Shown here piece by piece: positions 1-34,286 of a DNA stretch of 34,286 bases; the stretch's first letter is position 1, and each line of letters begins with the position of its first letter. The DNA is from a virus, in IMG/VR virus record IMGVR_UViG_3300046794_000211, positions 1 to 34,286 of that record. One strand, written 5' to 3'. Both the position numbers and the translations under genes were made by a program. The notes below the pieces were generated by a model. The model was given only the letters and a program-made list of their open reading frames with translations, did no database searches and was not told the DNA's origin.

Positions 1-60
1 AACCCCGTTTTTCACCAACCAACAATCCCGGCGAAACTCGGGGTTCGTTGCTAGTTTTTT
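1..60 (-). other. Programmed -1 ribosomal frameshift site and start of the GT-like extension
   Basis: On the minus strand the heptamer A AAA AAC (60 down to 54) ends right at the TAG stop (53-51). After 8 nt comes a potential stem of 7 bp, AACCCCG (45-39) with CGGGGTT (7-1). The -1 frame is open from the slip site to the window edge and reads KKLATNPEFRRDCWLVKNG, which looks like protein. Conserved frameshifting between tail tube and tape measure genes is established for many tailed phages. Only the first part of the extension is visible. Confidence 0.75.
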
Positions 61-461
61 GCTGCGGCCTGCTCGGCGCCGAGGCCTTCCTGAAGTGCTT
101 TGGCGTCGGCTTCAGCCTTTGCGGCCTCGTACTTAGCCAGGAAGTGGGCATTGATCGCTGTCATGCCCTCCTCGCCCAGTTCGCTCAACACGGCATCGAT
201 CTGCTTCTGCGACTGCGGCAAACCGAAGGGGTTGTCGTCGATGTAGACGACCATCGCGGCCGGCAATGCGAAACCCGACATGTAAGTCTGGTTGCCCGCC
301 GTTTCGCCGCCGACAGCCATAACAATCCGGCCCTGTTCCAGCGGCCCGAGCTTGCGCAGCTGGATGGTCCGGCCTTTCGAATCCTGGAGTGTCTCGAAGC
401 GCGGCTTTTGATCGACAACAGCCGGTGCCGCTACGCCTTCGCGTACGGTTACTTTGGTCAT
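51..461 (-). CDS. Tail assembly chaperone, short (G-like) product
   Basis: This 136-residue protein is inferred to be the short tail assembly chaperone, which coats the tape measure protein during tail building. The role rests on its position directly after the tail tube gene and on its 3' end. The last sense codons before the TAG stop form the heptamer A AAA AAC in the reading frame, a canonical -1 slippery site, as in the lambda G/GT arrangement. The N-terminal half is mixed and the C-terminus is an Ala/Glu/Lys-rich helix. The start ATG follows a GAGGA ribosome binding site 7 nt upstream. The extended product would continue past the left edge of the window. Confidence 0.75.
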   Translation of the reverse strand: MTKVTVREGVAAPAVVDQKPRFETLQDSKGRTIQLRKLGPLEQGRIVMAVGGETAGNQTYMSGFALPAAMVVYIDDNPFGLPQSQKQIDAVLSELGEEGMTAINAHFLAKYEAAKAEADAKALQEGLGAEQAAAKN

Positions 462-551
462 GGGTAAATCCTCTGGTCAGCGAGTCGTCAAAGGTGCATG
501 GCGTGCGGGGTGACGAGTCCCGCGCCCTGCCGGGCTGCCATGCGAACAGGG

Positions 552-953
552 TCAAACCTTGAGGCGGCGCCGAGCGGTGAAGGACATCGACTTCGGGCCG
601 GCATCCTCAAGCTTCAGGATCACGTGGGTGTAGCGCCAGGTGGTGATGCCGCCGCTGACTTCCTGAATGGTTTCAGTGATGGTCGCGGGCGCCTGGTTCA
701 CGCCGTTGTAGTAGTCGCTTTCGAACTGAGCCCACCAGTCATCGAGGGTGGAGTCGGTGCGCTCTGCCTCGAACGTGCCGGTCCAGCCCTTCGGAATCAT
801 CAATTCATCGGTCAGGCCGTTGAGCGGCGTGATTTCCTGGTTGGTGACTTTCGGCTTGGAGTCGAACTTCATGATCTTGCTGAGCCGGATCGGCCCGGTA
901 GGGGTGTTGATGTCGATCGAGACATCCTTACCCGTGTTGTATCCACCTTGCAT
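552..953 (-). CDS. Phage tail tube protein
   Basis: This 133-residue protein is likely the tail tube subunit that forms the inner channel of a contractile tail (Mu gpM-like Tail_tube family). Support comes from its size, its beta-rich sequence with the motif TGPIRLSKIMKFDSKPK near the N-terminus and the end MSFTARRRLKV, and its position right after the sheath gene. An upstream in-frame TTG at 965 is possible. I chose the ATG at 953 because GGAG lies 6 nt before it. A terminator hairpin sits between the sheath stop and this start. Confidence 0.8.
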   Translation of the reverse strand: MQGGYNTGKDVSIDINTPTGPIRLSKIMKFDSKPKVTNQEITPLNGLTDELMIPKGWTGTFEAERTDSTLDDWWAQFESDYYNGVNQAPATITETIQEVSGGITTWRYTHVILKLEDAGPKSMSFTARRRLKV

Positions 954-968
954 GGCGTTCTCCAAATG

Positions 969-990
969 AAAAACCCGGCGCTAGGCCGGG
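969..990 (-). terminator. Rho-independent terminator after the sheath gene
   Basis: On the minus strand CCCGGC and GCCGGG form a 6-bp stem with a 5-nt loop, followed by five T. It lies between the sheath stop and the tail tube ribosome binding site, so it probably tunes the ratio of sheath to tube rather than ending the operon. Confidence 0.6.
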
Positions 991-1009
991 CTGGGAAGTG
1001 GTTCAGCGC

Positions 1010-2563
1010 TTACTGGCGCGGGGTGGCGGATGCAACAATCGAGACGGACTGGCCCGCTTCGAGGTTCACCAGGAAGTAGCGGATCACGGACAGGTATTTG
1101 ACCTGCACGTCTGCCTGCATGTAGCCCAGGGCAACGCGTGCATCGGGGTTGTTCGCCGCATCCAGTTGGACCGAGAACGCCGGGCCACCATTGACGTCGC
1201 CGATCATCCCCTGCTGGACCAGCGTCTGCAGGAAGCTCTCCATGGTCGACTTGGTTTCGCGGCGAACATCCGGGGTCTGCAATCGGCCGATGGTGCCGCC
1301 GAAGCTCGCCGCGATGGTCAGCGCGATGAAGTTCGTCATCCGGGTGTAGTTGTCACCGTTCACCGCGGCGTTGCTGGACACGTTCAGGCCGGATCGGCAG
1401 CCGAAGTAGCTGCCACCCGGGCAAGGGTTGGTGATCACGTCCAGGCGCGCCGTGTTGATCGCGCCAATCTCGGCGATGCTGTACGGCTGCTGCGCCAGAT
1501 TGCGCTGCGTCGATACCGCATTGGTGATCGGCTTGTTCAGCGGGCTCTGGTTCGGTGACAGTGCGGCGATCTTGGCGGCGGCGAACGTCGCCGGAGCAAT
1601 CATGCGCTGCTGGCCGTTCACCTGGTCTTGCCAGTACACCCAGTCGCCGACCATGACCTTCAGCGCATAGCTATCACAGCCCGCAGTGGTCAGCGCGGTG
1701 GCGACGGTGGTGTAGGAGGCGCCCGCAACGCCCTGCGTGATCATGTAGCAGCCTTCCGACAGGCCGTAGGTCAGCATGGTCGGCCATTGGGTGCCGTCGG
1801 TGAGATCCACCAGGTTGGCCACTTGTGCACCGCTGCCGCGCAAGGCGTACATACCTTTGCGGGTTGCGCCAGTCACACCGTCGGTGCCTATCAGTACCGT
1901 GTCGGTGATAGTGGTATTGCCAGAGGTGCCAGTGGTGAAGGCGATGGTCTGCGTGGCGGCCGGCGCGAGAATAGTTGCTCCGGCCGACGCGATCACGAGC
2001 TGAGATGGCCCGCGGATACCGGATTGGCCGTTGTTCACCGCACTGACGATGTTGGCCCACAGCGCACCGGCAGAACCGGTGATGTTGTCGAACACCTCCG
2101 GCGCGACACCTGGCAGCGAGATGACCAGCTTCCAGCTGGATGCAGCAGAGCCGGCCGAGAGCGTGGCGCTCAGCGAGTTGCCCAGGGTGCCGGTGTAGAA
2201 CGCGGTCAGCGTGACGCCGGTAGCGGCCGCTGTGTCTTTCAGCAGGCCGACAGCCGCAGTGTCCGTGCCGTCAGTCACACGAACGGCACGGATGTTCGAC
2301 GCACCGCCCTGTATAGACACGGCAATCGCGGTGCACAGGTCGTACTTGCGCACGGTCTGCGTGCCGAACTTCTGTGAAGCGTCCCCAGGCGAGCCGATCA
2401 GCGTGGACGCGCCAACTGGCCCCCAGTCAGCGATACCGACGATGCCCAGGATATCCGTGGCCACGCCGTTGATGAAACGGGTCTTCGGTGGAACGATCTG
2501 GATGTACAGATCCGGGGCCGTGAGTGCCGCCGTGTTCAAGCTGCCTGCCGGATAAATGGGCAT
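1010..2563 (-). CDS. Contractile tail sheath protein
   Basis: This 517-residue protein is the tail sheath, the subunit that contracts to drive the tube through the host envelope. The N-terminus (PDLYIQIVPP, then a segment of type GIVGIADWGPVGAST) is characteristic of myophage sheaths. The middle is Ala/Thr/Gly-rich, and the C-terminus has the conserved region NYTRMTNFIALTIAASFGG, followed by a terminal domain ending in DVQVKYLSVIRYFLVNLEAGQS. The length is usual for the family. The start ATG has a near-perfect AGGAGG upstream. It establishes that the virion has a contractile tail. Confidence 0.93.
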   Translation of the reverse strand: MPIYPAGSLNTAALTAPDLYIQIVPPKTRFINGVATDILGIVGIADWGPVGASTLIGSPGDASQKFGTQTVRKYDLCTAIAVSIQGGASNIRAVRVTDGTDTAAVGLLKDTAAATGVTLTAFYTGTLGNSLSATLSAGSAASSWKLVISLPGVAPEVFDNITGSAGALWANIVSAVNNGQSGIRGPSQLVIASAGATILAPAATQTIAFTTGTSGNTTITDTVLIGTDGVTGATRKGMYALRGSGAQVANLVDLTDGTQWPTMLTYGLSEGCYMITQGVAGASYTTVATALTTAGCDSYALKVMVGDWVYWQDQVNGQQRMIAPATFAAAKIAALSPNQSPLNKPITNAVSTQRNLAQQPYSIAEIGAINTARLDVITNPCPGGSYFGCRSGLNVSSNAAVNGDNYTRMTNFIALTIAASFGGTIGRLQTPDVRRETKSTMESFLQTLVQQGMIGDVNGGPAFSVQLDAANNPDARVALGYMQADVQVKYLSVIRYFLVNLEAGQSVSIVASATPRQ

Positions 2564-2578
2564 GGCGTCCTCCTAATG

Positions 2579-2606
2579 AAAAAGCCGCCTCGATGGGCGG
2601 CTTTTT
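2579..2606 (-). terminator. Rho-independent terminator before the sheath gene
   Basis: GCCGCC (2584-2589) pairs with GGCGGC (2596-2601) around a 6-nt loop. It is flanked by A and T runs, so it could work on both strands. It lies between the 65-residue gene and the sheath ribosome binding site. Confidence 0.65.
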
Positions 2607-2624
2607 GTGTGTGGGTTTCGCCTG

Positions 2625-2822
2625 TTAGGCGTTGGCGACTTTCAGGACGTTGCCTGCGCATTCACCGGCCAGAATCGAGGCGACCTCGTCGGCATCAGTG
2701 ATCGCCTGGCCAACCTGGTAGTCGGCGAAGGCGAACTTGACGGTCAGCTTGTAAGGCGATGCGGCGGCTTTGGCTTTTGGTGCTGGGGCAACCACGGGGC
2801 TATCTGGGGTATCGGAGTCCAT
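2625..2822 (-). CDS. Small phage protein upstream of the sheath
   Basis: This 65-residue protein has an N-terminal Pro/Ala-rich stretch (residues 1-25) and then a small ordered part, YKLTVKFAFADYQVGQAITDADEVASILAG. I do not recognise a named family. Small proteins of this kind often sit between the tail terminator and sheath genes in Mu-like and related myophages. The start is the ATG at 2822, with GAGG 6 nt upstream, rather than the in-frame TTG at 2834. It starts 8 nt after the stop of the preceding gene and is followed by a terminator hairpin. Confidence 0.65.
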   Translation of the reverse strand: MDSDTPDSPVVAPAPKAKAAASPYKLTVKFAFADYQVGQAITDADEVASILAGECAGNVLKVANA

Positions 2823-2830
2823 GTCGGGCC

Positions 2831-3652
2831 TCAAGGGTTCACAGTGATTACAGGAAGCCCGGACTGGGCGTTGACGATGTTCAGCACCGGAGCGATCACT
2901 TCGGTGGCTTGCAGAACTTGCGTGGTGGCGTAGTCGACGCTGTAGAACAGGTCGATCCGGTACAGGTCAGCCTTTTGAAGGTGGTCAGTCATCAGCGACC
3001 CGGCGGAGGTGATGATCCCGCTGGAGCCGTCCGTGAAGGTGATGTTGTTGCTGTCGGACAGCACAGAATCGAGCTGATCAGCGACGGCGGCCCTCGCCTC
3101 TGGTGAATTGGCCCAGACGATGATCTGCACCACCTGCTCCTGACGCTTTGTTTCCTTGAAGGCCGTACCGAACCCGCCAACACGCGTGAAGACGCTGTGA
3201 GCGCCTGCGAGCGTGATCACCGGCCCTACGTTGGAGGCGCCGGGGATCATCGAGGCAAGCGCGGTGGCGGCCGTCGTGAGCGTGTCCGTCACCTGCATGG
3301 CGTACACGTAGTGGGTGCCGTTGAGGTTGATCAGCAGGTTCTGCTTGCTGACCGTCCCCGACAGGGTCACCACTGCGCCGGCGACCGTCATAACGACCGT
3401 GTGCACTGGCGTTGTCAGGATCTCCCAGCCTCGGCCGAGGTATCGCGTGGTTTTCCGGTCCTTGCCGTGCGGGTAGATGCTGATATGGGCAATTCCTGCC
3501 TTTAGGTCGTCGTCCAGCACGTTCGGTACCGGCCAGCCCGGATAAACCTTCACCGGAATGCCCGAGGCGCTCGGCTGACCGATGCCGTTCGGGTAGGCAA
3601 TGGCGGCGATTTGCGCTGCGAGCTGCTTCGTTACGTCGGTTAGGCTCGCCAT
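2831..3652 (-). CDS. Phage structural protein, tail completion or terminator candidate
   Basis: This 273-residue protein lies between a connector-type gene and the sheath, the usual place of a tail terminator or tail completion protein that joins tail to head. The N-terminus (LTDVTKQLAAQIAAIAYPNG) is a helix of the sort seen at the start of such proteins. The middle and end are beta-rich, with RVGGFGTAFKETKRQEQVVQ followed by IIVWANSPEARAAVADQLD. I do not see a diagnostic motif, so the role is inferred from gene order. The start ATG has AGGT a short distance upstream. Confidence 0.6.
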   Translation of the reverse strand: MASLTDVTKQLAAQIAAIAYPNGIGQPSASGIPVKVYPGWPVPNVLDDDLKAGIAHISIYPHGKDRKTTRYLGRGWEILTTPVHTVVMTVAGAVVTLSGTVSKQNLLINLNGTHYVYAMQVTDTLTTAATALASMIPGASNVGPVITLAGAHSVFTRVGGFGTAFKETKRQEQVVQIIVWANSPEARAAVADQLDSVLSDSNNITFTDGSSGIITSAGSLMTDHLQKADLYRIDLFYSVDYATTQVLQATEVIAPVLNIVNAQSGLPVITVNP

Positions 3653-3654
3653 CG

Positions 3655-4293
3655 TTACACCTGCGCTTGCATTGCGGTGATGCGCCAGCCCATGTCGGTC
3701 AGTTCAGCGCTGGAAATCATGTATTTGCGGTCCAGCTCATCACGGATGATGTCGCTGGTGCGGAACACGACGCCCGGGTAAGCCGGCATCAGGATTGCCC
3801 ACCACGGGGTTTTGACGTCCTCAGGCAGCTTCACCTCGTTCGTCTCGCCCTTGGTGCCCTGCAAGATGCTGGCGGGCCAGCCCTGCATGATCGGCACTTC
3901 CGCGGCTCTGCGCTCACCCGCCCAACCGCCGAGGCCTACGCCTGCGTCCATGCCGACGCGCAGCACGTCGACCGTGCGGTTCGCCTGGACGCAGAGGATA
4001 GGCAGCGTGTCCTGCATCGCCGCGATGAAGAACGTGCCTTGCCGGCCGACGAGGAAGTCACCGACGGCGAACTCCCGGGCGTCGAACAGGCCCAGCCAAT
4101 CGGCTTTGCCATATTTGTTCGGCGCGGAGTACTTGAAGTTGGTGGTGAACGAGACAGGCAGCGTCTGCAATGCGGTTGACGACAGCGGGTTACTGGCGCT
4201 GGTAGCGCGAAATTGCTGGTAGTCGAAACCGATTCGCTTGGCTGCTTTTCCGTAGCCGATGTAGATCTTGGCCTGGAGCTTTGTGCCGTCCAT
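3655..4293 (-). CDS. Minor virion protein of the head-tail region
   Basis: This 212-residue protein has no motif I can name. It starts MDGTKLQAKIYIGYGKAAKRIG and then has a segment (DFLVGRQGTFFIAAMQDTLPILCVQANRTVDVLRV) that reads as beta-strands. Phage structural proteins that begin with a statement of this kind, a link between a Gly-rich N-terminus and a beta-barrel, often sit between the head-tail connector and tail completion genes. Its stop is 2 nt before the next ATG, and its own start is 1 nt after the stop of the connector gene. That tight packing places it in the structural operon. Confidence 0.6.
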   Translation of the reverse strand: MDGTKLQAKIYIGYGKAAKRIGFDYQQFRATSASNPLSSTALQTLPVSFTTNFKYSAPNKYGKADWLGLFDAREFAVGDFLVGRQGTFFIAAMQDTLPILCVQANRTVDVLRVGMDAGVGLGGWAGERRAAEVPIMQGWPASILQGTKGETNEVKLPEDVKTPWWAILMPAYPGVVFRTSDIIRDELDRKYMISSAELTDMGWRITAMQAQV

Positions 4294-4294
4294 G

Positions 4295-4687
4295 TCAGCC
4301 CCTTGCCAGGCTGATTCCGCCCGAGCCGAGAGAAGGACCGGGTGGGATGCCGATGAACCCGCACAATTCGCGGCGCCAGATCCGGTAAAGGTTCATGCGG
4401 TCGCGCACCTCATCCTTGTTGTGCACCCAGACGGCCGCCTGATCCGTATCGAGGTTCTCGGTCGAGGACAGGACATCCGTTTCAAGGCCCGCGATTTTGG
4501 TCAGGAACGAGGTCATGGTGACCTCTTCCTCCGGGCGCAGGCTTTCCAGCCGGTGGTTCAGCGTTTGCCAGATCAATGGCGCAACCCAGCCCCACGCGGT
4601 ATCGCGCCGGTCATCCAGCGTCACATCACCCTGCATCGGATAACCGGCGTAACGTCTGGCGTCCGACTTTTGCTGATCAGTAAGCAT
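4295..4687 (-). CDS. Head-tail connector (adaptor) protein candidate
   Basis: This 130-residue protein is the right size and in the right place, directly after the coat-gene block, for a head-tail adaptor that docks under the portal. It is mostly helical: LTDQQKSDARRYAGYP at the start and a later helix DEVRDRMNLYRIWRRELCGFIGIPPG. Adaptors of the gp6/gp15-like class begin with similar helical bundles, but I have no strict motif. The ATG is preceded by GGAG at 6 nt. Confidence 0.6.
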   Translation of the reverse strand: MLTDQQKSDARRYAGYPMQGDVTLDDRRDTAWGWVAPLIWQTLNHRLESLRPEEEVTMTSFLTKIAGLETDVLSSTENLDTDQAAVWVHNKDEVRDRMNLYRIWRRELCGFIGIPPGPSLGSGGISLARG

Positions 4688-4728
4688 GTTCGGCTCCTGC
4701 TACCTGTCGTTGTCGCCGGTTTGGCGTG

Positions 4729-4989
4729 TTACTGAGCGGCATCCAGCAGGGCTTGCAGCGAGGCCTGGTCGGCGTTCTCGTCGAAGGTGATGCCCTTCTC
4801 GGTCAGAGCGGCCTTGGTTGCGTCGAGCTTGGCGGCGGCTTCATTCGCTGCATCCAGAGCCTTCTGCTCTTTTGCGGTCAGCTTCTTCGGTGCAAACAGC
4901 TCGTGCTCGCCTTCAACGAAGTCTTCTTCGTTGATCAAGACGTACTCGCCCTGGTCTTCGCCCCACGGCTTAACTTGAATGGTGCCCAT
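4729..4989 (-). CDS. Small capsid-region protein
   Basis: This 86-residue acidic protein follows the coat gene. The N-terminal third (TIQVKPWGEDQGEYVLINEEDF) looks like a small folded part. The rest is a Lys/Ala/Glu-rich helix, and the end (DENADQASLQALLDAAQ) resembles the small helix-extension-helix elements found at protein termini in phage head genes. Function is unknown. The start is the ATG at 4989 with GGAG 6 nt upstream; a GTG four codons earlier overlaps that site and is less likely. Confidence 0.65.
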   Translation of the reverse strand: MGTIQVKPWGEDQGEYVLINEEDFVEGEHELFAPKKLTAKEQKALDAANEAAAKLDATKAALTEKGITFDENADQASLQALLDAAQ

Positions 4990-5011
4990 GCGTTTCTCCA
5001 CAAAGAAATGA

Positions 5012-5033
5012 GCCCGGAGCCGAAGCCCCGGGC
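5012..5033 (-). terminator. Possible terminator or attenuator hairpin after the coat gene
   Basis: GCCCGG (5012-5017) can pair with CCGGGC (5028-5033) eight bases past the coat stop. The minus-strand sequence after it is only moderately T-rich, so it may only partly stop transcription, lowering expression of the connector genes compared with the coat. Confidence 0.4.
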
Positions 5034-5040
5034 GATCCGA

Positions 5041-6195
5041 TTAACCGAGCAGAAGAGCCATGTGCTCGGTTTTGACGGCAGCAACACCCCATGCCAGCGC
5101 GATTTCGTACTGGATCTGGCGATATTGCTTGTACAGCGAGATCTCGAACGAGAGGCCGCTGACCGGATCGGTGATGATCATGCGATCGGACGCGCTGTCG
5201 CCGCCTTCTGGCAGAGCCGGTGCGCGGGTGGCCACAGCCAGAGCCGAGCGGGCAAACGCCATGTTGCGGGTGGTCGCGGCGATCACAGTGATCAGGGTTG
5301 CGGCGGCAGGGATCGCCTTGCGCAGACCAGGAGCGGCCAGAGTGATGGTGCCGCCGTTGGATACGTCAGCATCGCCGGACGCGATCACATACTTGTTGGT
5401 GTCGCCAGCCAGGGTCACCACGTCACCAGCCAGAATCGAACCGGTACCGGCCGAGGCCAGGGTGAGGACAGTGGCGCCGACGGCGTAACCTGCGGCGTTG
5501 GTGGTGCCAGCAGCGCCGGTACCGACCGCAGGGGTTTTAACCTGAGCCGATTCACGGATGGCGAAGCCGTGCACATCGAGCAGCACACCGCGGCGCAGCA
5601 AGCTGGTGTCAGCCGCTTCGTTGGCCTTGGTCAGTTGACCCAGGGTGCGCATGCTTGCGCCGGCGGTGGTGTCCAGCACCATCTGCAGGTCGCTCAATGG
5701 GGCGCCGTTGTCCGACAGGATTTTGCGCATCTGCGCTGCTTCTGCCAGGTTGGTGGCGAAAGGCACGGTGCCGGCGGTGCCATAGGCGCGCGAGGTCTTG
5801 GTGAAGAGGCTGGCAATGTCAGACTCGACCTCGTTGACCAGCGCACGCATGCCTTGAGCGAGTTGGTCGCGCAGGATGACGTTGTACGACGCGCCGTTGT
5901 TGTCCAGGCCGCGCTTCTCTTCACCGTTCCAACGCACCGGAACCCGGCGAGCCTTGGTAATGGTCATCGACACGGAGCCGATAGTCTGGTCGCCGTCGTT
6001 CGGCGGGGTCACGGCCGGAGTGATGTCGGATGCGGTTGCAGCCGGCGCCACAGGCGAGGTGACAGTCTGACCGACAGCCGCACGATCGTAGGTCATGTCG
6101 GACGATACGGCAGGGATGAACCCGACCAGTTCGCGCGACACGACGTCCAGTGCGTTGTAGATCGTGGTGGTAAGGCCGGTGAGAGTGTTGCTCAT
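5041..6195 (-). CDS. Major capsid protein, P22 coat-like
   Basis: This 384-residue protein is the major coat protein of the head. It resembles the P22 gp5 coat family: the N-terminus has ALDVVSRELVGFIPAVSSDMTYDRAAVGQTV, followed by ARRVPVRWNGEEKRG. A Gly/Ala/Thr-rich insertion near residues 215-290 could be the equivalent of the P22 insertion domain. The end has FEISLYKQYRQIQYEIALAWG, typical of this family. It is preceded by the scaffold gene, as expected for a scaffold-dependent head. The start ATG has AGGAG upstream. P22-like coats with a contractile tail show modular exchange of head and tail genes. Confidence 0.88.
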   Translation of the reverse strand: MSNTLTGLTTTIYNALDVVSRELVGFIPAVSSDMTYDRAAVGQTVTSPVAPAATASDITPAVTPPNDGDQTIGSVSMTITKARRVPVRWNGEEKRGLDNNGASYNVILRDQLAQGMRALVNEVESDIASLFTKTSRAYGTAGTVPFATNLAEAAQMRKILSDNGAPLSDLQMVLDTTAGASMRTLGQLTKANEAADTSLLRRGVLLDVHGFAIRESAQVKTPAVGTGAAGTTNAAGYAVGATVLTLASAGTGSILAGDVVTLAGDTNKYVIASGDADVSNGGTITLAAPGLRKAIPAAATLITVIAATTRNMAFARSALAVATRAPALPEGGDSASDRMIITDPVSGLSFEISLYKQYRQIQYEIALAWGVAAVKTEHMALLLG

Positions 6196-6211
6196 GGATT
6201 GCTCCTAGGGA

Positions 6212-6970
6212 TCAGTCGGTAACTTCGCCGCCCGCAGTCACGTGTGCATGCTTGCCCATGGGGTCAAGTGCATCGAACTGGGATCGGGAGAGGGATTTTT
6301 TGCCGTTACCGCCATTGCCACCGCCATTCGGAGCACCGGAGCCATTGGCGCCAGAGCCTTTCAGGATGTGATCGCGGTGCGGGTATTGCTCAACAAGGGT
6401 TTCGATTGCTTCATCGAAGTCGGCGATTTCGCCTGGACGCGTGCGGCTGTAGATCTTCTGGCCGTGCTGGTCGTAGGCGATGGTTCTGCCATCCTCGACT
6501 TTGAAGGCGGCGCCGAATTTGGACTGGACCAGGTCTGCGGGGATTGCCAGCTTCTCGCCGATGTACTTGGAACGGCTGAATGCACCGCCGATCTTTTCTT
6601 CGTAGAGCTGCTTTTCGAAGGTCTGCGCCTTGGTGGACCACTCATCAACCTGGCCTTGGAAGGCCTTGCTGATTTCGTTGCGCACCACGTCGATCTCACC
6701 GGCATCCACCAGTTTTTTCTGATCGAGCTTCGACACGAGTTCCAGGGCTTTCTTGGCGGCGGCGCCGTCCGTGATCCCGTCGAACGCTTTCAAGGCCGTT
6801 TCAGCAGCCTCTTTGCCTTCGCGATGGGTCTTGGCTTCAGCGTTCAGCCGGGTAATCGTGTTCACGGTACCGGGAGCGTCAAAAGCGACCTCTTTGCCAT
6901 CGTCGTACACGTACACAGGCTTGCCGTCTTGCAGTACAACGTGGCCTTGGTCATCCAATTTCAGTTTCAT
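6212..6970 (-). CDS. Capsid scaffold protein
   Basis: This 252-residue protein is likely the internal scaffold that guides procapsid assembly. It begins MKLKLDDQGHVVLQDGKPVYVYDDG, which I associate with phage scaffold-type genes (DUF6651-like). A long charged helical region follows (residues about 35-130), then a region like a folded motif, then a Gly/Asn-rich linker (GSGANGSGAPNGGGNGGNG) and a basic C-terminal tail that would contact the coat. It lies directly upstream of the coat gene. The ATG at 6970 has GGAGA upstream; an in-frame ATG at 6988 overlaps that site and is less likely. Confidence 0.78.
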   Translation of the reverse strand: MKLKLDDQGHVVLQDGKPVYVYDDGKEVAFDAPGTVNTITRLNAEAKTHREGKEAAETALKAFDGITDGAAAKKALELVSKLDQKKLVDAGEIDVVRNEISKAFQGQVDEWSTKAQTFEKQLYEEKIGGAFSRSKYIGEKLAIPADLVQSKFGAAFKVEDGRTIAYDQHGQKIYSRTRPGEIADFDEAIETLVEQYPHRDHILKGSGANGSGAPNGGGNGGNGKKSLSRSQFDALDPMGKHAHVTAGGEVTD

Positions 6971-7048
6971 TGATGCATCTCCGGGCATCCGCCCATTTGT
7001 TGAGCCATCCGGCCCGGCGCGGCGCTATCCATCCGGAATCGCGCCCAT

Positions 7049-7073
7049 AAAAAAACCCCGGCGGATGCCAGGG
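7049..7073 (-). terminator. Rho-independent terminator between portal and scaffold
   Basis: On the minus strand CCCTGGC pairs with GCCGGGG (one T-G wobble, 4-nt loop), followed by seven T. It separates the portal and terminase block from the head genes, so the coat block may need antitermination or its own promoter. Confidence 0.65.
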
Positions 7074-7090
7074 CTGTGTTCGGTGTTCAG

Positions 7091-8485
7091 TTACTGCTGA
7101 TCGAGAGGCCGAGCGCTCGGCTTGACGGGTTGAGCTTTGATTTTCACCAACTCTTCTTCCCAGTCGAGCTCGTCGCTGAGCAAGCCTCGGCGCTGGACCT
7201 CTTCGAATAGGCTTTGATCTGATAGGACGCCGTTGAGGTTCATGTTCAGCAGGAACGGCATGGTCGTTTCAGGGCTGAAGTCGACGTCGAAGTTGCCTTT
7301 GACCTTGACGTGTCCGCCGTCCTCGATGTTCATCCAAAGCGCGAAGAACTGGAGCACCTGGTCAAGCGCGTCCTCAAGCTGTCCGGCCATGGTCTGGAGC
7401 GGGCTCATCTCCTGCGCGGCCTCTTCCTCGGATTGGGAAGCGGTTTTTACGGTCTGTTTTTCCTTCTGGAGCAGCTTCGCTCCAGCCAGGCGCATGTCCT
7501 CGACGAGGTCAATGAGCGACTGCCGGCCCGCCTCGATGGCTTTGCCCGAGTGCTCCACCCACTTCATGTCGCAGTCTTTCGGCAGCGAGGTGGCCGAACC
7601 GGCGCCGACGGTGATGGTTTGCCCATCATCGAGGCCGGTAACCGCCAGCATCGGCACCCGGGCGACGTGTAGGATGTTGTCCTGATCGCTTTGGGACTGC
7701 CAGTGCTTGATGTTCATGTTCGCCAGCTCAAGGAGCGGCGGAGTCGCCGTCAGGAAGCCAGTGCGCTTGGTGTAGAACGTGGTCAGCGGGATGACGGTGA
7801 GACTGGTCAGGCCTTCGTCGAATATCTGCCAGGTCTTCTGGCCTTTGCCGTCGTCGGTTTCACGATAAGTCGCCCAACCACCCGGCACCAGCACCCGGAT
7901 CTGATCAACGCTCTTCGTACCGAACGCGCCGTCGTCGACCTCGACGCACTCCTTGTACCGGAACTGCGTCAGGATCTGCTCGCCACCCTTGTTCTCTGAC
8001 CGCCAGCCGAGTACCTGGCCCGGCTTGATCATCACCGTGTAGGGGCGCACGCCTGCCGACTTCTCTTCGGCCTTGGTTTTGATGCCTTCAGACTTCGGAT
8101 GGTCGACCAGGACATGGAAGAGACCATGGGACAGGCCGCCACTGAATAGCGACTGCGCCCAGACCTGCAGGTTGTTCCCCTGAAGGTCGAAGTCCTCGGC
8201 CATCTCCTTGATCTGGTCCGGCACATCATCGGTGAGCGTGATCGGGTCAGCGAATACGCGCCCGGTCATGTTCTGCACCGTCTCGCTCAGGGCGGGCAAC
8301 AGCGTCGAGGTCTTGAGCCTGGCCTGATAGGCGTCGCTCTCTTCCTTCGGCCACTGCGGCAAAAACTTGGTGCCTGCCTTGCGCATGGCTCGCGTGCCGC
8401 CCATGAGCGCGTCGATGATGGCCCAGTCTTCGCCCATGTCATCCACGACCGGCAGCGTCTTGCTCGGGTCATCACTCATATTCAC
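7091..8485 (-). CDS. Portal protein (DUF4055 type)
   Basis: This 464-residue protein is the portal, the dodecameric ring at one head vertex through which DNA is packaged. It resembles the DUF4055 portal family: YQARLKTSTLLPALSETVQNMTGRVFADPI in the N-terminal part, the central block LPKDCDMKWVEHSGKAIEAG, and a C-terminal helix pair near EEEAAQEMSPLQTMAGQLEDALDQ. It sits between large terminase and scaffold, as is usual. The GTG start at 8485 overlaps the terminase stop by 4 nt; an in-frame ATG at 8479 is an equally good alternative. Confidence 0.88.
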   Translation of the reverse strand: MNMSDDPSKTLPVVDDMGEDWAIIDALMGGTRAMRKAGTKFLPQWPKEESDAYQARLKTSTLLPALSETVQNMTGRVFADPITLTDDVPDQIKEMAEDFDLQGNNLQVWAQSLFSGGLSHGLFHVLVDHPKSEGIKTKAEEKSAGVRPYTVMIKPGQVLGWRSENKGGEQILTQFRYKECVEVDDGAFGTKSVDQIRVLVPGGWATYRETDDGKGQKTWQIFDEGLTSLTVIPLTTFYTKRTGFLTATPPLLELANMNIKHWQSQSDQDNILHVARVPMLAVTGLDDGQTITVGAGSATSLPKDCDMKWVEHSGKAIEAGRQSLIDLVEDMRLAGAKLLQKEKQTVKTASQSEEEAAQEMSPLQTMAGQLEDALDQVLQFFALWMNIEDGGHVKVKGNFDVDFSPETTMPFLLNMNLNGVLSDQSLFEEVQRRGLLSDELDWEEELVKIKAQPVKPSARPLDQQ

Positions 8486-9966
8486 ATTCTCAGAGGTTCG
8501 CTGGTGGCGGTGCGTTTACGGCGGCCTTTGGCCACGGCGAAGTAACGGAAGGCGTCGGCGGCATGGGATGACCAGTCATGGAGCGGCTTGTCTTTCCAGC
8601 AGCCGCGCTTGTCGTCCCACTCCTTGCGATAGTTTTCCAGAGCGGAAACCCCCTTCTCGCACTTGGAGTCGTCGAAGGCGCAGCGGGCCAGGATCTCCCG
8701 GGCCTGCTCGATGCCTTCGTCGATGCCCAGCTTCGGCACAACGCTGAATTTGATGCTGTATTTGGTGCCGTCGATCTCATAGCCCTCTCGGGCCAGCTCG
8801 CGGCGCGTTTTGCCATCGCTACCGAACTCACGGTTGTCGATGTCGTGCGGCCCCCAGTGCTCGCCGTACGTGTAGCCTCGATCCTTCAACACCTTCATGT
8901 AGTGCCGCAGGCCTTCTCCGCTGTTCTCGTAGAAGTCGACGATGTGGTATTCCTCACCGACGATCCGGACGAACCAGATAGCCGTGGAGTCGCCCACGCC
9001 GATGTCCCAGAACGTGTGCACTGGAAGGTGATCGTTTTTCGGTATCACGCCGACGCGCTGCTCGCCGTAGAGTTTGGCGAACTGCTTCGCGTAGTAGGCA
9101 CCCTCAATCGACTGCTGGAAGGCTTCGGTAGGCAGCGACGGGTATTCCCGCTTCATGTCATCGCCGAGCGTCTTCTCCTTGGCCGCGTACCAAGCGCGCT
9201 GGCCGTCGCTAGTGACGACCCCGTGCTTGGCTGCCAACTCAGCGAAGTAGTCGGTCAGGCGCTGCGGGATGACCACTCCGGCAGGGTCGAGGCAGTAGTC
9301 CTTGTTCTTCCACCAGGAGAAGAAGAAAAACTTCCAGTCCAGCAGGCCAAGGGGAACGCCGGATAGTTGCTGCTTCTCGGCGCTCTGGCTGTAGTCGAAG
9401 AAGTAGCCCGCCCTGCCCTCAGCCGTCGATTCGATCGTGACGAAACAGTCGGTGGCCACCGCCTCGAAGGCGCCGGTGACGATCTCGCGGGCCTTATGCG
9501 GGAACTTGGCGCAGATCTTCCCGAACTCGGAGACGTGCAGGTAGCGCAGCGTGCCCCCCCGGAAAGAGGTGGAAACGTAGATCGAGCCGCCCTTGTTGAA
9601 CACCAACTCACCCGAGGCGTCGTTGCGCGCCGGGTTGGCCTTGCGGATATCAAGCGGCAGGTTGTCGTAGGCGTATTTCACCTTTTCCCGGAACAGGCGC
9701 TTGGCGTCGTTCAGGGTGTGGGCAATCAGCGCGCACTTGGCCGACTCGAAAAGCGCGGCGTCCAACTGAATGATGCAGCATTCGGTGGTGAAGCCGAGCT
9801 GACGAGCCTTGAGGATGATATTGCGGGTATGCAGCCCATCGAAGTACTCGATCTGCTCGTCCGTCATCTTGAAGCGGACTTTTTTGCCCTGCTTGTCGGT
9901 GATGAAGTACAGGTTGTTCAGGCGCCAGCGCTTATCCCGGAGCAGCTTCAGATGCTCGGGCTTCAT
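8482..9966 (-). CDS. Terminase large subunit
   Basis: This 494-residue protein is the packaging motor. The ATPase half has a Walker A-type motif KARQLGFTT at residues 53-61 and, near residue 145, RYLHVSEFGKI, which carries the Walker B acid region. The nuclease half has the RNase H-like start TFWDIGVGDSTAIW, whose first Asp is a metal ligand, and the usual C-terminal Asp-rich end (SSHAADAFRYFAVAKG). The length is normal for the family. It begins 1 nt after the small subunit gene and overlaps the portal start, so the three are translationally coupled. Confidence 0.95.
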   Translation of the reverse strand: MKPEHLKLLRDKRWRLNNLYFITDKQGKKVRFKMTDEQIEYFDGLHTRNIILKARQLGFTTECCIIQLDAALFESAKCALIAHTLNDAKRLFREKVKYAYDNLPLDIRKANPARNDASGELVFNKGGSIYVSTSFRGGTLRYLHVSEFGKICAKFPHKAREIVTGAFEAVATDCFVTIESTAEGRAGYFFDYSQSAEKQQLSGVPLGLLDWKFFFFSWWKNKDYCLDPAGVVIPQRLTDYFAELAAKHGVVTSDGQRAWYAAKEKTLGDDMKREYPSLPTEAFQQSIEGAYYAKQFAKLYGEQRVGVIPKNDHLPVHTFWDIGVGDSTAIWFVRIVGEEYHIVDFYENSGEGLRHYMKVLKDRGYTYGEHWGPHDIDNREFGSDGKTRRELAREGYEIDGTKYSIKFSVVPKLGIDEGIEQAREILARCAFDDSKCEKGVSALENYRKEWDDKRGCWKDKPLHDWSSHAADAFRYFAVAKGRRKRTATSEPLRM

Positions 9967-9967
9967 G

Positions 9968-10492
9968 TCAGGCTTCCTTCGATAGATCGTCCATCAGTTT
10001 GGACAGTTCGTCGGAATCGCTCCCGCCAGCATCAGCATCCATGTTGTAGGCCTGGCGCTCGCCCTTGATGACCTTCAGCTGCGCATCAACGCCAGCATTC
10101 AACGCACGTGAGAAGTCTCCGAGGTTCTCCTCGCTTACTTCGATCTCGCTCAGGGCTTGGCGAAGCTTACAGGATATCTCGCGCCACTTCCCGAGGTCAG
10201 CTCGGTGGGCCAACACAATCGACGCTGCCTCATCGGAGGCCTCATCAACGATCTGCGAATCATCACGCACTTCACGCTGCGTGACGTCGTTGCGTGAAGT
10301 ATTGCGTGAAAGCTTTTCCTTGGTCGCGGTACGCACCTGCGCAGTAAGGTCACGCTGCCAGCCATTCTTCTTCGCCCGGCTGCGTATCGTGCCTTCGTTG
10401 GTGTCGTACTTATCAGCTATTCCACGCAGGGACAGCGCGCCAGCCCGGTAGGCTCGTTCGATAGCCTCCCAGTCGGGTTGCTTTGCTGCCAT
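9968..10492 (-). CDS. Terminase small subunit
   Basis: This 174-residue protein recognises phage DNA for packaging. Residues 1-45 form an HTH of the type seen in small terminases (DWEAIERAYRAGALSLRGIADKYDTNEGTI followed by RSRAKKNGW). The middle is an oligomerisation helix region, and the acidic C-terminus (SDSDELSKLMDDLSKEA) would contact the large subunit. It lies directly upstream of the large subunit gene. Confidence 0.9.
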   Translation of the reverse strand: MAAKQPDWEAIERAYRAGALSLRGIADKYDTNEGTIRSRAKKNGWQRDLTAQVRTATKEKLSRNTSRNDVTQREVRDDSQIVDEASDEAASIVLAHRADLGKWREISCKLRQALSEIEVSEENLGDFSRALNAGVDAQLKVIKGERQAYNMDADAGGSDSDELSKLMDDLSKEA

Positions 10493-10504
10493 GTTGAATT
10501 CCTT

Positions 10505-10936
10505 CTACTGCTCCACCTTCACGGTGAGCGTTCTGATCTTGCCGCCGGTGCAGCTATCACGCTTCATAGCCATCTCGACGGCTTGGTACGCGGTGGCCCC
10601 CATGTCCATTGCTGTCAGCGCATGCTCTGCGCCGCTCCCGAGGGCATAGGGCAGATCTTTGATGGCAGGGGCCTTCCAGAATCCGGTATTGGCATCGACA
10701 GCGACGTGCCACACAATCCCGTCAGCAACGACTAAGGCCGTCGCACTGCAGTTGGGCGACTCGCCACCAAAATAGGCTTCCATGAGCCCTTCGAAGTCGG
10801 CGACAGGGCCAGAGCAGACGAACTGGACTCCATCACGCTCGACGCACTTGTCATAGTCGTCGTAGGTGATCTGGTTACCACGAGTGATCCGGCCGTCATA
10901 GGCGATCACACCGTCTTTGTAGGCGATGGTCGTCAT
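10505..10936 (-). CDS. Proteasome/HslV-like Ntn-hydrolase
   Basis: This 143-residue protein resembles HslV and proteasome beta subunits. It starts M-TTIAYKDGVIAYDGRIT, so removing Met would expose the Thr2 nucleophile, followed by the first beta-strands and an Asp at the usual place. Near the end the block LPYALGSGAEHALTAMD and the following helix GATAYQAVEMAMKRDS match HslV (AIGSGGPYAQAAARAL and the helix after it). It is slightly shorter than HslV (about 175). No HslU-type ATPase is in the window. Its role in the phage is unknown: head or tail maturation, or a role in the host, are possibilities. It overlaps the preceding membrane gene by 4 nt. Confidence 0.7.
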   Translation of the reverse strand: MTTIAYKDGVIAYDGRITRGNQITYDDYDKCVERDGVQFVCSGPVADFEGLMEAYFGGESPNCSATALVVADGIVWHVAVDANTGFWKAPAIKDLPYALGSGAEHALTAMDMGATAYQAVEMAMKRDSCTGGKIRTLTVKVEQ

Positions 10937-11100
10937 GGGCTCACCTCGATCTTGCGGAACCGGATTGCCTTCTTGGCCTGCTGGCCGAGTTTGTTGTCAT
11001 CAGCCTCCATGCCAATCACCCAGGCAACGATGTACACCGCCCTCAGGTAAAGCACGAACCACCACGGCAAATAGGCCTGCAACTGGAAAGTCTTGGCCAT
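10933..11100 (-). CDS. Small membrane protein
   Basis: This 55-residue protein has one hydrophobic helix (WWFVLYLRAVYIVAWVIGM, about residues 11-29) and a basic C-terminal tail. I do not recognise a family. The start is the ATG at 11100, with GGTGA upstream; a longer reading frame runs further up but reads as noise there. It overlaps the Ntn-hydrolase start by ATGA, so the two are coupled. It may belong to the lysis cassette upstream or anchor a partner in the membrane. Confidence 0.6.
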   Translation of the reverse strand: MAKTFQLQAYLPWWFVLYLRAVYIVAWVIGMEADDNKLGQQAKKAIRFRKIEVSP

Positions 11101-11156
11101 GTCGTTCACCGTGGATGTAGAGAGTGGCGCCCGCACGAAGCCAGGCACCCTTTGGT

Positions 11157-11384
11157 TTAAGCGGCAGGCTTGTCGGCTGCGGGAGCGTCCAGGTTCTGCG
11201 GGATCGCACGAACAACAGCGATAGCGGCAGCGAGCAACGCATTCACCGAGGCGAATAGCCCTGGGCTGACCAGCGCCTGCAACGCCGGCCAGAAGTAAGC
11301 GGCGGTGTTGAGCGCAGCCAGCAAGGCAGCCAATTGAACGCTGTACATCTTCCAGAGCTGTTGCCATAGGGGAATAAGGTTCAT
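11157..11384 (-). CDS. Holin-like small membrane protein
   Basis: This 75-residue protein has two hydrophobic stretches, near residues 15-34 (VQLAALLAALNTAAYFWPAL) and 40-57 (GLFASVNALLAAAIAVVRAI), and a short charged tail. Small two-helix proteins in this position between late regulator and terminase genes are typical of phage holins or their antiholin partners. The start ATG at 11384 overlaps the next gene's stop (ATGA), so the three membrane genes form a cassette. The assignment rests on topology and position only. Confidence 0.6.
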   Translation of the reverse strand: MNLIPLWQQLWKMYSVQLAALLAALNTAAYFWPALQALVSPGLFASVNALLAAAIAVVRAIPQNLDAPAADKPAA

Positions 11385-11710
11385 GTCTTGTCCGCCTTGG
11401 TGGGGTTGTTCAGGCATTGCTCGCAGTGCAGGTATCGGCACAGCCAGGCTTTGACGCGGGTCCAGTGATTGGCGACGAACCAGTGCCTCAGGCCAGCCAA
11501 GGCAAGCGCGCCATGAAAGGTGACGCCGGCCGCGCTGGGAGTGAAGAACACCGTCTCGCCTCGGGTTGCGATGGCGAACCCTGATACCGCGATTGCCGCA
11601 TAAATGACTTTCCCGACAATGCCGTCTCTCACCCTGTGACTCAGAACGCACCACATGGCCCATAGGGCGATCATGGCGATAAAGGTCGTGCTCAGCGTTT
11701 GAAGGTTCAT
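11381..11710 (-). CDS. Membrane protein of the lysis cassette
   Basis: This 109-residue protein has hydrophobic helices near residues 7-22, 34-48 and possibly 58-75, then a basic tail with the pair HCEQC. I do not recognise the family. The start is the ATG at 11710, which overlaps the stop of the upstream holin candidate by 4 nt; the reading frame further up is unlikely to be used. It could be a holin partner or an accessory membrane protein for lysis. Confidence 0.55.
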   Translation of the reverse strand: MNLQTLSTTFIAMIALWAMWCVLSHRVRDGIVGKVIYAAIAVSGFAIATRGETVFFTPSAAGVTFHGALALAGLRHWFVANHWTRVKAWLCRYLHCEQCLNNPTKADKT

Positions 11711-12033
11711 GGGTTGCCTCCCCCGAACTTCGAGCGAACCAGCGCCCAAAGGTCAGCGGCTTTAATGGCGCGGTTGATAGCGGTCATCATCGACCCGCCA
11801 AAGGCACCCAAGAGGAAGCCGACGCCCGCCACGTTGTTGGGGTCGGTCACGTCGAGCTTGGTGCATACGATCCCGGTTAGGTAAAACGCACAGGCGATAC
11901 CGGTGATGAGGAAAATCACCCAGGACCGCCAGTCCGTCAGATCGTCCTTGTGCCAGAGGCTGGCAACAACCGCTCCCACGATACCCGCGAGGATCAAGTC
12001 AGCTTTGTCGAGCAGGCGATGAATGAATTCCAT
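11707..12033 (-). CDS. Putative holin
   Basis: This 108-residue protein begins MEFIHRLLDKADLILAGIVGAVVASLWHKDD, with three predicted membrane helices near residues 12-28, 36-57 and 68-85. The architecture resembles LydA-like phage holins: a short N-terminal amphipathic helix, then three hydrophobic segments with a basic end. It is the first gene of the cassette leading into the packaging genes. The start ATG has GAGAGGT upstream. No endolysin or Rz gene follows in the window. Confidence 0.65.
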   Translation of the reverse strand: MEFIHRLLDKADLILAGIVGAVVASLWHKDDLTDWRSWVIFLITGIACAFYLTGIVCTKLDVTDPNNVAGVGFLLGAFGGSMMTAINRAIKAADLWALVRSKFGGGNP

Positions 12034-12159
12034 GCGCTCGACCTCTCAGTTGCATGTGGAAAATAAAAAATGGGCTGTCATGGGGCGATCAAGTGCACCG
12101 GTAGCCGCCAATGGACTACGTCGCTATGATGGCGTTTTGAAACCGCGCAGGAAGCCAGT

Positions 12160-12402
12160 ATGGGAATAGTGATAGTCGTATTGCTGTTGGTCGGAGTTAG
12201 CTATTACCTGATACACGGGATCGGGAGGCTCAGTCCTCCGCTAGGAAACTTTGTATTCAAGTACAGTAAATTGCTCGGCCCGCTTCTGATCGCGTTGTGG
12301 TTCTACTACCTGTTGCACAAGGAGTCTGTATCGTCGGCCATTTTTCTGTTGGCCCTAGGAATCGTCCTAACGCTTATGCCGAACAAAAAACGTTTTTCCT
12401 AA
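12160..12402 (+). CDS. Small membrane protein on the opposite strand
   Basis: This 80-residue, strongly hydrophobic protein has two or three membrane helices (residues 2-18, 36-53 and 57-74). It is encoded against the direction of the late operon. The start ATG has AGGAAG 5 nt upstream, and a TATGAT sequence at 12125-12130 could be a -10 element, though no good -35 is visible. Its base composition is poorer in GC than its neighbours. Its autonomous layout resembles a moron gene carried for lysogenic expression; a role such as superinfection exclusion is only a guess. Confidence 0.6.
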   Translation: MGIVIVVLLLVGVSYYLIHGIGRLSPPLGNFVFKYSKLLGPLLIALWFYYLLHKESVSSAIFLLALGIVLTLMPNKKRFS

Positions 12403-12406
12403 GCGT

Positions 12407-12429
12407 AAAAAAGCCCGCGCTGAGCGGGC
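12407..12429 (-). terminator. Rho-independent terminator
   Basis: On the minus strand GCCCGC and GCGGGC make a 6-bp stem with a 5-nt loop, followed by six T. It closes the acidic ORF just upstream (12452-12760) and lies tail-to-tail with the plus-strand membrane gene. Confidence 0.7.
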
Positions 12430-12451
12430 ATCGATAACCATACAAGCTGAT

Positions 12452-12760
12452 TCAGGCACCTGATTCAGGATCACTCGCAGGCATGTCGCGAGCCTCCTTG
12501 TCATTTTCGTCCTGGTCGTTCATCTGTGGGTCGGTATCGGGGCTGTCGTCATGGCTATTCGTGCCAGCTTCTGGGTGCTCACTCGATACAGAGTTTGTTG
12601 CTTCCACATCCGTCATGTCTCCCTCGACAGGCGCTTCATCGTCCGGCGGCAACGGGACTTCGTACTGGTTCCAGCTCGGGTCATGGCCGGTTTCGTTGTC
12701 TGTCGTGCGCGTTTCGCGCTGCTGGGATTTGTTGCCTGGTGCACTCTCGTCAATTTCGAT
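12452..12760 (-). CDS. Acidic hypothetical protein with an unclear start
   Basis: The frame is open from a stop near 12797 down to 12452 and codes for a hydrophilic, Asp/Glu-rich protein with no recognised domain. The part DNETGHDPSWNQYEVPLPPDDE (12655-12700 region) reads as real protein, so translation probably starts above it, yet no ATG or GTG exists in frame there. Candidates are an ATC at 12758-12760 with GGAGAG 5 nt upstream (used here), a TTG at 12650-12652, and an ATG at 12614-12616 with GAGG 5 nt upstream. A nine-codon frame starting ATG at 12804 ends at TAG just before and lies in the +1 relation, so an ancestral frameshift is also possible. Confidence 0.45.
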   Translation of the reverse strand: MEIDESAPGNKSQQRETRTTDNETGHDPSWNQYEVPLPPDDEAPVEGDMTDVEATNSVSSEHPEAGTNSHDDSPDTDPQMNDQDENDKEARDMPASDPESGA

Positions 12761-12855
12761 GCTGGCTCTCCGATCTAATGCGCGGGATTTCCGCGCTTAA
12801 ACATGAGAATCGGCTGCGCGTTGCGAGTGCCTACCATTGGACAGACGGCAGATAC

Positions 12856-12881
12856 AAAAAACCCGGCTCGATTGCCGGGTT
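12856..12881 (-). terminator. Rho-independent terminator after the candidate late regulator
   Basis: CCCGGC (12862-12867) pairs with GCCGGG (12874-12879) around a 6-nt loop; on the minus strand it is followed by six T. It ends the early-right transcript after the gene at 12958-13503, a point where late antitermination could act. Confidence 0.7.
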
Positions 12882-12957
12882 CTGTTTGTCGCTTGCATCA
12901 CCTACATGCGCAAGTACGACAGGATGGAGAGATAATGGCTCATTGGCTCAATCGGTG

Positions 12958-13503
12958 TCAAGCAGCTTCTGTGCCAATTAAGCATTCATGGTCGAGAATT
13001 TCTTGAGCAGCCTGCAAAGCCTCATCTACTGCTGACTCCAGACTCTTGCGAATGTCCCGGCGCCACCGCTCCTGGGTTTTGATCGGGTGCGGCTCGTCCG
13101 TCCAGTTGTCCATCTCGTACCAACCAGCCGGCAGCACATTCGTCGAGCGCTTGCCCTCCACGCCTGCCAGCTTCGGCAACGCCCAGGTGACGACGGCGCA
13201 ATGGCGGAAACGCTCAGGCGCAGGCGAGCGGACAGCGCGTGTGAGCTCGGCAATGGCCGCATGCTTACGATCGGTGTGCGTGGAGAACTTCGCCACCAGC
13301 GCGCGCCACTGCGAAGTCTCCAGCCCCCTGTGCAGTCGGCCGAACACCCAGCAGTCAGTCAGGAAAGCAGCCTCCTTCCCGACGATCTCCCCTTTCTGCT
13401 TGGCGCACTGCACCTTCGGCTCAAAGTCACAGCCGCCGGCCGAGTTGATGGTTTCGGCGGCCAGAGCGCGCACCACTGCGGATACCACATTGCGATAGGT
13501 CAT
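12958..13503 (-). CDS. Candidate late-gene regulator (Q position)
   Basis: This 181-residue protein occupies the place of the lambda Q antiterminator: last gene of the early-right operon, followed by a terminator and then the lysis and packaging genes. It begins MTYRNVVSAVVRALAAETINS and continues CDFEPKVQCAKQKGE; helical throughout, with EERW-type charged helices toward the end (QERWRRDIRKSLESAVDEAL). I do not see a diagnostic Q-family motif or an obvious zinc site, so the role is inferred from position. The start ATG has a GGGGG stretch upstream. Confidence 0.5.
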   Translation of the reverse strand: MTYRNVVSAVVRALAAETINSAGGCDFEPKVQCAKQKGEIVGKEAAFLTDCWVFGRLHRGLETSQWRALVAKFSTHTDRKHAAIAELTRAVRSPAPERFRHCAVVTWALPKLAGVEGKRSTNVLPAGWYEMDNWTDEPHPIKTQERWRRDIRKSLESAVDEALQAAQEILDHECLIGTEAA

Positions 13504-13515
13504 GATGTTTCCCCC

Positions 13516-14709
13516 TTAAACCGAATACACAGCGCGACGTTTCGAAGCTTCAGCACCTGGTATGGCGTTCGAGATGATGTCCTTCACCTCTTCGGCGCTG
13601 ATGGTGATGCGGCCCTTCTCGCCGTATGTCTTGGAGCGCAATACAGCGGTGAGGCATGCCCGGGATCGCCAGCCGCCGTCATGGGCGTATTTGTCGCCCG
13701 GGGCGAGTTGGTTCCACGACTCGACCGTCACACCGGCGGATTCCTTCGACTGCATGCGGTGGTGGATATGGCCGATGTCGATGTAGCGGTAGGTCGCCTC
13801 GCCCCAGTCCACCGAGAAGTCGGTGGCCATCACGTCGATCAGGCGATCCGGCTTGCACTTGTCGCTGTGGTGGCACATGACGAAAGTGTTTCCCATGCGG
13901 TATGGGATGAACACGCTGGAGTTGTCGAGAACGTGAAGCCGCGGGTTCTCCTGATAGACGTGGTTCAGGAAGATCCGCATCCAAACGTCGTTCGAACGCG
14001 AATGGTTGCCCTGGTTGACTATCACGTCGACGAACTGGAACTTGGCCAGGGCCTTGTCGACGATCGAGCGCATGATCCGCGCGCAGACCTCGATCATCTT
14101 CGGGTAGCGGCTGTCGAAGTCGAAGTCGTGGCCGGATTCACTCTTCGCGGTGAAGTCCTGGTAGTGCGACATGTCCCCCAGATCCTGAATGACGCAGCGC
14201 TCGCAACTCGGCGCCCGGTCAATCAGTTTGTGCATGGCGACGATCAACTCGCGCTCGGCAATCTTCAAGTCGAAGTTGTGGCCAACCTCATGGGAGTGGG
14301 CAAGCATCCCGACGTGGGCGTCCCCGATTTGGAACCACGGGATAATGTCAGTATCCAGTGCCTCAATAGGCCCTGCAATTTCAGGTAGCGGGCTGACTTC
14401 CTCCATGAAGGCATTCGCGAAGGCTTCGTTAAGCTCGCGCTGACGCTCAAGGTCGGCCGAGGTCTTCACCCACTGAAGTACCGGAGCTTTCACCCCTTCC
14501 TTGTACAAGCTCGACGTTCCTTTCAAGCGGTACCCGTCCGGCACGAGGTGTGTCATGTCGTGCTCGGGGCTCCATCCCTTCCGGACGAGGTTCGCCTTGC
14601 GCTTCTCAATGCTGCGCACGTTCATGCCGAACTGCTTTGCAGCTTTCGCCACGCTCATTGTGCTCAGCGCCTCGACGATCTGCTCGTCCGTGACTTTGCG
14701 TTCGGCCAT
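13516..14709 (-). CDS. Calcineurin-like metallophosphoesterase with N-terminal HTH
   Basis: This 397-residue protein has an N-terminal HTH (residues 6-40, VTDEQIVEALSTMSVAKAAKQFG) and then a full calcineurin-like phosphoesterase core. Visible metal and catalytic motifs are D130-A-H132 (IGDAHVG), G178-D179 (LGDM), G234-N235-H236, H280-H281 (CHHSDK) and G313-H-I-H316. This fold includes SbcD/Mre11 nucleases and general phosphoesterases, so a DNA-processing role in replication or recombination is plausible. It overlaps the next upstream gene by TAATG. The start has AGGAG upstream. Confidence 0.85.
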   Translation of the reverse strand: MAERKVTDEQIVEALSTMSVAKAAKQFGMNVRSIEKRKANLVRKGWSPEHDMTHLVPDGYRLKGTSSLYKEGVKAPVLQWVKTSADLERQRELNEAFANAFMEEVSPLPEIAGPIEALDTDIIPWFQIGDAHVGMLAHSHEVGHNFDLKIAERELIVAMHKLIDRAPSCERCVIQDLGDMSHYQDFTAKSESGHDFDFDSRYPKMIEVCARIMRSIVDKALAKFQFVDVIVNQGNHSRSNDVWMRIFLNHVYQENPRLHVLDNSSVFIPYRMGNTFVMCHHSDKCKPDRLIDVMATDFSVDWGEATYRYIDIGHIHHRMQSKESAGVTVESWNQLAPGDKYAHDGGWRSRACLTAVLRSKTYGEKGRITISAEEVKDIISNAIPGAEASKRRAVYSV

Positions 14710-14984
14710 TACTTAGCTCCTGCGAGCGCTTCGGCCTTGAGGGCCGCGTAGGCCACGCAATCCTCAGCGGAGTCAGCGTGGAACTCCGGTCGCTGCCATT
14801 GGCGGACGTCCTTCAGGATCTGGAGCAGCAACCAGCCTTCTGCCTCGCTGATCAATTGCCCGGTAATGGTGTTGAACGCGGAGACGGCAGCCCCCATGCT
14901 GCGCTCACCCTCCGGCTTGTCGTACTGCTCGCCGCGCTCCAGCATGAGTGCCTGGGCCTTACCGAGAAATTCGTGCGCCTTCAT
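14709..14984 (-). CDS. Small phage protein (DUF6378-like)
   Basis: This 91-residue protein has the pattern KAHEFLGKAQALMLERGEQYDKPEGERS, followed by SAFNTITGQLISEAEGWLLLQILKDVRQ and an Ala-rich end. Proteins of this pattern (DUF6378) are common in phages and are thought to be small helical proteins of unknown role, possibly related to MazG-like folds. It overlaps both neighbours, sharing TAATG with the phosphoesterase start and ATGA with the gene upstream. Confidence 0.72.
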   Translation of the reverse strand: MKAHEFLGKAQALMLERGEQYDKPEGERSMGAAVSAFNTITGQLISEAEGWLLLQILKDVRQWQRPEFHADSAEDCVAYAALKAEALAGAK

Positions 14985-15184
14985 GCTGCCTTCCCCTTGA
15001 TCAATTCAAAATGGTCGATACATGCCGCCTTGGCCTTGGCCAGATCCTTACCCGAGTGCAGGATCTTCCCCGCCGGCGCAGGCGACCGGGCGACATAGGC
15101 GTGTCCGACCTCCAGCGCGTACTTGCTGATCAGGTAGCCCTCATCGGACGTGATGCAGTGCTTTGTGGATTGGGTCCAGTTCAT
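14981..15184 (-). CDS. Small phage protein
   Basis: This 67-residue protein begins MNWTQSTKHCITSDEGYLISKYA. A central YVARSPAPAGKILHSGKDLAKAKAACIDHFE suggests a small alpha/beta fold. I do not know its function. The ATG at 15184 was chosen because the sequence upstream of it is poor protein and belongs to the gene before. It overlaps the neighbours on both sides by 4 nt, so it is part of a coupled chain of nin-region genes. Confidence 0.65.
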   Translation of the reverse strand: MNWTQSTKHCITSDEGYLISKYALEVGHAYVARSPAPAGKILHSGKDLAKAKAACIDHFELIKGKAA

Positions 15185-15333
15185 GGGCGCACCGCCGGCA
15201 GTCCGGAGACACATGCATTTTCACGCGACAGATACACTCCGCCCCGAGCCTCACACTGGGCTTGTGCCTCCGAATTCACATAGCCGAAGAACACGAATAC
15301 CGACGCAATGACCAAACACCCGAACCACTTCAT
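15181..15333 (-). CDS. Small secreted or membrane-anchored protein
   Basis: This 50-residue protein begins MKWFGCLVIASVFVFFGYVNSEAQA, a signal peptide or signal anchor, and ends with a short part holding two cysteines (QCEARGGVYLSRENACVSG) that could form a disulfide in the periplasm. It resembles small exported phage proteins of unknown function. It overlaps its neighbours by ATGA on both sides. The much longer reading frame upstream is not supported. Confidence 0.6.
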   Translation of the reverse strand: MKWFGCLVIASVFVFFGYVNSEAQAQCEARGGVYLSRENACVSGLPAVRP

Positions 15334-15461
15334 GGCCGAATCCCCCGCGCGATCAGTTCCCGGCGCAGCAGTCGGCGAATCGCCTCGATGCAACCACCGA
15401 AGGACACCAGAAGGAAGGCAAGCCACAGGTGGAGCAGGATGTCGCTGTGGATAGTGATCAT
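15330..15461 (-). CDS. Small membrane protein
   Basis: This 43-residue protein starts MITIHSDILLHLWLAFLLVSFGG, a single membrane helix, followed by a very basic end (EAIRRLLRRELIARGIRP). It starts inside the end of the NinG gene (ATGA overlap) with AGAGGA 7 nt upstream, and overlaps the next gene by 4 nt. The coupling on both sides is the main support that it is a gene. Function unknown. Confidence 0.55.
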   Translation of the reverse strand: MITIHSDILLHLWLAFLLVSFGGCIEAIRRLLRRELIARGIRP

Positions 15462-16054
15462 GCGGCGGTCCTCTTGAGTTCACGGGTCTTGGCGCGGTAA
15501 TCGGCGGTGATGGCCTTGAGGTCTTCGATGGTGTACTTGCGCACCGACTGGTCGGCTTCGAGCTGTTCCACCGCATCGCGGCCGATGCGCTTGATCAGGC
15601 CAATCCGGTAATCGATGGCGTTGCCAGACAAATAGCGGTTGTCCTGCTTGCTTTGGGCGTGGCAGTTGCGCTCATCGAAGCGCAGGTGCGGTGCAGCGCC
15701 GACGGACCTGTAGTGCCCTGCATCCACCGCGTTGCCGGCCCAGTCGAGTGGGCGGCCGCTGGAGATGCAGGCGTGCCCGGCGAGCTGGTCACGAACGCGA
15801 ATGAACTCGTTGAACGACCTCTGCGCGTCACGCATGTAGTCGCCGCGACTTTTCAGGGCCTCTTTGCGCACCTTGATCTCGCGGCGCTCTACCTGGGCTA
15901 GCTCCGTGCGCTTTTTCTCCTGCTTGGCGCGCGCGATCACCACGGCGCAGTCCGGAGAGCACCAGGTCTGAAAGCTCTCCTTCGGGACGAATGAGGTCCT
16001 GCACGCAACGACACGGCATTTCTTGGGTCGGGGTTGTTTGGCTGGGAGTGTCAT
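15458..16054 (-). CDS. ninG: NinG-like recombination protein
   Basis: This 198-residue protein matches the lambda NinG (Rap) family, a Holliday-junction nuclease of phage recombination. The N-terminus has the zinc-binding pattern KKCRVVACRTSFVPKESFQTWCSPDCA. A long basic coiled-coil region (residues 38-75) follows, and then the core DQLAGHACISSGRPLDWAGNAVDAGHYRS, with its His and Asp residues, and the segment HAQSKQDNRYLSGNAIDYRIGL. The length is usual. It sits in the early-right region with NinB, as in lambda. It overlaps both neighbours by 4 nt. Confidence 0.92.
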   Translation of the reverse strand: MTLPAKQPRPKKCRVVACRTSFVPKESFQTWCSPDCAVVIARAKQEKKRTELAQVERREIKVRKEALKSRGDYMRDAQRSFNEFIRVRDQLAGHACISSGRPLDWAGNAVDAGHYRSVGAAPHLRFDERNCHAQSKQDNRYLSGNAIDYRIGLIKRIGRDAVEQLEADQSVRKYTIEDLKAITADYRAKTRELKRTAA

Positions 16055-16320
16055 GCAACCACCTCCCGCGACTCTTGATGCTCTGGGGTGAAGTCTCCGC
16101 GCAGAGGCATCAGGTCCTGAGTCCGATAGAACTCAGCCCTATCGTCATCGTCGCGATAAGTAACCCAGCCATCGAAAGGAGCAGTCCATATCACGCCATC
16201 TGGCTCGATTGCTTTGCCGCCTTTGAGCAGAAACACATCCAGCGCCACCTGGGTCATGGGCGGCCACTTGAGTCCAGCTGTGAGGGTCAGGGCCAGATCG
16301 CCCGACTTGAACTGGCTCAT
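16051..16320 (-). CDS. Small phage protein
   Basis: This 89-residue protein begins MSQFKSGDLALTLTAGLKWPPMTQVALDVFLLKGG, which suggests a small beta-barrel, and has an acidic end (YRDDDDRAEFYRTQDLMPL). Function unknown. The ATG at 16320 overlaps the stop of the NinB gene by 4 nt, and its own stop overlaps the NinG start. Sequence further upstream in this frame is a shadow of NinB. Confidence 0.62.
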   Translation of the reverse strand: MSQFKSGDLALTLTAGLKWPPMTQVALDVFLLKGGKAIEPDGVIWTAPFDGWVTYRDDDDRAEFYRTQDLMPLRGDFTPEHQESREVVA

Positions 16321-16787
16321 GCTGCCTCCTTGCTGAGTAGGTCGCCGAAGAAGACGCCCTTCTCCGTAAAGTCGGCCACAATGCGGTCGGTGTACTGGAT
16401 GCCCTGGGCGCGGTTGAACAGGCTGGTCACCGGGAAGCCGTCCGGGCCGAACAACTTGCAGTCGCCCATCATTGCCAGCTTCTCTTCGTACGGCAGATGG
16501 CGCATGACCCGGTACCAAGCAGCCTGGAATTCAGGATCCTCGTTGAGCAGGATCTGCACGCCGAAGTGCAGCTTGCAGTGCTTGCGCGCGTCCGAGGCGT
16601 CGCCGATTTGCGTCATCTCGGCGATGCGCTTGTAGAAGGCGAACCACAGGGCGTTCTGGTCGAGCGTGCGGTCCTTGCCAGGGCGCAGCGACACCACCAC
16701 GAACTTCTTCTCGCGGAACATGGCGGTGAGCATGCCGATGGCTTCGGTGAGTTTGCTGGAGCTGTTCACGCTGATCTTGTCAGTCAT
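16317..16787 (-). CDS. ninB: NinB-like recombination protein
   Basis: This 156-residue protein matches the NinB (Orf) family, which helps load recombinases on single-stranded DNA covered by SSB. Characteristic parts are LRPGKDRTLDQNALWFAFYKRIAEMT in the first half and DPEFQAAWYRVMRHLPYEEKLAMMG, then PVTSLFNRAQGIQYTDRIVADFTEKGV, toward the end. The ATG at 16787 has a perfect AGGAGG 6 nt upstream and was preferred to a TTG two codons earlier. It overlaps the upstream gene by 8 nt. Confidence 0.9.
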   Translation of the reverse strand: MTDKISVNSSSKLTEAIGMLTAMFREKKFVVVSLRPGKDRTLDQNALWFAFYKRIAEMTQIGDASDARKHCKLHFGVQILLNEDPEFQAAWYRVMRHLPYEEKLAMMGDCKLFGPDGFPVTSLFNRAQGIQYTDRIVADFTEKGVFFGDLLSKEAA

Positions 16788-17004
16788 AACCAACCTCCTG
16801 CCGAGTCGGCGCCTGCCATTCCCAGTAAGCCCCGTTGTTTTTCATCACGCCTTTGCGCTTCAGGCGCTGCAATGACTTGCTCACCTCGTCCCGCGTGGCG
16901 CTGATGTAGTTGGCGCAAAGGTATGCAGTGCACCCGCCGCCGCGCTGGAAATAGGCGAGGACAGATTCGTCCACCGAGTAGTTTCTGTTTTCCTGGCCGG
17001 TCAT
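16780..17004 (-). CDS. Small winged-helix-like DNA-binding protein
   Basis: This 74-residue protein looks like a single winged helix: SVDESVLAYFQRGGGCTAYLCANYISATRDEVSKSLQRL, then KRKGVMKNNGAYWEW as a wing. Such small wHTH proteins in phage early operons may regulate host or phage genes, or be adaptors, but the target is unknown. The ATG at 17004 overlaps the stop of the zinc-finger gene upstream, and its end overlaps NinB by 8 nt. Confidence 0.65.
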   Translation of the reverse strand: MTGQENRNYSVDESVLAYFQRGGGCTAYLCANYISATRDEVSKSLQRLKRKGVMKNNGAYWEWQAPTRQEVGYD

Positions 17005-17216
17005 AGCCGCCGCACCCCCTGCTTCACCAGCGCTTCGCGCTCGGCGCAAGGCGTGCACAGCTTCACGCCCGGGATCGCCAAGCGGCGGCCTTCCGGAATC
17101 TCATCGCCGCACTCGCATTCAGTGGCGCTGATGCCGGTGTAGCGCGGGATCTTGGCGATACCGAGTTCAACGGTCTTGTCGATCAGATCGAGAGCATCAT
17201 CTGCTACGTCGCTCAT
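17001..17216 (-). CDS. DksA/TraR-type zinc-finger protein
   Basis: This 71-residue protein has the four-cysteine zinc finger of the DksA/TraR family: C-E-C-G-D-E-I-P-E-G-R-R, then P-G-V-K-L-C-T-P-C (residues about 34-58). An N-terminal helix (DDALDLIDKTVELG) corresponds to the short coiled part of TraR-type proteins. TraR-like proteins bind the secondary channel of RNA polymerase and mimic DksA plus ppGpp, so this one may redirect host transcription early in infection. It overlaps its neighbours by 4 nt on each side. Confidence 0.82.
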   Translation of the reverse strand: MSDVADDALDLIDKTVELGIAKIPRYTGISATECECGDEIPEGRRLAIPGVKLCTPCAEREALVKQGVRRL

Positions 17217-17713
17217 TGCTCGAACTCCTTCAGCAATTGGCGCGCGCCCAGGACGGCACCCTTGTCACCAGATGTTTTGCTGATGTCCTTGAGCCAGCCC
17301 AGCATTCGGCTGTTCTGTGCTTTCAGGTCGATGACCATGCCAAGCAACTCATCGCCGTCAGCGTTCATATCGGCCTTGAGTGCTTTGCCAATCGCGCCAA
17401 TGTCGCAAGCAGCCGCCAGAAGCATGCGCTTGTGCGATTCCAGTTCTTTGATCAGGGCCAGCACGCCATCACGCGCAGCAACCATGAACTTGGCGAAATC
17501 AGCGTTGCATGCCTCGACATAGGTCGGCCCGTCGTAGTCGTAGTCCTCGCCTTCGAGACGGAATGGCTTGCCGTAGACGGAGTAAAAACCAGTCGCGCCG
17601 CCCCCCAACGATTCGCCAGAAGGACCGTTAAAGAATGGTTCGGTGTTGCTGTCCCAATCCAGGTCGGCCGGGAATGCCTCAGCCAATAACTTCAGTTCGC
17701 TGTAATCGTTCAT
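17213..17713 (-). CDS. Ead/Ea22-like phage protein
   Basis: This 166-residue protein begins MNDYSELKLLAEAFPADLDW and has a middle with the sequence ADFAKFMVAARDGVLALIKELESHKRMLLAA, a helical pattern seen in Ead/Ea22-type phage proteins. The N-terminal half (residues 20-65) is rich in Gly and acidic residues. The function of these accessory proteins is unknown. It overlaps both neighbours by 4 nt, which places it in the same translational chain as the replication genes. Confidence 0.62.
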   Translation of the reverse strand: MNDYSELKLLAEAFPADLDWDSNTEPFFNGPSGESLGGGATGFYSVYGKPFRLEGEDYDYDGPTYVEACNADFAKFMVAARDGVLALIKELESHKRMLLAAACDIGAIGKALKADMNADGDELLGMVIDLKAQNSRMLGWLKDISKTSGDKGAVLGARQLLKEFEQ

Positions 17714-18426
17714 TGGGAAAGCTCCGGATTCTTGTTCTTGCCGAATTTCGCGAGCAGCAGCGCACGGGCGGACTTGCCGTCGGCCGGGATGCCTTGCTGA
17801 AGGATTCGTGCGTGGGCTTGTTGGTCGGCGATCTCGTTGGCCAGTTCGAATTCAGTCTTCTGGCTGTCGTGGCCGATGCCGGTGAGGATCTTTCCGTCGA
17901 GCTGCTGGCCGGCCAGGGCCCGACGAAGGACGATCTCGTAGTTGCGGTTGAAGCGGTCCTGCAAACCCTTGTCGCTTTGCTTGGCCGAGCGCAGATCGAA
18001 GATCCCTGTTTCGTTGGCAGCGATCTGCACGGCTTCATGGCTGTAGGCACCCATCAGCGCTTCCATCCATGCATCCGCGGCGGTAGGCATGCCGAAGTCC
18101 TCAGGACCGGGTGTACACATGGCGATGAACTCGCCAACGCTCGGTGCGAAGGGCTTCTTGAGCTTGCGGCAGTGCTGGACACCGAACTCGATTTGCTCGA
18201 GCGAACGGATACCGACGGCCGCGAACTCCTTGATCCATTCGGCCTTGGCAGCATCCAGCGCCTCAGTCGAAGGCCACGCCTGACGCCATGCAGGAAAGAT
18301 CCCGCGCAGGCGGCGAAACAGATCGTTCACGACTTCCGCTGTCTGCGGGGTGACTGGCTGCGGCTGGGGTTCACCAATGGCCGGCAGGTTGCCCATGCTT
18401 GCCATAACCTGGTTGACTGGCTTCAT
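17710..18426 (-). CDS. Replication protein P-like helicase loader
   Basis: This 238-residue protein resembles the lambda P family, which recruits the host DnaB helicase to the origin bound by O. The segment VVNDLFRRLRGIFPAWRQAWPSTEALDAAKAEW, followed by IKEFAAVGIRSLEQIEFGVQHCRKLKKPFAPSVGEF, is typical of that family. The N-terminal tail is Pro/Gln-rich. It begins inside the end of the O-like gene (ATGA), as P follows O in lambda. The start is the ATG at 18426. Confidence 0.85.
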   Translation of the reverse strand: MKPVNQVMASMGNLPAIGEPQPQPVTPQTAEVVNDLFRRLRGIFPAWRQAWPSTEALDAAKAEWIKEFAAVGIRSLEQIEFGVQHCRKLKKPFAPSVGEFIAMCTPGPEDFGMPTAADAWMEALMGAYSHEAVQIAANETGIFDLRSAKQSDKGLQDRFNRNYEIVLRRALAGQQLDGKILTGIGHDSQKTEFELANEIADQQAHARILQQGIPADGKSARALLLAKFGKNKNPELSQ

Positions 18427-19187
18427 GGGCTCACCACAAGCCCTTCGGCCCAAGCGCTGCTGTCGAAGTCAGGCTCGGTGGTCTGGCGGCGATTTGGGAA
18501 TGGGTGAACGTTGCTGGTGATTTTGTCCGGGAAGATCCCGGTCCAGCCATTGGAGATCGATGCGAACAGGACTTGATCGGGGCAGCTGTGCCCGACAAGG
18601 GCTTTGGCTTGTTGCTCGCAGCTCTTGGTGGTCAGCGGCTTACGGATTTCTTTGCGGTGCTGGCACCAGTCGGCCCAAGCCTTGTCGGACACGTTTTCAG
18701 GCTTAGCCGTCAACGGGTCGAACTTTGCAACCTTCACCGGAGCGGACGCGACAGGCTTTTGATCTTCCTCTTCTCTTCTCTTCTCTTCTCTGGTCCGCAA
18801 ACTGTCCGCTTCCGATGCGGACAAATTGCGGACAGGCTTGTTTTTTCTATCGTTGCGTTTGCGTTCACTGTCGTTGGCACGGCGTTTTGCGCTGGCCCCG
18901 TTGTGTTCCTCAAAGCGAGGCATGATCAGGCAATGGTCGTCAGTGATTGATGCCCACTCAACATCGACCATGGCTTGAGTGAAGCCAGGCCACCCGATAA
19001 CGGCGTCCATTGCGTCGACGGTATACCCGTGCAGAACGCCGTCATCGGAGTGGGTGTCGAAAATGCTCCAGGCCACATGCAGTCCGCCGATTACCCGCAA
19101 TCTGTCCGCTTGCAATGCGGACACCATGCGGAAAACTTTCGGATGTGTTTGCAGGTCAACGCGCATTTTTATCCAGTCTCCAGCCAT
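18423..19187 (-). CDS. Replication initiation protein O-like
   Basis: This 254-residue protein is likely the origin-binding initiator. The N-terminal part (MAGDWIKMRVDLQTHPKVFRMVSAL, then the helices up to residue 95) is a winged-helix region found in phage initiators. A charged linker follows (residues 85-125, with the repeat REEKRREEE), and the C-terminal segment KAWADWCQHRKEIRKPLTTKSCEQQAKAL, ending in SISNGWTGIFPDK, is a common C-terminal domain in phage O-like proteins. The gene holds two inverted-repeat blocks that could be its own origin. The ATG at 19187 has GAGGGG 7 nt upstream. Confidence 0.82.
   Translation of the reverse strand: MAGDWIKMRVDLQTHPKVFRMVSALQADRLRVIGGLHVAWSIFDTHSDDGVLHGYTVDAMDAVIGWPGFTQAMVDVEWASITDDHCLIMPRFEEHNGASAKRRANDSERKRNDRKNKPVRNLSASEADSLRTREEKRREEEDQKPVASAPVKVAKFDPLTAKPENVSDKAWADWCQHRKEIRKPLTTKSCEQQAKALVGHSCPDQVLFASISNGWTGIFPDKITSNVHPFPNRRQTTEPDFDSSAWAEGLVVSP
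18764..18795 (-). repeat. Pyrimidine/purine tract with CTCTT short tandem repeat
   Basis: About four units of CTCTT lie in the plus strand, coding the charged linker REEKRREEE of the O-like protein. Strand-asymmetric tracts of this sort can be slippage prone, and they border the inverted-repeat block at 18793. The tract may help melt or structure the proposed origin, but it can also be a by-product of the charged linker. Confidence 0.6.
18793..18833. repeat. Iteron-like inverted-repeat block A (candidate origin)
   Basis: Within 41 bp there are four copies of GTCCGC, two in each orientation (starts 18793, 18804, 18817 and 18828), arranged as a nested palindrome with a centre near 18813. The same arrangement recurs exactly 300 bp away (block B), with 32 of 38 bases the same. 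In lambda the origin iterons lie inside gene O and are bound by its product, so this is a candidate initiator-binding cluster. Confidence 0.6.
19094..19132. repeat. Iteron-like inverted-repeat block B (candidate origin)
   Basis: It has the same layout as block A: CCGCAA, then TGTCCGC (19103-19109), a 7-nt centre, GCGGACA (19117-19123) and TGCGGA. The core of 21 bp differs from block A at two bases only. Both blocks code for a similar peptide (SA-x-x-AD-x-LR), so a coding explanation must be weighed as well. Confidence 0.55.
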
Positions 19188-19222
19188 GTCATTTCCCCTC
19201 TTGAGCAAGAGATGGAAGTGGC

Positions 19223-19251
19223 TTGTGCATCCGATAATCTGTTGGCATAAT
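19223..19251 (+). promoter_or_regulatory. Candidate promoter for an OOP-like antisense RNA
   Basis: TTGTGC (19223-19228) and CATAAT (19246-19251) are spaced by 17 nt on the plus strand. The -35 match is weak (3 of 6) while the -10 is good (5 of 6). It lies just upstream of the O-like gene and points away from it. A strong terminator follows about 35 nt after. Confidence 0.4.
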
Positions 19252-19257
19252 CGAGCC

Positions 19258-19311
19258 CAGAATATTGTGCACAGCAATGAAAGAAACCGGGATTGCGCCC
19301 CGGTTTTTTTT
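19258..19311 (+). ncRNA. Candidate OOP-like small antisense RNA
   Basis: From the promoter above, transcription would start near 19258 and stop at the terminator at 19285-19311, giving an RNA of about 50-55 nt with no open frame of note. The lambda OOP RNA lies in the same relative place, between O and cII, on the opposite strand. The sequence itself is not shared with OOP as far as I can see, and the RNA does not overlap the RHH gene's coding region unless it reads through. So this is a positional inference. Confidence 0.45.
19285..19311 (+). terminator. Rho-independent terminator on the plus strand
   Basis: AACCGGG (19285-19291) pairs with CCCGGTT (19299-19305) with a 7-nt loop, followed by eight T. 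No plus-strand gene ends here, so it calls for a short plus-strand transcript. Confidence 0.7.
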
Positions 19312-19367
19312 CGTCTTCAAATCGGTGATTCTTTTCATCGAGTCCTCAATAGTCCCTCGGGGACTTA

Positions 19368-19556
19368 TCAGCCCTTACGCCCCAGTGACGCGACATTGCT
19401 TCGGCTTTTTGGTGGCCGTGTCATGCGGTCGAGCGCTTTATTGATGATTCTTGCCGCGAGCTCTTCGGGTGGAATGCCTTCATGTCTGGCTAGTTGCTCC
19501 AGTTCGGCAAGTCCTCTCCCGTCAAGCTGGATTTCCAGCTCTTTTGTTTCGGGCAC
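19368..19556 (-). CDS. Ribbon-helix-helix protein 1
   Basis: This 62-residue protein fits the ribbon-helix-helix pattern: a short beta strand (KELEIQLD), then helix A (GRGLAELEQLARHE) and helix B (PPEELAARIINKALDRM), with a basic tail. It probably binds DNA as a dimer. It starts with GTG, 4-5 nt after a strong AAGGAGG. It sits with a second RHH gene between the Cro-like gene and O, the place of cII in lambda. A hairpin without a T tract (19351-19365) follows. Confidence 0.65.
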   Translation of the reverse strand: MPETKELEIQLDGRGLAELEQLARHEGIPPEELAARIINKALDRMTRPPKSRSNVASLGRKG

Positions 19557-19574
19557 AGGTCCTCCTTAGGCACT

Positions 19575-19763
19575 TCAGGCCACATCGGTCTTCGAGGTAA
19601 GCTCTTCCATCATCTGGGTCAGTCCACGCTCAAGAATTTCGCGGGCCAGTACGGCTTTTTGGGTGCGTTGATACCTGGCCATTGCGGTCAGCAAATCGTC
19701 GGCAGCGTCATCAAGGCGGACCTTGGTGGGCTTGTCATGCAGGTGGGTCGGGTCTGTGTACAT
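19575..19763 (-). CDS. Ribbon-helix-helix protein 2
   Basis: This 62-residue protein also fits the RHH pattern: strand KPTKVRLDD, helix A AADDLLTAMARYQ and helix B KAVLAREILERGLTQMMEE. It ends 18 nt before the GTG of the other RHH gene. RHH repressors such as Arc and Mnt of P22 act in immunity or antirepressor control, so these two may set the lysis/lysogeny choice in place of CII, but no direct sign of target sites is seen. Confidence 0.65.
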   Translation of the reverse strand: MYTDPTHLHDKPTKVRLDDAADDLLTAMARYQRTQKAVLAREILERGLTQMMEELTSKTDVA

Positions 19764-19793
19764 AGGTCGATTCCTTGCGTGGTTGAAATTTGG

Positions 19794-20033
19794 TTAGGCG
19801 GCAGATTTCTTTGGGTGCGCTTCGGCAAGCAGCCACGCGCAATCGAACGGCTTTCCATGAAGGGCAGCCAGCTCAGCAATTTTCTTGGCGTATTGGGTTT
19901 CGCCTGTGTACTCGGTGCGCGGCAATGCGTCGGCAACAAGCCACTTGTAGATAGCTCTAGGGGTCTTCCCACAGGCCAAAGCCACAGCAGGTACACCACC
20001 GGCATCATCAATCGATTTCTTGAGCGGCCGCAT
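19794..20033 (-). CDS. cro: Cro-like repressor
   Basis: This 79-residue protein is the first gene of the early-right operon, divergent from the CI-type repressor. It has one HTH (GGVPAVALACGKTPRAIYKWLV, residues 12-33) of the Cro/YdaS type. Cro-type proteins shut down repressor synthesis and drive lytic growth. The ATG has GGAGG 4 nt upstream. Its promoter would be the TTGCAT-16-CATAAT at 20069-20096, about 29 nt of leader away. Confidence 0.82.
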   Translation of the reverse strand: MRPLKKSIDDAGGVPAVALACGKTPRAIYKWLVADALPRTEYTGETQYAKKIAELAALHGKPFDCAWLLAEAHPKKSAA

Positions 20034-20053
20034 AAGGCCTCCGAGTCAAATAT

Positions 20054-20123
20054 GAACTTACAGTACATATTATGTCGGAACTGAAAGTACATGCAAGAGC
20101 ATGCGATGCTGAACCTATGGTTC
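20054..20123. promoter_or_regulatory. Rightward operator region with three operators of the form GWAC-N5-GTWC
   Basis: Three sites are visible: GAACTTACAGTAC (20054-20066), GAACTGAAAGTAC (20078-20090) and GAACCTATGGTTC (20111-20123). Centre spacing is 24 and 33 bp. The first two are followed by AT and lie across the -10/+1 and the spacer/-35 of the rightward promoter. The third overlaps the proposed repressor start. The same half-sites recur at the leftward promoter, so they are likely CI/Cro operators. Confidence 0.7.
20069..20096 (-). promoter_or_regulatory. Early rightward promoter (PR-like)
   Basis: On the minus strand TTGCAT (20096-20091) and CATAAT (20074-20069) are spaced by 16 nt, giving a start near 20062 and transcription into the Cro-like gene. 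Two operator-like palindromes overlap it. Confidence 0.6.
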
Positions 20124-20977
20124 AGATAGAAGATATTCGCGCGGCATTCGTCGCCCGGCTAAAAAAAGCGTTATCCGCACACGGCATTGACCAGTGGGGC
20201 GCAGGCGCTCGCCTGGCTGAAATCGCCAAGGTCACCCCAAAGGCTTCGAGTAAATGGCTCAACGGCGAGACGATGCCTGGCCCTGCGAAGATGCAGACTA
20301 TTGCGGATGCGCTCGGCGTGAAGATTGAGTGGCTTCAGCACGGATCAGGAAAAGATCCGGCGCTCTCGCGCATGCCCGATGCAGATGTAGTTGGCGCCGA
20401 GGTTAAATCTGCCGCCGATATCGTGCGTGAGATGCTCTCAAAGCAAGGGAAAGGACTTTCTGAAGACGCACGCAGGCGGCTGCTTGAGGTGGCCGAAGCA
20501 GATGACGGCGGCGGTGCGATTGAGATCGACTACTACCGTCCTGGCGTTGTCGGCGACGAGGTGTGGATTGCGCACTACGATGTTCGCGCCGCGATGGGTG
20601 GCGGACAGATCCCACATGATTATCCCGAGATGCTGCAGGATGTCCGCGTCAGCCCGCAGCATCTGCGCGAGATGGGCGTCGAGTTCAAGGAACACTTCCA
20701 TCTCAAGATGGTGACCGGCTGGGGTCAATCAATGGCACCGACCATCAAGCACCGAGACCCCCTGCTCGTTGATATCAGCATCCGTGAATTCACGGGTGAT
20801 GGGATCTACATGTTTTCCTGGGAAGGTCACCTCTACATCAAGCGCCTTCAGTGGCTGGGTGACGAACAGATCAACATGCTCTCTGACAACCCTCGGCATC
20901 CGCCTCAAACTATCAGAGCCGAAGACACCTATATCCAGGCGCGCGTGCTGCTGGTCTGGAATGCGAACCTGGTGTAA
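20117..20977 (+). CDS. cI: CI-type repressor with S24 (LexA-like) peptidase domain
   Basis: This 286-residue protein is the prophage repressor. The N-terminal HTH (residues about 15-60, with GAGARLAEIAKVTPKASSKWLNG) binds operators. The C-terminal half is an S24 self-cleavage domain: catalytic Ser205 in GQSMAPT and Lys242 in YIKRLQ. At the expected cleavage site the sequence is RAAMGGG, with Met160-Gly161 in place of the common Ala-Gly. An earlier in-frame ATG at 20072 would add 15 residues, but it lies within the operators and has no ribosome site. So I prefer 20117, itself inside the third operator. Confidence 0.9.
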   Translation: MVQIEDIRAAFVARLKKALSAHGIDQWGAGARLAEIAKVTPKASSKWLNGETMPGPAKMQTIADALGVKIEWLQHGSGKDPALSRMPDADVVGAEVKSAADIVREMLSKQGKGLSEDARRRLLEVAEADDGGGAIEIDYYRPGVVGDEVWIAHYDVRAAMGGGQIPHDYPEMLQDVRVSPQHLREMGVEFKEHFHLKMVTGWGQSMAPTIKHRDPLLVDISIREFTGDGIYMFSWEGHLYIKRLQWLGDEQINMLSDNPRHPPQTIRAEDTYIQARVLLVWNANLV

Positions 20978-21000
20978 TCAACCCAAAAGTCATCTCGAAG

Positions 21001-21031
21001 GCGCCAGTTTTGCAAGCATGGCGCTTTTTTT
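21001..21031 (+). terminator. Rho-independent terminator after cI
   Basis: GCGCCA (21001-21006) pairs with TGGCGC (21019-21024), followed by seven T. It ends the repressor transcript and separates it from the P63C-domain gene. Confidence 0.75.
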
Positions 21032-21094
21032 GTGCTTGCATTCATTATGACCCCGTCCTACCATGCAAGCATGACAAATAGGAGATGCTTGCAT
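21010..21094. promoter_or_regulatory. Four ATGCWWGCAT palindromes at the P63C gene promoter
   Basis: Sites are TTGCAAGCAT (21010-21019), GTGCTTGCAT (21032-21041), ATGCAAGCAT (21063-21072) and ATGCTTGCAT (21085-21094). Two are perfect palindromes and two have one change. Centre spacing is 22, 31 and 22 bp, close to whole helical turns. They cover the -35, -10 and start of the gene, so they look like operators for a repressor other than CI. The first lies in a terminator loop and could be chance. Confidence 0.6.
21036..21064 (+). promoter_or_regulatory. Candidate promoter of the P63C-domain gene
   Basis: TTGCAT (21036-21041) and TACCAT (21059-21064) are spaced by 17 nt. The -10 matches four of six bases of the consensus. 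Two of the ATGCWWGCAT sites overlap these elements, which is what repression would need. Confidence 0.45.
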
Positions 21095-22064
21095 GTCAGA
21101 GAAAAACGAATCCAAGGCTGCGGGCGGAAATGCCCGCGCTAAAGCGCTTTCGCCTTTAGAGCGCTCAGCGATTGCGAAAGCAGCGGCTGCTGCTAGATGG
21201 GGGTATGCAGTCAGTCATAAGGGCAACTTCATGGATGCCTTCGGGATCGATGTTGATTGCTACGTACTGAACGACGCCGGAAAAACCGCAGTCATCAGTC
21301 AAATTGGGATGGGTGTAATACTTCTAAACGAAAACTCCGGCGGAAGTGCCCTTCATCGCTTTGCGAAAGGCAAAATCATCTCCCAAGCGTTAGGAGCGAA
21401 TATCCTAGAAAAAATCGGTAACCCACTGATTTTCAAAGGCGACCATGCAGGAGCGAAAGGACAATTTCAAGGTCAGGTGAACGGGTACCAAGTTGACCTT
21501 CTGATCGATATTTGCCAAGCCCTTATCATGGCTGACAGTCGTGGGGAACTGGGGCCGAGATACGCGAGAATTGCTAATCAGGCTCGCATAATCCTGGGTG
21601 CCTCTGCCAAAGCTGGCATTCAAGGGCTGGTTTATGCACTTGCCGGTTACGATCGTACGAAAGAAGAGGTAATTGAAGCCTACAAGTTGTATGTACGGGA
21701 CGAGGCTCGCGAATATGAGAAGGAGTTCTCCCCAGAGCTATACGAACAATGGTATCGACTTTATGGTCTCGAAAAACCAGAGCGCGGGCGACCTTGGGAA
21801 TTTAAATACCTGACAATCGACCACATCTATAAGCCTCTCGCACGCAGCCAGGGAAAAGTGTTCGATCTTGCTAAGTCCAACAGGCAAGCAAATGGTGAAA
21901 AGGGTTTGAAGATCCATAGTTTTCTATCAGAAATTGGTGTGAAGGCGCTTCGGACGCAGATTGGCAAAATTATCGGTATAGCAACTGTTTCCGATTCAAG
22001 GGCTGAGTATGAAAGGTACATTGCCGAAAAGGTTCACGGACAGCCAAGCCTAGATATCTACTGA
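21093..22064 (+). CDS. P63C-domain protein, cargo gene
   Basis: This 323-residue protein resembles the P63C-domain family. The C-terminal half has the family-type stretch EEVIEAYKLYVRDEAREYEKEFSPELYEQ, then WYRLYGL and YKPLARSQGKVFD, which I associate with P63C. The N-terminal part (residues 30-150) begins AAAAARWGYAVSHKGNF and holds a motif GMGVILLNENSGGSALHRFA. Function is not known. It is poorer in GC than its surroundings and has its own promoter, operators and terminator, like a moron expressed from the prophage. The ATG has GGAG 8 nt upstream. Confidence 0.75.
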   Translation: MSEKNESKAAGGNARAKALSPLERSAIAKAAAAARWGYAVSHKGNFMDAFGIDVDCYVLNDAGKTAVISQIGMGVILLNENSGGSALHRFAKGKIISQALGANILEKIGNPLIFKGDHAGAKGQFQGQVNGYQVDLLIDICQALIMADSRGELGPRYARIANQARIILGASAKAGIQGLVYALAGYDRTKEEVIEAYKLYVRDEAREYEKEFSPELYEQWYRLYGLEKPERGRPWEFKYLTIDHIYKPLARSQGKVFDLAKSNRQANGEKGLKIHSFLSEIGVKALRTQIGKIIGIATVSDSRAEYERYIAEKVHGQPSLDIY

Positions 22065-22083
22065 TGTTAACTCTGAACCCAGC

Positions 22084-22108
22084 AGCCCGGCCCTTAGCCG
22101 GGCTTTTT
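22084..22108 (+). terminator. Terminator after the P63C gene
   Basis: AGCCCGGC (22084-22091) pairs with GCCGGGCT (22097-22104) around a 5-nt loop, followed by T. It lies between convergent genes, so it may serve both. Confidence 0.75.
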
Positions 22109-22116
22109 GTTGTCCT

Positions 22117-22428
22117 TCAAAAAGGCGCCGCCTCCTCCGCCGGCTCAAACACTTCTACCGGCTGATCTTCCTCGGCGCTCGCCTCCCACTTCAGCGTCAC
22201 CGATTCGTCGTCGTTGAAAGTCATGTCTATGCCGTCCGTCTCGGAAAGCAGCCCCATCACCTCTTCCCACTCCCTCTCCCCGTCCGTGTCCAGACGGTGG
22301 ATCGTTACCCAGCGCTGGGTCTGCGCGAAAGGGTGATTGATCATCGATGAGACGCGCAGGCCAAGCCTTTCAATGCCGCTCATTTCCCGCCGTTCGCCCT
22401 GCTTTTCTTGTTTTTTCGCCTTCGCCAT
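22117..22428 (-). CDS. Hypothetical acidic phage protein
   Basis: This 103-residue protein has a basic, Lys/Gln-rich N-terminus (AKAKKQEKQGERREMSGIERLGLR), a folded-looking centre (HPFAQTQRWVTIHRLDTDGEREWEEVMGLL) and an acidic Pro/Glu-rich end. I do not know its function. The ATG at 22428 has GGAGG 5 nt upstream; a TTG four codons earlier overlaps that site. It is encoded away from the leftward promoter, on the strand opposite to the early-left operon. Confidence 0.68.
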   Translation of the reverse strand: MAKAKKQEKQGERREMSGIERLGLRVSSMINHPFAQTQRWVTIHRLDTDGEREWEEVMGLLSETDGIDMTFNDDESVTLKWEASAEEDQPVEVFEPAEEAAPF

Positions 22429-22530
22429 TTCAGCCTCCAATTACTGTACATGCATCCAGTGCAGAAGATCATAGCCTGACCAAATCCAAAGCGTAAACAA
22501 CGAATCGAAGTTCATCTTTTTATAATTTAT

Positions 22531-22567
22531 GTACTTTTGGTACTTGACCAATGTGAACCACTGGTAC
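22531..22567. promoter_or_regulatory. Leftward operator region, two GWAC-N5-GTWC sites
   Basis: GTACTTTTGGTAC (22531-22543) is a perfect palindrome of half-sites, and GAACCACTGGTAC (22555-22567) is followed by AT as at the rightward sites. Their centres are 24 bp apart, the same as the first two rightward operators. They flank and overlap the promoter at 22544-22572. A GAAC half-site (22588-22591) falls where a third site would be. Confidence 0.7.
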
Positions 22568-22572
22568 ATATT
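22544..22572 (+). promoter_or_regulatory. Early leftward promoter (PL-like)
   Basis: TTGACC (22544-22549, 5 of 6) and CATATT (22567-22572, 4 of 6) are spaced by 17 nt on the plus strand, giving a start near 22579 and a leader of about 580 nt before the first clear gene. A TATAAT at 22521-22526 lies upstream without a good -35. Operators flank it on both sides. Confidence 0.6.
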
Positions 22573-22576
22573 TGCT

Positions 22577-23023
22577 TCAGCGCCACAGAACAACGAGGCG
22601 CCAGGGACTGAAAAGGACCGACCGCTCTTTAACATTGATAGACCGCCGAGCCTGCAGGCATAGCAGGCCAGCCAGCACAACAAGTGCGACGGCTGCGATC
22701 AGGTGTGACAGCCCTGAAGCTGTCATCCAAGTGGCACGCAGGCCCCAAGCGATGTGGGAAGCGTGATCCGGTGTGAGCGAGCCGGGCCTGAGAGATGAAG
22801 CACCGATTTCAAGAATTAGCGGTCCCGATAGCCTCGGCTGGGAACGCCGGACCTCATGCACCCTGCCCCATTCAATCGGGCATTCAGAGCTGTAGCGTGC
22901 ATGTTGTAAGGACCTGTGACCCATGGCGAACAGATGCTGATTGACACCATGGTAGGAAGCTCGAAGCCCACCCACGAAGACGACGGCCAGCCCTGCAATC
23001 AGCAGCGGGCAACTGGCACTCAC
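22577..23023 (-). CDS. Putative membrane protein opposite to the leftward leader
   Basis: This 148-residue reading frame has hydrophobic helices near residues 6-22 and 107-130, and a soluble middle with good protein-like sequence (RASYHGVNQHLFAMGHRSLQHARYSS and SLRPGSLTPDHASHIAWGLRATWM). It starts with GTG at 23023 without a clear ribosome site. It lies against the leftward transcript and overlaps the boxA. Codon choice looks coding, but I have no homologue in mind, so this could be real or a fortuitous frame. Confidence 0.42.
   Translation of the reverse strand: MSASCPLLIAGLAVVFVGGLRASYHGVNQHLFAMGHRSLQHARYSSECPIEWGRVHEVRRSQPRLSGPLILEIGASSLRPGSLTPDHASHIAWGLRATWMTASGLSHLIAAVALVVLAGLLCLQARRSINVKERSVLFSPWRLVVLWR
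22623..22634 (+). promoter_or_regulatory. boxA-like antitermination element in the leftward leader
   Basis: The sequence CGCTCTTTAACA is the same as the boxA consensus found in bacterial rRNA leaders apart from the first base, and close to lambda nut boxA. It lies about 45 nt after the predicted transcription start. The PL transcript must pass a terminator at 23902, so an antitermination site makes sense. I could not name a matching boxB or N-like protein. Confidence 0.55.
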
Positions 23024-23162
23024 CGATGACGCAACAACCCCGATCCGACGCCAGTAGCGTGACCGGGTTCAGATGGCGACCTGCTGTTTCAGGCCAGCCA
23101 TCTGGCTTTACAAATGCCTCTCACACCCCGGGAGGCATTTGAAAGCCAACGGAGCAAGCGTG

Positions 23163-23357
23163 ATGAAAGTCATCGGCATGTACGACACCAAAGGCAAGCT
23201 GATCAAGTACCGCGATGAAATCGAGGTTTCCCAGATCTCCAAGCGCCTGATGGACAGAAATGGAACCACGTGGGCGACGAAAGACAGCTACGGCGACTGG
23301 GTGAGCCCCGAATCGTTTGCGATGGGCATCAAGCGTGTTATCGCCGTCATTGAATAA
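23163..23357 (+). CDS. Small phage protein, first gene of the early-left operon
   Basis: This 64-residue protein begins MKVIGMYDTKGKLIKYRDEIEVSQISKRLMDRNG and reads as a small mixed fold. I do not know a function. The ATG at 23163 has GGAG upstream with a 9-nt spacing; the frame further up is not protein-like. It is the first clear gene after the leftward promoter. Confidence 0.68.
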   Translation: MKVIGMYDTKGKLIKYRDEIEVSQISKRLMDRNGTTWATKDSYGDWVSPESFAMGIKRVIAVIE

Positions 23358-23417
23358 CCCTCTCCGTACACGTCTTGCCAGACGCAAATGGCCCGATCTC
23401 TCCATGGCAGTGGAGAG

Positions 23418-23602
23418 TGCATCGGAGTGTGATCTTCAATCCAGTGGGCGCGGCCTCAATGGCGACAAGAGCTGGTAGCGCAGCTCAGCAGCTAAAACGC
23501 AAATGAGCGGGACGGTGTTAACTCCGTCTTCCAAGATCGTCGTGGATAGCGGCCTTGGATTCCCCGAATTGGCGATTGACCACAAGATCACACCCCGATG
23601 CA
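23418..23602. repeat. 185-bp segment bounded by 19-bp inverted repeats
   Basis: TGCATCGGAGTGTGATCTT (23418-23436) is the inverse of AAGATCACACCCCGATGCA (23584-23602) with one mismatch, 147 nt apart. Between them, AATCCA (23438-23443) can pair with TGGATT (23556-23561), GAGCTG (23469-23474) with CAGCTC (23481-23486), and GACGG (23511-23515) with CCGTC (23524-23528). These are nested, so a folded RNA or a small mobile element are both possible. No target-site duplication is visible. The one mismatch would be a G-U pair if the RNA is read from the minus strand. Confidence 0.6.
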
Positions 23603-23744
23603 GATGCACGCCCAGGCTGATGGGCAGGTTTAAAAACTAACAGTTCCGAGAGTGAGCGCTGACCGGCTAAGTACTATTTTATGCCCGCGCGGTACCGGCT
23701 CGTAATAACTGATATTGAGGTAGGCGCAAGCCGTTGACCTCGGC

Positions 23745-23894
23745 ATGACTCTCAACCCGGAGATCAGCACCGGGCATCTGCACATCATTCCAACCGGTGC
23801 AAAAACTGCACTGGTTCATCTCAACGCGGAGGATTTGCAGCCATGTAACAGACAGCCAGCGACCCAGCCCCTCATGGGCCCGGCCGTTTCGTAG
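23745..23894 (+). CDS. Possible small protein in the leader
   Basis: This 49-codon frame starts MTLNPEISTGHLHIIPTGAK and has coding-like third positions in its first half. It lacks a good ribosome binding site, and it contains the hairpin at 23792-23816, so it may be a remnant or chance. No family recognised. Confidence 0.3.
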   Translation: MTLNPEISTGHLHIIPTGAKTALVHLNAEDLQPCNRQPATQPLMGPAVS

Positions 23895-23901
23895 GGAAGG
23901 T

Positions 23902-23925
23902 AAAGCCCGGTTCGCCGGGCTTTTT
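23902..23925 (+). terminator. Terminator in the early-left operon
   Basis: AAAGCCCGG and CCGGGCTTT form a 9-bp stem with a TTCG tetraloop, followed by T. The main early-left genes lie downstream, so transcription must read through it or restart after it. Confidence 0.72.
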
Positions 23926-23948
23926 ATTGCTCAATCGAGTGACCCGCC

Positions 23949-24074
23949 ATGAAACGCACAACCCCCTCACCCCGCAAGCCCCGCCCCGACGTCCACGACT
24001 GCGCCAAAGGCCGTATGCACGACCCTGTTGCCAAGAAGGTCGTTGTCACTATGCCAGGCGGGTACATCGCCTGA
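23949..24074 (+). CDS. Small basic protein
   Basis: This 41-residue protein has a basic Pro/Arg-rich start (MKRTTPSPRKPRPDVHDC) and a short beta-like end (AKKVVVTMPGGYIA). It lies directly after the terminator and 12 nt before the next gene. No clear ribosome site precedes its ATG and I know no family, so the support is position and reading frame only. Confidence 0.42.
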   Translation: MKRTTPSPRKPRPDVHDCAKGRMHDPVAKKVVVTMPGGYIA

Positions 24075-24086
24075 TTGGAGATTGAG

Positions 24087-24341
24087 ATGGCAGCCACAGC
24101 CGAATTTTCCTGCGCTAGGTGCAAGCACCCATTCATTGCGCGCATTGCTGACAGAAAGCGTGGCTGGGCTCGCTTCTGCTCGAAATCCTGCAAAGCCAGC
24201 AAGCAGGAGCAACGAACGGGCCAGCATGCCGCGTACCAGGAACGACGACAGCATCGTTCGGATGGGTATGAGGGTGGCGAGTTCACCAATGCTCACCAGT
24301 TCAGCAACGAGGATCACGATTGCAGCAAGTCGGACGATTAA
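24087..24341 (+). CDS. Small zinc-ribbon-like protein
   Basis: This 84-residue protein begins MAATAEFSCARCKHPFIARI and later has FCSKSCKASKQEQR, so C9-x2-C12 and a second pair C-x3-C could bind zinc. The remaining C-terminal half is rich in Gln, His and Asp and probably unfolded. The ATG at 24087 has GGAG 7 nt upstream. Small zinc-ribbon proteins in early phage operons may bind nucleic acid or host factors. Confidence 0.65.
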   Translation: MAATAEFSCARCKHPFIARIADRKRGWARFCSKSCKASKQEQRTGQHAAYQERRQHRSDGYEGGEFTNAHQFSNEDHDCSKSDD

Positions 24342-24362
24342 CCCGCCACTCTGGAGACGACC

Positions 24363-24623
24363 ATGAACGTCACGACCGAGCATGCTGCCGTCTTCCGTGG
24401 CGGTGGGCGCCGATGGTTCACCCTGCGCGCCGCCTGCAAAGCAGAGGCAGCCGCGCTGCTCCGCCAGCACTGTGAGTGCGACTACTTCGAAGATGGCGCC
24501 GGGCAGCACTGTGATCTGCCCTGCCGCCTTCACGATCCCGATCGATACCCACGAATCATCAAGCGCCTCACTGACGGCTATGTGCGCCGCTACCGAGCGC
24601 AGAGCCAGAGGGCACCATCATGA
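24363..24623 (+). CDS. Small phage protein with cysteine pairs
   Basis: This 86-residue protein has the sequence RRWFTLRAACKAEAAALLRQHCECDYFEDG and then QHCDLPCRLHDPDRYPRI, so four to five cysteines in two close groups. It could bind zinc. The C-terminus is basic. The ATG has GGAG nearby, and the stop overlaps the next gene's start by ATGA. Function not known. Confidence 0.68.
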   Translation: MNVTTEHAAVFRGGGRRWFTLRAACKAEAAALLRQHCECDYFEDGAGQHCDLPCRLHDPDRYPRIIKRLTDGYVRRYRAQSQRAPS

Positions 24624-25018
24624 ACGCACTCGCAGCAGCACAGTCCCGCTGGGACAGAATGACCCCGGTCGATACCTCGGCACGCGATGAGGCCGCAGAC
24701 GATTGGTCCTACAACGCCGCCGAGCAGCTGGTGCTGGGCTGTGATGTTGTGATTCGCACTCGCCGCCAGACGAAGGCCATCAGCTACGCGGACTTCCTCG
24801 GCAAGGTCCAGGAACAGCTGAATCAGCGCCAGATCGACGGCGAGGATGATGAAGACCTCTTCGCCCAGTTGGTCATCGCTGCGATCAAGGGTGGCAACGT
24901 GAAGACCTTCGCGGAAAAGCTTCTCGGCCCTCACGACCTTCAGGATATCGCACTGGAAATGGTCGAGCCGTGGTTTGACCTAGCCATGGAGCAGCGCGAA
25001 GAGGACTACGACTCATGA
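24620..25018 (+). CDS. Hypothetical early phage protein
   Basis: This 132-residue protein is mostly helical: AAAQSRWDRMTPVDTSARDEAADDW at the start and EDLFAQLVIAAIKGGNVKTFAEKLLG later. The end is acidic (EQREEDYDS). No family that I can name. It overlaps both neighbours by 4 nt, which indicates a coupled, genuinely translated series. Confidence 0.68.
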   Translation: MNALAAAQSRWDRMTPVDTSARDEAADDWSYNAAEQLVLGCDVVIRTRRQTKAISYADFLGKVQEQLNQRQIDGEDDEDLFAQLVIAAIKGGNVKTFAEKLLGPHDLQDIALEMVEPWFDLAMEQREEDYDS

Positions 25019-25230
25019 GCGATATCAAAGCAATTTCGGCCATCGAGTACGAGGTCGCCAAGATCGGCGTCACCCATTCACCGGTACCGGACCACACCTT
25101 CGTGATGGGCATGATCGAGCTCGCCGAGTTCTGCGAATTGATCGACCAGGCCACGGCCAACCAGTACCGCAACAAGCTGGACGAAAAGCGCGCCAAGCGC
25201 GTGAGCCAACTGAAGGGAGTTGCCGCATGA
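25015..25230 (+). CDS. Hypothetical early phage protein
   Basis: This 71-residue protein reads as a helical bundle (SDIKAISAIEYEVAKIGV, then MIELAEFCELIDQATANQY) with a basic end. It overlaps the next and the preceding gene by 4 nt. No known function. Confidence 0.65.
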   Translation: MSDIKAISAIEYEVAKIGVTHSPVPDHTFVMGMIELAEFCELIDQATANQYRNKLDEKRAKRVSQLKGVAA

Positions 25231-25361
25231 CCATCATCGCGAGAAACGCCAAAGCAATGACCGAAGCCCTGAATCGTCAGGGCTTTTTTCTGGTCGCAGA
25301 TTTGCCAAAGCGCATCAAGGTTCAGGTCCGGCGCGGCATGCTGGTGGTGAGGTTGTCATGA
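25227..25361 (+). CDS. Micro-protein of the coupled gene series
   Basis: This 44-residue basic protein starts MTIIARNAKAMTEALNRQGF and ends in QVRRGMLVVRLS. It shares ATGA with both neighbours. It is too short to assign, but the exact overlaps at both ends and the basic composition argue that it is made. Confidence 0.55.
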   Translation: MTIIARNAKAMTEALNRQGFFLVADLPKRIKVQVRRGMLVVRLS

Positions 25362-25492
25362 GAGTCATGGCCTCCCGCGTCTACTCGTTCAGCGATCTCC
25401 TCAAGCGCATTGACCTGGAGTTCTGGCGCGTCCGGGAGCACAACGAAATGAACTACACGTTCATCCCACTTCAATACTGGGGAGGTGATTGA
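25358..25492 (+). CDS. Micro-protein of the coupled gene series
   Basis: This 44-residue protein has a helix (SFSDLLKRIDLEFWRVREH) and an aromatic end (YTFIPLQYWGGD). It overlaps the gene before by ATGA and shares one base with the next (TGATG). A second, longer frame covering this part starts earlier, but the coupled ATG at 25358 is better supported. Confidence 0.55.
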   Translation: MRVMASRVYSFSDLLKRIDLEFWRVREHNEMNYTFIPLQYWGGD

Positions 25493-25605
25493 TGAAGCCC
25501 TTCTACTGGCTCCTCGTTGTGAGCACTGTCTTCTGGTGGGGTATGTACGCCGAAATGCGCGAGATTCATCAGCAGGCCCAGTTGCCGATGGCGGTGTCGC
25601 GATGA
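25492..25605 (+). CDS. Micro-protein with one membrane helix
   Basis: This 37-residue protein starts MKPFYWLLVVSTVFWWGMYAEM, which is a single membrane helix, and has a short polar tail. GGAGG lies upstream of its ATG. It overlaps the next gene by ATGA. It may be anchored in the host inner membrane. Confidence 0.55.
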   Translation: MKPFYWLLVVSTVFWWGMYAEMREIHQQAQLPMAVSR

Positions 25606-25973
25606 GCTTTTACGAAGATAGCGTGGCGGACGGCAGTCACTGCCTGAGCTGCTCCCAGTTCATCGGGGACGATGTTGGCTACCCACGCTGCTGCCGAAAT
25701 TGCGGCGGCGAAGGAAGCGAGCCAAACGATGAAGGCCACAAAAAGCGGGTAAAGGCTGAGGCAATGGCTCGCTTTGAAACTTGGCTCAGAAACACCGGTA
25801 TCACTCACAAGAAGCACAACAACGGCTTCCATGTTGTCCTGACGCTACCTGATGGGCGAGCGATCGACTGCTGGCCCAGCACGAAAAAGTGGCAGCTTCG
25901 CGGTGAACGAATCAGTCGGAACGGAAAGGCACTCCATGACCTGGTGTGCTCGCAGATAAGGAGAAGGCCGTGA
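25602..25973 (+). CDS. Zinc-finger-like phage protein
   Basis: This 123-residue protein has N-terminal cysteines HCLSCSQF and RCCRNCGGEG that look like a zinc finger. The second half (FETWLRNTGITHKKHNNGFHVVLTLPDGRAIDCWPSTKKW) looks like a small compact domain. The function is not known. Its ATG overlaps the preceding stop by ATGA, and it shares 4 nt with the next GTG. The longer frame further up is not supported. Confidence 0.65.
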   Translation: MSFYEDSVADGSHCLSCSQFIGDDVGYPRCCRNCGGEGSEPNDEGHKKRVKAEAMARFETWLRNTGITHKKHNNGFHVVLTLPDGRAIDCWPSTKKWQLRGERISRNGKALHDLVCSQIRRRP

Positions 25974-26086
25974 CCAGTCACCAGCGCGCCCGACGCCTGC
26001 TCATTTGGCGCGGCAGCTTCCCCGTCATCGCCTTCTTCACCATCTGGATGCTGTTCAGCGCTTTGGCTGATCGCGTCACTCAATAA
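25970..26086 (+). CDS. Micro-protein with one membrane helix
   Basis: This 38-residue protein starts with GTG after AAGGAGAAGG, a good ribosome site. A basic N-terminus (TSHQRARRLLIWRG) precedes one membrane helix (FPVIAFFTIWMLFSALA), giving the orientation with N-terminus inside. It overlaps the gene before by 4 nt. Confidence 0.55.
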   Translation: MTSHQRARRLLIWRGSFPVIAFFTIWMLFSALADRVTQ

Positions 26087-26126
26087 CTCAATTCAACTCA
26101 CCGCCTGCATGGCGGAAGGATTCTCC

Positions 26127-27281
26127 ATGTCCGCGAATACCGAATTGGCCGTAGTGCCTCCACAAGAAACCGCCCTCACCGTCTACAGCACTGAAAAGGG
26201 CCTTGAGCCCTGGCTGCAAAAGATCCGAACCGAGATCGACGGCTTCACGCCAGACATCAGCACCCGCAAGGGCCGTGATGCGATTGCCTCAATGGCCTAC
26301 AAGGTCGCCCGCACCAAGACAGCGCTGGACGACGTCGGCAAGAAGCTGGTCGCCGACCTGAAGGAAGTCCCGAAGAAGATCGACGCCGAGCGCAAACGCG
26401 TTCGCGACACCCTGGACTCATGGCAGGAAGAAGTTCGCCGCCCGCTGAATGAGTGGCAGGCCGCCGAAGATGCCCGGGTCGATAAGCACAACGACGCGAT
26501 CGAGCATATCCGACTGCTGGCCGTGGATCTGGATGGCATCACCGCCGAAGACCTGGCCGACCGAATCGCACAGCTTGAAGCAATTGCCCTAGGCGATGTC
26601 TGGGAAGAGTTCGAGCCGGAAGCAGCCCGCGCCAAGGACAAAGCGCTGAGCGTGCTTCGCGCCGCCCTCGCCGCCCGCCAGCAGTACGAAGCTGAGCAAG
26701 CAGAGCTGGCCAGGCTGCGCGCTGAGGCAGAGGCGCGAGCCAAGGCCGACCATGAAGCAGCAATCGCCCGGGAGGCAGCAGAGAAAGCCCAGCGCGAAGC
26801 CGAAGAAAAGGCCCAGGCGGAGCGCGATGCAGCCGCCAAACGTGAACAGGCGCTGATTGATCAGGCTGCACAGGCACAGCGCGACGCCGAGCGCAAAGTC
26901 CGCGAGGCCGAGGCTGCCGCTGCTAATCAGGCCCTGCAGCTGAAACTGGCCGCCGAACAGGCCGAACGCCAGAAGCTGCAAGCCGAGGCTGATCGTGTCG
27001 AGTCCATTCGCCGCGCCGAGCAGGACCGCATTGCCGCCGAACAGCGTCAGGCCGCAGCGGTTGAGCAAGCTCGACTGGACGAGATCGCCCGCCAGAACGC
27101 CGCGGCCGACGAAATCCTACGCCAAGAAAAGCTGCGCGAGGCAGATCGGGCCCACAAAGGCGCCATCTACAAGGCAGCGAAAGAGGCATTCATCGCCAAC
27201 GGCATGAACGAAGAATGCGCCCGCCTGGCTGTCAAGCTGATCGCCAGCGGCTTCATCCCCGCCATTTCCATCAAGTATTGA
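26127..27281 (+). CDS. Long coiled-coil protein upstream of erf
   Basis: This 384-residue protein has an N-terminal domain (residues 1-150: LEPWLQKIRTEIDGFTPDISTRKGRDAI, then SMAYKVARTKTALDDVGKKL) and a very long Ala/Glu/Arg/Gln-rich coiled coil (residues 155-345). A short C-terminal domain follows (AKEAFIANGMNEECARLAVKLIASGFIP). The coil often draws a TolA-like label in annotation, but there is no membrane segment. It sits directly before Erf and an exonuclease, so a role near recombination is likely. The ATG at 26127 has AAGGA 6-7 nt upstream. Confidence 0.75.
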   Translation: MSANTELAVVPPQETALTVYSTEKGLEPWLQKIRTEIDGFTPDISTRKGRDAIASMAYKVARTKTALDDVGKKLVADLKEVPKKIDAERKRVRDTLDSWQEEVRRPLNEWQAAEDARVDKHNDAIEHIRLLAVDLDGITAEDLADRIAQLEAIALGDVWEEFEPEAARAKDKALSVLRAALAARQQYEAEQAELARLRAEAEARAKADHEAAIAREAAEKAQREAEEKAQAERDAAAKREQALIDQAAQAQRDAERKVREAEAAAANQALQLKLAAEQAERQKLQAEADRVESIRRAEQDRIAAEQRQAAAVEQARLDEIARQNAAADEILRQEKLREADRAHKGAIYKAAKEAFIANGMNEECARLAVKLIASGFIPAISIKY

Positions 27282-27288
27282 GGTCGTC

Positions 27289-28071
27289 ATGAGTAATCTC
27301 GCAGTGAAAGACCAGGTCGAGCGCGTGCCGGCCATTCAAACCGAGTCGGCGACCATCATGTCGATCATCCAGCAGGTGGCCATGAGCCCCGACGCTGACA
27401 TCGACAAGATGGAACGCTTGATGGCGATGCATGAGCGCTTCCAGGCACAGCAGGCCAAGCAGCAGTACGACGACGCGCTGGCCCAGATGCAGGAAGAAAT
27501 GCCGGTGATCGGCGAACGCGGCGGCATCAAGGACAAGAGCGGCCGGATCCAGAGCACCTACGCACTCTGGGAAGACATCAACGAAATGATCAAGCCGGTC
27601 ATGGCCAAGTATGGCTTTGCCCTCACCTTCCGCACTCCACGTAATGAGCGGGGAATCGAGGTTGAAGGCGTGCTGAGCCATCGCGCCGGGCACCGGGAAA
27701 TCACCTCGATCGTCCTGCCTGTCGATGCCTCGGGCAGCAAAAACGGCGTGCAGGCGGTGGCCTCCAGTGTCAGCTACGGCAAGCGGTACACCGCGGGCCT
27801 TCTGCTGAACATCACCACTACCGGCGAAGACGACGACGGCAACGGCCCGGCCGCCAAGATAACCCCGCGTGTCACCTCGGCCCAGGCTGCCCAGCTCGCC
27901 ATGCTGCTGGAGAAGTGCAGCGACAAAGCGAAGTCCGCTTTCGCCGGCATCCACGGCACGCCGACCTCCGTTGAAAAAACCATGTTTGACCAGGTGCTGG
28001 CCATGCTCACCAAGTCAGCCACCCAAAACAGCAAAACCACCGAAGGGAAAGACGATGAAAATCATCAGTAA
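27289..28071 (+). CDS. erf: Erf-family single-strand annealing protein
   Basis: This 260-residue protein is an Erf-type recombinase, the P22 essential recombination function, which anneals single strands for recombination and circularisation. Characteristic parts are IQSTYALWEDINEMIKPVMAKYGFALTFRTPR, then the block GSKNGVQAVASSVSYGKRYTAGLLLNI with TTGEDDDGN. The C-terminal tail is a linker and acidic end. It overlaps the exonuclease gene by 17 nt, forming an annealing protein and exonuclease pair like lambda Bet/Exo. Confidence 0.93.
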   Translation: MSNLAVKDQVERVPAIQTESATIMSIIQQVAMSPDADIDKMERLMAMHERFQAQQAKQQYDDALAQMQEEMPVIGERGGIKDKSGRIQSTYALWEDINEMIKPVMAKYGFALTFRTPRNERGIEVEGVLSHRAGHREITSIVLPVDASGSKNGVQAVASSVSYGKRYTAGLLLNITTTGEDDDGNGPAAKITPRVTSAQAAQLAMLLEKCSDKAKSAFAGIHGTPTSVEKTMFDQVLAMLTKSATQNSKTTEGKDDENHQ

Positions 28072-28672
28072 CGTTGAGCAAGGGACTCAAGAGTGGCTGG
28101 ATCTGCGCCTGGGCATCGTCACCTGCTCCGAGCTGGACACCCTGCTGGTCAACGGCAAGGGTGAGGCAGGTTTCGGCGCCGGCGCCTTCACCTACATGAA
28201 CACGCTGATCGGCGAGCGCATCACCGGTGAAGCTGCCGATCCGTTCCAGGGTAACCGCCACACCGAGCGCGGCCATGAATACGAGGGCATCGCCCGCGGC
28301 CTGTACCAGTCGCAACTGGATGTCACCACCGAGCAGGTCGGCATCATCCTGAATCACGGGATTGGCTACTCGCCAGACTCGCTGATCAGCGAGGACGGCC
28401 TGTGCGAGATCAAGACCAAGCTGCCGAAGTTTCAGGTGGAAGTGATCCTGTCCGGCGATATCCCCAAGGAGCATGTCGCGCAGTGCCAGGGCGGCTTGTG
28501 GGTGTCGGATCGCGAGTGGATCGACTTCGTCAGCTACTGGCCGGGCATGAAGCTGTTCGTGAAGCGTGCCTACCGTGACGAAGTGATGATTCGCAAGATG
28601 AGCGAACGCGTCAAAACCTTCTACGAAATCCTCGACGAGCGCATGAACCGCGTACTCGGCATCGCCGCTTAA
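28055..28672 (+). CDS. YqaJ-type viral recombinase (lambda-type exonuclease)
   Basis: This 205-residue protein resembles the YqaJ/lambda exonuclease family, which degrades 5' strands for single-strand annealing. It has the start VEQGTQEWLDLRLGIVTCSE, the block RHTERGHEYEGIARGLY with the metal-binding Glu, and YSPDSLISEDGLCEIKTKLP with the Asp and Glu-x-Lys catalytic residues, then the end QCQGGLWVSDREWIDFVSYWPGM. Its ATG lies inside the Erf gene. Together they form a recombination module. Confidence 0.92.
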   Translation: MKIISNVEQGTQEWLDLRLGIVTCSELDTLLVNGKGEAGFGAGAFTYMNTLIGERITGEAADPFQGNRHTERGHEYEGIARGLYQSQLDVTTEQVGIILNHGIGYSPDSLISEDGLCEIKTKLPKFQVEVILSGDIPKEHVAQCQGGLWVSDREWIDFVSYWPGMKLFVKRAYRDEVMIRKMSERVKTFYEILDERMNRVLGIAA

Positions 28673-28681
28673 GGACATTCC

Positions 28682-29155
28682 ATGCCAACACTTACCGACG
28701 TCGGCCGCATTGGCCGTGACGCTGAACTGCGCTACACCCCGGGCGGCGATGCCGTGGTTAACCTGGCCCTGGCGTGCGACTACGGTCGAAAGGGCCAAGA
28801 TGGCAAGCGGCCGACTCAGTGGGTCGATGCCACCCTCTGGGGGAAGCAGGCCGAAGCCATGGCGCCCTACCTGCTCAAGGGCCAGCAGGTCTACTTCACC
28901 ATGGACGACGCCCACATCGAAACGTACGCCAAGACTGGCGGCGTTGAGGGCTTCAAGCTGACGGGCAAGATCATCTTGATCAAGTTCGTCGGCTCACCGC
29001 CTCAGGCAGCCAATCAACCGCAGCAGCAGTCCAGGCCACAGCAACCCCGGCAACAAGCGGCAGCCCGGCCAGCGCAAAACCAGCAGGCCGCCCCGCCCGA
29101 CAGCTTCGACGACGACATCCCCTTCGCCCCCCTCCACCATTTAAACGGTGCGTGA
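28682..29155 (+). CDS. ssb: Single-stranded DNA-binding protein
   Basis: This 157-residue protein has an OB fold at residues 1-105: VGRIGRDAELRYTPGGDAVVNLALACD, then WVDATLWGKQAEAMAPYLLKG, as in SSB. The linker (105-140) is rich in Gln and Pro. The acidic DDDIPF tip, which binds partner proteins in SSBs, is present but followed by nine more residues (APLHHLNGA), so the tip is not at the terminus. It would support the Erf/exonuclease pair and replication. Confidence 0.9.
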   Translation: MPTLTDVGRIGRDAELRYTPGGDAVVNLALACDYGRKGQDGKRPTQWVDATLWGKQAEAMAPYLLKGQQVYFTMDDAHIETYAKTGGVEGFKLTGKIILIKFVGSPPQAANQPQQQSRPQQPRQQAAARPAQNQQAAPPDSFDDDIPFAPLHHLNGA

Positions 29156-29156
29156 C

Positions 29157-29513
29157 ATGGACCAAGCAATTGAAGAAGCCGCAAAGCGGCAATGTGGACT
29201 GGAGGCGGCGAAAGCTGCCTTCTTTGCATCCGGGGGTCAGGCGCAACTGATCCCAACAGGCCTCGGCAAGGACAGCCCTGGTGTCGATCAAATCCCGAAG
29301 CCGGCCTACGGCTATCGGAACATCGAGGCGCCAAAGAGCAAGCGCGGGCGACTCATCAACGACGACGAAAAAGCCGAATTGGCCGCTCAACTGGTGGAGT
29401 GCAAAGCGGCCGGCATGACGCGGTACAAGGCCAGCAAGCACCTCGGCATCAGCGAAACACTATGCCGCCGGCTGATCGCCGATTACTCACTCGACTTCCC
29501 GGCATCAGCCTGA
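29157..29513 (+). CDS. HTH-type phage protein
   Basis: This 118-residue protein has a basic N-terminal region (residues 1-60) and a C-terminal HTH: DDEKAELAAQLVECKAAGMTRYKASKHLGISETLCRRLI. Such HTHs are found in small DNA-binding phage proteins of the early region. The ATG is 1 nt after the SSB stop (GTG at 29148 would be an alternative). Its stop overlaps a possible ATG (29513). Confidence 0.65.
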   Translation: MDQAIEEAAKRQCGLEAAKAAFFASGGQAQLIPTGLGKDSPGVDQIPKPAYGYRNIEAPKSKRGRLINDDEKAELAAQLVECKAAGMTRYKASKHLGISETLCRRLIADYSLDFPASA

Positions 29514-29594
29514 TGCGCAGGATGGCACGCGTGCAACAACGCAAACGACAAGCCTGGCTGGCATTGCCGGCCAGCGGCATCGAAGAGGTATCCC

Positions 29595-29930
29595 ATGGCT
29601 GTCGCGCAGAAAGATCGATCAGCAAAGACGGCTGCAAGGCGAAAGGCTCGCGGAGAGGAAGAAATCCGGCTGCATTGCATGGCTGGCACCCGCCAGGCCC
29701 TGGCTGAGCTGATGGCCTGGAGTGGAATTGAGGAACAAGGCGAGGCCATCACGCTGATGATTCACCACCTGCACGGCTTGGGCCCTGGCGGGGCCCCGCC
29801 CCTGCTTGAGCCCCCACGACACGTTATTGAGGTATCCCAAAACGTGTCGCAGGCTTTTCACCGGAAGAGCCTGCTGATGATCCAGCAGGATCCGGGGGAT
29901 GAAGTAGTCGGCCCAATCCAGCGCGATTGA
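29595..29930 (+). CDS. Hypothetical phage protein with RHH-like core
   Basis: This 111-residue protein has a basic N-terminus (VAQKDRSAKTAARRKARGEEE) followed by IRLHCMAGTRQALAELMAWSG and then QGEAITLMIHHLHGLG, which reads as a strand and two helices as in ribbon-helix-helix proteins. The C-terminal half is Pro-rich. GAGGT lies upstream of the ATG. It ends 3 nt before the end of a convergent gene. Confidence 0.6.
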   Translation: MAVAQKDRSAKTAARRKARGEEEIRLHCMAGTRQALAELMAWSGIEEQGEAITLMIHHLHGLGPGGAPPLLEPPRHVIEVSQNVSQAFHRKSLLMIQQDPGDEVVGPIQRD

Positions 29931-29933
29931 TAG

Positions 29934-30686
29934 TCAGTCTTTAAAACCACGCAATCTAACCGGGCCTTTGTGCTCATTAATGGCCTTGGCTAGCTCTTGA
30001 ATCTTCCGCTTCCGGTCGCTGTAGACCTCTTCGATTAGAAGGTTCATCAAATTGAAGGTGTCCTCAGCATCCGCATGAGTAATGATCGATTTCGAATGAC
30101 TTCCATCATTACCCTGCCAACGAATAGCGTCCAAGAGATTCCTCTCAGCGGAATCTTCTGGAAGGCTCTTGATACGGCTCGCCAATGAAACGAATTCACC
30201 TACTCGAGCCTCGGCGACGCCAAGTGAAGTCAGCACCTCCTCTGCGGCCATGCGCAGAGAATTGCATGATGCTCCAGGATGGGCGTAGAACAGCGCAGCC
30301 GCGGAGTCGACGCTCTGCTTCACCTCTCGCGGGGTAGCTTGAGGGTATTCGATGAAGCGCAGAGCCGGGAAGAAATACTTCGGCCGGTACTTTACAACCC
30401 ACTGCCTAGACCAGTTTTCATGCTCGTCAACATCGATTTCCTCGTCGACATAACCGTCACCACTGACGAGAACAGTCTCGAGGCACTCCTTGCACTCTAA
30501 GGTAAGACTGAAAACGTACTCATCCCAGTCTGGCTCCCAGTCCTCTGAGCCGTCATTCCTTTTAGTCGCAGCGTTTGAGTCAGATACAAAAGCTTTTTTT
30601 GATAACTTCGATTTTCCGCAAGAAGGGCACGGATATTCAGGAACGTCTTCTTTAGCAAACTCCCTGATGAAAACTTCCGGTTTCAC
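29934..30686 (-). CDS. DUF4145-like protein, cargo gene on the opposite strand
   Basis: This 250-residue protein resembles DUF4145. The C-terminal block [42 protein letters not shown] is typical of that family. The N-terminal part has two cysteine pairs (CPSCGKS, CKECLE) that could bind zinc. DUF4145 domains occur alone and fused to restriction-type or NTPase proteins. It is encoded against the early-left operon and is poorer in GC than its neighbours, so it looks acquired. The GTG at 30686 has AAGGAGA 5 nt upstream. Confidence 0.72.
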
Positions 30687-30801
30687 AATTATCTCCTTAA
30701 CCCGGCCCCATGCCGGACACACCGTAATACCCCATCCCAAACCAAATTGCCACCATGCCGCATCCGGTCACGGAGGGCGGCGCCTACCCGAGGTACTCGC
30801 A

Positions 30802-31809
30802 ATGCCCGTTCTTCACAGCGTTATCCACAAGATCGACAAGAAGCCCGACGGTAGCCCTGCAATTCTGCATCGCAGCGACGCAGAGCTGGTCGAGAGCCAG
30901 GCTCGGGACGACCTGACGCACCAGTTCAACGAAAGCTACAACGCTAAGGCCGGCAAGGCCTGGGGTTTCTTTCACGCCGAATCAGGTGCCTACCCGTTCA
31001 GTGGATGGCTCGGCAAGTACCTGGCCGGCAGCGAAGGATTCGTTTCCTTCAGCGACAACGCCGTTGAGCACCTGGTGAAGCTGATGGAAGAGTCGAATCT
31101 CTCAGTCGGTGGCAACGCCTTGTTCTGCCACTACCAGCAGGGCCTGACCGACTACCTGATCATTGCCATGGTGCAAGATACAGAAGCGGTTGTCATGACC
31201 GACGCGCTCACGCTGCTACCCGTCCGGCGCCTGGATATGGATCACATTCACCTGGCGGCCCGAATCAACCTTAGCGAGTGGAAGAGCAATCCCGCGTCAC
31301 GGCAGTACATATCGTTCATCAAGGGCAAGAATGGGCGCAAAGCAAACGATTACTTCCGCGACTTCATAGGCTGTCAGGAAGGTGTCGACGGCCCGGGCGA
31401 AACCCGCACCCTGCTCAAGGCGTTCAGCGACTTCGTGGAAAGCGAAGACCTGGGGGAAGAGTCGACCCGCGAGAAGATTCACGCCTTGGTCAGTTACTCC
31501 ATGGCCCAGGCCAAGCTGGGCGAGCCAATAACCATCGACGAGTTGTCAGAGCTGATCGATGAAGACCAGCCGAAGATGTTCGCCGACTTCATCCGCGACA
31601 AGGACTACGGCCTGTCGGCCACCATCCCTGCCGACAAGAAAACCCTGAACAAATTCAGGCGTTTCACCGGTCGCGCCGAGGGCCTGTCTATCAGCTTCGA
31701 GCAGCACCTGCTCGGCTCAAAAATCGAATTCGACAAAGACGGCGGCACGCTGACCTTGCGTGGCTTGCCAACCCAGCTCACCGAACAACTCAAGCGCGCG
31801 GCCGTCTGA
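30802..31809 (+). CDS. YejK/NdpA-like nucleoid-associated protein
   Basis: This 335-residue protein matches the NA37 family (YejK/NdpA), nucleoid-associated proteins of proteobacteria, also of about 335 residues. Typical parts are [19 protein letters not shown], then [24 protein letters not shown] and [32 protein letters not shown], and the end [14 protein letters not shown]. Phage copies may replace or compete with host nucleoid proteins, or shield phage DNA. GAGGT lies upstream of the ATG. Confidence 0.88.
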
Positions 31810-31821
31810 CTGGAGTCAATC

Positions 31822-32052
31822 GTGGCTCCACAATTCGAAAGCCCAAACGGGTTATGGCGGCGACTGGGCTACGCAGTTGAGCTTGGCCCGCGCGGCGAAC
31901 GCACGATTCGCCGACCAGATGGTTCAACGGTAAGCATCGACACCGAGCATGGTCACCACACCGGTGAAGTGGCCGCGGCCAAACAAGAGCTCGCGCGCTT
32001 GCGGCATGGTGAACTCGAGTGCAATGCGGCACAGATCGACATCTTCGCCTGA
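31822..32052 (+). CDS. Small phage protein
   Basis: This 76-residue protein begins with GTG (MAPQFESPNGLWRRLGYAVELG) after GGAG at 8 nt. A strand-rich part PRGERTIRRPDGSTVSIDTEHG and a helix VAAAKQELARLRHG follow. I do not know a function. It ends 24 nt before the end of the opposite gene. Confidence 0.6.
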   Translation: MAPQFESPNGLWRRLGYAVELGPRGERTIRRPDGSTVSIDTEHGHHTGEVAAAKQELARLRHGELECNAAQIDIFA

Positions 32053-32076
32053 CTCTCCCAGATGTCTATCGAGGCA

Positions 32077-32433
32077 CTACATTTCGTCGCGTCTTCCGGT
32101 TCTTATCGAAACGGAGCGCTTCCGGATGTGGATACTCCACATGTCTTCTTCCCGTCCAGTTGAAAGCTTTATCCGGTCATCGTGGCTACATACAAATCGA
32201 ACCCTGTCCTCGGTCAAATTGTTGTGGCTGGCAATCGATCGCGTCGACCGGAATGGGTTCTTTTGCTCGTCAGTATTTCCCTGCATCCACTTATAAACAC
32301 GATCTGAATCTCGGCAATCCAACCAGGCACTTCTGGCGCCTTGGATCGCCATTATCACTACGCCCGCAACGGCTCCTCCCGCTGCGCCACCGATCGAGGT
32401 GGAAATGATGTCGTTGAGCAATCCCTGATCCAT
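32077..32433 (-). CDS. Membrane-anchored protein with winged-helix-like C-terminus, cargo gene
   Basis: This 118-residue protein has one Gly/Ala-rich membrane helix (residues 12-31, SIGGAAGGAVAGVVIMAIQG) and a C-terminal domain, RVYKWMQGNTDEQ, FRSTRSIASHNNLTEDRVRFVCSHDDRIKLST, followed by WSIHI. That pattern resembles a winged helix which I have seen in many bacterial proteins of unknown role. It is on the strand opposite to the early-left operon and is poorer in GC than its neighbours. A strong AGGAGG lies 8 nt before the ATG. Confidence 0.68.
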   Translation of the reverse strand: MDQGLLNDIISTSIGGAAGGAVAGVVIMAIQGARSAWLDCRDSDRVYKWMQGNTDEQKNPFRSTRSIASHNNLTEDRVRFVCSHDDRIKLSTGREEDMWSIHIRKRSVSIRTGRRDEM

Positions 32434-32484
32434 TCACAAAACCTCCTATTTGAATCCGCTGAATATACTCGGCGAGGATCCCCT

Positions 32485-34286
32485 ATGTCCGCACAACAGA
32501 AATTGCCACAGTTCATCAACCGCCAGCCAAGCATGGGCCTGCCATTTGAAAAGGAACTGGTTGTTGACCTATTCGCCGGCGGTGGTGGCGCCAGCACTGG
32601 CATTGCCCGGGCATATCGGGAGCCGGATGTCGCGGTAAACCACAACCCTATCGCCCTGGCCGTGCACCGCGCCAACCACCCGCAGACGGCGCACTATGTC
32701 GCGGACGTGTTTGAGGTGGATCCTGTCCACGCCACTGGCGGCCAGCCGGTCGGCATTCTCTGGGCCTCGCCAGACTGCCGCCACCACAGCAAGGCCAAGG
32801 GCGGTGCACCGCGAGACCGCGGGGTGCGCGGGCTCGCCTGGGTGGTGGTTCGCTGGGCGCACGCCACCCGGCCCCGCCTGATGTTCTTGGAGAACGTCGA
32901 AGAGTTCTGCGACTGGGGCCCGATCGACGAAGACGGCCAACCGATCAAGGCCGAGCGTGGCCGAACCTTCAAGGCATTCATCGCCGCGCTCAGCACCGGC
33001 CTCGCCGCTGATCACCCTGACATGCCGGAGATCCTGCAATCGATCGGCGAATACGTCCCGGCGGAAAGCCTGGTGCGAGGCCTGGGCTACAACGTCGAAT
33101 GGCGGGAGCGCATCGCGGCCAACGCAGGCACCCCGACCATCCGCAAGCGCCTGTACCTGGTGGCCCGAAGCGACGGCAAGCCGATAGTCTGGCCAGCGCC
33201 AACGCGCCACAAAGTGCCGACGGCTAAGCAGCAACCTTGGCGAACCGCCGCAGAATGCATCGACTGGAGTAACTTGGGCCGCACGATCTTCCGTGACAAG
33301 CCAATGGCAGTAAACACCATGCGCCGCGTAGCCAAGGGCTGCTGGCGACATGTGCTGACCAGCGCGAAGCCATTCATTGTTCCAATGCGCGGCACATCTG
33401 AAGCGCACACCAGCACCCACGGCGTGGACCAGGCGCTATCGACCATCAGCGCCGGCGGCACGCATCACGCGCTTGTGCAGCCGGTAGCGGCGCCGTTCCT
33501 CACCGAGTGTGCCAACGGATCCTCTCAGCGCAACTTCGATGTGCAGGAACCGTTGCGAACTCAAGTGGCACAGGTGAAGGGTGGCCACTTCGCGATGGCG
33601 GCGGCGAACATGGTGACTTTGCGAAAAGGCTCGGTCGGCGCCGACGTTGTCGGTCCGCTCGGTGTTGTCGCCACCAGTAGCGGACATCACGCGGTATCGG
33701 CTGCTTTCTTCGAGCAGGCGAATGGCGGCTTCTACAACGGTGATGGCCGCGCCGCTGATTCGCCGCTTTCCACCATCTGCCAATCCGGCGCCAATCAGCG
33801 CCTGGTCAATGCCTACCTGGTGAAGTACTACGGCAACGAGAAGGACGGCATATCGCTCACCGAGCCGATGCACACCCTGCCGACGAAGGACAGGGTTGCT
33901 CTGGTCGAAGTGGTGCAGGTGCCTGACACGCTGACACCCGAACAGCTGGAAGGCGCCCGTCGCTGCGCCGCCTTCATACACGAACATCTGCCGGAGCACT
34001 TCAAAGACCCGGCGGACCTCGTCATGGTCGGCGGCTATGTGCTGGTGGATATCACCCTTCGCATGCTTCAGCCGCCAGAGCTGAAAGCTGCGCAAGGCTT
34101 CGACATGGACTACATCATCGATCGCGGCTTGTTCGTCGACCCGGTCACCGGTGCTGAAGAGTGGCGCGACATCAACAAGACGGACCAGGTCCGGCTGATC
34201 GGCAACAGCGTGTGTCCGGATGAAGCGGAGGCACTGGTTGGGGCGAACGCCTCAGACATTATCGAGCTCTACCAGCGTCTGGCATC
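32485..34286 (+). CDS. DNA cytosine-5 methyltransferase, 3' end cut off
   Basis: The frame is open from 32485 to the edge, so at least 600 residues. Motif I is LVVDLFAGGGGASTG (residues 25-39), motif IV is SPDCRHHS with Cys98, motif VI is LENV (135-138), and motif X is IGNSVCPDEAEALV with Asn574. Between VIII and X a long region (315-478) consists of degenerate repeats of the type DxPLxTIxxxGxHxALV, likely part of the target recognition region. It would methylate phage DNA against host restriction. No partner endonuclease is seen. The ATG follows GAGG at 9 nt. Confidence 0.9.
   Translation, partial: MSAQQKLPQFINRQPSMGLPFEKELVVDLFAGGGGASTGIARAYREPDVAVNHNPIALAVHRANHPQTAHYVADVFEVDPVHATGGQPVGILWASPDCRHHSKAKGGAPRDRGVRGLAWVVVRWAHATRPRLMFLENVEEFCDWGPIDEDGQPIKAERGRTFKAFIAALSTGLAADHPDMPEILQSIGEYVPAESLVRGLGYNVEWRERIAANAGTPTIRKRLYLVARSDGKPIVWPAPTRHKVPTAKQQPWRTAAECIDWSNLGRTIFRDKPMAVNTMRRVAKGCWRHVLTSAKPFIVPMRGTSEAHTSTHGVDQALSTISAGGTHHALVQPVAAPFLTECANGSSQRNFDVQEPLRTQVAQVKGGHFAMAAANMVTLRKGSVGADVVGPLGVVATSSGHHAVSAAFFEQANGGFYNGDGRAADSPLSTICQSGANQRLVNAYLVKYYGNEKDGISLTEPMHTLPTKDRVALVEVVQVPDTLTPEQLEGARRCAAFIHEHLPEHFKDPADLVMVGGYVLVDITLRMLQPPELKAAQGFDMDYIIDRGLFVDPVTGAEEWRDINKTDQVRLIGNSVCPDEAEALVGANASDIIELYQRLA

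Follow-up and report, generated by a model that had tools for sequence, protein, structure and literature searches.

GWAC-N5-GTWC operators of a probable HK022-type immunity region in a lambdoid phage of Pseudomonas type

The immunity region of coliphage HK022 was reportedly described by Oberto et al. in 1989 and by Carlson and Little in 1993. In phage lambda, CI and Cro compete for OR, the early promoters are PR and PL, cargo lies between cI and OL, and there are three operators on each side. The HK022 record (X16093) instead shows three GWAC-N5-GTWC operators at OR (TGAACCATAAGTTCA and variants), spaced by 24 and 33 bp, and an OL pair spaced by 24 bp, with the AUG of cI inside the third OR site; an additional operator, TGTACTTTTAGTACC, lies at 3324, about 270–300 bp downstream of OR. 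HK022 CI is reported to bind cooperatively within OR and within OL, and to loop the two together (PMC8053113).

We analyzed the whole of a 34-kb virus record (34,286 nucleotides, hereafter the window) from a lambdoid phage of Pseudomonas type, which shares the HK022 operator motif, site spacings and cI start position. With lambda it has in common PR and PL, cargo between cI and OL, and a CI and a Cro that would compete at OR. The five sites reported in the earlier note were all exact matches to GWAC-N5-GTWC, and their window coordinates were confirmed: OR1 (TGAACTTACAGTACA, 20053–20067, motif 20054–20066), OR2 (GGAACTGAAAGTACA, 20077–20091, motif 20078–20090), OR3 (TGAACCTATGGTTCA, 20110–20124, motif 20111–20123), OL2 (TGTACTTTTGGTACT, 22530–22544, motif 22531–22543), and OL1 (TGAACCACTGGTACA, 22554–22568, motif 22555–22567). 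Start-to-start distances were 24 bp (20054/20078) and 33 bp (20078/20111) at OR and 24 bp (22531/22555) at OL, in agreement with the 24-bp spacing noted before for the first two sites of each side. The arrangement had been described as a lambda-like three-plus-two layout, yet three plus two is the layout of the HK022 record and not of lambda, from which the window also differs in operator sequence and recognition helices; neither lambda operators nor a lambda-type CI helix were found in the window. A third left operator was not found in the window either, while many Pseudomonas relatives carry an additional one, placed within a distinct promoter that points left.

Across the whole window, the motif occurred exactly eight times, against 1.11 expected (sd 1.0; maximum of 4 in 100 shuffles), with three matches away from both promoters, at 9907, 25450, and 31305. 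In a whole-window scan with a 17-bp matrix, for which the earlier note had predicted no or few matches elsewhere, the five sites scored 18.4–22.6, followed by a single comparable match at 25450 (18.2), absent from that note, and a next best of 12.5. A second matrix, built only from the OR sites of other phages, returned the same five sites and 25450 as its top six in the window; since the window OL sites were absent from the training set, this amounts to an independent prediction borne out. The OR-trained matrix also recovered OL sites in nearly all relatives whose sequence extended far enough downstream, and the HK022-type operator motif TGWAC-N5-GTWCA was present at both OR and OL of the window. 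The claim that the sites occur only at the two promoters is thus nearly, although not strictly, true, because 25450 ranks among the top six. This match is a near-perfect operator-like palindrome (ATGAACTACACGTTCAT, 25450–25462) within an ORF of 44 aa that belongs to the early operon running rightward. We considered it as a sixth operator and rejected it, since it sits in a small ORF and 2.5% of simulated windows attained its score; the ORF was shared by no relative among the loci compared, and the match is probably due to chance.

The genes around these sites follow a lambdoid order. Leftward from OR lie a gene for a Cro-like repressor (79 aa, 19794–20033, minus strand) and then O-like and P-like replication genes, while rightward cI (20117–20977, plus strand) comes first and is followed, where lambda has rex, by a P63C-domain gene (21093–22064, plus strand). 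A DUF1654 gene read leftward is next, then OL and, beyond it, an Erf/RecE-like/SSB operon. With cro and the replication genes left of OR and the recombination operon right of OL, PR must point left and PL right, so that the terms “rightward” and “leftward” used earlier for the two promoters hold in lambda naming and are physically reversed. PR (20069–20096, minus strand) consists of a −35 box TTGCAT (20096–20091), a 16-bp spacer, and a −10 box CATAAT (20074–20069); it was read by position, as a consensus scan did not call it, and sits relative to OR1 and OR2 as the annotated HK022 pR does. PL (22544–22572, plus strand; TTGACC at 22544–22549, 17 bp, CATATT at 22567–22572) was called by the consensus scan. 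OR1 lies at the cro transcript start, downstream of the PR −10, and OR2 fills the space between the PR −35 and −10; on the other side, OL2 abuts the PL −35 and OL1 sits in the spacer of PL and reaches as far as the −10, the same overlaps as those of the annotated HK022 pL. The proposed overlap of the sites with −35/−10 elements is therefore real, and operators and boxes are in the same register as in HK022 at both OR and OL.

Downstream of PL, a small hairpin (22580–22601) is followed by a boxA (CGCTCTTTAACA, 22623–22634, plus strand). In 56 of 73 loci, GCTCTTTAA lay at a distance of 75–111 bp from where OL2 starts, compared to a background of 0.045 per kb, and hairpin and boxA together suggest an antitermination leader. 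Further along, positions 22801–23147 are largely noncoding, and parts of this segment share 76–87% identity with several Pseudomonas phages that differ elsewhere, including UFJF_PfDIW6 and PseuP_222; an Rfam search gave no credible match, this segment included.

The predicted repressors resemble those of HK022. CI (286 aa) combines HTH_3 and S24 peptidase domains, with both Pfam and PHROG matches. Across 63 distinct sequences, third-codon-position variation begins at 20117, and because codon periodicity begins there and HK022 cI likewise starts within OR3, we place the cI start at ATG 20117, inside OR3. An alternative start at ATG 20072 was rejected on the same two grounds, as 20072–20116 lacks a codon-position pattern. 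In the self-cleavage region, a by-eye alignment places AAMGGG opposite ASAGPG of HK022, so that Met-Gly may take the place of the usual Ala-Gly bond in this CI. The CI recognition helix is VTPKASSKWLNGE compared to VTPKAISKWFNGE in HK022, with VTPKAxSKW in both, and Cro reads TPRAIYKWL...LPRTEYTGETQYA compared to TPKAIYKWL...LPRTEFTGETEYA, with TPxAIYKWL in both. The Cro-like protein is 66% identical to HK022 Cro over 41 aa, and its match to P22_Cro is weak.

CI of the window and CI of HK022 are only about 29% identical overall, TPKAISKWF and TPKASSKWL differ at one helix residue and at the residue after KW, and the central operator bases differ from those of HK022, which would fit a locus that is HK022-like with a drifted fine specificity, i.e., one whose CI and that of HK022 would not cross-repress and would not form one immunity group. 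Against this, the two phages have identical half-sites and spacing, as well as TPKA and SKW in both helices, and we regard such drift as a substantial possibility that falls somewhat short of an even chance.

Next, we evaluated the conservation of the sites across relatives. A CI search of IMG/VR yielded 80 loci, of which 72 encode the same DNA-binding domain. OR1, kept in all relatives, and OR3 were found at the same offsets in 72/72 of these, and the near-invariant OR2 was exact in 70/72; across the 63 distinct sequences, half-site bases were essentially fixed while intersite and neighboring bases varied. All three OR sites were likewise present in 13/13 genome loci, from 12 Pseudomonas genomes and Halomonas borealis. 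OL1 and OL2 were also conserved: a pair 24–25 bp apart was found in nearly all IMG/VR loci reaching far enough, even though its distance from cI varied from about 1.4 to 6.5 kb. Conversely, scanning IMG/VR for the three-site spacing alone gave at least 118 loci, some of which overlap the CI-derived set. Among the matches listed, 104 of 118 encode a TPxAxxKW helix beside OR; the remaining 14 comprise 4 that are cut off, 2 with a variant helix, 2 ambiguous, and 6 unrelated or repetitive.

On the cI side of OL, the leftward DUF1654 gene (phrog_2707; 22117–22428, minus strand; Pfam and PHROG matches) forms a separate unit. Its promoter, called by the consensus scan (TTTACG-18-TATGAT, 22468–22497, minus strand), has no operator in its spacer in the window, and a LexA-type SOS box (CTGTACATGCATCCAG, 22444–22459) of the same form as the host lexA and recA boxes lies between promoter and gene. 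A CTG-N10-CAG box was found at this place in 71/72 loci compared to 0.03 per locus by chance, a leftward promoter TTTAC(C/G)-17/18-TAT(A/C/G)NT near OL in 62/72, and the DUF1654 gene directly next in at least 63/72; the gene is probably SOS-regulated. In roughly half of the loci, the 17-bp promoter spacer is itself a GWAC operator, which would place DUF1654 under both LexA and CI control there. The predicted fold of the protein is a moderate model (pLDDT 72.5) for which no PDB match with E ≤ 0.001 was obtained, and among the open-access papers searched, DUF1654 was found in only one.

Natural recombinants tie the operators to the CI DNA-binding domain. In eight chimeric loci (L083, L085–L088, and L090–L092), the CI C-terminal domain is 88–96% identical to that of the window, while the DNA-binding domain is only 35–42% identical. 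There, TTAACCGNCGGTTAA-type operators were found at OR in 8/8 loci and at OL in 7/7 loci reaching OL, with the OL surroundings (DUF1654 gene, LexA box, TTGAC −35, and boxA) largely unchanged. Halomonas borealis (L104:7900–12100) provides the converse case: its prophage repressor has a related DNA-binding domain (56%) and lacks the S24 peptidase domain, and the accompanying operators conform to GWAC-N5-GTWC, with the OR spacing of the window and an OL pair 25 bp apart. Operators thus follow the DNA-binding domain, and the exchange of this domain together with all operators, kilobases apart, represents a clean case of co-exchange of mutually dependent parts in mosaic phages.

These swaps also bear on which protein reads the sites. 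A matching Cro helix and a nearby LexA box could indicate that the main reader of the sites is Cro, or a host regulator such as LexA, rather than CI. However, the LexA box differs in sequence from the operators and stays in place when they change, and CTG-N10-CAG, the pattern of the LexA regulon, is lacking at all five sites. Where the CI DNA-binding domain is exchanged, the operators are exchanged with it, and Cro also differs in those chimeras where it was read, so that a reading mainly by Cro or LexA appears very unlikely. That the sites are chance palindromes, as a short motif, AT-rich flanks, and the three further matches in the window might suggest, is extremely improbable given their clustering, exact spacing, conservation over about 85 loci, and joint exchange with the CI DNA-binding domain.

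Based on the sites, their geometry and conservation, their covariation with the CI DNA-binding domain, and HK022 homology, the five sites are very probably the three OR and two OL operators of an HK022-type lambdoid immunity region. Counting against this reading are the extra good match at 25450, the lack of a confident PRM identification, and the missing HK022-style operator downstream of cro, for which no match with ≤2 mismatches was found within 19300–20045 although the same search detected the 3324 site in HK022 itself; this operator counts as accessory, being missing from Citrobacter phage Omnitron as well. From this HK022-type reading we infer CI and Cro binding, cooperativity, OL-OR looping, OR3 autorepression, and SOS cleavage. 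In a lysogen, a CI dimer would use its N-terminal HTH (helix TPKASSKW) to occupy OR1/OR2 and OL1/OL2, with cooperativity probable within each pair, and the two regions may be looped together as in HK022. Bound CI would cover the −35/−10 boxes of both PR (leftward; cro and replication) and PL (rightward; recombination). With the start codon of cI lying inside OR3, a repressor bound at this site would restrict the synthesis of CI, which suggests autoregulation. Cro, with its matching helix, would act on the same sites, and DNA damage would lead to CI cleavage through the S24 domain, freeing PR and PL together.

Compared to HK022, the window has a longer OL-OR distance (about 2.4 kb versus about 0.7 kb), and it differs further by the P63C gene between cI and OL and, next to OL on the side facing cI, by the DUF1654 unit with its LexA box. 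Across relatives, the cI-OL interval (20978–22116 in the window) is highly variable cargo, with 115 ORFs of ≥130 aa in 78 clusters over about 72 loci and matches to the candidate defense families PDC-S05, PDC-S42, PD-Lambda-2, HipA-like, and Imm_superinfect. Pseudomonas phage phi297 shares the lambdoid order and, next to its OL, both the LexA box and the DUF1654 gene. GWAC operators were found at neither OR nor OL of this phage, where ATAAG-N4-CTTAT-like repeats were seen by eye instead. Among named phages, the OR region was found in Riah and vB_PstS-pAN (Pseudomonas), Omnitron, and several Klebsiella phages. Riah and Omnitron match the window in both the sites and the spacing of OR and OL, with the operators unannotated in the Riah record and the Omnitron record lacking annotation, while vB_PstS-pAN, Klebsiella phage 2 LV-2017, and relatives are 78–86% identical over 73 bases of the OR region. 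One could go further and propose a single cross-genus HK022-type immunity group (Escherichia, Klebsiella, Citrobacter, Pseudomonas, and Halomonas) in whose Pseudomonas branch DUF1654 is an SOS gene gated by CI and LexA, in the half or so of relatives with an operator in the spacer, and possibly an induction helper or antirepressor; this combined proposal is speculative, and we consider it rather unlikely.

The earlier note had taken the operator family to define the immunity specificity of this phage. Conservation, the pattern-only scan, and natural swaps strongly support its role in specificity, yet the specificity is HK022-type, already published, and not private to this phage. The resulting operator code is usable for a large set of uncharacterized Pseudomonas phages, making immunity groups and superinfection exclusion predictable from sequence. 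Taken together, the HK022-type specificity is of a known kind, found here in a new host group and thereby extended beyond enterobacteria.
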